NCBI GenBank assembly: GCA_002238965.1
Contig: MPNJ01000025.1
Span: 1-52,339, forward strand
DNA length: 52,339 nucleotides
Reading direction: 5' to 3'
Origin: Nitrospinae bacterium bin107
GTDB lineage: Bacteria; UBA8248
A model generated the notes under the pieces. The model had not been told where the DNA came from, made no database searches, and was given only the letters and a program-made list of their open reading frames with translations. Below are positions 1 through 52,339 of the stretch, piece by piece. How positions within the stretch are numbered: the stretch's first letter is position 1; the number at the start of each line of letters is the position of its first letter. The position numbers and the translations under genes were made by a program.

Positions 1-8
1 AAGCGATT

Positions 9-185
9 CGGTGGGGGGTATAACTCGGAGTGGCGATAAAACGCGATTCACCCCCCACCGATTCAGCCTTCGCACAAACCGCTCGGCTTCATCGACTCCC
101 CCTCAAGGGGGGAGTGAAATTCAAAGGCGTTCGCGCAACCCAAATTCGCTTGCCGGGACTTTTTCAACAACCCCGACAAGGGGGT
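9..185. repeat. Dispersed repeat, copy 1
   Basis: This gene-free stretch downstream of aroB carries a sequence that recurs in inverse orientation at 15131-15325. Both copies share a GTGGGGGGTAT-type start, a GGAGTGGCGATAAAACGCG core and a CCCCCTCAAGGGGGGAGTG hairpin, in the same order, with scattered mismatches. No coding capacity is convincing. It looks like a non-autonomous, MITE-like or REP-like repeat, which is an inference from two copies only. Confidence 0.65.
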
Positions 186-223
186 TGGGGCCTCCCTCAA
201 CCAAGGCAATTTCAACAACCCCC

Positions 224-1306
224 TTAACCAGCGAGCGCGCCGCGCCACAAGCGGGGCGGGACCTCGACGCCCGGCTCCACCGCGCCGATTTTCCGCATCA
301 GGACGAACCGGGGACTCCCCCGGCGCGTTTTCTTGTCGCTGGCGAGCAGCCGCTTCAAGACTGCGAGTTTGGGGGGCTCCTCCATACGCGTGGGCAGCCC
401 GAAACTATCAAGAAGAGCGGTCAACCGCTCCACGTCCCCGCTCGCACAGAAGCCCATCGCGCAGGATATCCGGCCCGCCGCTGACATACCGATCGCGACG
501 GCTTCTCCGTGGAGCAGTGCGGACGAATAGCCCGCCAGGGCTTCCACCGCGTGTCCGAGCGTGTGGCCGAAGTTCAGTATCTGGCGCAAGCCGCCCTCTC
601 GCTCGTCCTGCTCGACGACTCTCGCCTTGATCCGGCAGTTCGTGGCGACGATGCGCCCCATCACGTCCTCGTCGCGATCGAGAATCCGCGCTTCGTTCTT
701 CCCGAGAAAAGCGAACAGGCGGGCGTCCGCAATGGCCGCGTGCTTCACCACCTCGGCCATCCCCGCCCGGAATTCCCGCTCGGGCAGCGTCTTTAACGAC
801 GAGGTGTCGCTCACCACCGCTATCGGCTGATGAAACGCGCCCACGAGGTTCTTCCCCAACCGGTGATCGATAGCCGTCTTGCCGCCCACCGCGCTGTCCA
901 CCTGGGCGAGGAGCGTCGTCGGCGCCTGAACGTAGGGAACCCCCCTCAGGAAGACGGCCGCGGCGAATCCGGTGATGTCGCCCACCACGCCGCCGCCCAA
1001 GGCCACGGCGCCGCAACCCCTGTCCAGCCGCATGGAGGCCATCCTGTCCAGTATGCGGGACAGCTGCCGCATCGACTTGCTCGCCTCGCCCGCCGGAATC
1101 CTGAGCACAGACGCCTGAACGCCCGCCGCCCCGAGCAAAGCAAGCGTTTTTTCGGCGTAGAGCGGCGCCACGTTCGTGTCCGTCACGACGAGCGCCCGAC
1201 CGCCCCTGAAATGGCGCAGGCAGACTTTTCCGATATCCCCGAGCGCGTCCGCCCCGATACGAATCGTGTAGGAGCGCTCTCCCAGGTGAACCCGTACGTT
1301 CTTCAT
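224..1306 (-). CDS. aroB: 3-dehydroquinate synthase
   Basis: AroB converts DAHP to 3-dehydroquinate, the second step of the cytosolic shikimate pathway, using NAD and a divalent metal. The 360-residue protein shows the nucleotide-binding GGGVVGD (104-110), the PTTLLAQVDSAVGGKT block (129-144) and the metal ligands expected for the family: E185, H248 (in NFGHTLGH) and H266 (in LHGEAV). Length is normal. The frame is open further upstream, but homology begins at the ATG at 1306, which overlaps the pilM stop as ATGA, so translation is probably coupled to pilM. The last few residues run up to the dispersed repeat. Confidence 0.96.
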   Translation of the reverse strand: MKNVRVHLGERSYTIRIGADALGDIGKVCLRHFRGGRALVVTDTNVAPLYAEKTLALLGAAGVQASVLRIPAGEASKSMRQLSRILDRMASMRLDRGCGAVALGGGVVGDITGFAAAVFLRGVPYVQAPTTLLAQVDSAVGGKTAIDHRLGKNLVGAFHQPIAVVSDTSSLKTLPEREFRAGMAEVVKHAAIADARLFAFLGKNEARILDRDEDVMGRIVATNCRIKARVVEQDEREGGLRQILNFGHTLGHAVEALAGYSSALLHGEAVAIGMSAAGRISCAMGFCASGDVERLTALLDSFGLPTRMEEPPKLAVLKRLLASDKKTRRGSPRFVLMRKIGAVEPGVEVPPRLWRGALAG

Positions 1307-2352
1307 ACATACTCCACCGCGCGATACGCCAGCCCCGCGCCGATGGCTGAGGCGGGTGCGCGAGATTCCAGGAGGTCCGAATCGAACTCCTCTTCGGACA
1401 CTTCCACGTGGCGGAAGGGATTTAGAATTTCCACGGGCGCATCGAGCGCCACCGCCAAATGCTCCGGAAGCCCTTCGAGCAGCGCGCCGCCGCCCGAGAG
1501 AACCACGCGCTCCACCTGCGGGGCGGGCGTAATCGGCCACATGAGCCGAAACGTCCTGTCCAGTTCGAAGGCCAGTTTTTGTGCTTCCAGCCGCACGGCG
1601 TCTTCCAGGGCGTCAGGGTCGGCGGCGCTCGCCTCTCCCCGCTTGACGGCCTCCGCCTCCTGACGGGAGATCTCCAGACGATTCGACAGCAATCTCGTCA
1701 ATTCCTCTCCGCCGAAAGGCACCGCCCTGGTAATCAGGGTGTGCTCGTCGCACACCACGTTCACCAGCGTTTCGTAGCCGCCGATATCCACCAGGGCGGT
1801 GATCTCCCCTTCCTCGCGCATTCCGGAGAGTTCGAAGGCGCTTTCCATCGCCAGGAAGTTCACGTCGACGATGACGGGCTCGCAACGAACCCGCTTCAGA
1901 AAAGCCAGCAGCGCATCGAGCGGCTCGCGCCTCACGGCGATCATCAGGTACTCGTCCAGCCGCTCGGTTCGTTTTTCGATCTGGCCGATCCGCAGGTGAG
2001 ACAGGCGCACCTCTTCCAGGGGATACGGTAGCACCTGCATCGCTTCGGCTTCGATGGCGTCGACGACGGGAAAATCCTCTTCGGCGGGCAGGAGCACCGT
2101 CCGCACCGTGGCCGCCCTTCCCGACAGCGCCACGACCACCTTCCTTACCTCCTCCCCGGCGGGGAGCAACTCCGCCAGCGCCCGCCCGACCTCCTCGGGG
2201 TCATGCACGAAGCCGCCATGAACGGCGCCCGGCGCGAGAGATACCGCACCCAGCCGCGAGAGGAAGAGGCGCTCCTCTTTCCTTTCGAGCTTCACCACCT
2301 TGACGGCGGAACTCCCGATATCGATGGCCAATGGCATGGAATCGTCGGACAC
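1303..2352 (-). CDS. pilM: Type IV pilus assembly protein PilM-like ATPase
   Basis: PilM proteins are actin-fold cytoplasmic ATP-binding proteins that dock the inner-membrane PilN/PilO complex of type IV pili. Visible are the phosphate-1 motif AIDIGSSAVKVV (9-20), the phosphate-2 motif VDIGG (188-192) and the adenosine motif LSGGGA (285-290). The family's PilM/FtsA-like layout fits the 349-residue length. The longest start is GTG at 2352; an ATG at 2337 gives a product beginning MPLAIDIGS and is equally plausible. It lies 23 bp after the M50 protease gene and overlaps aroB. No pilNOPQ follows, which is unusual; here pilM is followed by aroB. Confidence 0.85.
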   Translation of the reverse strand: MSDDSMPLAIDIGSSAVKVVKLERKEERLFLSRLGAVSLAPGAVHGGFVHDPEEVGRALAELLPAGEEVRKVVVALSGRAATVRTVLLPAEEDFPVVDAIEAEAMQVLPYPLEEVRLSHLRIGQIEKRTERLDEYLMIAVRREPLDALLAFLKRVRCEPVIVDVNFLAMESAFELSGMREEGEITALVDIGGYETLVNVVCDEHTLITRAVPFGGEELTRLLSNRLEISRQEAEAVKRGEASAADPDALEDAVRLEAQKLAFELDRTFRLMWPITPAPQVERVVLSGGGALLEGLPEHLAVALDAPVEILNPFRHVEVSEEEFDSDLLESRAPASAIGAGLAYRAVEYV

Positions 2353-2375
2353 GGTAGTTCTCTACCAGAAACAGG

Positions 2376-3404
2376 CTAAAACAGCCGAACGGGCGTCAGG
2401 GTGAACGTACAAACCAGGAGCATCATACACGCAAATCCCCAAATACGCCTCTTGCGCGTCAGAGGCTCCCACTCGTCCATGAGTTGCGGATGCCGCCTGC
2501 CCAGCGCGAGCACGATTACGCTCCAGATAACCCAGCCGGGCCACCAGTATCCCATCACCAGAAGGACGAGACCCACGGCGAGCGATATCTTCGCGTGCCA
2601 CCTCCCGAGGAGCGTGTAGATGACGTGGCCTCCGTCGAGTTGTCCGGCGGGGATGAGATTGAGCGACGTCACCAGCAACCCGCACCAGCCGGCGAAGGCC
2701 ACCGGGTGGAGGAGGATGGTCTGGCCCTTGGGGATGGGGCCATGAACCAGCCACGCGAGGCCGTCGAACAGAAGGGGCGTTCCCAGCCCGATGCCGAGCG
2801 ATCCGCCACCGGGCGCGAGCCTGGACATCATCAACCCGATGATGAGCGCCGGAACCGCTGCGGCCAGACCGGCCAGCGGCCCCGCCACGGCCACGTCCAT
2901 CAGGGCGTTCCGGTTCAGGATGCCGCCGCGTATGCGGATGACCGCGCCGAACGTCCCCAGCAGGGAGGGGGCCGGCAGGAAATAGGGCAGCGACGCGTCC
3001 ACCCCCCACCTTCGGCTCGCGACGTAATGGCCCATCTCGTGCGCGCCGAGGATCAGGAGCAGCGTCAGCGAAAAAGGGAGCCCGGCCAGAAGCGCCGCCG
3101 GCCGGTAAAAGACGGCGTCCGGCGCAAAGCCGCGCTGAAGCGCGCCCGCCATCAAGGTGGAGAGCAGCGTCAGCACGAACATCAACGCGGGAATACCGAC
3201 AGTTCTCCACGGGGACACCCGCTTCCGGACCATGCTCACGAAAAATGCGTCGGGGCTTTCTTCTTTCGCGGGGAACGGGAATGTCTCCCCTTCAGACCGG
3301 AAACCACCCACGCGCTCATCCGGCGCTTGTTCCTTGCGAGGAACCGGTTGGAGAGGGCGGCCACCCACCTCGAAATTTCCTGTTGGCTCGTTCAACAGCT
3401 GCAT
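2376..3404 (-). CDS. Site-2 protease family (M50) membrane metalloprotease
   Basis: This is a polytopic intramembrane zinc metalloprotease of the M50 family. The HEMGH motif (122-126) supplies two zinc ligands and the catalytic Glu; LDGGH (256-260) carries the conserved Asp ligand. Hydrophobic segments surround both motifs, at roughly 70-90, 103-122, 170-192 and 235-252, and more follow towards the C-terminus. The roughly 65-residue N-terminal extension is hydrophilic. There is no PDZ domain, so it is unlike RseP and closer to the short EGY-like or SpoIVFB-like M50 proteins. It is the first gene of an operon with pilM and aroB and diverges from the lipoprotein gene at 3535. Its substrate cannot be predicted. 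Confidence 0.88.
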   Translation of the reverse strand: MQLLNEPTGNFEVGGRPLQPVPRKEQAPDERVGGFRSEGETFPFPAKEESPDAFFVSMVRKRVSPWRTVGIPALMFVLTLLSTLMAGALQRGFAPDAVFYRPAALLAGLPFSLTLLLILGAHEMGHYVASRRWGVDASLPYFLPAPSLLGTFGAVIRIRGGILNRNALMDVAVAGPLAGLAAAVPALIIGLMMSRLAPGGGSLGIGLGTPLLFDGLAWLVHGPIPKGQTILLHPVAFAGWCGLLVTSLNLIPAGQLDGGHVIYTLLGRWHAKISLAVGLVLLVMGYWWPGWVIWSVIVLALGRRHPQLMDEWEPLTRKRRIWGFACMMLLVCTFTLTPVRLF

Positions 3405-3473
3405 CCACGGCGGGAGAAAACGAAAACTATCGTATCGCTGTGAGTTTAACCCAACCCTTACGTTTCACGCACC

Positions 3474-3502
3474 TTGACACTTTATCCCGCAATTCCTACC
3501 CT
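3474..3502 (+). promoter_or_regulatory. Sigma70-type promoter for the 3535 lipoprotein gene
   Basis: A perfect TTGACA (3474-3479) is followed after 17 bp by TACCCT (3497-3502), about 33 bp before the ATG at 3535. It sits in the divergent gap between the M50 protease gene and the lipoprotein gene. A ribosome-binding-like AGAG/poly-A stretch precedes the start. Confidence 0.6.
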
Positions 3503-3534
3503 CGCGTGAGACCCAGTCCGCCCTAGAGAAAAAA

Positions 3535-5559
3535 ATGTCCACCGCCACATTCAGATTCATGCTCTTCGCCGTACTCGCCGCATCCCTCTTCACCGGATGC
3601 AAGCTGGACACAGGCTCAGAGACCGCGCCCAAGCCCGCCGTTCGCATGCCCGCATCAGAAACGAAGGCCGAAACCCCGCCGACGCCAGAGCCCGCCGCGC
3701 AAAAGGCGCTGGCCGCAGGCTCCGGAAACTGGTCGGCCCCCGCCCCGGCGTTGCCCCGGACGCCTCTGGCCGGGCTGAGAGCGAAATATGAGAAAATTCC
3801 AGCCGCCACCGACGCCGACAAGACGCTGCTTGGCATCGCAAAACACCAACTCGCGCGCGGTGAGCTGGAATCAGCGGCGCAAAGCCTCGAACAACTCCAG
3901 GAGAAGTTTCCCCTCTCACCCTTGTATACGGAGAGCGTGTTTTATCGCGGTCTCGCCCTCCAGGCCGCCGACCGGCACGATGAGGCGTGGATTTCCCTGA
4001 GAAGCAGCCTGAGCAAGGAGACCAGCCCCGAAAGACGCGCGCTGCTCGAAGCCTCCCTGGGAGCAGTCTATGAAATGCGGGGCGAACCCTTCCCCGCCCT
4101 GCTCTCCTACGCGCGCGCCTTGAGGAGCGACCGGAAAATTTTCGGGAAGAAGATTCTCATCGGGCGCATCGAGGCGCTGGCGGGAGAAATCGCGCCGCAC
4201 CGGCTTCGCACGGCGGCCGAGAAATACGCCGGCACGCCTGCAGGGATGTATCTGCATGCGGCCCTGTCGGATCGCGAGCAAAAGGATAAACCCGACAAGA
4301 CCGCGCGCGATGATGCGCCCCCAAAAAGCGCAGCGGAGGAAGCGAAAGTGCCCATGGCCGTCTATTCGGGGCGCGTGGGCATCATGCTCCCGCTATCGGG
4401 CGCCCTGGGCGCCGCGGGCGGGCGCGTCTATGACGGCATTCGACTGGCGCTCCGGCACAGTCTGGCGAAATACCCCAACTTGCGGGTTCAGCTCGCTGTC
4501 CGCGATACGAAAAGCACGGCGCAATCCGCAGGCGACGCGGCGAAAGTGGCCGCCGAACTCATCGAGAAAGAAAAGGCCCTCGCCCTCATCGGCCCGCTCA
4601 TCACCGAGGCGGCGGAAGGCGCAGCCCAAGTCGCGAACCGCCAGAAAATCCCCATGCTCACCCCGTTTGCGCTGAGGATGCGCATGAGGCCGGATTTTCC
4701 CTGGGTGTTTCGCAATTCGCTCACGAACCGCCTCCAGGCCCAGGGCGTCGCTTCCTACGCCATCCGCTATCTCGGGTTACGGCGCTTCGCCGTCCTCTAC
4801 CCGGCGGATCGCGACGGGATAGAACTGACCGACGCCTTCACCCAGGCGGTGGAGAACCTGGGGGGCGAGGTCGTCAAAATCGTTTCGTTCCCCGAAAACG
4901 CCACCGACTTCAGGTCGCAGATGCTGGCGCTCGGCGGCATGGACGATCGCCAATTGAGAAGGAGGAAACGCTCGCTGGGTCTGGGCAGGTCGGACCCGTA
5001 TCAAATCCCGCTGAACTTCGAGGCGCTCTTCGTACCCGTCCGCCACGAGGAAGCGGTGCTCATCGCGCCGCAGGTCCTCTTCTACAACATGCGCGCGGTC
5101 AGACTCCTGGGCGGAAGCGGGTGGAACGACCCCCGCCTGCTCGAACACGGGGAACGCTACGTGGAAGGCGCGGTCTTCGTCGATGGATTCTTCGCAGATT
5201 CCACAGAGCCCAAGGTGGCGCGTTTCGTGAACGATTTCAAGAGCATTTTCGGCCGCACGCCGGACATCTTCTCGGCCCTGGGTTACGACGCGGCGCAAAT
5301 CATCTTCGCGGCGATCGCAGCGGGGGCGAAGACGCGGGAAGGCGTCAGGCGGCACCTCGCCTCCCTCAGGGGATTCGAGGGCGTCATGGGGCTGACGGAC
5401 ATGGGAGCCGACAACGACGCGCGCCGCCAGTTGTTCGTGCTGTCGGTCGAGAAGAAGAAAATCCGCCACCTTCAGATGGTCGCACCGCACCGGACGTTCG
5501 CAGGAGGCGCGCGCCCGGGCGAAAACGCCCTGCTCTCCCCCCCGCCGCCGACGCAGTGA
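3535..5559 (+). CDS. Penicillin-binding protein activator (LpoA-like) lipoprotein
   Basis: The 674-residue protein begins with a lipoprotein signal whose lipobox LFTGC places the acylated Cys at 22. A Pro/Ala-rich linker (about 25-75) is followed by a helical, TPR-like region (about 80-245). A type-1 periplasmic-binding fold runs from about 276 (GRVGIMLPLSGALG) to 655. This order, lipoprotein then TPR then Leu/Ile/Val-binding-like domain, matches LpoA, which activates peptidoglycan synthase PBP1A from the outer membrane. An amino-acid ABC binding protein is the alternative, but the TPR part and the absence of transporter genes argue against it. It is apparently monocistronic with its own promoter at 3474. 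Confidence 0.8.
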   Translation: MSTATFRFMLFAVLAASLFTGCKLDTGSETAPKPAVRMPASETKAETPPTPEPAAQKALAAGSGNWSAPAPALPRTPLAGLRAKYEKIPAATDADKTLLGIAKHQLARGELESAAQSLEQLQEKFPLSPLYTESVFYRGLALQAADRHDEAWISLRSSLSKETSPERRALLEASLGAVYEMRGEPFPALLSYARALRSDRKIFGKKILIGRIEALAGEIAPHRLRTAAEKYAGTPAGMYLHAALSDREQKDKPDKTARDDAPPKSAAEEAKVPMAVYSGRVGIMLPLSGALGAAGGRVYDGIRLALRHSLAKYPNLRVQLAVRDTKSTAQSAGDAAKVAAELIEKEKALALIGPLITEAAEGAAQVANRQKIPMLTPFALRMRMRPDFPWVFRNSLTNRLQAQGVASYAIRYLGLRRFAVLYPADRDGIELTDAFTQAVENLGGEVVKIVSFPENATDFRSQMLALGGMDDRQLRRRKRSLGLGRSDPYQIPLNFEALFVPVRHEEAVLIAPQVLFYNMRAVRLLGGSGWNDPRLLEHGERYVEGAVFVDGFFADSTEPKVARFVNDFKSIFGRTPDIFSALGYDAAQIIFAAIAAGAKTREGVRRHLASLRGFEGVMGLTDMGADNDARRQLFVLSVEKKKIRHLQMVAPHRTFAGGARPGENALLSPPPPTQ

Positions 5560-5932
5560 GGGGAAGCCAAAACTGGAATGACGGTGTCGGACCCGACCAA
5601 GGCAGGATTGTTGAAAGACTCCCCATTTAGGGGGTAGAGGCGACGCTCTCTCGACTGAAAAAGCAACCCCCCCTACCCCCCCTTGTCAGGGGGGTATAAA
5701 AAGGCGATGTCCGCCCGCCGAGATGGGCCCCCGCCGGGTAGAGGGGGCTTTGCTTTTTCTTGCCCCCCTGACAAGGGGGGGTAGGGGGGGTTGCTTTTAT
5801 GGGGTTTCCCCTTCAAGAGGGTTGACATTACCCTGCCAGGGGGGTTGGGGGGTTACTCTCTTAACAAAGGCTTTTCAACAAGCCCGTCCGGGGCGGGATT
5901 CTTGAAGCGCGCGTCTCAAGCCAGGGTCAGCC
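5560..5932. other. Gene-free gap holding a long perfect inverted repeat
   Basis: The 373 bp between the lipoprotein gene and the convergent SDR gene contain no plausible gene. Besides the 36-bp inverted repeat listed separately, it holds short CCCC/GGGG hairpins related to those in the dispersed repeat at 9-185. Transcription from both sides converges here, so a bidirectional terminator role is possible. Confidence 0.6.
5659..5798. repeat. Perfect 36-bp inverted repeat with 68-bp spacer
   Basis: Left arm 5659-5694 and right arm 5763-5798 are exact reverse complements over 36 bp, built of AAAAGC, two C7 runs and TTGTCAGGGGGG. The 68-bp spacer has no coding potential. Candidates are a snap-back terminator between convergent genes or a miniature element; there is no flanking target duplication that I could recognise. 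Confidence 0.85.
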
Positions 5933-6715
5933 TCAGATCTGTATCGCGCCGCAGGAGATGGTGTAGGCCTGCCCGGTGATGCCGCCCGCCTCCTCGCTCG
6001 CGAGGTACAAGGCCATCGCGGCGATCTCCTCGGGCGCCAGGAAGCGCCCCATGGGGACCTCGTCCCGGTAGCGATTCATCGCCTCCTCCGCGCTTTCTCC
6101 ACCCTCGGTTTGTTCGGCTAGACCTTCCCGAAATGTGGCGACCATTCCCGTTTCCACGAAACCGGGGCAAATCGCGTTCACGGTGACGCCCGCCGCCGCC
6201 GCTTCGAGCGCCACCGAGCGGACCAGGCCCAGAACGCCGTGCTTCGCCGCGTGGTAGGCGCTGCGGTTCGGCCCGCCGATCTTGCCCGACACCGAGCTGA
6301 TCGCGATGAGGCGGCCCCAGCCGCGCTCGCTCATCCCGCCGATCGCCGCGCGAAAGGCGTAGAAGGCGCCATTCAGGTTCACGCGCATCATTTCGTCCCA
6401 AAGGGCGTCGGTGGTCTCGCCCAGCGGCGCGTGTACGAGCGCGCCCGCGTTGGCGACCAGGACGTCCACGCCGCCCAGCTCCCGGCTTGTTTGCTGAACG
6501 GCTTCGTCCACCGCTTTGGAGTCGCCCACATCGCAGGGAATCGCCAATGAGCGCCGCCCCGTTTCCTGTATTTCCCCGGCGACCGCGTCTATCTCGGAAC
6601 TCGTTCTCGCGGCGACGGCCACGTCCGCGCCCGCCTCTGCGAATTTGAGCGCGATGGCGCGCCCGATGCCACGACCTCCGCCGGTAACGAACGCGCGCCT
6701 GCCCTCAAGCCGCAT
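5933..6715 (-). CDS. SDR family oxidoreductase (FabG-like)
   Basis: A classical short-chain dehydrogenase with a Rossmann TGGGRGIG motif (11-18), NAG in the central strand (about 89-91), catalytic Ser141 region, and YHAAK with Y154 and K158. The 260-residue length is normal. The ATG at 6715 is preferred to the GTG six bases upstream because GGGGAG lies at good distance before it and the product then starts MRLEGRRAFVTGG. It overlaps the 3' end of dusB by 11 bp. The sequence resembles 3-oxoacyl-ACP reductase or 3-hydroxybutyrate dehydrogenase, but substrate cannot be decided. Confidence 0.88.
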   Translation of the reverse strand: MRLEGRRAFVTGGGRGIGRAIALKFAEAGADVAVAARTSSEIDAVAGEIQETGRRSLAIPCDVGDSKAVDEAVQQTSRELGGVDVLVANAGALVHAPLGETTDALWDEMMRVNLNGAFYAFRAAIGGMSERGWGRLIAISSVSGKIGGPNRSAYHAAKHGVLGLVRSVALEAAAAGVTVNAICPGFVETGMVATFREGLAEQTEGGESAEEAMNRYRDEVPMGRFLAPEEIAAMALYLASEEAGGITGQAYTISCGAIQI

Positions 6716-7802
6716 GAGCACTCTCCCCTGCCCTAATCATCCGGGAGCGCAAGGCCAGATTATCGAAGAAAGCCTCCACCTCGCGGAGTACGGCGTCCAT
6801 ATCCTCGGTCCGGTTCACCCGCTCGCGCATCGCCGAGCCTCCCCGCAGCCCTTTCGTGTAGGCGGGCAGATGCTTCCGGGAGTGGAAGGCGGCGAGCCGC
6901 TCGCCCAGCACCTCTCTTAAAAGCCCCAGGTGGCGAAGCGCCATGTTCTTTTTCTCGGCCAAGCCGGGCGGTGCGGGCAATTCTCCGGTTTTGAGCCAGT
7001 GGAGCAGGCGCGAGAAAATCCACGGATTGCCGACCGCGCCGCGACCTATCATCAGGGCGTCCACGCCGGTGCGGCGAATCATGGCGATCGCGTCCTGAGG
7101 ACTCAGGATGCTGCCGTTCCCCAGGACGGGCACCCTGACTGCGCGCTTGACCCGCGCGATGGCGTCCAGGTCCACCGCGCCGCTGAACATGGCCTGCCGG
7201 GTCCTGCCGTGAACGGTGATGGCCTTTGCGCCCGCGTCTTCCACCGCCCTGGCGAAGACCTCCGCAGAGTTCCGCTCTACGGTGTCCCAGCCGGTGCGCA
7301 TCTTCACCGTGACGGGAATGCGCACCGCGCGCACCATGGCGGAGACGATCTCGTGCGCCCGCTCGGGGTACCTGAGCAGCGAGGAGCCCGCCTGGTTTTT
7401 CGTAATCTTCTTGACGGGGCATCCGCAGTTGAGATCGACGATGTCGGCGCCCGCTTCTTCCACGATGGCCGCCGCCTCGCCCATCTGGGCCGGGTCCGCG
7501 CCGAAAAGCTGGATGGAGACCGGTTTTTCCGCCGCGTCGTTTCGCATCAAGTCATACGTCTTCTTGTGCCGGCGAACGAGGGCCTGGCTGCTCACCATCT
7601 CGGTGGCCACCATCCCTGCGCCGTGCGCCTTGACCAGCGTGCGGAAGGGCAGATTCGTATAGCCCGCCATGGGCGCCATGACGAGGCGGTTCTCGAGCTT
7701 CACCCCGCCGATATCCAGGGGCGCATCGAAACCCGCAGGCGGCGGGGGAACGGCCTCAAGCCTCTCCTCATTTACGCTCGGGCCCGCTTCTTCGGGGCGC
7801 AT
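6705..7802 (-). CDS. dusB: tRNA-dihydrouridine synthase
   Basis: DusB-type FMN enzymes reduce uridines in the D-loop of tRNA. Seen are the FMN-barrel start MAPMAGYTNLPFR (42-54), the catalytic loop NCGCPVKK with Cys128 in GCP, the NQAGSSLL helix, and the C-terminal helical recognition domain (about 285-355). The N-terminus is about 30 residues longer than usual and Pro/Ala/Glu-rich. An SD-like GAGGAT precedes the ATG. It follows tsaD by 21 bp and overlaps the SDR gene, so the three form a probable operon. Confidence 0.93.
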   Translation of the reverse strand: MRPEEAGPSVNEERLEAVPPPPAGFDAPLDIGGVKLENRLVMAPMAGYTNLPFRTLVKAHGAGMVATEMVSSQALVRRHKKTYDLMRNDAAEKPVSIQLFGADPAQMGEAAAIVEEAGADIVDLNCGCPVKKITKNQAGSSLLRYPERAHEIVSAMVRAVRIPVTVKMRTGWDTVERNSAEVFARAVEDAGAKAITVHGRTRQAMFSGAVDLDAIARVKRAVRVPVLGNGSILSPQDAIAMIRRTGVDALMIGRGAVGNPWIFSRLLHWLKTGELPAPPGLAEKKNMALRHLGLLREVLGERLAAFHSRKHLPAYTKGLRGGSAMRERVNRTEDMDAVLREVEAFFDNLALRSRMIRAGESAHAA

Positions 7803-7823
7803 CAGTTCATCCTCTCTAAAACG

Positions 7824-8948
7824 CTATCCATCCGACGCATCTCCCAGTTCCCAGGAAGGGTCCGCATCCAGATCGGTGAAATCCATGAAAGCCTCGCGCC
7901 CGCGTTCCCTGAGCCTGAAGCCGCCCGCGCAGGCGATCATGGCGGCGTTGTCCGTACAGTATTTGCGCGCGGGGAAATGGAGCGACCAGTCCTCTTGCGA
8001 CGCCCGCTCGCCCAGCTTCCTGCGCAGATACGAGTTCGCGGCCACGCCCCCGCTCACGGAGACGGCGGGCAGCTTTTCCCGGCGAACCACCCTGCTCACC
8101 TTCTCCACCAGCACCTCCACCGCCGCCTCCTGAAAACCCGCAGCCACGGCGCACGCCACCTCTTCGGGGACTTCCTGGGGACGCGCCCAGGGAGGGAGGT
8201 TCCTATCGCTCAGGTACAGCCCTTGTTCTTTCTGGTAGTTTAACACAGCCGTTTTCAACCCGCTGAAGCTGAAGGCGTAGGGCCTGTCCGCCAGATGCGG
8301 CCGGGGGAACTCGACCGGAGCGGCGCCGCTCCCGTTCGCCTCCAGAAACTTCGCGTGCAGGCGATCGACGATGGGACCGCCCGGATAGCCCAGCCCCATG
8401 ATGGCCGCCACCTTGTCGTAAGCCTCGCCCAGCGCGTCATCCAGCGTGCCGCCCAGGTGCGTTACCCCGGAATGCCCGTCCACGCGGTAGAAATCCGTAT
8501 GTCCGCCCGATACCACGAAGCCCAGATGCGGGAACGGGGGAGGCGCTGCGCTCCCGTCTTCCGCCGGCAGAAACAGCGAGTGAACGTGCCCGTCGAGATG
8601 ATGGACATCGATGAGCGGAACGCCCAGGCCAAACGCCAGTCCCTTCGCCGCGGAGAGGCCCACGAGCAGGGCCACCACCAGGCCGGGGCCGCGCGTGACC
8701 GCCACGGCGTCGACTTTTTCCGCCGAAACCGAGGCTTCTTCCAAGGCAGCCTCCAGGACGGGCGCTATCATCTCCACGTGGCGGCGGGCCGCGAGTTCGG
8801 GGACCACGCCGCCGTATTTCTCGTGGATCTCGTGCTGCGAGGCCACGACGTTGGAAGCGACCCGGGGGGCGGAACCATCCCCGAACTCCAAAACGGCCGC
8901 CGCCGTCTCGTCGCAACTCGTCTCCACGCCCAGGATATACACGTTCAT
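7824..8948 (-). CDS. tsaD: tRNA N6-adenosine threonylcarbamoyltransferase
   Basis: TsaD transfers the threonylcarbamoyl group to A37 of ANN-decoding tRNAs as the catalytic subunit of the TsaBDE complex. The 374-residue ASKHA-fold protein has GVETSCDETA (7-16), metal-binding histidines H117 and H121 in HHLDGH, the VVSGGHT loop and CTDNAAMIA near the C-terminus. It is slightly longer than E. coli TsaD because of a loop and an acidic tail. The start ATG has GGGGAG just upstream. It is the first gene of the tsaD-dusB-SDR operon. Confidence 0.95.
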   Translation of the reverse strand: MNVYILGVETSCDETAAAVLEFGDGSAPRVASNVVASQHEIHEKYGGVVPELAARRHVEMIAPVLEAALEEASVSAEKVDAVAVTRGPGLVVALLVGLSAAKGLAFGLGVPLIDVHHLDGHVHSLFLPAEDGSAAPPPFPHLGFVVSGGHTDFYRVDGHSGVTHLGGTLDDALGEAYDKVAAIMGLGYPGGPIVDRLHAKFLEANGSGAAPVEFPRPHLADRPYAFSFSGLKTAVLNYQKEQGLYLSDRNLPPWARPQEVPEEVACAVAAGFQEAAVEVLVEKVSRVVRREKLPAVSVSGGVAANSYLRRKLGERASQEDWSLHFPARKYCTDNAAMIACAGGFRLRERGREAFMDFTDLDADPSWELGDASDG

Positions 8949-9115
8949 ACTCCCCGCTTTGCGCCAACCTCATCAAGCTCTGGTTCAAGGGGATACGGGA
9001 ATTTTCGCGGGGAAGCAACGCCCGGCGGGGCGGGAAGGCGGAATTTTGAGAGTTATTGTTCCTTTCAGGGTCTGCGGCGACGGCACGGGGAGCGGCCTTG
9101 GACAGGTCACGACCC

Positions 9116-9139
9116 CGGACAGGCGCAGGGGCCTGTCCG
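9116..9139. repeat. Dispersed palindrome, GGACAGGC family
   Basis: CGGACAGGC (9116-9124) pairs perfectly with GCCTGTCCG (9131-9139) around a 6-base loop. The same arm occurs at about 12637-12660 and 44411-44437, each time followed or preceded by a CTACG-like tag. It lies in the gap between tsaD and the RES gene, which otherwise shows nothing recognisable. Confidence 0.7.
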
Positions 9140-9202
9140 CTACGGCGAACCGAAAACCCTCTCTCCTCGGCAGGCCAAACGACAAGAAAAGAAAAAGTCG
9201 AC

Positions 9203-9838
9203 CTACACCGTGATGGTAATTCCGCATCTTCGGCCCGCCTGGCGAACGTCCGAAAGAAACGTCGTGTCGAACAATCCATCGCGCGCGTTCAGGATTCGGA
9301 AATCCTCCGGCGCGACGCGGTCCCCGAAGAACAGGTACGCGGTGTCCGGATCGCACTGGTTCGAGGTCCAGAGCAGGCCATGGACTTCGGGAAACTGGTG
9401 GTGTATGGCGCTCGCCCATCGGGCGGTCTCGGCATAGAGCTTGGGCGAGGCGGCGATTAACGAATTCCGGCCGATGCGCCATCGCCTGAGGTCGGGGCCG
9501 CGCAGGGAGGCGAGGCGCAAATCCCGCAGGATTTCCAGCCGGGCGTGCGCTCGGCTTTGGGCGAGCGTCCTGGGAACGGTCTTTCGTTTCGCCGCTACGG
9601 GAACATCGTGGAAGATCGTCTCATGAATCGCCGCCTCCAGCGTGTCGGCCGCGTAAAGAGACGGAACGCACTCACCCGCCGCATCGTAGACGGGAGCGAA
9701 GCGCGTGGGAGAACCCCTGCATGGGTTAAAGTCGACCGCGCCGTAATTCCTGTCGTGCACCCGGTGTACGAGCGCGCCGGCTTCGAGTGTAACGAGGTTA
9801 GGCTCTGCGAGCGCAGACAGGGGTATTCGGATCGACAT
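9203..9838 (-). CDS. RES-domain toxin
   Basis: The 211-residue protein has the RES family pattern: HRVHD with the conserved Arg near residue 26, NPCRGSPTRFAPVYDA, ADTLEAAIHETIFHDV carrying the conserved Glu, and LLWTSNQ with the conserved Ser. RES toxins are ADP-ribosyltransferase-fold enzymes that degrade NAD+ or modify targets and are neutralised by Xre/MbcA-type partners. The gene begins 14 bp after the upstream 224-residue gene, the usual antitoxin-first order. All three signature residues look present, so the toxin is probably intact. Confidence 0.85.
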   Translation of the reverse strand: MSIRIPLSALAEPNLVTLEAGALVHRVHDRNYGAVDFNPCRGSPTRFAPVYDAAGECVPSLYAADTLEAAIHETIFHDVPVAAKRKTVPRTLAQSRAHARLEILRDLRLASLRGPDLRRWRIGRNSLIAASPKLYAETARWASAIHHQFPEVHGLLWTSNQCDPDTAYLFFGDRVAPEDFRILNARDGLFDTTFLSDVRQAGRRCGITITV

Positions 9839-9852
9839 CCAGGAGAAATGCC

Positions 9853-10527
9853 CTACCCGACCGCCGGATCGGCCAGACTGCGGGCCGCTTCGACGACGGC
9901 GTCCGGTTCGGAGAGACGTTCCTGCGGCTCCTCGCCGTCCAGCCAGCCGTTACCGGATGCGAACCACATGGCGATTTGCCAACCGGTCATGTCCTTCGGC
10001 AAAGCGGCGAGAATCGCCTTGATGACCGGCCGCGGCGAGCCGTCTGCGAACTGAAAGGCCGGATAGTGGTCAATCCCCGAGCGGCGCACTGCGAACAGCT
10101 TGCCCTCCCTTTTCCAGCGGGAAGCGGGCTCGCTCTTGTTGCGCGGGTTGAGACCCGAAGCGGCGCGAACCTCGGCCCCAGTCAGAAGGGGCGTTTCCTG
10201 AATATACCGGGAGCGCAGCCTGGCATTGTCGATTTCGAGCTCATTCTCGACCCGGGGGCGGGGCGCGTCCGAGAGAATCACGTCGAGTATTTTCTCGATA
10301 TTCGTCTCGGATAATCTGGATCCGCGCTCGGCCGCAAGAGAAGGCAGCATTTCGAGCGCCCGTTCGAGCAGTTCCACCTGGCCTTCCGTGCGTTCGCCCA
10401 CGAGGAGCCAGGCGCCGGGCGGGGAATCCTCCGGGCGCGAGGAACCACCGATCCTCCTCCGCAGACTGGCGGGCAGCCGCTCGATTTCGCCGGGCGTCAG
10501 ATCGATCAGGGACAACGCTTCAGTCAT
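9853..10527 (-). CDS. Antitoxin of the RES pair (Xre/MbcA-ParS-like C-terminus)
   Basis: The 224-residue protein precedes the RES gene in the same transcript. Its C-terminal part (about 115-210) reads as the antitoxin C-terminal domain found with RES toxins: an LLTGAEVRAASG helix-turn segment, a hydrophobic FQFADGSPRPVIKAIL stretch, then GWQIAMWFASGNGWLDGE. The N-terminal half (1-110) is not recognised; it is charged and may mediate DNA binding or dimerisation. SD GGAGGA lies 8 bp before the ATG. Assignment rests on gene order plus the C-terminal pattern. Confidence 0.72.
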   Translation of the reverse strand: MTEALSLIDLTPGEIERLPASLRRRIGGSSRPEDSPPGAWLLVGERTEGQVELLERALEMLPSLAAERGSRLSETNIEKILDVILSDAPRPRVENELEIDNARLRSRYIQETPLLTGAEVRAASGLNPRNKSEPASRWKREGKLFAVRRSGIDHYPAFQFADGSPRPVIKAILAALPKDMTGWQIAMWFASGNGWLDGEEPQERLSEPDAVVEAARSLADPAVG

Positions 10528-10571
10528 GCGGACATCCTCCAGGACGAGGCGTGATATCCATTAGATTAATA

Positions 10572-10599
10572 AATATAGGGAATATCATGCCAATGTCAA
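10572..10599 (-). promoter_or_regulatory. Sigma70-type promoter of the antitoxin-toxin pair
   Basis: Reading on the minus strand, TTGACA (10599-10594) and TATATT (10577-10572) are separated by 16 bp, about 45 bp before the antitoxin ATG. The AT-rich stretch between the -10 box and the gene could hold an operator for autorepression, as is typical of such pairs; no clear dyad was identified. Confidence 0.6.
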
Positions 10600-10670
10600 G
10601 CCCGCGCGTTCGTGAATGAGGATCACTCACAAGTAAGAACGGCCCACTACGAGGGAGTCCTGTTTTGTTC

Positions 10671-10696
10671 GTCATTCCGGCATGCGCCGGAATGAC
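10671..10696. repeat. Dispersed palindrome, ATTCCGGC family, copy 1
   Basis: GTCATTCCGGC and GCCGGAATGAC form a perfect 11-bp stem around ATGC. Two further copies lie at 12141-12167 and 12252-12278. It is REP-like and sits in the gap between the antitoxin promoter and the 3' end of the TbpB-like lipoprotein gene; that gap (10600-10891) shows nothing else convincing. Confidence 0.8.
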
Positions 10697-10891
10697 GGTG
10701 GTCTATCTCGTTCGATGAACAAGAGAACGGCGATCCTGGTGGGGACCACTCGCAGGCGGCCCACTTTCGCGAATAGTGGAGCAGCCCCGAGGAGGGGTTG
10801 CCCCTACGGCAAACGCGGCTTCGCCGTCATGAATCCGAATGATTTACGGCAATGGAAAACAAGATACCTTCACCTTCACGCAGCGGCCGGA

Positions 10892-11830
10892 CTAGTCGCG
10901 TCTGGCTCCAAATGCGCCGGAAACATCATGAATATCTCCACTGCCCCCGTCATTTTCAGCAACAGACGTCGTGAAACCGAACAAGCCGCCCACTTCCTCA
11001 TGGTTTTGACCATAGAACCGGCCGGAAACCCCTCTCCTCGCAGGATGCCGGCTGGCATCCGCCTCGTCGCCGCTGACAGGAACGACTCCGAACGAACCGT
11101 CTTTGAGCGCCAGACCTTCCCAGGAAACATCATCAAAATCCGCACCCGTTTGTTCGTCTTTCATATTGCTGAACTCGACATTGACCAGCAGATCAGCGTT
11201 TCCTTGTGGATTGGATACCGTGATTGTGGCGTCGCCCTTGACGAAACTGTCCGGCTCGGCAATACGGATACCAACCATAATCCCAGACCACGTCGCGGCG
11301 GCGCCAGCCAAAACATCCGGATTCGAATCTATTGCGTTTCCTATCGAATAGGCGCCATAGTAATTTGCGAAAACCCGGTTTTCTTCAGACACCCCGATTC
11401 CGGGAGTCTCGATAAGGAAAAAGCTATGGTCGATCCAGCCGGCCAAGGCACGGTAGCTGGTCGTATCGCCTCCTCCTCCTGAAACTCGCCTCCTTTCCGC
11501 CAAAGACACGCCGCGGCGGCGTTCCATGAAACGAAAGCCGGAAAAGTCAAACTTGCCAACCGCCCTGTAGTGAACCGGTCCGAGGCCTCCTTCACATCCC
11601 AATAGAAGCGCCTGACACGTCGGGACGTCCGGAGGAGGAGGATCAGCACCAAATCGAGCAAGCGCGGGAGATTTCGCATCGCTCCTCAAGCCGCTCAAAA
11701 CGCCTTCGATTTCATTCGTCTCCAGAATCACGGACCCGGCGCCCTGACCGCCACCTCCACAACCGGACAACATCATCAAGAACGACACGACTGCCGCAAG
11801 AAGTGAAAACCGGTTCCTTCTGCTCAGCAT
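10892..11830 (-). CDS. TbpB-like surface lipoprotein
   Basis: A 312-residue lipoprotein with lipobox MLSGC (Cys about 24) followed by a Gly-rich tether. The C-terminus matches the barrel-closing motif of transferrin-binding-protein-like domains: SGRFYGQNHEEVGGLFGF, then SGAFGARRD at the very end. A middle block around AATWSG and NADLLVNVEF corresponds to the barrel strands of the same domain in the 17.5 kb and 47 kb proteins. Such proteins are typically surface-exposed ligand binders. SD GGAGG precedes the ATG. No TonB receptor or Slam translocon gene lies nearby. Ligand unknown. Confidence 0.7.
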   Translation of the reverse strand: MLSRRNRFSLLAAVVSFLMMLSGCGGGGQGAGSVILETNEIEGVLSGLRSDAKSPALARFGADPPPPDVPTCQALLLGCEGGLGPVHYRAVGKFDFSGFRFMERRRGVSLAERRRVSGGGGDTTSYRALAGWIDHSFFLIETPGIGVSEENRVFANYYGAYSIGNAIDSNPDVLAGAAATWSGIMVGIRIAEPDSFVKGDATITVSNPQGNADLLVNVEFSNMKDEQTGADFDDVSWEGLALKDGSFGVVPVSGDEADASRHPARRGVSGRFYGQNHEEVGGLFGFTTSVAENDGGSGDIHDVSGAFGARRD

Positions 11831-12140
11831 CGTACGTTCCTCCGATTGCTCCCGGTTTCAGGTGCGCTACCCCGCACGCAGATTGCCCCAGGCTTGAGAT
11901 GCGTTCCTTTCGGGGCGCACTCTGTCATGCTTTCGGCATTCCGCCTTTGGTTCGACGGGCCTCCAGCGGATGGTTCCCCGGCAGGTTAGCTCAGGGCCGG
12001 ACCTGGAACAACGGGCGGGATGAATCCGCAGGGGTGGGCCCCTTTGCCTGTCCAGGCCGCGCCCACCCTGAAAATGGACAACCACGAGGGGCAGGACAAC
12101 ACCGAGGAGGGGTTGTCCCTACGGCGCGCGTGTTTCGCCC

Positions 12141-12278
12141 GTCATTCCGGCGCATGCCGGAATCCAGTGGTTTTGCCTTTGTATTTCTTTTCCGCCGTAT
12201 TCCTGCCGATGAGAGGGCATGAAGCACCGCGCATATTCGCACACATCCGCTCTGGATTCCGGCATGCGCCGGAATGAC
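12141..12278. repeat. Inverted pair of ATTCCGGC-family palindromes
   Basis: The 27-bp units 12141-12167 and 12252-12278 are exact reverse complements of each other, and each contains its own ATTCCGGC/GCCGGAAT stem. Paired inverse REP sequences of this kind resemble BIME arrangements mobilised by RAYT transposases; no such transposase is in the window. Confidence 0.8.
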
Positions 12279-12697
12279 GGTGGTTTTTTCCGGTCGATGA
12301 GAGGATGAGCACAGGTCGCGACCTGTCCCTACAGACTCCCCCTCATCCCGGGCAGGCGTAAAGGGCCGTATCGAGGGTTTGACCCGACCGAGGAGGGTGG
12401 GTCAAACGGGGCACACCGAGAGCGCCCTTCGATACAAGCGCTCCTTTCTCGGTCGCGTTTTACCTTCGGCGGCTACTCAGGGTGAGGACAATACGACGGC
12501 CAAGCAAGTCGAGTGTTTGATGCGACCGATGAGGGAGCGTCAAAGGCTCTCTGTTTCGAAACAGGGTTTTCCAACAACCCCATATGCAACCCCTACGAAA
12601 GAAACGAAAACACGGTGGTATCGCAGGCCCTTAGCGGACAGGCACGGGGGCCTATCCCTACGATTTGATGAGGCATCTGATGAGATCGAACACCCAA

Positions 12698-12776
12698 GGG
12701 CGGACACACCGGTCCGCCCCTACGAACCTCTCGCGTTACTCAACGAACCCGTAGGAGCGGGCCCCTGTGCCCGCTC
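12698..12776. repeat. Two adjacent short hairpins upstream of ctpA 3' end
   Basis: GGGCGGAC (12698-12705) pairs with GTCCGCCC (12712-12719), and GAGCGGGC (12755-12762) pairs with GCCCGCTC (12769-12776). Both have 6-base loops. They are part of the palindrome-rich kilobase and lie just downstream of ctpA, so either could also act in termination, though no T-run follows. Confidence 0.6.
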
Positions 12777-12883
12777 GTTTGGGGGAGCCCGACAGAAAAC
12801 TCTTTTTCGTGAAGACAGGCGCAGGAACCTGGCCGGCTACAGTGTGAATCCAAGATGGCGATGCCGTGCCCGCATGTGGCCGA

Positions 12884-14203
12884 TCAGGCCCCCATCTTCT
12901 TGTCGAGGAATGAATCCATGAGGTATTTGACGGCGCGCTCGAGTTGCGTGTCTTTTCTCTCTTCTTCGGCGGGGGTTTGAGACGGGCCGGCTTGCTCACC
13001 GCCCGGAGCGTCTTCTTTGCCCTCCCCTTTTTTCTCCGCTTCACTCGGCAGATGCCCCGGCAGGTCCTTCTCGCGCATCATGCGCGCGACGCCGGAGCTT
13101 CTCTCCACCTCGCTGACGATGTCGGGCTCGATTCCCTCGCCCTGGATGCGCCTTCCCTTGGGCGTGAAATAAAGCGCTGTGGTTAGCCTGAGCCCCGAGC
13201 CGTCCGAGAGCGGAACGACGGTCTGCACCGAGCCCTTACCGAACGTCTTGACGCCGATGAGCTTGGCCCTTCCCAGATCCTGGAGCGCGCCCGCCACAAT
13301 CTCCGAAGCACTCGCGCTGCCCGCGTTCACGAGCACCGCCATGGGAATCTTCCCGCCCGGCACCTCGTGCGTGGAGGTGAAGCGATGCTCCTGATCGGTC
13401 ATGCGGCCCTTGGTGTAGACGATCAGGCTGCCCGCCTCCAGGAAAACGTCGGACACCGAAACCGCCTGGGAGAGGAGACCGCCGGGATTGTTCCGCAAAT
13501 CGAGCACGAGGGCCCTGGCGCCCTCACCCATGAGCGAGGAAAGCGCATCCTTGACTTCCCGACCCGTGCCGTTCTGAAAGCTGCGGACCCGTATATAGGC
13601 GATATCGCCCGCCAGCATCCGGCTTCGCACGCTCTTGATGCGGATGATCTGGCGCGTGATGGTGAAGTCGAGCAGTTCTTTCACATCTTTGCGCCTCACG
13701 GTGATCTTCACCTTCGTACCGGGCTTGCCCCGAAGCTTCTTGACGACCTCCTGAAGCGGCATGTCCTTCGTCGGGTCTTTCTCGATAAAGACGATTTGAT
13801 CGCCCGCCTGCACGCCGACCTTGTGCGCCGGGGTATCCTCGATGGGCGTCACCACGGTCAGCACGCCGTCGCGGATCGAAATCTCCACCCCCAGGCCGCC
13901 GAAGCGGCCGGTGGTTTCCACCTGCATCTCCTTGAAGAATTCGGGATTCAGATAAGTCGTATGGGGGTCCAGCGTGCGGAGCATGCCGCGGATGGCGCCG
14001 CGAATCAGTTTTTTGGCGTCCACCTTGTTGACGTAGTTCTCCTCGACGAGGCTCAGGACCTCGCTGAAGGCCCTCAGCTCCGAATACGCGCTCGTCTCGC
14101 TCGCCGCCGGATTCGTGACGGGGCCCACCGCCACCCCCGCGACGAGCAGCGCCAGGGCGCCGGCCCATATCATCCACCCGGACAATCGATATTTTTTCGA
14201 CAT
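12884..14203 (-). CDS. ctpA: Carboxy-terminal processing protease (S41)
   Basis: A periplasmic Ser/Lys protease of 439 residues. An N-terminal membrane anchor or signal (about 9-30) is followed by a PDZ domain (about 95-180) and the S41 catalytic domain. LDLRNNPGGLL (234-244), the nucleophile region GSASASE with Ser298, and FGKGSVQ with Lys323 keep the 25-residue Ser-Lys spacing of the family. The C-terminus (about 370-439) is a charged, Lys/Glu-rich tail. The frame is open upstream, but the ATG at 14203 has a perfect GAGGAG SD and begins at the membrane anchor. Divergent from the LuxR-type gene. Confidence 0.94.
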   Translation of the reverse strand: MSKKYRLSGWMIWAGALALLVAGVAVGPVTNPAASETSAYSELRAFSEVLSLVEENYVNKVDAKKLIRGAIRGMLRTLDPHTTYLNPEFFKEMQVETTGRFGGLGVEISIRDGVLTVVTPIEDTPAHKVGVQAGDQIVFIEKDPTKDMPLQEVVKKLRGKPGTKVKITVRRKDVKELLDFTITRQIIRIKSVRSRMLAGDIAYIRVRSFQNGTGREVKDALSSLMGEGARALVLDLRNNPGGLLSQAVSVSDVFLEAGSLIVYTKGRMTDQEHRFTSTHEVPGGKIPMAVLVNAGSASASEIVAGALQDLGRAKLIGVKTFGKGSVQTVVPLSDGSGLRLTTALYFTPKGRRIQGEGIEPDIVSEVERSSGVARMMREKDLPGHLPSEAEKKGEGKEDAPGGEQAGPSQTPAEEERKDTQLERAVKYLMDSFLDKKMGA

Positions 14204-14383
14204 CACTCGCTCCTCAGGCAGTGCGGCATAAAGAAGTGATTCTACTCCACGAGGCGGGAGAACGCCACATGAAAGCGTCGACCCGGATTCGAGAGAAGAG
14301 AGTCGGCGCGGACGCGCACCGGGGGCGGGTGAATTTCGAGAAATCAATCCATTTTCAACGGCTGTGAAATTAAGTTATCCTTT

Positions 14384-14392
14384 TGATATAGT
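14384..14392 (+). promoter_or_regulatory. Candidate extended -10 promoter for the LuxR-type gene
   Basis: TG-A-TATAGT forms an extended -10 at 14384-14392 without a clear -35. It lies inside the longest possible reading frame of the downstream gene, and therefore argues for the later GTG start at 14454. Confidence 0.35.
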
Positions 14393-14453
14393 TCTTATCT
14401 GTCGACACAACGAAAATCAGGGCAAGTCAAGTCCGCAAACAGGACAATCTGAT

Positions 14454-14987
14454 GTGAGAAGCATACTAAAAAATTACAATTCACAAGTAATTCTCAGAAT
14501 CGGCATCCTACTTCCGGCTGCGTTATTTCTGGTTTACGACCTCATCACCGACGCAGCTTTGGAGGGGGAGTTCGCCTCCACGCATTTTATTATCGAAGCA
14601 ATTGTATTCCTCTTCGTATTGGTGGTCCTCATTATCAGTTTGCGCGATCTCGCCGACTTGCGAACGCGCCTTCAACGGGAGAGGACCCGAAACAAGGCGC
14701 TCGCAGGCGAGCTTGCCGCCGGCATCGAAGTACAGATGGATGGGTGGAAACTGACTCCCAGTGAAAGAGAAATTGCGTGGATGATTATCAAAGGTTACCG
14801 CTTCGCCGAAATCGCCGAACTGCGCCAAGTGAAGGAAAACACCACGCGGCTGCAAGCCACTGCTCTCTACGCAAAGGCAGGCGTGCACGGGCGCGGCGAA
14901 TTCGTCGCCGAGATTATCCATCACCTGCTGGCTCCCGTCCTGGAAGACTCTTCTTCCGACGAGGTTCACCCCGCCAGACGAGAGTAA
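14454..14987 (+). CDS. Membrane-anchored LuxR-type HTH regulator
   Basis: From the GTG at 14454 the product has 177 residues; the frame is open back to a GTG at 14364 (207 residues). Two hydrophobic helices (about 12-32 and 44-64, numbering from 14454) are followed by a charged coiled-coil-like stretch rich in Arg and Leu. A C-terminal LuxR/GerE-type HTH (about 98-160) begins WKLTPSEREIAWMIIKG and contains the AEI-to-VKENTTR recognition helix region. There is no receiver or PAS domain, so any sensing would be through the membrane segments. The start is chosen for an AGGA 9 bp upstream and a candidate promoter at 14384; not certain. Confidence 0.75.
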   Translation: MRSILKNYNSQVILRIGILLPAALFLVYDLITDAALEGEFASTHFIIEAIVFLFVLVVLIISLRDLADLRTRLQRERTRNKALAGELAAGIEVQMDGWKLTPSEREIAWMIIKGYRFAEIAELRQVKENTTRLQATALYAKAGVHGRGEFVAEIIHHLLAPVLEDSSSDEVHPARRE

Positions 14988-15385
14988 TTCCGAGTCGGTG
15001 GGCATGCCGAAACCAGAGAACAACGCCCCCCGGGGAGTTGTTGGAATGCCTTCCTGTCTGGGAATGGACTTCTCAATCAACATATTCTTATGAAACGACT
15101 CCCCTCTTGAGAGTTTTTGCCATCCGGCGAGAGAGCAATTCCCTCCCCCCTTGAGGGGGTTGTTGAAAAACACCTTAAAGGTTGGGTTTAATCTCTCGAG
15201 GGTCTTGAAGTTCACTCCCCCCTTGAGGGGGAGTCGCAGAAACCGAGCGTTTTTTGCGAAGGCTGATGCGGTGGGGGGTGAATCGCGTTTTATCGCCACT
15301 CCGAATCATACCCCCCACCGGCGCGCTCTTTTTGTGGGCTTTATTATCGGCTTCCGAATAACAGAGATTACCCGACCAAGGCGAA
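14988..15385. other. Gap with dispersed repeat, copy 2
   Basis: No gene is apparent between the LuxR-type gene and the convergent DCC gene. The central part is copy 2 of the dispersed repeat; the flanks show nothing else that I recognise. Confidence 0.6.
15131..15325. repeat. Dispersed repeat, copy 2 (inverse to copy 1)
   Basis: The reverse complement of this segment matches 9-185 in order: GGTGGGGGGTAT, GGAGTGGCGATAAAACGCG, a CACCCCCCACCG block, a CGACTCCCCCTCAAGGGGGG hairpin. Similarity then fades before another CAACAACCCC hairpin. Both copies sit just downstream of a gene's 3' end. Confidence 0.65.
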
Positions 15386-15820
15386 TCAGTCCCGACCGGA
15401 AATGGTGAACCTGCCTTTGCCCCTCACCCAAAGGGCCGCACGGCGCAGCATTCGGAGCCATGGGTAGAGGATGCGTGCGCGTCGTGGATTCGAAGAAAAC
15501 CACCTCATGAGCCGGTTAAACCAGTCGTCTCCGCTCGTCATCGCCTTGAGCGCGGTCATCGCCGCCGCGCCCTGATAGCGCCGGTCATCCAGGACGAGAA
15601 TCATCCCCGCCTCGATGTCGCATCCTTCCCGTCGCAACTTATCGACGAGTTCGGGCGCCCGGCTTGCGTCGATAAGTTTCAAGGACCGCCCCGTTTGCGT
15701 CTCGAACCGCGATTTTCGCGCGTAAAAGCTGCAAAATGGGCACTCGCCGTCATAGAGAAGAAAAGCGTCCTGCGAGGATATATCGGCGGGTTCAATGCGT
15801 TCGGCCTTATGTGAAGTCAT
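15386..15820 (-). CDS. DCC1-like thiol-disulfide oxidoreductase family protein
   Basis: A 144-residue DUF393 protein with the diagnostic LLYDGECPFC segment (21-30), whose CPFC is the thioredoxin-like redox pair. The later YQGAAAMTAL and YPWLRMLRR segments are also family-like. The ATG at 15820 is chosen because AAGGAGG lies 5 bp upstream. Genes of this family commonly sit beside HTTM/gamma-carboxylase-like membrane proteins, as here. It is linked to the upstream small ORF by an ATGA overlap. Physiological role unknown. Confidence 0.87.
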   Translation of the reverse strand: MTSHKAERIEPADISSQDAFLLYDGECPFCSFYARKSRFETQTGRSLKLIDASRAPELVDKLRREGCDIEAGMILVLDDRRYQGAAAMTALKAMTSGDDWFNRLMRWFSSNPRRARILYPWLRMLRRAALWVRGKGRFTISGRD

Positions 15821-16026
15821 GCCCGCCTCCTTCGGTTCCAGATCCAAATTCTCCTTGCCAAAGCGTTTCGAATCCAGCATTCACTTCCACGAAACATGAA
15901 TTTCATCAAGAGAACTGAGCCAGCGCCAGCCGTAATGGGAATGATCAAACTGGCCGAACCGTTTCGACGAGAACGAAGCAATCCGGACTCCTGTTGAAGG
16001 TTATAACTATTCATGGCTGAATTCAT
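15817..16026 (-). CDS. Possible 69-residue small membrane protein
   Basis: This short frame begins with ATG overlapping the HTTM stop (ATGA at 16026-16023) and ends with TGA overlapping the DCC start (ATGA at 15820-15817). A strong GGGGAGG SD lies 5 bp before the ATG, inside the HTTM C-terminal codons. The product has one hydrophobic segment (about 26-44) and a strongly basic C-terminus with four consecutive Arg. No homology is recognised. The two ATGA couplings and SD favour a real gene, but the SD also lies in Arg/Lys/Gly codons and could be incidental. Confidence 0.4.
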   Translation of the reverse strand: MNSAMNSYNLQQESGLLRSRRNGSASLIIPITAGAGSVLLMKFMFRGSECWIRNALARRIWIWNRRRRA

Positions 16027-17390
16027 TTTTTCCTCCCCTTCCGGCGACGCTCATGGAGAGGCACCTCCAGGGGATTGATCCACGCTTTCGGCCAAATCGA
16101 GCGCGGCTCATTCAAGAGGTTGACGTCCGGGGCGATCAAGCGCTGCCGCCTCCGGCCGTTCAGGGATACCCTGGCGTCGACTCGGATCGAGGACACCTTC
16201 ATTCCTTCCGCCCGCAACCGATCGCCCAGATAGTTGACGAATTGATGAATCATGTCCGGCCTGGCGGCCATTTTCCTCGCCTGCCACTTTTTGATGTAGC
16301 GGGTGGGGGATATTTTATACTCGTTTCCCGCATTGTCGGTGACGATGAATCTCGCCCGCCCGGATTTGCTGCGAAGCTTCATGTGCCAGGCGTAGAGATG
16401 CCCCTCTTCGGTCCAGTTCACATTCCCGGGATAGAGCCAGTGCCTCAGAGGCAACAACAGTTGCCAGCACACATAAACCGCGAGGAATGCGAGCAAGGGC
16501 CGGGATAAATGCCTGGGGTCGGGCGATGTCGCCGCCTGATTTTTCTCCAGGATCAGATACCGCCTGGGCCAGTCGGGAGCGAAGAACACCGTGGAGAGGG
16601 CAATGGCGAACCAGGGGAAAATGCCGATGTGAAAGATGACGGCGTTGGTGAGGTTGAAAAACAACACGCCAGCGAACGCCACGACCCTGGTTCGCCTCCA
16701 CATCAGGAGCGGCACGATGAGCAGGTCGAAGAACAGAGCGCCGTAGTTCATGAGCACCACGACTGGCTCCTGGCCGAAGAGGGGGCCGATCAACGGATAA
16801 TCCATGCGTTTGTGCAGCCAGCTTCTAAGCGGCTCCCCGGCCAGCCAGTCTGCATTGAGCTTGGCGATGCCGCCGTAGAAATAGACGACGCCCACCTGGA
16901 AGCGCAGAATCCACAGGCTCCACGCGGGGACGGTATCCGCTCCCTCGCAGAAGCCGAGCTTAGCGTCCAGCGACACGGCCCGGTTCGCCGGGACGACCGC
17001 CATCAGGAAGCTCACCAGGCACACGAGATAAAAGTGATTCAGGTAGCGCGCCTGCTCGAGCAGGAAGATATAGCTGAAGGCGATGAAAAAAAGAGCTGCG
17101 GCAACCCGGTAGAACAACCCGAAGGTGATGAGCAGGGCGAGAACCCCCAGCCCCAGGAAATGCCAGTACATTCCGTCGCCGGGCCAGGGCGCGACCCAGT
17201 CAAACCCGAAGTAGCGAAAATGGAAATCCGGCGCGATCCAGTATTTATGAATCCAGCCCTTCTTGAAATACCGCGCGACTTCCCACAGCATGATCAGCCC
17301 GAAAAAAATCCGGACCATTACCAGCGAAGCGATATCGATCGGTTCGGAAAGCTTTTCACGCAAATGCCCCACAACTTTCCTGGCGCTCAT
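16023..17390 (-). CDS. HTTM domain (vitamin K gamma-carboxylase-like) membrane protein
   Basis: The 455-residue protein has about eight hydrophobic helices between residues 20 and 310 and the HTTM signature EQARYLNHFYLVCLVSFLMA (111-130) followed by VVPANRAVSLDA. This region is shared with the membrane part of vitamin K-dependent gamma-carboxylase, although the bacterial reaction is unknown. The C-terminal 120 residues are soluble and basic. GAGGAAC lies 8 bp before the ATG. It forms a unit with the small ORF and DCC gene downstream; the HTTM plus DCC pairing recurs in other bacteria and suggests a shared redox-linked membrane function. Confidence 0.82.
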   Translation of the reverse strand: MSARKVVGHLREKLSEPIDIASLVMVRIFFGLIMLWEVARYFKKGWIHKYWIAPDFHFRYFGFDWVAPWPGDGMYWHFLGLGVLALLITFGLFYRVAAALFFIAFSYIFLLEQARYLNHFYLVCLVSFLMAVVPANRAVSLDAKLGFCEGADTVPAWSLWILRFQVGVVYFYGGIAKLNADWLAGEPLRSWLHKRMDYPLIGPLFGQEPVVVLMNYGALFFDLLIVPLLMWRRTRVVAFAGVLFFNLTNAVIFHIGIFPWFAIALSTVFFAPDWPRRYLILEKNQAATSPDPRHLSRPLLAFLAVYVCWQLLLPLRHWLYPGNVNWTEEGHLYAWHMKLRSKSGRARFIVTDNAGNEYKISPTRYIKKWQARKMAARPDMIHQFVNYLGDRLRAEGMKVSSIRVDARVSLNGRRRQRLIAPDVNLLNEPRSIWPKAWINPLEVPLHERRRKGRKK

Positions 17391-17452
17391 TCAGCGTTCC
17401 TCAACAAAGCTCCAGGGATTTCCTGCGCGGCCTCCTGAAGGAGCATCCGAAT

Positions 17453-19393
17453 TTACGGCGTTCGTTTGGCGCCGAAGGCGCCGATGATGCTCTGGAGGTT
17501 GTCCGCCGTGTTGGCCCCGAAGGCGCCCGCCACCGAACTGGGATGATCGTCCGAATTGGCGCGGTTTCCGAAGAACTTACCCCCCCACTTGCCCGAGAGC
17601 GCGTCGCCATCGCCCGTCACGCCGCTGGTGTCGCCATCGAAGTTCCCCCCCAGGGCGCTGCCGGTGATGTCCGCAGAATCCAGGGTCAACGCAGGCAGGG
17701 ACACGCCTCCATCCGTCCTGCCCTCCGTGATCGTCCCCGAGACGGTTCCCAGCGCGGTCGCGTCCCCAAAATCGACACTCAGATTCGCTCGCGCGTCGAA
17801 ATAGTCGAATACGGGGTCCGCGTTCGTATCCGCCTTCATCATGTGCAGGCCGGTCGCTGGCCCCCTGTAGCTTGCCGCGCCCGTCAGCCCGGCGAGGTTG
17901 TCGTTATCAAAAGGATCGTTCCCGCCGGCCGCAACGCCCAGGGCGTAGGAGCCGGTGAAACTCTCGTCTTCGGGGTCCTTGTAGATGTACAGCCACGAAC
18001 CCAGCGAGAGATAGTCCGCATCCGAATTGCCCTGGCTGTCGGAGTAGGCGTCCCAGTTGAAAATGCCGTTCGTCGCATCCTTATGGGTCTCGACTCCCTT
18101 CCAGCCCGACGCCAGATCGTCCACCCTTCTCGACGATACGTCCTGATCCGTCGTACTCAAGGTCGAGACGGTGGATCCGGTTTTGCGCTTGAAGGTGAAC
18201 TGCAGGACTCCGTCCGCGTCACGCTCGGCGAGGAAGTACGACGGGTCCGAGGCGCGACCGCCGGAGAGAGAGGATGATTGCGTCGTGCTGCTCATCTCCT
18301 CCGAGGCGGGCGTATACCCCAGAGGCCGCGCGCCCCCGGCCCTCAGGATGCGCACCGTGGCGCCCCTCGCCAGGGTCGGATTCTCATTGACTTCCTTCAG
18401 CAAGGATCCGTAGCGAACCGGGGAAGGTGTACGTTTTGCCCCGAAGGCACCGATGATGCTCTGGAGGCCGTCCGCCGCGTTAGCTCCGAAGGTGCCCGCC
18501 ACTGAGCCGGGATGACCCGTCGAACTGGCACGGTTTCCGAAGAACTTCCCGCCCCACTTGCCCGAGAGAGTGACGCCGTCAACCGTCTCCCCGCTGGTAT
18601 CGCCATCGAAGTTCCCCCCAAGGACCGCACCGGTAATGTCGGCGGAACCCAGGGTCAACGCGGGCAGGGACACCCCTCCATCCGTACTGCCCCCCGTAAT
18701 CGACCCCGAGAGGGTTCCCAGTGCAGTCGCATCCCCAAAATCGACCGCCAGATCCGCTCGCGCGTCGAAGTAATCGAATGCGGGATCCGCGTCTGCATCC
18801 GTCTTCATCATGTACAGACCGGTCGCGGGCCCGCTGTAGGTCGCCGCGCCCGTAAGTCCGGCGAGATTCTCGTTCTCGAAGGGATCGTTGCCACCTGCGG
18901 CGACGCCCAGATCGTACGATCCGGTGAAGCTGCCGTCTTCGGGGTCCTTGTAGATGAACAGCCACGTACCCAGCGAGAGATAGTCCGCGTCCGCATTGCC
19001 CTGGCTGTCGGCGTAGGCGTCCCAGTTGAAAATGCCGTTCGTCGCATCCTTGTGGGTCTCGACACCACTCCAGCCCGACGCCAGATCGTCCACCCTTCTC
19101 GACGATACGTCCGGATCCGTCGTGCTCAGGGTCGAGACTGTGGAACCGGTTTTGCGTTTGAAGGTGAACTGCACGTCCCCGTTCGCGTCACGCTCGGCGA
19201 GGAAGTACGAGGGGTCCGAGACGCGAGCGCCGGAGAGAGAGGATGATTGCGTCGTGCTACTCATCTTCGGGACTGGATCGGCGGAGAGGTAAGACGTGAT
19301 GAAAATGTAGGACGATTGCGTCGTGCTGCTCGTCTTCGAGGCGCGACCGCCGGAGAGGTAAGACGATTGCGTCGTGCTGCTCGTCTCCTCCGA
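17453..19393. repeat. Tandem duplication with a constant 969-bp offset
   Basis: Matching landmarks in the two domains are exactly 969 bp apart: GATGATGCTCTGGAG at 17483 and 18452, and CCAGCCCGAC at 18101 and 19070. The unit is 323 codons, so the frame is kept. High identity, including many third positions, points to a recent duplication or ongoing gene conversion. The upstream copy has an extra linker with reiterated SSTTQSS. Confidence 0.9.
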
Positions 19394-20422
19394 CGTGGTC
19401 GTGGGCGTTGACCCCAGAGGCCGCGCGCCCCCCGCCCTCTTGATGTTCCCCGCAACGCCCTTCGCCAGCGCCGGGTTTGCCTTGACTTCCTTCAACAAGA
19501 ACCCTTTGCGAACCGATGATACCAAATTGCTGATTCTGCCATCATCATCGTCATCATCGTCATCATTGTCGTTATCGTCGTCATCGCCGTCATTATCATC
19601 ATCGTCATCGTCACTGTCTGGCGTGCTGGTGGACGAAGTGGACGAACTGCTTCCATCATCGTCGTCATCATCGCTGTCGTTGTCATCGTTGTCGTCGTCA
19701 TCATCGTCACTATCTTGCGTGCTGGTGGGCGAAGTAGACGAACTGCTTCCATCATCGTCGTCGTCATCGCTGTCGTTGTCATCATTGTCGTCGTCGCCGT
19801 CATCGTCGCCGTCTTGCGTGCTGGTGGACGAAGTAGACGAACTGCTTCCATCATCGTCGTCGTCATCGCTGTCGTTGTCATCATTGTCGTCGTCATCATC
19901 GTCACTATCTTGCGTGCTGGTGGACGAAGTAGACGAACTGCTTCCATCATCGTCGTCATCATCGCTGTCGTTGTCGTCGTCGTCATCGTCACTGTCTTGC
20001 GTGCTGGTGGACGTGGTGCTTTGCTGACTGATGGGCGTGGTGCTTTCCTTGTTGGTAGTTGTGACTATAGACCTGTTTTCATCGTCGTCATCGTCATCGC
20101 TGTCGTTGTCACTGTTGTCGTCATCATCGCTGTCGTTGTCACCGTCGTCATCGTCACCATCATCGTCGTCATCGTCATCCGACATGGCCTGAACTCCAAA
20201 AGCAACGATGATACTTTGGAGACTATCCTTTGTACTGGTCTCTCTTTTGGCGCTGAAGATACCTGTTATCGGACCCGGATGGTCGGTGGAATGGATGCTG
20301 CTGGAAAACTCGTCTCCCCATTTACCAGCGAACGCGACGTCTTTGTCCATTACGCCGAAAGCCAAGACGAAGAAAAATAATATGGCCAAAAGTGAAATTT
20401 CAGAGAGAATTGTTCTTGCCAT
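17453..20422 (-). CDS. Asp/Ser-repeat surface protein with two tandem TbpB-like domains
   Basis: A 989-residue secreted protein. The ATG at 20422 follows GGAG at 8 bp and starts a signal peptide ending near AFA (30-32). Residues 32-78 are a degenerate copy of the barrel-closing motif (GKWG, HPG, LQSII, AFG). Residues 81-294 are almost pure Asp/Asn/Ser/Thr in five imperfect units. Two TbpB-like domains follow, ending at 666 and 989 in GAFGAKRTP, each with the strands ATYSGPATGL or equivalent, a DARADLAVDFGD-like strand and GKWGGKFFGNR. The domains are nearly identical at DNA level. Unlike the 10.9 kb homologue it has no lipobox. Likely surface display and calcium binding; ligand unknown. Confidence 0.72.
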   Translation of the reverse strand: MARTILSEISLLAILFFFVLAFGVMDKDVAFAGKWGDEFSSSIHSTDHPGPITGIFSAKRETSTKDSLQSIIVAFGVQAMSDDDDDDDGDDDDGDNDSDDDDNSDNDSDDDDDDENRSIVTTTNKESTTPISQQSTTSTSTQDSDDDDDDNDSDDDDDDGSSSSTSSTSTQDSDDDDDDNDDNDSDDDDDDGSSSSTSSTSTQDGDDDGDDDNDDNDSDDDDDDGSSSSTSPTSTQDSDDDDDDNDDNDSDDDDDDGSSSSTSSTSTPDSDDDDDDNDGDDDDNDNDDDDDDDDGRISNLVSSVRKGFLLKEVKANPALAKGVAGNIKRAGGARPLGSTPTTTSEETSSTTQSSYLSGGRASKTSSTTQSSYIFITSYLSADPVPKMSSTTQSSSLSGARVSDPSYFLAERDANGDVQFTFKRKTGSTVSTLSTTDPDVSSRRVDDLASGWSGVETHKDATNGIFNWDAYADSQGNADADYLSLGTWLFIYKDPEDGSFTGSYDLGVAAGGNDPFENENLAGLTGAATYSGPATGLYMMKTDADADPAFDYFDARADLAVDFGDATALGTLSGSITGGSTDGGVSLPALTLGSADITGAVLGGNFDGDTSGETVDGVTLSGKWGGKFFGNRASSTGHPGSVAGTFGANAADGLQSIIGAFGAKRTPSPVRYGSLLKEVNENPTLARGATVRILRAGGARPLGYTPASEEMSSTTQSSSLSGGRASDPSYFLAERDADGVLQFTFKRKTGSTVSTLSTTDQDVSSRRVDDLASGWKGVETHKDATNGIFNWDAYSDSQGNSDADYLSLGSWLYIYKDPEDESFTGSYALGVAAGGNDPFDNDNLAGLTGAASYRGPATGLHMMKADTNADPVFDYFDARANLSVDFGDATALGTVSGTITEGRTDGGVSLPALTLDSADITGSALGGNFDGDTSGVTGDGDALSGKWGGKFFGNRANSDDHPSSVAGAFGANTADNLQSIIGAFGAKRTP
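19541..20182. repeat. Asp-rich coding repeat region
   Basis: About 640 bp of GAC/GAT-rich repeats, on the plus strand seen as ATCGTC and CATCATC strings, encode five units of the form TSTQDS-D6-N-D-S-D6-G-SSSS. Units differ by insertion of 3-12 bp in the acidic core, always in frame. The region is prone to slippage and hence to length variation. Confidence 0.88.
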
Positions 20423-21176
20423 TGGTTTTGCTCCGCGCATCGTGATCAACCAGGACCGGATGAATCAACCGGGATTCTGATGAAGCCGCTCCGAAAACCG
20501 CGCCGACATTCATCTCGGTCGTCTGCCTGGGCGCCGTCGCCCAAAGAGAGCGGAACGGGCACGGCTCTATCCGGCAGGCACAGCGTGGATGCGATTTGAA
20601 CGCGAATCATCGTGGTCATTCCCCTATTTGGATTTTGCTATCTTCATCCTAGGGGCCGACCTGCGATGCAGGCCATATGTTGTTGGTTATAAATTCCTTG
20701 TATTTATACCAACGCTATATACGGTTTCGGTCCGATTTACGGAGAATCCGGGTTCGGGCCGGACGAGTGGGCTGAATCGGAAAAGGCGGCGCTTTCCAAG
20801 GAAGCCGGGTGTTCATGCATGAACCGGAGCGATTCGCGCCCTATTCGAGCGGGGGAATTTCCGAAAAATTCGATAAATTCAAATAAAATTAGATAAATTC
20901 ACGAGGTATTTCGATAAATTAATTACTCCCTGCGGTGGCGCAACTCCCCCGCCGCCGGAAACAATCGTGAGGATACAAGGCTCAGGCGGCTGTCGCGCTA
21001 CGGCAAATGCGGGCATCTGCGGGGAAATGCAACAGGCGTATTATGGGGGAATATGCGTGAGAATCGCACCCATTAGGGGTTATGGCAGGGATTTCACCTC
21101 ACAAGCCGGGATATAGACTGTCGATTTTCCGATTTTCCAGGGATTCAGATGGTTTTGATGGGGCAGGAGTGGAAAA
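20423..21176. other. AT-rich gene-free stretch at the composition boundary
   Basis: Between the surface-protein gene and the 3' end of tkt I find no credible gene. There is a TGGGCG/CGCCCA hairpin near 20528-20543 in the leader of the surface-protein gene, three GATAAATT motifs at about 20870-20920, and AT-rich tracts. This is where composition changes from GC-rich to AT-richer DNA. Confidence 0.5.
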
Positions 21177-23219
21177 TTACGCGCCGAGAATACGCTTCGT
21201 CTGCGCGGCGACGTTCTCCGGCGTGAGGCCGAAATGGGCGTAAATCTCCTTGTACGGCGCGCTCGCCCCAAAACGATCGATTCCAATCACGGCGCCACTA
21301 TCTCCTACCCACTCGCGCCAGCCCATGGAGGCGCCCGCCTCAATCGCCACTTTGGCATTGACTCCTGCCGGAAGAATGGAGTCCTGATAGGAAGAAGATT
21401 GTTCTCGAAAAAGTTCCCAACTCGGCATACTCACAACCCGGGCATCGATTCCATCTAGCGCCAACGCGCTTTGCGCCTCCATCGCGAGAATCACCTCCGA
21501 GCCAGTCGCAATCAATACGGCTTGGGGGGAATTCCCGCTCTCGGGTGAGATGACATAGGCTCCCCGCGCCAGCGCCTCCGCTCCGTTTTTCTCCGACCGC
21601 TCCAGAACAGGCAAGCCCTGGCGAGTCAACACGAGCATGGTCGGCCCTTCGAGACGCTCGATCGCCACTCGCCAAGCGACAGCGGTTTCGTTCGCGTCGC
21701 ATGGACGAATAATGGTGAGGCCCGGCATGGCGCGAAGCGATGCGAGGTGCTCAACCGGCTGGTGAGTGGGGCCATCCTCGCCCAGGCCAATAGAGTCGTG
21801 CGTCATCACATAAATGACGGGCAATTCCATGAGCGCCGCCAGGCGTATCGCCGGGCGGGCATAATCGGTGAATGTGAAAAAAGTGGCCGCATACGGACGA
21901 ACACCTCCATGCAGGACCATCCCCGAACTCGCGGCCCCCATGACGTGTTCCCTGATCCCCCAGTTGATGTTGCGACTGACGTAGTCTCCCCGGGCGAAAT
22001 TTCCCGATTTTTTGATGAGCGAGTTGTTCGAAGCCGCCAAGTCCGCGCTTCCGCCAATCAGCCAGGGGATTGCGGAGGCGATTTCATTCAATACTTTGCC
22101 AGATGCCGCCCGCGTAGCAAGCGCCCCATCGTCTGCCTGGAACCGGGGAATACCCTTCTCCCAACCGGCTGGCGGCTCACCTCCAAGTGCTGCCTGAAAC
22201 TTCGCGGCCAGTTCCGGATTCTCCGATTCATATTTCGCAAAACGGCGATTCCAATCCTCTTCGAGCGCCGCGCCGCGGGAAACCGCCTCTCCCATGTGGG
22301 TGGATACCTCATCCGGCACCAAAAACGTTTCACTCTCAGGCCAGCCATAGTTCCTTTTCGTAGCCTCGACTTCTTCATGCCCCAAGGGAGCGCCATGCGC
22401 GCGCGCGGTATCCTGATATTGAGGCGAGCCATACCCAATGTGCGAGCGAACGACGATCAAAGACGGACGCTCAGCCTCCGCCTTCGCCAGATTGAGCGCA
22501 CTGGATATTTTGGTTAAATCCTCCGCCTTATCACCCAGATTTTGTACATGCCAGTTGTACCCCTCGAAGCGCTTCACTACGTCATCGGAATAACTTAACG
22601 ACGTTTCACCATCGATGGTGATGCGGTTATCGTCATACACGCAAATCAACTTACCGAGACCCAGATGTCCAGCGAGGGATGCTGCTTCATGGGAGGCGCC
22701 TTCCATGATATCGCCGTCGCTCATGAACACGTACGTACGGTGGTCCACTACCGAGTGGCCTGGTTGATTGAAAACGCTCGCCAAATGCGCCTCCGCCATC
22801 GCCATGCCCAGTGCATTCATGAACCCCTGTCCCAATGGGCCTGTCGTAGTCTCGACACCCGGCGTAAGCCCGTATTCGGGATGCCCTGGCGTCTTGCTCC
22901 CCCACTGACGAAAACGGACAATCTCATGGAGAGGAAGCTCATAGCCGCTCAGATGGAGAACCGCGTATAGAAGCATGGAGGCATGACCACAAGAAAGCAC
23001 GAAGCGGTCCCGATCAAACCAGTCTGGATTTCGGGGATTATAGCGCAGGTGGTTCATCCACAACTCATACGCCAGCGGCGCCAGAGCCATTGGCGTACCC
23101 GGATGGCCACTGTTCGCCTCTTGCACCGCATCCATCGAAAGTGTGCGTATAGTGTGAATCGATTGTTCGGAGATGCTCATGCCGGAGAACAGTTCTTTTT
23201 CTTTAGAAAACTTCGTCAT
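21177..23219 (-). CDS. tkt: Transketolase
   Basis: TPP-dependent enzyme of the pentose phosphate and Calvin pathways. The 680-residue protein contains the substrate/TPP residues in [12 protein letters not shown] (37-48), the GPLGQG motif, the TPP-Mg motif beginning [18 protein letters not shown], and the pyrimidine domain around [19 protein letters not shown]. The length is typical. The first ATG is used; an internal ATG 13 codons in ([10 protein letters not shown]) is an alternative since neither has a strong SD. It lies 111 bp downstream of the TPR gene, on the same strand. It fits with rpiB and eno in central carbon metabolism nearby. Confidence 0.96.
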
Positions 23220-23330
23220 ACCAATTACGCTCGCTTCCTTGTGAAGAAATTAATAGACCCGGGTCATGTATATCATCCAGCCATCTCATCCCGATATGTC
23301 AAGTTATTCATTCAATATGCGCAGACTGGG

Positions 23331-24515
23331 TTATACATTTGCTCTGCGCCGATGCAGCGTTTCGAGCCAGCATTCCAAGGTTTCCACAACTTTTTTGTCA
23401 GCGAGAGAGAGAATCGGTGTCGACCGGTCTTTATCTTCTTCCACCTTATTACGCAACAGCGACGCAGTTGATTCTTCCACTTTTTGCTCAAGCGTCGATT
23501 TTTTTTCCAAAATCCATGGGGTGTTTTCTCCCAGGAATTGCGCCTTTCGACACAAATCCAGTGCCTGGGAGTCGTTTTCCTCTTGGATATAAAGTTCTAT
23601 CATTTTTTGCAAAATTGGGTCGACAGCTTCTTCGCTAACAACATCATCTTCTGGACTGACGCTGTACTCCGGTCCCTCCACATCGACTTCCGATGCTATA
23701 CCCGTCGGGCTTAAGTCCTCGCTTGAATCTTGAGATTCGGCTGACGATGTCTCGGCACCAACTTCATCTTGTTCGATTTCATCAGGCGTAACAGCACCCG
23801 ACTTTGCCTCATCGGGTAATTCTGCTTCGCTTTTAACTTCACCTGCTATCAAATCGAGATTTTCTTCCGTACCGGGGTATCCCGTGGGTGTATCAACATC
23901 CTCGTGCTGCGATAGTTCCTTACGAATAGCAGCTAATCTCTCATTCCATTCGATATTAGCAGGATCTGACTCTAAAAGACGTTCGTAGACATCCCGGGCA
24001 TTATCCAGATGCCCCTGAGCCTGATAAAGTTCAGCAAGAGCCGGCGTGACCACTTCACCCAATTCATCCTCAGGATCAACAACTGAAGCTTTATCAACAT
24101 TGCTATCGGCCACCACATCTTGGGAAACTGCTTTATCGGCCTCGAACATATTGGCTGCTTTAAGCGCGATTTGCTCGGCCTCCCCATCGCCCTCTTTCTG
24201 ATAACATTCAGCCAAAAGACGCTGACCCGAAATATTCCATGGTGCTATTTCCAGCGCTTTTGCGATAAAGCGGGCTGCCTGTTCGTGGTCATCTTTCGAG
24301 ATGAGTATTTCTCCAAGCAGAACACCCGCGGATGCGTAGTTAGGATAAGTAGAAAGTCCACTTTTCAGGAGATTTTCGGCTTGGTCTGCTTCGCCTTTCT
24401 CCCACAATAGAGACGCCAAAGGGAAAAAAGCAGCTGAGGAGGGATATTGTTGCAAGCGTCCTTCCAAAGCTTTAATTCGGGCTCCTGGATTACTCAAGCG
24501 ACGTATAATCGACAT
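23331..24515 (-). CDS. TPR-repeat protein with acidic linker
   Basis: A 394-residue protein without a signal peptide. TPR-like helices occupy about 18-140 (for example ASLLWEKGEADQAENLLKSG and ILISKDDHEQAARFIAKALE) and 168-212 (ALAELYQAQGHLDNARDVYE). A strongly acidic, low-complexity linker (about 213-305) leads to a last helical region with another TPR (about 310-370). No catalytic domain is visible. It is upstream of tkt on the same strand. Probably a scaffold; the partner cannot be inferred. Confidence 0.8.
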   Translation of the reverse strand: MSIIRRLSNPGARIKALEGRLQQYPSSAAFFPLASLLWEKGEADQAENLLKSGLSTYPNYASAGVLLGEILISKDDHEQAARFIAKALEIAPWNISGQRLLAECYQKEGDGEAEQIALKAANMFEADKAVSQDVVADSNVDKASVVDPEDELGEVVTPALAELYQAQGHLDNARDVYERLLESDPANIEWNERLAAIRKELSQHEDVDTPTGYPGTEENLDLIAGEVKSEAELPDEAKSGAVTPDEIEQDEVGAETSSAESQDSSEDLSPTGIASEVDVEGPEYSVSPEDDVVSEEAVDPILQKMIELYIQEENDSQALDLCRKAQFLGENTPWILEKKSTLEQKVEESTASLLRNKVEEDKDRSTPILSLADKKVVETLECWLETLHRRRANV

Positions 24516-24656
24516 CTAAATCTCGGTGGGGTAATAGGGCGCATACTCTTGTATAAATTAATGCTAGCAAAGGGTGACTCGCTCTGACAAGAGCCAAAAT
24601 CTCCTGCTTTCGCCCAAGTTATCTTCCAAGTATGAGTTATGGGCTCAGATCTCTCA

Positions 24657-25085
24657 TCATGAATCGACTACGACCAAGGCATTCACCTCGATGAGACAAC
24701 GCGGATCTGTAGCCAGTTGAACCACCTGAACAGTCGTGGTGGTTGGTTTGTTTTCCCCGAAATATTCCGCCCAAACCTTATTCAGAGAATCTTGGTCTGC
24801 CAAGTCAGTTACGAATCGGTTGGCGGAAACGACATCGCTAAAATCGGCGTCCACTGCTTCTAGACTTTTTTTCAAGTTCTCTAGAGCCGCCCGAGCCTGC
24901 CTCTCCATATCTCGAGGCATGGCGTCAAATTCTTCCGGTCGATGCGGATGATGATGATAGACGGGCGCTGCGGTTACTCCGGCCAGAAATACGAGGCTAC
25001 CCCCAGTTACTTTGATAACCGGCGCATAAGGCATCCACAGATCAGGTGCATCCGGCCAATGGAGATGCTCTATTTTTTTGTTCAT
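24657..25085 (-). CDS. RidA family (YjgF/YER057c/UK114) protein
   Basis: RidA proteins hydrolyse reactive enamine/imine intermediates or related compounds. The 142-residue protein has the expected trimeric-fold pattern: VFLAGVTAAP near the start, a central helix with QARAALENLKKSLEAV, and the active-site Arg and Glu in DPRCLIEVNAL. The ATG at 25085 is preferred to the one 15 bp upstream because AAAGGAAAG lies between them. It is likely a divergent RidA subfamily; the insert of His residues after the first strand is unusual. Confidence 0.83.
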   Translation of the reverse strand: MNKKIEHLHWPDAPDLWMPYAPVIKVTGGSLVFLAGVTAAPVYHHHPHRPEEFDAMPRDMERQARAALENLKKSLEAVDADFSDVVSANRFVTDLADQDSLNKVWAEYFGENKPTTTTVQVVQLATDPRCLIEVNALVVVDS

Positions 25086-25100
25086 TTTCTTTCCTTTCAT

Positions 25101-25398
25101 ATGTCAAACAACCCTGATTCAAAATATTCATCGAACCCTGATATCACTATTGCACTTCCAAGCAATTCATATGGGTAATAAGATAAAGTATCTTTTTCAA
25201 TATTTTATGGATTCAGTTTTACGTTAAATCACCAGCAATCAGAACAACCCCCGAACAATCCCCTTCGAATTCCAACCGCGAGACGCTCCTATCCATGCTA
25301 TAATTAAACTCCATGTACCTTCGAAAGTATTTACCATCATCACAATCTATTCGATAATCATCACCCGTAGTTTTTTCTTCATCGTATAAGGATAATCC
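25101..25398. other. AT-rich divergent intergenic region
   Basis: About 300 bp separate the divergent RidA-family and SDR genes. Apart from the extended -10 promoter at 25296-25304, I recognise nothing else in it. Confidence 0.5.
25296..25304 (+). promoter_or_regulatory. Extended -10 promoter for the SDR-VCBS pair
   Basis: TG-C-TATAAT is a perfect extended -10 element about 95 bp upstream of the SDR start. No good -35 is present at 17 bp, as is common for extended -10 promoters. Confidence 0.55.
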
Positions 25399-26163
25399 AT
25401 GTCTACGAAACTATTGGCGGATAAGCGTGTCATTATCACAGGATCATCAACTGGCATTGGAGCCGCTATCGCCCATAAATACGCCGAAGAAGGTGCGCAT
25501 ATATGGGGAGCAGGAGGCAACGACCTGCAAGGACTGCAAAACACCATTGATGCGTGTAAAAACTATGGCGTAAAAGCCGGTGGAAAATGTTATGATTTAT
25601 CTATAGCGCAGCGTACGTCTCAACTGATTCATGATGGCGTCGACTTTCTGGGCGGTCTTGATATTTTGGTCATTTGCGCGGGAACACGTGCCTTCAAACC
25701 CATTGTCGAAATAACGGATGATGAAGTCGACCTCTTATTCGAAGTCAATGCAAAAGCCGCCTATATTGCATCCCGCGAAGCGGCCAAGGTGATGATTCCT
25801 CAAAGAAGCGGCTGTATCCTGATGATTGGCTCATCGGCAGGCCATCGGGGCCGAGCCGATACGAGCCTCTATTCAGTGACCAAATCTGTGCTTCACCACC
25901 TTACGAAATGCTTGGCCCTGGAATTAGGGCCTCTGGGAATTCGCGTGAACTGCCTTGCGCCAGGCCTAGTTGCAAGCCCGCGCGTTAAAGCGAGGCTCGA
26001 TGCAAAACCTGAATATCTTAAGTCCAGGCTGGAGGGCATACCACTTCATCAACTCGGAACGGTCGAAAATATGGCGGTCACCGCTCTGTTTCTGGTCTCT
26101 CCTGGAAATGAATTCATGAATGGCTCGATTGTGCTTTCTGATGGGGGCGTAACAGCAGGGTAG
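25399..26163 (+). CDS. SDR family oxidoreductase
   Basis: Classical SDR of 254 residues with TGSSTGIG at the nucleotide-binding turn (about 14-21), CAGT in place of the usual NAG, SSAG around the catalytic Ser and YSVTK carrying the catalytic Tyr and Lys. The LGPLGIRVNCLAPGLV segment is family-typical. The N-terminal GAGGNDLQGL after the second strand differs from the common ARR-type cofactor loop, so NADH versus NADPH preference is unclear. AAGGA precedes the ATG. It is followed after 5 bp by the VCBS protein. Confidence 0.88.
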   Translation: MSTKLLADKRVIITGSSTGIGAAIAHKYAEEGAHIWGAGGNDLQGLQNTIDACKNYGVKAGGKCYDLSIAQRTSQLIHDGVDFLGGLDILVICAGTRAFKPIVEITDDEVDLLFEVNAKAAYIASREAAKVMIPQRSGCILMIGSSAGHRGRADTSLYSVTKSVLHHLTKCLALELGPLGIRVNCLAPGLVASPRVKARLDAKPEYLKSRLEGIPLHQLGTVENMAVTALFLVSPGNEFMNGSIVLSDGGVTAG

Positions 26164-26168
26164 AAACC

Positions 26169-27524
26169 ATGCACAATGTGATTTTGAGAAATTCGATAAA
26201 GAAGTTTACGTTTCTGGTTGCTCTAGTTTGCACCTTCACCTTCTACCCATATCAAAACTACATACATGGCGAAACAACCCTAGACACACACCAGACACTC
26301 ACCGCAATGGTATCGAGCAGAACGAAGTGGTTATTGACAGCACCAGCCAAAAAAGGTTCCTCAAAAGCAAATCCTCTCCTCCTGGCTTTTACAATGGATG
26401 GCGATTTTCATCCCATCACCTTTAAAAAATCAGGCGGCCAATTTCGGGCGCATGTACAAGACCACCCCACACCCTCCGACCTGGCTGCAAATGTCCCACC
26501 CACGCAATTGCCCGACGGGAGCTTTGTCGGCGCAGGTAAAAGTGGAATGTTCATCAATGTCGACACTATAGAACGGCGTTGGTTGTTCGTCTGGCCTAGC
26601 ATTCGCCCTTCAATTCTATCGAAACCGGTTGTTTTGGACAGTGATGATGTAGCAATGGTCGGAGTAGATGGCTCCTTACTTTTATTCAAGAAAAAAGAGG
26701 GCAGATGGCTCCAAACTCAACTCATTGAAGCGAAAATTGCAAGAGTATTACCAGATGCTATTCTAACAACAGCTGATCTGGATGGAGATGGAAGAAAAGA
26801 ACTCATCGTACCTGCTGTACCATCCAGACGTTTCAAGCACGCCATCCTCGGCGATGACATCGAACCTACGGAAATTCACGCATATCGATTCAACAATAAA
26901 TCTCTAAAATTCATGGCCAAATACAGCGCCGCCAAGAATGGTGTTTTCGAAACAATTGGCACCCTTGCCTCTGACTTGGACAAAGATGGGAAACAGGAAA
27001 TTCTAGTCACTCAGAGTGATTCCGACAGTGGGGCAGCTCATCTCGTTTTGGGAATGAAGGAGGGGAAATTCACGCTGAAAGCACGAAGCAGCGCAATCGG
27101 GACCGGAAATCGCTGGTCGCATCTTTTGGGCGTATTTTACATAGATGGCAACGCTCCGAAAATTCTGGCCGTTGAAACACCCCACCTGTCAGGTTTTTTG
27201 CTGGCGTTGCGGCTTAGCGGCAAGCGACTCCGCGAGCGAGCCCGAATCGCTGGTGTCACTACACATTCGGTTGGTTCTCGAAACCTTTGGGAATTCACAT
27301 TACTGAGGAGAAGAGGCGTTGTGGAAGTCGTAATGCAAGAAGCCAGTCGGCAGCATTTGAGCGGGCTCGCACTATTCGGAAATCGCTGGTCTTTTAGATG
27401 GTCGCGGCCTATTCCCTCGCCCGTTCGCTCCAACATACTCGCTGCAGATTTCAACCAAGATACGAAAGACGACATCGCTTTCGTCGATCAATCCGGCCTG
27501 GTGCATATCTATCTGTCGAGGTAA
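26169..27524 (+). CDS. Secreted VCBS/FG-GAP repeat protein
   Basis: The 451-residue protein has a Lys-rich N-terminus and hydrophobic segment (about 13-28) consistent with a signal peptide. It carries at least three FG-GAP-type calcium motifs: DLDGDGRKELIV, DLDKDGKQEILV and DFNQDTKDDIAF, indicating a beta-propeller of the integrin-alpha/VCBS kind. No enzymatic residues are seen. It is translated 5 bp after the SDR gene, probably cotranscribed. Function unknown; a periplasmic or surface propeller is the best description. Confidence 0.78.
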   Translation: MHNVILRNSIKKFTFLVALVCTFTFYPYQNYIHGETTLDTHQTLTAMVSSRTKWLLTAPAKKGSSKANPLLLAFTMDGDFHPITFKKSGGQFRAHVQDHPTPSDLAANVPPTQLPDGSFVGAGKSGMFINVDTIERRWLFVWPSIRPSILSKPVVLDSDDVAMVGVDGSLLLFKKKEGRWLQTQLIEAKIARVLPDAILTTADLDGDGRKELIVPAVPSRRFKHAILGDDIEPTEIHAYRFNNKSLKFMAKYSAAKNGVFETIGTLASDLDKDGKQEILVTQSDSDSGAAHLVLGMKEGKFTLKARSSAIGTGNRWSHLLGVFYIDGNAPKILAVETPHLSGFLLALRLSGKRLRERARIAGVTTHSVGSRNLWEFTLLRRRGVVEVVMQEASRQHLSGLALFGNRWSFRWSRPIPSPVRSNILAADFNQDTKDDIAFVDQSGLVHIYLSR

Positions 27525-27614
27525 AATCTTATCGATTCAATCTGGAATTCGATTCGAACTACATCATGCACTTTAATCCCTAAAGCTTAATAATACAGAA
27601 TGTTGCAAGGCACT

Positions 27615-28925
<1,311 letters not shown>

Positions 28926-29102
28926 TCAAAACCATTCCAATCGCCCTGTCCTGCAGGGTCGGTTAGAGTAGCCCATCTTTGCGAAAGGATAAATGGTTAA
29001 AAAAGAACTTTTGCGCTCTCACTCAATTTGATCTTTAAAACGTCGAATGATATCGGATTGGAAACTCTACTAACTTCCAATAATCAAAAGGAATATTGAG
29101 GG

Positions 29103-30314
29103 ATGCCGCTAACTGATGTACGTGTTCTAGACTTAAGCCGCCTGCTTCCCGGCGGGCAATGCACTTTGATGCTCGCCGATATGGGAGCGGATGTCATCAA
29201 AGTAGAAGAACCGATGCGTGGTGATTATATCCGCCTCGCATCTCCTTTCGATGAACATGGGGTTTCTCCTCTTCACCTCTGTTACAACCGTAACAAACGC
29301 TCCTTGGCTCTGGACCTTAAAAATCAAGACGGTGTATCCGTTCTTCTTGATTTGGTGAAAAATACAGACGTGCTCGTCGATAGCTTTAGGCCCGGGGTGA
29401 TGGAGCGCCTTGGCATTGGCTATCAAAGACTCAAAAAAGAAAACCCAACCCTCGTCCATTGCTCTATCACGGGATATGGACAAGATGGCCCGCTGGCTCG
29501 AGCCCCGGGGCACGATTTGAACTTCCAGGCCATGGGAGGCGTCGTAGAACTCACTGGCGCCGCTGGGGGTCCTCCGTATGTACCCGGAGTACTCATCGGG
29601 GATGTGGGCGCCGGAATGTGGGCGGCTTTCGCCATACTTGCAGCATTGCGCCTCTCTGAGCGGACGGGCGTTGGACAATTTATCGACATATCGATGCTTG
29701 ATGCCGTGATGAGTTTTCTATCCATTCATGGACAAACATATCTCTCGACGGGCCAGAGTCCAGGGCGTGAAGAAATGCGACATAATGGCCGGAGGCCATG
29801 TTATCGTCTCTACCCAACCAAAGACGGTCGGATGCTTTCCGTCGCGTGCTCGGAGCCGAAATTTTGGGTGAATTTGTGCAAACTTATCGGGCACGAAGAT
29901 TTTTATGACGATTATGGAGCCAGAGGCGAGCGCCGACTGGAAGTGATTCAGACACTCAATAATACATTTCAATCGAAGACACTCGAGGAGTGGATTGCGC
30001 ATTTTGATGGCGCAGATGTATGCGTGAGTCCAGCACTAAATATGCACGAAAGCTTCGGACACACACAGGTACAATCAAGTGGACTCGTTAGGGATTATCA
30101 ACATCCTCTCAAAGGTACTTATCCCGGCACGCGGCCGGCGCCAAAATTCTCTAACCTGCCTATAAGAGACTCTCTCCCGCCACCCCGATTGGGAGAACAT
30201 TCAGTTGAAATACTAATGGAACATGGGTTTCAAGATGAAGAAATCGAGAGTTTGCTGGCATCCGGCGCTTCCCACAGGGGCGCTGACCCCGCGGGTGAAA
30301 CCATCAGTGAATGA
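29103..30314 (+). CDS. CaiB/BaiF CoA-transferase family protein, AMACR-type
   Basis: A 403-residue class III CoA-transferase-fold protein. It starts with the family pattern VRVLDLSRLLPG and has the Asp region MGADVIKVEEP. The residues match alpha-methylacyl-CoA racemase: H137 in GHDLNF and D167 in GDVGAGM are 30 residues apart, the same spacing as the catalytic His/Asp pair of racemases of this family. A racemase acting on branched-chain acyl-CoA is therefore favoured over a true CoA-transferase, in which the Asp forms the anhydride. It is alone on the plus strand between eno and nrdR. Confidence 0.85.
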   Translation: MPLTDVRVLDLSRLLPGGQCTLMLADMGADVIKVEEPMRGDYIRLASPFDEHGVSPLHLCYNRNKRSLALDLKNQDGVSVLLDLVKNTDVLVDSFRPGVMERLGIGYQRLKKENPTLVHCSITGYGQDGPLARAPGHDLNFQAMGGVVELTGAAGGPPYVPGVLIGDVGAGMWAAFAILAALRLSERTGVGQFIDISMLDAVMSFLSIHGQTYLSTGQSPGREEMRHNGRRPCYRLYPTKDGRMLSVACSEPKFWVNLCKLIGHEDFYDDYGARGERRLEVIQTLNNTFQSKTLEEWIAHFDGADVCVSPALNMHESFGHTQVQSSGLVRDYQHPLKGTYPGTRPAPKFSNLPIRDSLPPPRLGEHSVEILMEHGFQDEEIESLLASGASHRGADPAGETISE

Positions 30315-30417
30315 AGCTGCACCGATGGAAGAATCCATACAACGTACATGACTTGGTATTCATCTGGCAGGACCGTGGTAGAGCGGACCAAAATAGTTTG
30401 TTGAAATAAATGATTCT

Positions 30418-30882
30418 TTATTCCCTATTGCTGCGTTCTTCTAATTTTTCCAATTCAGCTTCGAAATCTTTTAGGGTTCCAAATGAGCGATAGACCGATG
30501 CGAAACGTACATAGGCCACTTCATCCACTTCCCTCAACTCGTCCATCAGTTTTGCACCTATCGCTTCTGTCGAAATCTCTTTCTCGCCACTATCTAGAAT
30601 ATAGCGCTCAACCCGGTCGACAATCGCCTCTTGATCTTCAGCGGATACAGGTCTCTTCTCCAGTGCCTTCTCGATGCCTATGCTGATTTTGTCACGGAGG
30701 TAATTAACGCGTGTGCCATCTTTCTTAACGATGAGCGGCCAAGAAACTTCCGCCCTTTCGTAAGTCGTAAAACGGTGTGCGCATTTCTCGCATTCCCGTC
30801 TTCTGCGAATCGCATTTCCTTCTTTGGTCGTCCGGCTGTCGACCACCTTGCTTTCAGAGTGACTACAAATCGGACATTTCAT
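30418..30882 (-). CDS. nrdR: Transcriptional repressor of ribonucleotide reductase genes
   Basis: NrdR senses ATP/dATP and represses nrd promoters. The 154-residue protein has the zinc ribbon with C3, C6, C31 and C34, the RRRRECEKCAHRFTTYER segment and an ATP-cone domain (about 46-136) starting WPLIVKKDGTRVNYLRDK. All family features are intact. It lies 27 bp after rpiB and may be the last gene of the long rplU transcript. No ribonucleotide reductase gene is in the window. Confidence 0.96.
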   Translation of the reverse strand: MKCPICSHSESKVVDSRTTKEGNAIRRRRECEKCAHRFTTYERAEVSWPLIVKKDGTRVNYLRDKISIGIEKALEKRPVSAEDQEAIVDRVERYILDSGEKEISTEAIGAKLMDELREVDEVAYVRFASVYRSFGTLKDFEAELEKLEERSNRE

Positions 30883-30909
30883 AAGAATTTAGTCCGGGCA
30901 GTAGGATTT

Positions 30910-31368
30910 TCAAGATGCTGGTTGGGGCGCATCTTCTATATCGGTAATCTTATCCAAACGACGGGCGTGCCGCCCGCCTTCAAACTCTGTTTCCAGCCAA
31001 ATAGTTACAATTCTTTTCGCCTCCTCGAGGCTTACCACCCGGCCACCCATAGCCAAAATATTGGCATCGTTGTGCAAGCGGCTCATACAAGCTGCCCATT
31101 CATTTTGACAGGCAACGGCGCGAACACCCGGAAATTTATTCGCCACGATAACCATACCAGCGGCCGATCCACAACAGAAAATTCCCCGCTCGGATATGCC
31201 TTCGCTCACCGAACGCGCGGCCGGTACCGCATAATCCGGGTAATCGCAAGATTCATCCGAGTTCGTCCCAAAATCACGGTACGTAATCGCTCTCTCATCG
31301 AGCAGTTGTTTGACCGCCTCTTTGAGTTCGTATCCTCCATGATCAGCTGCAAGAGCGATTTGATTCAT
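30910..31368 (-). CDS. rpiB: Ribose 5-phosphate isomerase B
   Basis: Interconverts ribose 5-phosphate and ribulose 5-phosphate in the pentose phosphate pathway. The 152-residue protein begins ALAADHGGYELKE; the catalytic Cys is C65 or C66 in FCCGSAAGM, where the more usual sequence is CGTGIGM, and H99 follows in SRLHNDANILAMGGR. The ATG at 31368 has CGGAG upstream and matches the family start; the frame extends another 22 codons upstream without homology. It is followed by nrdR after 27 bp. Confidence 0.93.
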   Translation of the reverse strand: MNQIALAADHGGYELKEAVKQLLDERAITYRDFGTNSDESCDYPDYAVPAARSVSEGISERGIFCCGSAAGMVIVANKFPGVRAVACQNEWAACMSRLHNDANILAMGGRVVSLEEAKRIVTIWLETEFEGGRHARRLDKITDIEDAPQPAS

Positions 31369-31570
31369 CGGGATTCTCCGGGCGATATGCGTTGGAGGGA
31401 TAGAACCTTTCAAAACTAGGCTGTAGCAAACCATAAGTCAAGTTGTCACGCATTTACATTGCCATTCCAAAATCTTTGAAATCCTGCAAAAAGAGAACCT
31501 AAGTTGCAGCCATTACCATCAATACCAATCATTTTGCTCGTGCAATCACAACATTATTCTGCGAAAAGCA

Positions 31571-32842
31571 TCAATATGGCTTCAACTCCGTTCCAGAAAT
31601 TGATTTGCCCAAAAGAATTCTTGATGCCTCTTGCGCTGTTTTTTTGAATTCATTTTCTGCTGCCAGCCTCTCGCCTTTTTCCTGTAAACATCGCGCTTCA
31701 ATCAAATGAAGAGCCAGGCGTACCCAGGAATCCTCACCCTCTATGGACATGGTCTTCGCAGATGCCTGTTCCAAACTTTTTTCGACTTTCTCGAATTGAC
31801 CTGTTTCGAGCATTAACGCTGCATGTAACACGTTATGATATATATCTTTCTCCCTGCGCTTCCCTGCTGATTGAATATTTGCAGCAGCTTTTTTTTTCGC
31901 GCTCTGTGACTCCAAAGGCCCAACTGATGACGCTAGCCTTTGTAGAAACTCTAAACCACCCAAAGTCTGATAGCCATTTTCCCAAGTACGTAGAGCTCGT
32001 CGTTCACGACCTGCTGCTAACTGCGCATCACCCAACAAAAGATATGCGTTTTTCTCGTTGGCCAGATGGCGTAGAGCCCGTTCTAAAGACGGAATGGCCG
32101 CCTCTGGGTCAGAACCATTTAATTTCGCCTCACCAATCGCCAGATACGCGCGGCCAGCGATTTGGGTATCGTCTTGTCGAACCAAATCCGATACCCCCGT
32201 CTGAGAGAGTTTCTCGCAAATTTCGACAGCAGCTTCGAGACGGCCGTTGTCCAAGTACATATCCCGGAGTTTTCGCAAAACCAGAGGGCTCGCGCCTCTC
32301 CCTCTACTGTTTCGCGCAAGTAGCTCGAGAGCTTCTTTTGCCTGGCCGGAATGATCGAGAGTCTCCGACAATCGAATAACAGAATCAGGCGAGTTGTTCG
32401 TCACAGCACGAAGGCGTTCATTCCATTGAATAGCGTCATTGGGGTTGCCAGAATCTATCGCCAAATCGGCAGCTAGCCTCAAGGCTGGAATAAAAGAAGG
32501 ATCGTCCTTGAGTGCACGCTTGACTTCTCTTCGAGCGCGCCTTCTTTTCCCTTGAATTCCGAGGCTTTGAGCCCTGGCAAATCGCTCCTGGGCGCGATGT
32601 AAACGTTTTTGTTTCTTGGAGATCTTCTTACGCGATATCCAACCGAGTGCAGCGTCGCCCCACCCAAGAACAGAAGCCAAAAACGAACCAATGAGAGCCG
32701 CTCCGATTACCACAAGAGCTAATGGAACTCGCACAGACCAGGCATCGGTGAGACGCAGGTCTATAATTTCTCGATTGAAGTGCAGAAAATAGACAGCAGC
32801 CGCAACCGGAGCTGCCAAAATGAGGAGAGTCCGAATTTTCAT
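31571..32842 (-). CDS. LapA-LapB-like fusion: TM domain plus TPR repeats
   Basis: The N-terminal 70 residues carry two hydrophobic helices (about 4-20 and 39-61); the second, VPLALVVIGAALIGSFLASVLGW, resembles the DUF1049/LapA domain. After a basic linker come TPR repeats (about 85-420), for example ALRLAADLAIDSGNPNDAIQ and NAYLLLGDAQLAAGRERRAL. In E. coli, LapA and LapB are separate inner-membrane proteins that control LPS assembly and LpxC turnover. Here a single protein of 423 residues seems to combine both. The rubredoxin-like CxxC pair expected at the LapB C-terminus is absent. It is 21 bp after the dksA-like gene. Confidence 0.68.
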   Translation of the reverse strand: MKIRTLLILAAPVAAAVYFLHFNREIIDLRLTDAWSVRVPLALVVIGAALIGSFLASVLGWGDAALGWISRKKISKKQKRLHRAQERFARAQSLGIQGKRRRARREVKRALKDDPSFIPALRLAADLAIDSGNPNDAIQWNERLRAVTNNSPDSVIRLSETLDHSGQAKEALELLARNSRGRGASPLVLRKLRDMYLDNGRLEAAVEICEKLSQTGVSDLVRQDDTQIAGRAYLAIGEAKLNGSDPEAAIPSLERALRHLANEKNAYLLLGDAQLAAGRERRALRTWENGYQTLGGLEFLQRLASSVGPLESQSAKKKAAANIQSAGKRREKDIYHNVLHAALMLETGQFEKVEKSLEQASAKTMSIEGEDSWVRLALHLIEARCLQEKGERLAAENEFKKTAQEASRILLGKSISGTELKPY

Positions 32843-32863
32843 TCGTAACTCACCGCCCGGTAT

Positions 32864-33229
32864 CTAACTACCGCCGCGCCTTTCAATTGCGTTCTGAGCC
32901 GCCACTGTATAACGCGCATAAGGGATCGCTTCCAGGCGGGAAAAAGGAATCGGCTCATCCGAGTCCTCACAAATACCATAAAGTCCATCTTCCATCCTCT
33001 GGAATGCCGCTTCAACTTCCCGCAAACGTTCTCGCTCCCTTTCTCCTAAATCCATTAATACCTGACGAGAATATGTGTCAGCGGCCATATCCGCAATATC
33101 TTGAGTCCCATCATCACCAATTTCTTTGGTGTGTATCTTACTTTTTTCCACATCTCCCAATATTTCACGGCGCACTTCATTCAATCTTACTTCTAAATCT
33201 TCCAACTGCTTTTTCGTCAAATGCTTCAA
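32864..33229 (-). CDS. DksA/TraR-family protein lacking zinc-finger cysteines
   Basis: The 121-residue protein starts MKHLTKKQL, has a coiled-coil helical hairpin (about 5-85) and ends in a DksA-type globular region: YGICEDSDEPIPFSRLEAIPYARYTVAAQ. Of the four expected zinc cysteines only the first remains; the others are Ser, Thr and Ala. DksA binds the RNA polymerase secondary channel, and zinc-independent DksA variants are known from Pseudomonas. The start is TTG at 33229, with GAGG 6 bp upstream and the family-typical N-terminus; an earlier TTG at 33241 is possible. It sits between rsfS and the LapAB-like gene. Confidence 0.85.
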   Translation of the reverse strand: MKHLTKKQLEDLEVRLNEVRREILGDVEKSKIHTKEIGDDGTQDIADMAADTYSRQVLMDLGERERERLREVEAAFQRMEDGLYGICEDSDEPIPFSRLEAIPYARYTVAAQNAIERRGGS

Positions 33230-33257
33230 TTTGAACCTCAACTTTCATTCAAATGAC

Positions 33258-33614
33258 TTAAGCGCTAGGTGCCATTGGCTTGATGACGGATGCGTGTGAC
33301 CATAAATCTTCCAGCCGATAAAATTCTCGACTCTTTTCGTTGAATATGTGGACAAGGAAATCGCCACAATCCATCAACACCCAATTTCCCTCTTCTAACC
33401 CTTCCGTCAAAAATACAGAATCACCGATTTTCTTCAGTTTTTCCCTTGCCGCTTCACAAAGCGCTTTCACATGCCGAAGGCTCGTTCCGTGACAAATCAA
33501 AAATGCATCAACCTCGACAGATAAAGGCCTAAGGTCTAAAAGCACTACATCCATCGCTTTCTTCGCTTCCAATGACTCCTGAAGAGCATGAAGCCGATTC
33601 TCTAGTTTCTTAAT
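33258..33614 (-). CDS. rsfS: Ribosomal silencing factor
   Basis: RsfS binds ribosomal protein L14 and blocks subunit joining in starvation. The core KAMDVVLLDLRPLSVEVDAF, CHGTSLRHVKALCEAA, GNWVLMDCGDFLVHIF and REFYRLEDLW is clear. A TTG at 33572 would start inside the conserved N-terminal helix. Upstream, in-frame codons give IKKLENRLHALQESLEAKK, as expected for the family, and the only possible initiator after the in-frame stop at 33632-33630 is ATT at 33614, with AGGAGG 10 bp before it. I therefore propose an ATT start (118 residues). Confidence 0.85.
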   Translation of the reverse strand: MKKLENRLHALQESLEAKKAMDVVLLDLRPLSVEVDAFLICHGTSLRHVKALCEAAREKLKKIGDSVFLTEGLEEGNWVLMDCGDFLVHIFNEKSREFYRLEDLWSHASVIKPMAPSA

Positions 33615-33636
33615 GGGTCTCGATCCTCCTCAATCT

Positions 33637-34311
33637 TCAGCTCAGATTTCCCGAATGCCCATATAATCGGCGGCGAATTATAAATAGTTCGACTTCGCGT
33701 GGCAATAAATGCTCTATGGATGATGAATCTTTTATGCACTGCCTGATCCGGGTTGCCGAAATATCAACTTCAGTAATCGGAATAAATTTTATGACTCGCT
33801 TTTGGTCAATTAATTCAGCTTCTTTCATGGGCTCAACCATGCAATACCTTGGTTCAATTTCTTGGATTACGCGGAGAAGCGCTTGAAAATACTCTGAAGT
33901 TTTTTGGTTTCCTCGCAAAGTAACAGCAAAATTGACGGCGTGTAACACATCTTTTGGCTTGTACCATGTGCCCAGCTCAAGAAACGCATCCGCACCAATG
34001 ATAAAAAACATATGATCATTATCGAGTTTCTTACTCGTCAGTTCATTCAAGGTATCAAGAGTATAAGATGACCCTCCCCGCTCTATTTCAACGGGATCAC
34101 ATACATACGGGGGGTAACCTTCCAATGCAATCCGAACCATATCAAGTCTATCAGCCGCGGAGGCAACATCATCTTGCGGCTTATGCGGAGGTAAAGCAGA
34201 CGGAACAAACCTGATTTCATCAAGCATCAGCGCTTTACGCACCTCTTCGGCGGAGCGGAGGTGCCCATAATGAATCGGGTTAAATGTCCCTCCCAGAATC
34301 CCGATACGCAA
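33637..34311 (-). CDS. nadD: Nicotinate-nucleotide adenylyltransferase
   Basis: Transfers AMP from ATP to nicotinate mononucleotide in NAD biosynthesis. The protein of 224 residues starts with the nucleotidyltransferase motif GILGGTFNPIHYGH and has VPSALPPHKP, FFIIGADAFLELGTWYK and the ISATRIR phosphate-binding motif. The start is TTG at 34311: AAGGAG lies 5 bp upstream and the product begins at the usual first strand. An upstream TTG at 34344 would add 11 residues with no homology. It follows proB by 22 bp. Confidence 0.94.
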   Translation of the reverse strand: MRIGILGGTFNPIHYGHLRSAEEVRKALMLDEIRFVPSALPPHKPQDDVASAADRLDMVRIALEGYPPYVCDPVEIERGGSSYTLDTLNELTSKKLDNDHMFFIIGADAFLELGTWYKPKDVLHAVNFAVTLRGNQKTSEYFQALLRVIQEIEPRYCMVEPMKEAELIDQKRVIKFIPITEVDISATRIRQCIKDSSSIEHLLPREVELFIIRRRLYGHSGNLS

Positions 34312-34333
34312 TCGCTCTCCTTGGTTCTTCCAG

Positions 34334-36808
<2,475 letters not shown>

Positions 36809-36820
36809 ATTCTAATCCTT

Positions 36821-37138
36821 TCATCCAGATGCGAGGATGTCAGTCACTTCAATTTGAGTGTAAGGCTGCCTGTGCCCCCGTTTGGTTCGAACTTTTTTAC
36901 GGCGCTTGAAGCGAAAAGCGATGACTTTTTTTCCTCGTCCGTGTCCACGAATCACCGCTCTTACTTTGGCACTACCCAACACCTCTTTATCAGCAACAAC
37001 TTCTTCTCCATCTACAATGAGCCGAACATCCTCGAACTCTACACTCTCTCCAACATTACCGGACAAGCGCTCGACCAGGATTTGATCTCCCGTTTCGATG
37101 CGCATTTGCTTGCCACCGGTTTCCACTACTGCGTACAT
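36821..37138 (-). CDS. rplU: 50S ribosomal protein L21
   Basis: A 105-residue L21 starting MYAVVETGGKQMRIETGDQI, with the C-terminal KKVIAFRFKRRKKVRTKRGH RNA-binding segment. It is the first gene of the rplU-rpmA-obg-proB-nadD-rsfS-dksA-like-lapAB operon and has a good promoter about 85 bp upstream. Confidence 0.97.
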   Translation of the reverse strand: MYAVVETGGKQMRIETGDQILVERLSGNVGESVEFEDVRLIVDGEEVVADKEVLGSAKVRAVIRGHGRGKKVIAFRFKRRKKVRTKRGHRQPYTQIEVTDILASG

Positions 37139-37220
37139 TCAAAAAATCTCCTTGACGCTCAAATATGCTTTGGTCTTAAAAATCAACCATTTCCCTAACT
37201 TTCGGGCATAATGAAGAGGA

Positions 37221-37249
37221 TATCTATCAATCCAGCCCTTAAAAGTCAA
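37221..37249 (-). promoter_or_regulatory. Sigma70-type promoter of the rplU operon
   Basis: On the minus strand TTGACT (37249-37244) and TAGATA (37226-37221) are separated by 17 bp. The leader to rplU is about 75 nt, compatible with an L21-type regulatory leader, though I did not identify a defined structure in it. Confidence 0.6.
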
Positions 37250-37279
37250 TTCAAATTCTTTATAATCTGATTATCTTTG

Positions 37280-37687
37280 TCATTGGTCTTGTTTTCTTTT
37301 TTTCTTGATCAAACTGAATGTCACCCGTTCGGTCCGATAGGATATGGTTCGTCTTACAGGCAAATATCCCTTTTTCTGAACCGATACGGTAAAACCCTTA
37401 AAGACATCTGACATACCCACCTTGAAATTTAGGCGTAAGGGTGTTTTACCTTGGTATACATCATTGATGAAAACTTCAGCCTGTGGCGGATTCGACGTAA
37501 CGATTAGCTGACGATCCTTAAACCCTTTAACTGGGTCTGCAATGCTCCTCTCCCACCATTTACCCATTTGCCTCCTGGTTTTGGCGCATCCCGTCATGCC
37601 TGGAAGAAGCAAGAGCAAAATACTGAAGATAACTATAAGTTGTAATGGAGGCTTAAACACCTTTCCTTGATTCGATTTTCGAGTCAT
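37280..37687 (-). CDS. PEGA-domain lipoprotein
   Basis: A 135-residue lipoprotein: a hydrophobic signal ends in GMTGC with the acylated Cys near residue 34. A PEGA domain (about 58-128) follows, with LIVTSNPPQAEVFINDVYQG, TPLRLNF and the final FTVSVQKKGYLP strand. PEGA domains usually bind surface polymers or act as extracellular spacers. The ATG at 37687 has AAAAGG 8 bp upstream. It has no clear operon partner. Confidence 0.82.
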   Translation of the reverse strand: MTRKSNQGKVFKPPLQLIVIFSILLLLLPGMTGCAKTRRQMGKWWERSIADPVKGFKDRQLIVTSNPPQAEVFINDVYQGKTPLRLNFKVGMSDVFKGFTVSVQKKGYLPVRRTISYRTERVTFSLIKKKRKQDQ

Positions 37688-37818
37688 AATCAGAACCTTT
37701 TGAAAATCGAGCATTACGTGAACACTTAAAGCTATTCATGTCATTAGCTTACACTGAAAACCTTATGAGGAGAAGCACCTCATCATGAGTCCGCATCCGT
37801 TTTGATAGCAGCAACAAA

Positions 37819-38742
37819 CTACGCTGGTGGTTCGCCCACCTGCTGTTTCGACCATTCTTCAAACATTTGCAGCAATTCCGTCTGGTCCGAATCCGGCCCA
37901 TATTTTTGCAGACCAAGACCGTAAATCTGCCGGGCATGATTCAAATAAAACGCCGACACGCCGTTTTCGCGCGCCAAATCACTCCCCATCGAGAGATCCT
38001 TGTGCATCAATCCCGTTGAAAAACCACAGGTAAAGTCTCTCGGTAGGAGAAAGCGGGGCCATTTATCTTTCGTGGCGCTGTTCATGCCTGAGCCACCGTT
38101 GAAGACTTGAAGCGCTTTTTCAGGGTCCAAGCCTAACTTCGATGCCAAGACCATGGCCTCCATAGATGCAAGCAGGCTCGTGGCTGAGAGGAAATTGTTA
38201 ACACATTTCATTGCGTGTCCGGATTCTGGTGTTTCATCAATATGTACAATGGTTTTGCCCATTGTCTCGAAAATAGGCATCGCCGCATTCACAATCTCTT
38301 TGGGGCCGCCCGGCATGATCGCCAGTGTGGCGGCTTCCGCTCCAACGACACCGCCCGAGACCGGCGCACCAATCAGGTGCAAGCCTTTTTCTTCTACGCG
38401 GGATGCAAGCGTACTGGTTCTCGTGGGATAGGAGGAACTCATATCAATTATCAATTTTCCCTTTTCCAGATGCGCGGAAATTCCATCCGGTCCATCGACT
38501 ACGGCATCCACGATATCGCTATCGGGTAACATCGTGATGACAACATCGACACGCTTTGCCAGATCGGCCAAGCTCTCAGCCCCTTGCACACCATCGTTCC
38601 TCAAGGCCTCGACATTTTCCGGCCTTGTGTCAAAGGCCACGACCGCGTAGTCACCACGCCTCAGATTTTTCGACATGGGCGTTCCCATCTTCCCGATTCC
38701 GACAAAACCAATAGTAACGCTTCCTGGTTCTAAAGTTTTCAT
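37819..38742 (-). CDS. Beta-hydroxyacid dehydrogenase (3-hydroxyisobutyrate/tartronate semialdehyde reductase family)
   Basis: The 307-residue enzyme has a Rossmann GFVGIGKMGTPM motif (about 11-22), the substrate loop GAPVSGGVVGAEAATLAIMPGG and the catalytic Lys in GHAMKCVNNFL. The family includes 3-hydroxyisobutyrate dehydrogenase, tartronate semialdehyde reductase and relatives; the sequence does not decide among them. The ATG at 38742 has GAGG 5 bp upstream. It diverges from the DUF484 gene. Confidence 0.9.
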   Translation of the reverse strand: MKTLEPGSVTIGFVGIGKMGTPMSKNLRRGDYAVVAFDTRPENVEALRNDGVQGAESLADLAKRVDVVITMLPDSDIVDAVVDGPDGISAHLEKGKLIIDMSSSYPTRTSTLASRVEEKGLHLIGAPVSGGVVGAEAATLAIMPGGPKEIVNAAMPIFETMGKTIVHIDETPESGHAMKCVNNFLSATSLLASMEAMVLASKLGLDPEKALQVFNGGSGMNSATKDKWPRFLLPRDFTCGFSTGLMHKDLSMGSDLARENGVSAFYLNHARQIYGLGLQKYGPDSDQTELLQMFEEWSKQQVGEPPA

Positions 38743-38910
38743 AATTTCCTCACTATCCGGACAGAAGACACTATAATCGTTTAGATGTTTTTGATTCGCT
38801 CTGAGGTTTTTGTCAATCCCCAACGGGAGTGATAAGCTTGATGGAAATTTCAAGCTTTTGTCATCAATCCGCCCCTTTTTTTATCCATATGCCGTGCAAG
38901 GAGAATCGAA

Positions 38911-39636
38911 ATGGCGCCGATTTCGGCGGATGATGTTGTAACTTACTTGGAAGAAAATCCTGGTTTTTTCATCGAACATCCGGAATCACTTCGCCAAAGT
39001 GGCCTGCTGACACAAGTCAGCACTTCGGCAAAAGTCCTGAACTTGCGCGATAAACTTTTCGACCGCCTAAAAGGTGAAAGAGAGGATTTGATACGACTTC
39101 TCGATGAAACCATAGACATCGTTCGTCAAAATGAGCAGATCGAAAAAGACTTCATCGCCATTGAACAACTTCTATTCGAACAAGAACCCTCATTGGTGAG
39201 CCTTACAGGAATTGCAAAACAAATCGAATCGCGCTTCGGAATTGAATACGCAGGTTTTTTGCTTTTAGAGCCCATCGACGGCATTCCAGTGATTGCGGCA
39301 AAATCTGACGAATCATTCCGAATCCGCCCACTTGGCAAAATAGAAGAAGAAATCGTCCCTATGGATGGGGGAGTTGTGCTTAAAGGCAAACTAGAAGGCG
39401 GCGGTGGGCCCCTATTTCCGGATACTATAAGCAGAAGTATCCAATCGACTGCTATTGTCAGTTTAGAAATTCATGAAAAAAAAATAGGTTTTTTAATATT
39501 GGGTTCTGAAGACCCCGAACGTTACCACGAGGGGATGGCGACCCACCTCCTCAGGCGTCTTGCAATGCGTTTGGCTTTGGGAATTTCAATCTTTCAGCGA
39601 TTCAACAATGGAAAAACGGTACCAACGAGTCTTTGA
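38911..39636 (+). CDS. DUF484 family protein
   Basis: The 241-residue protein opens with the DUF484 pattern VVTYLEENPGFFIEHPESL (9-27), a following helix of LR..LFDRLKGEREDL type, and a GAF-like domain (about 90-230). The domain has KQIESRFGIEYAGFLLLEP and a C-terminal LLRRLAMRLALGI helix. In many Proteobacteria it lies next to xerC; here the neighbours are a dehydrogenase and an MmgE/PrpD gene. AAGGAG precedes the ATG. Function unknown. Confidence 0.82.
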   Translation: MAPISADDVVTYLEENPGFFIEHPESLRQSGLLTQVSTSAKVLNLRDKLFDRLKGEREDLIRLLDETIDIVRQNEQIEKDFIAIEQLLFEQEPSLVSLTGIAKQIESRFGIEYAGFLLLEPIDGIPVIAAKSDESFRIRPLGKIEEEIVPMDGGVVLKGKLEGGGGPLFPDTISRSIQSTAIVSLEIHEKKIGFLILGSEDPERYHEGMATHLLRRLAMRLALGISIFQRFNNGKTVPTSL

Positions 39637-39683
39637 AATTAAGTGCTCCATTTGCAATGATCCCGTTTCCCGCGAATGAATCA

Positions 39684-41075
39684 TCAGACTGGAACTCCCT
39701 GCACCTTGGACGCAAGTTCCATTACTTCGGACATGCTGCTCAGACTTTCTAAATTCCTCACCCGCTCAATGAGCAAATCACCCGTTTCCTTTTCGAGGAC
39801 TGGGGCAGTCATCACATAGAATCGTTCGATTAACTCATCCCATGTCAACGGATTTCGTGAATCCCCCTTGGGATAATCCTGATGCGCTTCGAAAACGCCG
39901 CGATCAGTCTCGATTTCGACATGCGCTTGCCATTTATCCGGAAATTCCTTTTCCATCTCGGCATCACCGTAGCATTCAATTTTCTTGATGATGGAAGAGT
40001 AAACCTGAGAGCGGAGGAAATCGTCGGCATACTCATCCAATCCCGCGGCGCGTCTGAGAATTGCTACAGCTACGGCATATTGCAGGCTGAACTGCGCGTC
40101 AACGATATTTTGCGGGTTCGTTTTCATATCATAGGGTTCGATGACAACCATCACGCTCGTCTCTGGAACCCGAACTTTCACTCGTCTTATTTCCTCTGGC
40201 TGAATATCATGCGTTTTGCAAACTTCGATGGTGGCGTCAATCGAAGCGTGGTTGTAACGACAACATGCGTAGGGTTTTATCGCGCTCTCGCTGATTTCCC
40301 AATATTCACCAAAATGCTCCACCACATACTCAGGCGTATAGTCATCACTATGACCATGCAAAAATCCTGTTTTCCCGCCCAGGATATCTTCCGGTCCCGA
40401 ATAACCCTCCTGGGCCAGATAGGCGGCGATGATACCGCTATGCGCAGCCCATCCCGGGTGAAACCTCTTCGTCCAAGCTCCGTTATCGAGATATTGCATC
40501 GAACCGGCCGCTTGACTGCCCGCGATGCCCATGGCATGGGAGGTGGCCTCGACCGAAAGCCTCAAAAGCTTCGATGCCGTAATCGCGGAGGCAAAAGTGC
40601 CGCATGTGCCCGTGGGATGGAATCCACGCTCATAGTGGCTCGTTGGATTCACGGCATTTCCGATGCGATTTGTCACTTCATAACCCGCCACAATAGCTGC
40701 AATTACTTGCTTCGGATCAGGTTGATGTGCCTCGGCTACGGCTAACGTGCTCGGCATGACGCTGACTGCAGGATGCAGACTTGAGCGCGTAGTCACATCA
40801 TCCATTTCTGTAGCGTGGCTCACGCCCCCGTTCACTAACGCAGCATGAGGGGCATCCGTTTTCAATGCCGAGCCTATAATTGTGCATGGCCCACCCTTGG
40901 GAGCGCGCTTTTGGGCGTAATTGTGAAATACCCGGGAACTGGCCGCTTCCACCGCTCGCAATGTAACGCCGATGTGATCAAGCAAAAAATATTTTGCGCG
41001 ATCTCTGGCTTCATCGGGCAGAGAATCATAAGTAATGGCGTGAACGTGCTCGACAAGCATTCGGCTGATATTCAT
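39684..41075 (-). CDS. MmgE/PrpD family protein
   Basis: The 463-residue protein has the family layout: N-terminal helical domain with ARDRAKYFLLDHIGVTL, the ATEMDDVTTRSSLHPAVSVMP segment, and a C-terminal domain with KPYACCRYNHASIDATIEV. PrpD is a 2-methylcitrate dehydratase; many family members have other or unknown substrates, and no prpBC is present. GGAG lies 8 bp before the ATG at 41075. Likely a lyase or isomerase of a small organic acid. Confidence 0.85.
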   Translation of the reverse strand: MNISRMLVEHVHAITYDSLPDEARDRAKYFLLDHIGVTLRAVEAASSRVFHNYAQKRAPKGGPCTIIGSALKTDAPHAALVNGGVSHATEMDDVTTRSSLHPAVSVMPSTLAVAEAHQPDPKQVIAAIVAGYEVTNRIGNAVNPTSHYERGFHPTGTCGTFASAITASKLLRLSVEATSHAMGIAGSQAAGSMQYLDNGAWTKRFHPGWAAHSGIIAAYLAQEGYSGPEDILGGKTGFLHGHSDDYTPEYVVEHFGEYWEISESAIKPYACCRYNHASIDATIEVCKTHDIQPEEIRRVKVRVPETSVMVVIEPYDMKTNPQNIVDAQFSLQYAVAVAILRRAAGLDEYADDFLRSQVYSSIIKKIECYGDAEMEKEFPDKWQAHVEIETDRGVFEAHQDYPKGDSRNPLTWDELIERFYVMTAPVLEKETGDLLIERVRNLESLSSMSEVMELASKVQGVPV

Positions 41076-41308
41076 TCGAACTTCTCCTTCCACTAGAAGC
41101 CAGTTTGTGATTTCCAGACTTTAGCTCACCACTTACCAGGCATTTTTACACTGCAAGCAATGATACCAGAACTTACTGTATTCTGCCTCAGCGCGAGAGT
41201 GGATAAACCACTCAAAGCCTTTGGGGCAAGGATGAGTTTGTCATAAGGTATTGCTTGAAGATACAATTCTCCATCTCTTGTACGCTTTCATCATATTGGA
41301 GCCAAAAC

Positions 41309-41653
41309 ATGCAATCTTGCGTCTTTTGCAAAATCGTAGCAGGCGAGATCCCCTGCAAAAAAGTGTATGAAAGTGACGCATTGTTTGCATTCGAAGACGT
41401 CAACCCTGCGGCCCCCACGCATATTCTGATCATCCCGAAAAAACACATGGAGACGCTCCATGAAATACAGGATGCGGACAAGGAACTGATTGGCTCGATA
41501 TTCGTTGCGGCGAATGAAATTGCCCGTAAGCAGGGAATCGCCCAAGAGGGTTTTCGAATCGTCGCGAATTGCGGAGAAAACGGGGGCCAGACGGTCTTTC
41601 ACATCCACTTTCACCTCTTGGGCGGACGCCAGATGCAATGGCCGCCGGGCTAG
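41309..41653 (+). CDS. HIT family (HINT-type) protein
   Basis: A 114-residue nucleotide hydrolase of the histidine-triad family. CVFCKIVAGEIP with C4 and C7 and the HIHFH triad (H98, H100, H102) are intact, together with DVNPAAPTHILIIPKKH. HINT enzymes hydrolyse adenosine phosphoramidates. GGAG is 8 bp before the ATG at 41309. It is the last gene of the AT-richer block. Confidence 0.94.
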   Translation: MQSCVFCKIVAGEIPCKKVYESDALFAFEDVNPAAPTHILIIPKKHMETLHEIQDADKELIGSIFVAANEIARKQGIAQEGFRIVANCGENGGQTVFHIHFHLLGGRQMQWPPG

Positions 41654-41732
41654 CAGGTGCATCGTGCGTATAATAGCTTGCGTCGACTGAAGTGCCATAG
41701 AACTCACCTGAGAATTGCCGCCCTCTTAGAAC

Positions 41733-42356
41733 CTACATCAACCGGAATCGCCGCTTCATGGCCCGGCTCCATTTGCTCTCCTGATCATCATCGAACAAAA
41801 TATCTGGCTCCGCAGGCGCCGTATACCAGTCACCCCGCCTCATCTCGCTTTCCAGTTGTCCGGCCCCCCAACCGGCGTAGCCGACCACGATTACAATTTT
41901 CTTGGGCCGCTTGCCTCGGACCATGGCCCGGAGCACCTCATCCACCGGGCTTACCGCAATATTCTTTCCCAGGTCATGTATCACATTGAGTTTATGTTCT
42001 TTTGTATGGAGCACGAAGCCGGTATCGGGTGACACGGGGCCACCGTAGTGGATATTCACCTGGCTCATCTCTCGAGGCGCTCTTATGCCGAAACTTCTGA
42101 AGAGAGCGGAGAGCGGTATTCTCTGCGCCACACGGTTTACTATCAACCCGAATGCACCCTTTTCGCTGTGATCCACCAACAGAATGACGCTCTGGCGAAA
42201 CCGGACATCCGGCATGCCCGGGCGCGCGACCAGCAGTTCACCCTGATGAGAGCCAAGCAGCGGAAGGTACGGCCCCTCCGGGTTCTTGTCCTGCTCCCGG
42301 GCTGAGGCGGTGACAGCGAATAACAACACCATCGCAGCGAGTAGGGTTCGTTTCAT
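41733..42356 (-). CDS. YqgE/AlgH family protein with a signal peptide
   Basis: The body matches the YqgE/AlgH (UPF0301) fold: GELLVARPGMPDVRFRQSVI, HSEKGAFGLIVNR, HYGGPV and VVGYAGWGAGQLESEM. The 207-residue protein is preceded by a typical cleavable signal, MKRTLLAAMVLLFAVTASA, which most members lack, so this one is predicted to be exported. The gene abuts the mnmA stop (no gap), so translation is coupled to mnmA. Function of the family is unsettled. Confidence 0.86.
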   Translation of the reverse strand: MKRTLLAAMVLLFAVTASAREQDKNPEGPYLPLLGSHQGELLVARPGMPDVRFRQSVILLVDHSEKGAFGLIVNRVAQRIPLSALFRSFGIRAPREMSQVNIHYGGPVSPDTGFVLHTKEHKLNVIHDLGKNIAVSPVDEVLRAMVRGKRPKKIVIVVGYAGWGAGQLESEMRRGDWYTAPAEPDILFDDDQESKWSRAMKRRFRLM

Positions 42357-43418
42357 CTAGGCCACCCAGCCACCGCCGCAGAGCACGTCGCCGGAGTAGA
42401 AAACGGCCGCCTGCCCCGGCGCCACGGCGCCCAGATATGCGGGGTCATGGGGCCTGATTTCGACGGTTCCATCCCCATTGGGCGTCACGGCGCAGGCGGC
42501 CGCGCGGCCCCGGTGCCTCACCTGCACCTGCAAACTTGCGGATGCCGGGGGAATCGACCAATGCACGTCCCTCGCGAAGAAAACCTCGCGTGCGAGGGCC
42601 TCGCGTTCGCCCACCACGATAGTAGCCGAATCCGATTCGAGTTCCACCACGTAGCGCGGCGGTCCGCCTCCCAAGTCCAGGCCACGTCTTTGCCCCACGG
42701 TGAAGTTGGTCACCCCACCGTGCCTGCCGAGCACGTTTCCCGCCAGGTCCACGATGTCTCCCGGCCTGTCGATGCCGGGTTTTTCGGCCTTGAGGAAAGC
42801 GCGGTAATCATCCTTGGGGACGAAGCAAATCTCCTGGCTTTCAGGTTTCTCCGCGGTGGGGAGGCCCAGTTTTCTGGCGTATTCCCTCGTTTGCTCCTTC
42901 GTGAACTCCCCCAGGGGAAAGGCGGTGCGGGCGAGTTGCTCCTGCGTCATCCCGAAGAGGAAATAGGTCTGGTCCTTCTCCCTGTCCAGGCTCCTGGCGA
43001 CGCTCAGGCAACCGTCGACTTCCACCCTTCTGGCGTAATGGCCCGTGACGAGCAGTTCCGCGCCGAACGCCATCGCGCGCTCGGCCAGATAGTCGAACTT
43101 CACCACCTGGTTGCACTTGACGCAGGGCACGGGCGTTCTGCCGTTTTCGTACTCGGAGATGAAGTTCTCGATCACGCTCTCTTTGAAGGATTCGCGCACG
43201 TCCATCACGTAGAAGGGAATGTCGAGCTGGGCCGCCACGGCGCGCGCATCGGCCAGGTCGCGCGGCGCGCAGCAGCCCCGGTGGAACGATTCCTGCGCGG
43301 GCCTGTCGGCGAGGCGAAGCCCCACGCCGATGGTCTCATGGCCGGCCTCCACCATGAGGGCCGCGGCCACCGAAGAGTCCACCCCGCCGCTCATCGCCAC
43401 CACTACGCGCTTCGCCAT
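42357..43418 (-). CDS. mnmA: tRNA-specific 2-thiouridylase
   Basis: Adds sulfur to U34 of tRNA for Lys, Glu and Gln. The 353-residue protein has the PP-loop SGGVDSS (near 9-15), the catalytic Cys in TPVPCVKCN (about 97-101), and the second catalytic Cys in SQEICFVPKDDY (near 199). The C-terminal barrel is complete. The ATG at 43418 is preceded by GGAGG 5 bp upstream; the GTG just before it is unlikely. Located at the return to GC-rich DNA. Confidence 0.95.
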   Translation of the reverse strand: MAKRVVVAMSGGVDSSVAAALMVEAGHETIGVGLRLADRPAQESFHRGCCAPRDLADARAVAAQLDIPFYVMDVRESFKESVIENFISEYENGRTPVPCVKCNQVVKFDYLAERAMAFGAELLVTGHYARRVEVDGCLSVARSLDREKDQTYFLFGMTQEQLARTAFPLGEFTKEQTREYARKLGLPTAEKPESQEICFVPKDDYRAFLKAEKPGIDRPGDIVDLAGNVLGRHGGVTNFTVGQRRGLDLGGGPPRYVVELESDSATIVVGEREALAREVFFARDVHWSIPPASASLQVQVRHRGRAAACAVTPNGDGTVEIRPHDPAYLGAVAPGQAAVFYSGDVLCGGGWVA

Positions 43419-43421
43419 CAC

Positions 43422-44752
43422 CGCCTCCAGAGGATGTCGGTCAAATACCGGGCACGTTATACACCACCCGCTTCGCCCGAGGCCACAGGGCGCAGGGGGA
43501 GCGGCGTCGCTTCGGGAGGGGAAATGCGGGCAGTTGCGGGCAGATGCGGGGGAGGCGAAAAACTTTTTATTTTTCGGCTAATCTCGATAAATATTCATTA
43601 TATTCTTTATGATATCTCCATAACCATCTGTAATCATATCGATTTCTTCCCTTGTACACCGCTCGTTCGTTTCCGGAAATTTATCGAAAAACCCCGTGAA
43701 TTTATCTATATTTACAGGAAATATGATTATTTTCATTTCACCCGCCGTCCTTGTATCCATGAGCGCCGTTCCACTCCTCGCGGCGGCCGAACCCCGGCGA
43801 TGAACTGCGGTCGATTCCGACCCATGCGGGAGCGATTGACGCGAGTGAGGAGCGAGCGTCGATTCCGGCCCATGAGGAAGGAATTGACGGCCTGCGGAAA
43901 GGTTCCCCGTTTTCGCTCTCGCCCCTTCGCCTGATTCCATGAGAAAGCCTCCGCTCCCGTGTCCCGATTCCGACCGGGGAAGATGAAATCGACCGCCCGG
44001 GAAGCAGGAATTCGCTCTCCCGCGCAGCGCGCAAGATACCGGAACCCGTGGTTTCAGGGAGTACGCCAAATGCGGGGAAATGCGCGCGCGGCGAATTTCT
44101 CATTTACGCGCGGCGCGAGGCGCGACATGCCCCGCCCCAGGCGAAACGGGCGGAAAATGCGTCCTTCCTGCCGATTGAATTCGCCATTATTCCGACATTA
44201 TGAACAGAACCGCCATGGCGGAGGAGGCGTACATACACACTGCAAGAACTATAAAGCTTCATCGGCGGAGCATGGGGTGTCTCCCCATCTAAAGGGTTTG
44301 CTGAAAAAGTCCTGATTTCGTGATTCGGCGAATAGAGCTGACCAGGGAGGAAGAGCCGTTGGGACAGGCCTCCGTGACTGTCCTGACCTGTCGGTCGCTA
44401 TCATCCCGTAGCGGACAGGCCCCCTGTGTCTGTCCGAGTCGCGACCTGTCCTTACGAGACGGTGCGGTTTTGTTCGTCTTAGAGACAAAAGAATTTCCAG
44501 CACTCAAGAATATTGACTAACATGAATTAATTCAACGGATTATATTACATTAATCCTCTCCTGAAACTCCTCCTGAAACTCCCCATCCGAATACGTAATC
44601 AACTCGAAAGCGGGTTCGTTACAACCCGTGCGCATCCTGGGGAGTCCGTGCCCGTGCACCAGTATGCGCGTATCCGATGGAGTGGACGCGCCCTCCCGGC
44701 GCCATCAAACTGGGTGTGTTGACATGGTCTGCCGCCCTTCGGGAGGAGCGAG
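43422..44752. other. Gene-free stretch between mnmA and the IS110 transposase
   Basis: I find no convincing gene. The first part (43560-43740) is strongly AT-rich; a 52-residue frame (43736-43578, minus) starts in it but has a weak SD. Further on are a short tandem pair (43812-43841 and 43860-43890), a GGACAGGC-type hairpin (44411-44437) and a short CCCC/GGGG hairpin near 44273. Leader DNA for the transposase (44521-44752) may hold a bridge RNA. Confidence 0.5.
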
Positions 44753-45800
44753 ATGAAACAGGTCCATATCATCGGCATCGACTTGGCGAAACACGGATTT
44801 CAACTCCACGGCGCGCGCCCGGACGGGTCGGTCGCGTTCCGCAAGAAGCTGACGCGGGGGAAGGTGTTGGGTTTTCTGGAATCGCAGCCTCAGTGCCGGG
44901 TTGCGATGGAGGCATGCGGGAGCGCGCACTACTGGGGCCGCGAGATCGGCGAACTCGGCCATGAGGTGAAGATCATGCCACCGCGATATGTGAAGGCGTT
45001 CGTCAAACGTCAGAAAAACGATGCCGCGGATGCGGAGGCGATCTGCGAGGCGGCTTCCCGTCCCACAATGCGCTTCGTGGCCGTGAAGACAGAAGAGCAG
45101 CAGGCCCGGGGGATGCTGTACCGCACGCGCGACTTGCTGGTTCGCCAGCGGACCCAGACGGTCAACGCCTTGCGCGGGCACCTGGCGGAGTTCGGCGTCA
45201 TCGCCCCCAAGGGTACCGCTCACGTCACGCGGCTTGCGTCCGCCGTTGCGGACCCGGACTCGGGGCTGCCGGAGACGGTCCGCGAACTGGGCGGGCTTCT
45301 GCTCGCGCAGCTCGCCAGCCTGAACAGGAAAGTCGGGGAACTGGAAAGCCGGATCCGCTCCGGCGCTTACGAGGACGAGGAGGCGAGACGGCTGATGAGT
45401 ATCCCGGGAATCGGGCCGATCTGCGCGTCGGCGATACTGGCCTTCGCGCCGCCGATGGAGAGCTTCCGGAGCGGGCGGGACTTCTCCGCCTGGCTCGGCC
45501 TCGTGCCCCGGCAAAACTCTACGGGCGGCAAGGAGCGACTGGGCAGGATATCGAAGATGGGCCAGCGCGACGTGAGGCGGCTGTTGATCATAGGCGCGAT
45601 GACGGTGGTGCGCTGGGCGGACCGGCGCGGCGCGCCACCGGGCTCCTGGCTCGCGCGGATGCTTGCGCGCAAGCCGAGGATGCTCGTCGCGGTGGCGCTG
45701 GCCAACAGGATGGCGCGCATCGCCTGGGCGTTGATGACGAACAGGGAATTCTACAGGGAGCCTGCGCCGGTCATCTGAGCGGCAGGCGAGCGAATATAGC
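44705..45800 (+). mobile_element. IS110-family insertion sequence (ends not resolved)
   Basis: The transposase gene marks the element. IS110-family elements lack terminal inverted repeats and target duplications, so ends cannot be read off the sequence; coordinates given are only the gene with short flanks. The family makes a bridge RNA from the non-coding end; the 232 bp before the gene or the region after it are candidates. Confidence 0.55.
44753..45778 (+). CDS. IS110 family transposase
   Basis: A 341-residue DEDD/Ser recombinase. The N-terminal RuvC-like domain shows IIGIDLAKHGFQ (Asp at 10), VAMEACGSAHYW with the Glu, and KNDAADAEAI with the paired Asp. The C-terminal Tnp_20 domain has IPGIGPICASAILA and the catalytic-Ser region RQNSTGGKERLGRISKMG. 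Length and both domains are complete, so the enzyme may be active. GGAGGAG precedes the ATG. Confidence 0.93.
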   Translation: MKQVHIIGIDLAKHGFQLHGARPDGSVAFRKKLTRGKVLGFLESQPQCRVAMEACGSAHYWGREIGELGHEVKIMPPRYVKAFVKRQKNDAADAEAICEAASRPTMRFVAVKTEEQQARGMLYRTRDLLVRQRTQTVNALRGHLAEFGVIAPKGTAHVTRLASAVADPDSGLPETVRELGGLLLAQLASLNRKVGELESRIRSGAYEDEEARRLMSIPGIGPICASAILAFAPPMESFRSGRDFSAWLGLVPRQNSTGGKERLGRISKMGQRDVRRLLIIGAMTVVRWADRRGAPPGSWLARMLARKPRMLVAVALANRMARIAWALMTNREFYREPAPVI

Positions 45801-46851
45801 CGGGAGGAATGCAAGCAGGTCGGAGGATAACGTAGGGGCAAACGGTCATTGAGACGGGATCGGGAAAACCAGGGACTGAACGCAGAGCTTTCAAGCTCGC
45901 GTATCCGATATGGACCCGGTCCTCGCATCTCCATACGGGCCCGCGGCATGTGAAACGCCGCAATTGAGAGGCCGGATACACGAATGCGCCTGACCACTTT
46001 GCGCCGAACTATCCAAGACCATGCTTGCAATCCTGGGCGCGTCCATACAAGTTCATCCAAGCCGTGATGAAGTGGGCTTCACCATGGACCGCAAGTGCTT
46101 GGATATTTTGCTGAATTAGATGGTGCCGAAAGCATTAGCGCTGACTAGTTAAGTACGAACTGACTTCGAACTACCACTGCTGGGGTATTGCTATCACGGC
46201 CTAAGTGAACGTTTACGTATGCGCCGGCGGGAATGGCTTGCTACTCCCCGCCGGGCCCGGGCATGCCGAATCCCGGTGCGCCGTAGCGCGTCCTTCCTGG
46301 CTCCCGATTGAGCGGGGAAGCGGCGGCGAGCGGTGACACACCGACTGGAATGTTCCGGTTTACGCGGGAGTTATAACTCGCCCGCTACCGTCTTGATTAT
46401 ATATTGCAGCAAGAAATCCTGAGCGAAATTCAAAACATTGAATAGCACCGATGGTTTCAACAAACTACAAGGATTTCACGGTCGCTGCCCGCCCTCTCTA
46501 AACGGAAGGTAAAGCCCGAAAACTTCGGTTCGAAATTACCTGCTCATCGCCCGGAATCGAACCCGCCGCCCCGCCCGGGGCTTCTTGAACTACCGCTTCG
46601 GGTGCGCCTGCTTGTCTTTTCCCTTCATCCATCCTGTCTCCCGGAATGTAAAATTACGGTAAAAAAAAACGCATGAATACACGATAAGGATATCAATGCA
46701 GGCAATATGTATACTTGAAAGACAGACTGCATTGGTACAATGGAACATGCATTCAACGCGTGAATCCGGGTTGCAAGAGGAAGCGGCGGGCCGGGCGGGC
46801 GAATCGCCCTTGGGCTGTCCGGCCGCCGGAAAACAAGGGGGAGGAAGCTGA
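45779..46851. other. Gene-free stretch with GC hairpin before the RTX/TbpB-like gene
   Basis: Between the transposase and the surface-protein locus no gene is apparent. CCGGCGGG (46224-46231) pairs with CCCGCCGG (46247-46254) around a 15-base loop; no T-run follows. A promoter for the surface gene lies at 46715-46741. The rest shows nothing recognisable. Confidence 0.5.
46715..46741 (+). promoter_or_regulatory. Candidate extended -10 promoter upstream of the RTX/TbpB-like gene
   Basis: TTGAAA (46715-46720), 15 bp, then TACAAT (46736-46741) preceded by TGG, giving an extended -10. This would start transcription about 100 nt before the GTG at 46852 and run through the heptamer repeats. Confidence 0.45.
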
Positions 46852-47157
46852 GTGAAGACATCGGCAAGAGCAATTTCATTTTCGGCGGAGAAAGTCTTCG
46901 ACCGTTTGACATCGCGGCCGGACTCGGTTTATAGTCTTCCGCACTCCGCACTCCGCACTCCGCACTCCGCACTCCGCACTCCGCACTCCGCACTCCGCAC
47001 TCCGCACTCCGCACTCCGCACTCCGCACTCCTTTGCCTGTGCACTGCCCTGCTGTCGGCCGCGCTCTGCATGCCCGCGGCAATGGCGGATGAGCCAGGGG
47101 ACACACCGAAGGAACAGTACAAGGAACAGCACGGCACGAACGGCGCCGACAACCTGA
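46852..47157 (+). CDS. Leader frame running into heptamer repeats (off-phase)
   Basis: The GTG at 46852 has GGAGG 7 bp upstream and opens a frame of 28 codons before the heptamer array. In the array it reads SALRTPH over and over. It leaves in a frame that gives CALPCCRPRSACPRQW and stops at 47157. In the frame one base away, the same DNA encodes a good signal-peptide core and the long RTX/TbpB-like product. I read this as the off-phase version of that gene's 5' end. The only other upstream starts are closed by stops (TAG at 46932 in the main frame). Confidence 0.5.
   Translation: MKTSARAISFSAEKVFDRLTSRPDSVYSLPHSALRTPHSALRTPHSALRTPHSALRTPHSFACALPCCRPRSACPRQWRMSQGTHRRNSTRNSTARTAPTT
46939..47029. 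repeat. Thirteen perfect CCGCACT heptamers
   Basis: The 91-bp array is 13 uninterrupted copies. Each copy changes the frame by one base modulo 3. Adding one unit, or removing two, would join the GTG at 46852 to the 47070-48926 frame. It is a simple-sequence repeat suited to slipped-strand phase variation. Confidence 0.95.
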
Positions 47158-48926
47158 GAGGCGGCAGCGGCGCCGACCTGATCTTCGGCCTGAGGGGCAA
47201 CGACAAGCTGCTCGGCAAGGACGGCAACGACGAGCTTCGCGGCGGGCGCGGCAACGATCTGTTGCGCGGCGGGGCCGGCGATGACGTACTTCGCGGGGGA
47301 CGCGGCAACGATGTGCTCCGCGGCGGCGCCGGCGACGACCTCTTGCGCGGCGGGGCCGGCAAGGACCGCTTCGCGTTTGCGCTCGGGAACCGCGGCCACA
47401 AGATCATCGCCGACTTCGAGACCGGCGACACGGTCGCGCTCGGCGTGGACCCGGAGGGCTCCTGGCCCGCGCTTGCCGATATCGTGGCCGGCGCGGTGGC
47501 GCGGGACGGCCGCTACACCTATACCCTGCGTCCCGGCCTGACGGTGGAGACGAACACGCCGCTGGGGGTCGAGGACTTCATGTTCCTGGGCGACACGGCG
47601 CTCGATACGCTCCACGTCGTGGCGCTGCCCGACAGCCATTATTTGGATAGCTGGCTCGCCGACAATCCGGGCGGGACGGTGACCGTGTCCGCGGGCGCGC
47701 ATGACGACGTGGGCGGCGTGCGCTTTTCCTGCCCGGCGGGCGGCGACGATTGCACGTTGACCGTGACGAGCGAGGATGGGTCCGTCACGGTCTCCTCGAG
47801 CGGAGGCGCGGCCACGGCCGGACCCGAGCCGGCGGCTACCGCCAGGCTGGCCGGCACGCCGCCGCCCGCGCCGCCGACGCAAACGGCGCCCACGACCCTG
47901 GCGGGCGCCACGGCGCACGGGATCGCCGGCGCCATCGTCAGCCTCAGAGACGATGCGCTCACGGATCCCTTCGTCAGCTGGCCGGTCGCGGACCGTCCGC
48001 TCACCCTCGGGGTCCCGTACCACGTATTGCCGCTCTCCCTGCACAAGCTGAGCAAGGGCGTCCTGGGCGGGGAACTCGACAACGACGGCAATCCCTCGAC
48101 CCCCACCGGGTTCGCCGCCGCCGCCGCCCCTCCGGCGATATCCGGATGGACGGGAAGCGCGCAGGAGTGGAGCCGCACGAACGGCGCCGGGGTCACGATC
48201 ACCGACACCGTGGCCCTCTACGCCAAGGCGGGCTCCGGGGACTCTTATATCTCCTTCGGGTGGTGGACGCGGGTTCCCGGCTCCACCTCCACCGGCGCCG
48301 GGACGTTCGGGAACGACCCGACCCACCACAGCATCCACAAGACCCAGAGGAATCCCGTGTCGCTCAACGCCGCGTGGCCGCGGGGCGCCAACGCCTTCGC
48401 CGCGGGCCGGCACCATTACTGGCCCGGCGGCTTCACGCAGCTCGACGCCTTCGACGGCGCCGCGACCTATACCGGCGCCGCCGCCGGCCTGTGGTCTAAG
48501 CGCGCGAGCGGCGCGCGAGACGGCGCCTCCGGCGCGTTCACGGCGGACGCCACCCTGACGGCGGACTTCGACGCGAAGTATGTCCGCCTCTCGGGGAACA
48601 TCGCCAACTTCCGGGACGCTTCCGGCGCCTCGCTCGGCAACTGGACGGCGAGTCTCGCCAACGAGACCGGCGGGCTGACCGGGGGCGGTTTCAACGGCGC
48701 CGGTTTCGCGATGAGCGGCAACACCGCCGGCGCCGCCGACGGGCGCGAGTGGAGCGGCGGATGGGTCGCCCAGTTCTTCCGCCGCGCGGCAACCGATTCC
48801 CAGTCGGCGCAACCCACCGCGGTGGGCGGGGTGTTCCAGGCGCACCACGGCACGCCGGCGATGGCGGCGTCGGACGACGCGGGCTTCGTCGGCGTGGTCG
48901 GCGCCTTCGGGGCCGGGAAGCAGTAG
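47070..48926 (+). CDS. RTX-repeat and TbpB-like surface protein
   Basis: The open frame reaches back to 46935 (after TAG) through the heptamers and encodes LLCLCTALLSAALCMPAAMA, a signal-peptide core ending just after the ATG at 47070. The mature part has six or more RTX-type nonapeptides (GGRGNDLLRGGAGDDVL type, about 25-105) that bind calcium. A middle beta-rich region follows. The C-terminal TbpB-like barrel (about 430-618) has ATYTGAAAGLW, ADFDAKYVRLSGNIANF, GGVFQAHHG and GAFGAGKQ at the end. The true initiator is probably the GTG at 46852 when in phase. Its barrel is homologous to the 10.9 and 17.5 kb proteins. Confidence 0.75.
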   Translation: MPAAMADEPGDTPKEQYKEQHGTNGADNLRGGSGADLIFGLRGNDKLLGKDGNDELRGGRGNDLLRGGAGDDVLRGGRGNDVLRGGAGDDLLRGGAGKDRFAFALGNRGHKIIADFETGDTVALGVDPEGSWPALADIVAGAVARDGRYTYTLRPGLTVETNTPLGVEDFMFLGDTALDTLHVVALPDSHYLDSWLADNPGGTVTVSAGAHDDVGGVRFSCPAGGDDCTLTVTSEDGSVTVSSSGGAATAGPEPAATARLAGTPPPAPPTQTAPTTLAGATAHGIAGAIVSLRDDALTDPFVSWPVADRPLTLGVPYHVLPLSLHKLSKGVLGGELDNDGNPSTPTGFAAAAAPPAISGWTGSAQEWSRTNGAGVTITDTVALYAKAGSGDSYISFGWWTRVPGSTSTGAGTFGNDPTHHSIHKTQRNPVSLNAAWPRGANAFAAGRHHYWPGGFTQLDAFDGAATYTGAAAGLWSKRASGARDGASGAFTADATLTADFDAKYVRLSGNIANFRDASGASLGNWTASLANETGGLTGGGFNGAGFAMSGNTAGAADGREWSGGWVAQFFRRAATDSQSAQPTAVGGVFQAHHGTPAMAASDDAGFVGVVGAFGAGKQ

Positions 48927-49443
48927 CGGCGCGGGATGCCGGGCGGCGACCTGGACCTGTCGCCCCGGGGCAACGGCTCACTCCCGGCGGTTTTCGCCTT
49001 GAGCGAGACCGGATCGATTCCCGAAGAGGTTACGAAATACTGCAGCGAGTGGATTGCATCCGGCCCCGGGTGGCTTCTGCCATCGTCTCGGCGATGATGG
49101 CTTCCGGCTATTCCTGCCGTTTCGACAAGGTGCGCATCGGTGAGGTGCGCGCAGCCCGACGTCGTGCTGTACAGGCGCCAGGGAATTGCCGGGGGCGATA
49201 ATATCCCGGTTACCCCATTGATATCATCGGGAAATGTTTCATATCCCCGCTCTTGTTCGGAACTCGTTTTCAGCAGGATGCAACACTCCCAGGCATCCAG
49301 GCGAGCCCCTGTCGGCAAGCGATGGGGTAATCGTTCGAGTTTTCGCAAGCGACGGGATGGACGCCCTCATCCGGCGCCATCACGCTGCAACAAGGCCCCG
49401 CCGGCGCCGGATCGCCCTGCGATTCGAACACGGCCGTCGCCGG
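48927..49443. other. Gap between the RTX/TbpB-like gene and the autotransporter barrel
   Basis: About 520 bp between convergent genes. No gene, promoter or clear terminator is recognised; reading frames across it are shadows of the neighbouring coding DNA. Confidence 0.5.
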
Positions 49444-51003
49444 TCACCACCTCCTCGAGCCGCGCAGGAGGACGCCGCCGCCCGGCTTTTCGGCGCCCGT
49501 CTCGGTGAGGCTCGCCTCGAGGTTCACCTCCCAGGCGGGACCGAGCTTCCAGCGCGCGCCCGCGCGCCAGGTCTCCGCACTCTCCGCCAGCGAGACCCCC
49601 GCGTAGGGCGTGAGGAGCCCGCGCCGGGCGTCCACCCCGTAGCTCACCTCGGCGTCGAGGCGCGCTTCGGTGTCCGCGTTTCCGCCCGTGAGGCCCGCCG
49701 CCTGCGACCAGAGTCGCTCCGCCCCGCCCGAGGCCGTCCCCCAGGCCGAGCCCGCGCGCATCGAGAGCCCGCGCCCGTCCGCCCGGGGGGCGTAGCGGAC
49801 GGAGGCGCTCGCCCCCCACTCCCCGTATTCCGAATCCGCGTGCGCGAGGAGCGTCCGCGCCTTCATCTCGATGGAAAGACCCTGGGACTCATACGCCACC
49901 CCGCCGCCGAGTTCGAGGCCCGCGCCCCGCTCCGCGTCGCCTCCGTCGTAGCGCACGCCCAGCTCCACCGAGGGCCTGAGCGCCACGGAGTCCGGGAACG
50001 CGAAGCGCCGCCCGCCTTCCAGCACGAGGCGGACCCTGCTCGCGTCCGCCTCGGTCTCGACCGAGTTCGCCGCCTTATCCGAGTCCATGCGCACGAAGAA
50101 CGCATCCGCCCTGAGCGCCAGGTCCATGCCGCCCGACGCGTCCTGCGTCAGAATCGCGCCGCGCGCGCCCAGCGCGCCCATCTGCAGGCCGATATCGGTC
50201 TTCGTGACCATCTCCGTCCGCGCGGGCAGCGTCTCCGTCGCCTCGCGCGCCTCCTGTACGACCGTCATGTCGCCCGCCCCGAAGCCCACGAGGCCCCAGG
50301 CCGAGAGCCGCCCGGTGAGCTTGACGCGGGCATAGGGGCTCACCGTCGTCAGCCTGCTCTCGATACTGCCCTTGTCCACGTCCGTCTGCGCGAAGGTCCC
50401 CTCGCCCTCGCTCAACGACACCGCCACGCCCGCGAGCAACCGGTCCCACTCCGCGTCCGCACCTAGCACCCCCGTCACGACCTCGCCGTCCACGCTTATG
50501 GGCCCTTTGTCATTCGCCTGGGCGCCCTCGAAGCTCCCGTGCGCCACACGGCCCCAGGCCGCGAGAGCGGCGCCCGGACCCGGGCCCCCGGCCTTGCCCT
50601 TGCGGGCCACCTGGAACGAGCTGCCGAGCAGGAGCTCGCGCCCCGTCATGCCGCGCGGGGATGACGAGGCGGGTTCGCTCCAGACACCGCCGAGGCCGTG
50701 GCGCGCGAAGGGGTCGCCCTCCGCCGCAGGCTCCTCGCGCGCGCCCCACGCCCGCCCCAGCCCCCCCGGGGCCGGGCGCGCGGGAGGGGCCCCCCCCCCG
50801 CCGCAGGCCCCCCGCGCGCGCCGACCGCCCGCGCGAGCCCCGCCATGACGTCGGCCAACGCCTGCTCCTCGTCCATGCGCGAGAGGTCCACGCCCTGGCC
50901 CGCCAGCGTCGCGTGCGCCCCCGGCGCAATACCCGAGTCGAGTCTTTCGGAGACCGCGTCGCTCACCTGGCTCCCCACCGTGCGCCCGAACCGCGACAGC
51001 CAC
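49444..51003 (-). CDS. Autotransporter beta-barrel part (3' portion of split gene)
   Basis: The reliable part runs from about 50740 to 49444 and begins EEPAAEGDPFARHGLGGVW; the residues upstream in this frame (51003 to about 50800) are out-of-frame shadow of the Calx-beta part. The barrel begins near MTGRELLLGSSF and ends in a Trp-terminated strand, LLRGSRRW, as outer-membrane barrels do. Motifs WGRVAHGSFEG, TVSPYARVKLTGRLSAWGLVGFG and ELGVRYDGGDAE are typical of this autotransporter family. It belongs to the same gene as the 50646-52262 frame; the join is broken at a degraded duplication. Confidence 0.8.
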   Translation of the reverse strand: MAVAVRAHGGEPGERRGLRKTRLGYCAGGARDAGGPGRGPLAHGRGAGVGRRHGGARAGGRRARGACGGGGAPPARPAPGGLGRAWGAREEPAAEGDPFARHGLGGVWSEPASSSPRGMTGRELLLGSSFQVARKGKAGGPGPGAALAAWGRVAHGSFEGAQANDKGPISVDGEVVTGVLGADAEWDRLLAGVAVSLSEGEGTFAQTDVDKGSIESRLTTVSPYARVKLTGRLSAWGLVGFGAGDMTVVQEAREATETLPARTEMVTKTDIGLQMGALGARGAILTQDASGGMDLALRADAFFVRMDSDKAANSVETEADASRVRLVLEGGRRFAFPDSVALRPSVELGVRYDGGDAERGAGLELGGGVAYESQGLSIEMKARTLLAHADSEYGEWGASASVRYAPRADGRGLSMRAGSAWGTASGGAERLWSQAAGLTGGNADTEARLDAEVSYGVDARRGLLTPYAGVSLAESAETWRAGARWKLGPAWEVNLEASLTETGAEKPGGGVLLRGSRRW

Positions 51004-52262
51004 ATGGTCTGCAAATGGTCGTCGTTCCGGATGAGGCCCTGCGTCTCGCGGTCTCCCGCCGCCAGCGTCGCCCCGTCCGGGTTCGAGAACCGCAGCAGGA
51101 AGTACTCCGTCCCCTCGTCGATCGCGTCGTCGATGATCGGCACCGACACTGTGTGGACCGTCTGGCCCGGGAAGAACAGCAGCGTGCCCGAGACCGCGGT
51201 GTAGTCAGCGCCCGCCGTGGCCGGCTGTGTCCGCGCCCACGACCCGGCGCCGTCCGACGTCTCGTAGTCCACGAACACCGTCTCCGCGGACGCGCGGTCG
51301 AGGCGCACCGTGAACACGACCGCATCGTCGCTCCCCTCCCGGGCGATGCTCCGCCTGGTCACGATCGCGGGCACGGACACGTCGTCGTCGGCGACCGCCA
51401 CCGTGGCGCTCGCCGAAGCGCCCAGGGTGTAGCCGCTGCCCGTCCCGAGCGCCGCCGTCACCGACCCGTCGGGCTCGTCAACGCCGTCGTCCACCGTCGC
51501 CACCGGGAAGAGCGCCGCCGTGCTGCCGGCGGCAATCGTCACCGTGCGCGCGCCGAGCGCGGAGGTTTGTGCGAACGCGCCGCTCTGGGTGACCGTCACC
51601 GTCACCGCGAGGTCCGCCGCCGGCGCGGGTTCCGCCGTCAGCGTGAAGCCCGCGGGCGCGCCTTCCGTCACCCCCGCTCCCCCGCCGGCAATCGAGATCA
51701 CGGGCACGGGCTCGTCGTTGTCCGCGACCGCCACCGTGGCGCTCGCCCCGGCGCCCAGGGTGTAGCCGCCGCCCGTCCCGAGCGTCGCCGTCACCGACCC
51801 GTCGGGCTCATCCTCCGCGTCGTCCACCGTCGCCACCGGGAAGACCGCCGCCGTGCTGCCGGCGGCGATCGTCACCGTGCGTCCGCCGAGCGCGGAAGCC
51901 TCCGCGAACGCGCCGCTCTGGGCGACCGCCACCGTCACCGCGATATCCCGCGCCGGCGCCGGCTGCGCCGTCAGCGTGAAGCCCGCGGGCGCGCCCTCGG
52001 TCACGCCACCGCCGGCGGCGATGGTCACCACCGGGGTCTGCACCGCCGTGGGCTGCGCGCCGCCCTCGATCTGCTTCAGCGCCTTCGCGACCTCCACCCA
52101 GCGCGTGCCCCAGGGCTGGTCGGCGAACGCCTGCGCCTCCGCCGCCGTCATCGCCGTGAGCGATGTGTCGGACACCGTCTCGCCGAACGCCTTGAGCGCC
52201 CGGTCCCAGCGGGAGTTACTGTCAGATGTTGTGTATGAGCTAAATTGAAAAAGGCGGCGCAC
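50646..52262 (-). CDS. Calx-beta passenger of the autotransporter (5' portion, 5' end displaced)
   Basis: The reliable part is about 52220 to 50830. After AFGETVSDTSLTAMTAAEAQAF, three Calx-beta-like domains follow: two near-identical units with GVTEGAPAGFTLTA, SALG.RTVTIAAGSTAA and DEPDGSVTA, and a third with FVDYETSDGAGSW and DDAIDEGTEYFLLRF. The linker DEEQALADVMAGLARAVGAR normally leads into the barrel. The C-terminal residues after it in this frame are out-of-frame. The first ten to fifteen residues derive from adjacent element DNA, so the native signal peptide is missing. Confidence 0.75.
   Translation of the reverse strand: MRRLFQFSSYTTSDSNSRWDRALKAFGETVSDTSLTAMTAAEAQAFADQPWGTRWVEVAKALKQIEGGAQPTAVQTPVVTIAAGGGVTEGAPAGFTLTAQPAPARDIAVTVAVAQSGAFAEASALGGRTVTIAAGSTAAVFPVATVDDAEDEPDGSVTATLGTGGGYTLGAGASATVAVADNDEPVPVISIAGGGAGVTEGAPAGFTLTAEPAPAADLAVTVTVTQSGAFAQTSALGARTVTIAAGSTAALFPVATVDDGVDEPDGSVTAALGTGSGYTLGASASATVAVADDDVSVPAIVTRRSIAREGSDDAVVFTVRLDRASAETVFVDYETSDGAGSWARTQPATAGADYTAVSGTLLFFPGQTVHTVSVPIIDDAIDEGTEYFLLRFSNPDGATLAAGDRETQGLIRNDDHLQTMWLSRFGRTVGSQVSDAVSERLDSGIAPGAHATLAGQGVDLSRMDEEQALADVMAGLARAVGARGGPAAGGGPLPRARPRGGWGGRGARARSLRRRATPSRATASAVSGANPPRHPRAA
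50716..50845. repeat. Imperfect 77-bp duplication with G/C-biased differences
   Basis: Landmark CCGCCGCAGGC occurs at 50721-50731 and 50798-50808, 77 bp apart. Aligned, the two copies differ mostly where one has A or T and the other G or C, giving a C10 run at 50790-50799 and a C7 run at 50761-50767. Removing 77 bp would restore one frame across the autotransporter (2742 bp from 52262 to 49444, 914 codons). Confidence 0.8.
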
Positions 52263-52339
52263 CCTGCTGAAATGGGTTTGTCAACAAGCCCGGTCATTTC
52301 AGCACAAGGAGATGCGCCACCATGAGAGAAGATACGACG
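52225..52339 (+). mobile_element. End of a probable insertion element (partial)
   Basis: From about 52213-52225 the sequence stops matching the autotransporter. A GCTGAAATG/CATTTCAGC inverted repeat follows (about 52263-52301). AAGGAG precedes an ATG at 52321, opening a frame MREDTT that leaves the window. The abrupt junction and leader look like an IS end with transposase start; the family is not identified. Confidence 0.4.
52321..52339 (+). CDS. 5' end of an unidentified gene, possibly a transposase
   Basis: Only six codons (MREDTT) are in the window. An AAGGAG SD lies 9 bp upstream. It is presumed part of the element that interrupts the autotransporter. Confidence 0.3.

Follow-up and report, generated by a model that had tools for sequence, protein, structure and literature searches.

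In Neisseria, the CTTCT repeats of the opa genes encode part of the signal peptide. They form a genic tract in a phase-variable family of surface proteins, as listed in PMC5953494, and in this they resemble the locus described here; they differ in being pentamers with one unit across paralogues, whereas the genome studied here carries a separate heptamer at each locus. Heptamers that act through the reading frame are established for neuO of E. coli K1 (prophage CUS-3), where 5'-AAGACTC heptanucleotide repeats are described in the 5' coding region and slippage turns translation on or off according to copy number modulo 3 (PMC8653822). The array considered here is placed alike and would follow the same arithmetic, but neuO encodes a capsule O-acetyltransferase with demonstrated switching, whereas our array precedes a signal-peptide-like segment and its switching is predicted. 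Neisserial pglE, with 5-34 copies of CAAACAC, is listed among known phase-variable genes (PMC5953494); it is likewise a genic heptamer tract, but in a pilin glycosylation gene, with another unit and in another lineage.

Promoter-acting heptamers are established for hmw1A of H. influenzae (PMC8262952), and hepta-, octa- or nonanucleotide tracts are reported upstream of hmw loci in different strains (PMC2651432, PMC8262952). The likeness of hmw1A/hmw2A, which encode large surface adhesins, to our locus lies in the heptamer array on their 5' side (PMC2651432, PMC8262952), and their repeat units are reported to differ among strains (PMC2651432) as units differ among the three loci described below; unlike in our proposal, more repeats are described as lowering the transcript level in hmw, and frame is not the switch. 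Bacterial heptamer repeats also include the GGGAATC-type repeats of Xanthomonas and Nostoc (PMC4692102) and the TAACTGA repeats of Beggiatoaceae (PMC4679880), but these are reported as many per genome and largely intergenic. Those of Xanthomonas and Nostoc are spread over gene classes, and phase variation was judged unlikely by the authors of that report (PMC4692102). Our literature searches found neither the CCGCACT repeat nor its peptide, and a search for heptanucleotide tandem repeats together with a signal peptide and a phase-variable gene returned hmw1A only. Heptamer phase variation is thus already known (neuO, pglE, hmw), and the added interest of the present case is that three different units occupy equivalent places in one genome.

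The CCGCACT array and the gene behind it

We analysed a 52,339-nt stretch (the window) of the draft genome of Nitrospinae bacterium bin107, which comprises 4.37 Mb in 60 contigs. Towards its right end lie, in order, an IS110 transposase gene (44753-45778), an apparently non-coding stretch, a heptamer array and a 618-aa RTX ORF. The features of this region are as follows.

46613 to 46840, + strand: upstream module, apparently non-coding, common to the window and locus C28 of the same genome (75% identical; blastn E 8e-37)
46715 to 46741, + strand: distal promoter candidate, TTGAAA-N15-TACAAT, read by eye; the C28 counterpart is TTGAAA-N17-TAGAAT
46840 to 46844, + strand: Shine-Dalgarno-like GGAGG, 7 bp 5' of GTG46852, from the sequence
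46852 to 47157, + strand: leader ORF of 101 aa with a GTG start, crossing the array, from ORF reading; its start aligns with an ATG at C28
46906 to 46935, + strand: proximal promoter-like TTGACA-N18-TATAGT with 11/12 matches, 2-3 bp 5' of the array, from a sigma70-like scan
46939 to 47029, + strand: heptamer array of 13 perfect CCGCACT units, from the sequence
47028 to 47087, + strand: signal-peptide-like hydrophobic core with a cleavage-like site between AMA and DE, in the surface-gene frame, judged from composition
47070 to 48926, + strand: surface-protein ORF, 618 aa from ATG47070, with RTX nonapeptide repeats (PF00353) and then a C-terminal domain (domain match)

The maximal perfect lag-7 stretch at the array spans 46938-47031, i.e., 13.4 units or 94 bp. 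Lag-7 identity runs reach 87 in the window, as against at most 10 in 30 dinucleotide-preserving shuffles, and a chance origin of the array was therefore set aside. No stop codon closes any of the six frames of the array, and its + strand holds no start codon. We dropped the lack of stop and start codons in the sense-strand units as evidence of function, since it is true of half of all heptamers.

The leader frame, entered at GTG46852, runs through the array and ends at a TGA at 47155-47157; with the 13 copies of the assembly it does not match the frame of the surface gene. Between 46852 and the array, TTG46906 is the only other ATG, GTG or TTG in this frame. The surface-gene frame has a TAG at 46932 and then no ATG, GTG or TTG until ATG47070, which lies behind most of the core; at 13 copies, therefore, none of these codons starts an exported form. 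The distance from 46852 to 47070 is 218, which leaves a remainder of 2 on division by 3, and GTG46852 would thus be in frame at 14 or 11 copies. All four of these elements (the 13 perfect units, the GTG with GGAGG 7 bp upstream, the leader in another frame from the core and RTX ORF with its stop at 47157, and the return to frame at 14 or 11 copies) had been proposed in the initial annotation, and our counts agree with it. The locus thus has the build of a translational phase-variable gene mediated by simple sequence repeats: a perfect array whose unit is not a multiple of 3 lies between the presumed start (GTG46852) and the body of the ORF, which is open at full length when the copy number n is 2 mod 3 and stops at 47157 when n is 13.

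Directly 3' of the array, the core reads LLCLCTALLSAALCMPAAMA followed by DE, in the frame of the RTX ORF. The protein had been described as RTX/TbpB-like; the RTX repeats were recovered with PF00353 (E 2e-21), while the libraries used gave no support for a TbpB-like protein. Its C-terminal ~160 aa match a domain of which another window ORF has two copies (E 2e-11 and 4e-10) and, more weakly, a congener protein (E 5e-6). With its signal-peptide-like segment and RTX repeats, the product may be surface-exposed. No full-length ortholog was found in the 40 other genomes searched, four of which gave matches, mostly to the RTX repeats.

On the minus strand of the window at 17453-20449, the C-terminal domain of the RTX protein occurs twice in a 998-aa ORF that also has long Asp/Ser repeats. 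Also on the minus strand, at 49444-52262, a Calx-beta ORF overlaps, in a different frame, an ORF with a weak match to an autotransporter barrel (TIGR01414, E 0.0022), and the overlap falls at a 77-bp duplication rich in G/C tracts (tract C10 at 50790). Perhaps a frameshift has cut a single surface gene here; the arrangement may also be a second variable locus or result from misassembly.

Upstream of the leader, the module at 46613-46840 has one strong match in the genome, C28:19041-19275 (75% over 237 columns), and nothing comparable was found in six congeners, where the best hit was a 27-base match (E 0.0016). The distal promoter candidate lies within it, and its spacing of 15 is outside the rule of the promoter scan, which therefore did not list it. 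We also considered the IS110 transposase gene as a cause of the array and rejected it: matches of its region elsewhere reach ~46070 and stop before the array, which gives no link between the two. Several unrelated genes of the genome (C4, C10, C27, C33 and C57) have on their 5' side an AT-rich element around TACACGATAA, perhaps a common promoter type of the lineage.

Heptamer arrays elsewhere in the genome and its family

To survey the whole genome, we used the patterns (CANNNNN)x5CA and (ACNNNNN)x5AC with zero mismatches on both strands, which together cover 14,196 of the 16,380 heptamers (87%; those with CA or AC on either strand) at ~5.3 or more copies. This census recovered the arrays of the window, C28 and C11 only, besides one extra match (at C4) that was non-repetitive. 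A period scan (perfect repeats of period 4-12, with at least 3 copies and 22 bp) of the first 20 kb or less of contigs plus the window, in all 934 kb or ~21% of the 4.37 Mb, gave three heptamer arrays, one 9-mer and no other. The units differ: CCGCACT x13 in the window, CCGTCAA x18 at C28 and, on the coding strand, CATCCAG x5.9 at C11, with perfect lengths of 94, 127 and 41 bp, respectively. Each array lies just 5' of the signal-peptide-like segment of a large protein. That the arrays are perfect while the flanks of the window and C28 have diverged by 25% is expected of tracts rewritten by slippage.

At C28, an ATG aligned with the GTG of the window opens a leader, followed by the CCGTCAA array, a signal-peptide-like segment and then Calx-beta and cadherin-like domains; at the assembled 18 copies the terminal TGA of the leader overlaps the surface-frame ATG (ATGA). 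The n-region of this signal peptide holds poly-C tracts of 11, 11 and 14 within ~60 bp (L181 2064-2122), adjoining the heptamer array. These tracts are potential further slippage sites; the sample has no surplus of poly-C/G tracts of at least 9 (11 against an expected 14.6), though three of them fall in this signal-peptide region.

The C11 array was found by an array scan made without reference to the upstream module. There, a purine-rich stretch precedes an ATG from which a leader runs in another frame; the CATCCAG array, a signal peptide and cadherin-like domains follow. The signal peptides of C11 and C28 are homologous (E 6e-9 pairwise, 3e-7 in the sample). A model of the upstream region built from all three loci (R1) had given C11 an E of 1e-23 and was discarded as circular, and a model built from the window and C28 alone (R2) did not recover C11 over the 934 kb at E up to 10. 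C11 is therefore tied to C28 by its signal peptide and not by its upstream region, which matches one at C33, a locus without an array. Similarity from leader start to array was equalled by 3 of 500 shuffles for the window and C28, 26 of 500 for C28 and C11, and 102 of 500 for the window and C11. None of the 18 loci with weaker R1 matches carries a heptamer array.

With the copy numbers of the assembly, none of the three leaders is in frame with its surface ORF, an outcome with a chance probability of 30%. At C11 and C28 an ATG and an n-region belonging to the surface gene lie between the array and the hydrophobic core, and a purine-rich stretch separates array and ATG; the window lacks both the ATG and the n-region. 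The frame of the leader need not be decisive at C11 and C28, therefore, and the three loci do not share one logic.

The family sample consisted of 18 genomes, i.e., everything returned at phylum level. Beyond the genome itself, the CA pattern identified a GCCTCAA array in the congener G001, a 14-bp array in G012 and a non-repetitive match in G006, and gave nothing in the other 14 genomes. Since it revealed heptamer arrays in 2 of the 18 genomes, the system is not general in the family. The GCCTCAA array stands at the ends of two contigs and is possibly one locus; one of the ends lies ~130 bp 5' of an ORF whose N-terminus, read by eye and not by library, resembles a Tat or lipoprotein signal. 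The AC pattern was run on all 18 genomes as a control and read for five; in G008 it added a 14-bp repeat with imperfections and a non-repetitive match, and in G017 a further non-repetitive match. The 14-bp repeats belong to another genus of the family: CATGAAGCAAAGGC in ~6.7 perfect copies at the end of a stretch (G012:C85:5567-5652), and the imperfect repeat of G008 (G008:C268:2240-2283).

A probable translational switch and its alternatives

We consider the array to be probably a contingency (phase-variation) tract that works as a slipped-strand translational switch. Ribosomes would enter from GTG46852 and read on through the array, and replication slippage would add or remove 7-bp units, each shifting the leader frame by one base. 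When n is 2 mod 3 (11, 14, ...), the leader would join the signal-peptide core in frame and the RTX surface protein would be made and exported; at any other n, including the assembled 13, the protein would be off, with translation ending at 47157 when n is 1 mod 3 and otherwise earlier. Slippage switching of this kind had been suggested in the initial annotation, whose anatomy and frame arithmetic held. The module and aligned start accompanying another heptamer at C28, and the third array at C11, add support beyond that annotation; with copy number read from one assembly of the species, its variation stays a prediction. Observations on the side of the switch are the array, its frames, the lack of an ATG, GTG or TTG for the signal peptide at 13 copies, and recurrence at two other signal-peptide genes, although both of these have their own post-array ATG, so that the recurrence is supporting rather than strictly defining. 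Indeed, the three arrays are alike in position and period, unlike in unit, and perfect despite the diverged flanks of the window and C28, which argues for phase variation. The switch would further entail that GTG46852 is used, that copy number varies, that the gene is expressed with its product at the surface, and that a long peptide from leader and array is tolerated as n-region; at ~60 residues, such an n-region is unusual for a Sec signal peptide and speaks against the fused leader.

The array might instead be the 5' UTR of a transcript from the adjoining TTGACA-N18-TATAGT, with copy number tuning transcription or translation by length and not by frame. The initial annotation had placed a promoter candidate upstream; one such candidate, TTGAAA-N15-TACAAT, has a counterpart at C28, but the better, 11/12 match adjoins the array and would exclude the GTG leader, since transcripts from it as main promoter would start inside the array and bypass GTG46852. 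None of 200,000 random positions of the genome reached a score of 11 under the same rule, the match ends 2-3 bp before the array, and hmw1A offers a precedent with 7-bp repeats (as described in PMC8262952). The arrays of C11 and C28, just ahead of a surface-gene ATG with a purine-rich stretch between, would also suit a role in the UTR. However, with looser spacing (15-19) the window holds three sites of at least 11/12 on both strands, so the proximal match is not unique, and the corresponding sites of C28 and C11 score no better than ordinary, at 7/12 and 6/12, which 10% and 33% of random positions reach, respectively. Moreover, an hmw-type locus would have its array between the promoter and the start of the gene, outside the coding frame; here a promoter-like site adjoins the array, but no ATG, GTG or TTG follows in the frame of the core between array and core, and a transcript initiated in the array could not give the exported protein from such a start. 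We regard a UTR of variable length as rather unlikely in the window. At C28 and C11 the array could owe its effect to UTR length or to the position of the leader's stop relative to the surface ATG.

The missing start could also mean that neutral expansion of the repeat removed the gene's own start codon and n-region, leaving a recent pseudogene and a functionless array. The ATG and n-region kept between array and core at C11 and C28, but absent in the window, agree with such a loss, and CCGCACT is also found in many genomes that are unrelated, in at least 115 stretches, which shows that arrays of this kind need no role in switching to arise. Yet the 618-aa ORF is intact, the leader start aligned with that of C28 is retained, and all three arrays detected in the genome occupy like positions, and we judge decay of the gene to be unlikely. 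An assembly artefact, either a wrong copy number or a chimeric join at the array, is very improbable: the genome is a draft in 60 contigs and a heptamer array terminates two contigs in G001, but the 94-bp array is internal to a 52-kb contig, the match of the upstream region to C28 extends as far as the start codon, and the array would remain even if the count were wrong.

Returning to the translational switch, a wider proposal can be made tentatively: the locus-specific arrays with their different units may form a shared contingency system placed before the signal peptides of large exported adhesin-like proteins, in a lineage that, judging from its draft assemblies, appears to be uncultured. 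At C28 and C11 the leader could then be in any of three states: fused with the surface protein, ended at the ATGA overlap (as at C28 with 18 copies) or running past the surface start. That equivalent places in a single genome hold different heptamers suggests that what has been kept is repetition as such and not the sequence of the repeat, and comparison would then be a way to test how heptamer contingency tracts originate. Should copy number vary, the genome would encode a system of surface variation in an uncultured lineage, readable directly from metagenomic long reads.

Distribution of the CCGCACT repeat

CCGCACT x4 occurred in 2 of 386 genomes, including the one studied here (1 of 386 for a reversed-sequence control), and in three viral contigs. 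Among named genomes it was present in at least 115 stretches from unrelated genomes. The unit is therefore not specific to the lineage and is uninformative on function. Copy numbers and flanks were read for L042-L132 (92 rows, in which one array can appear in overlapping views), covering 80 of the 115 stretches. We discarded a crude classification of 118 CCGCACT arrays by longest ORF, which had put 80 inside ORFs: with no stop in any of the six frames, the array lets ORFs run on through it. Many phyla carry arrays of 4-17 copies (L053-L132), often beside CCGAACT or CCGCATT variants. In an Akkermansia MAG (L067, array at a contig end) and a Verrucomicrobiota MAG (L096), the arrays have a common flank by eye and comprise 17 and 4 perfect copies, respectively.
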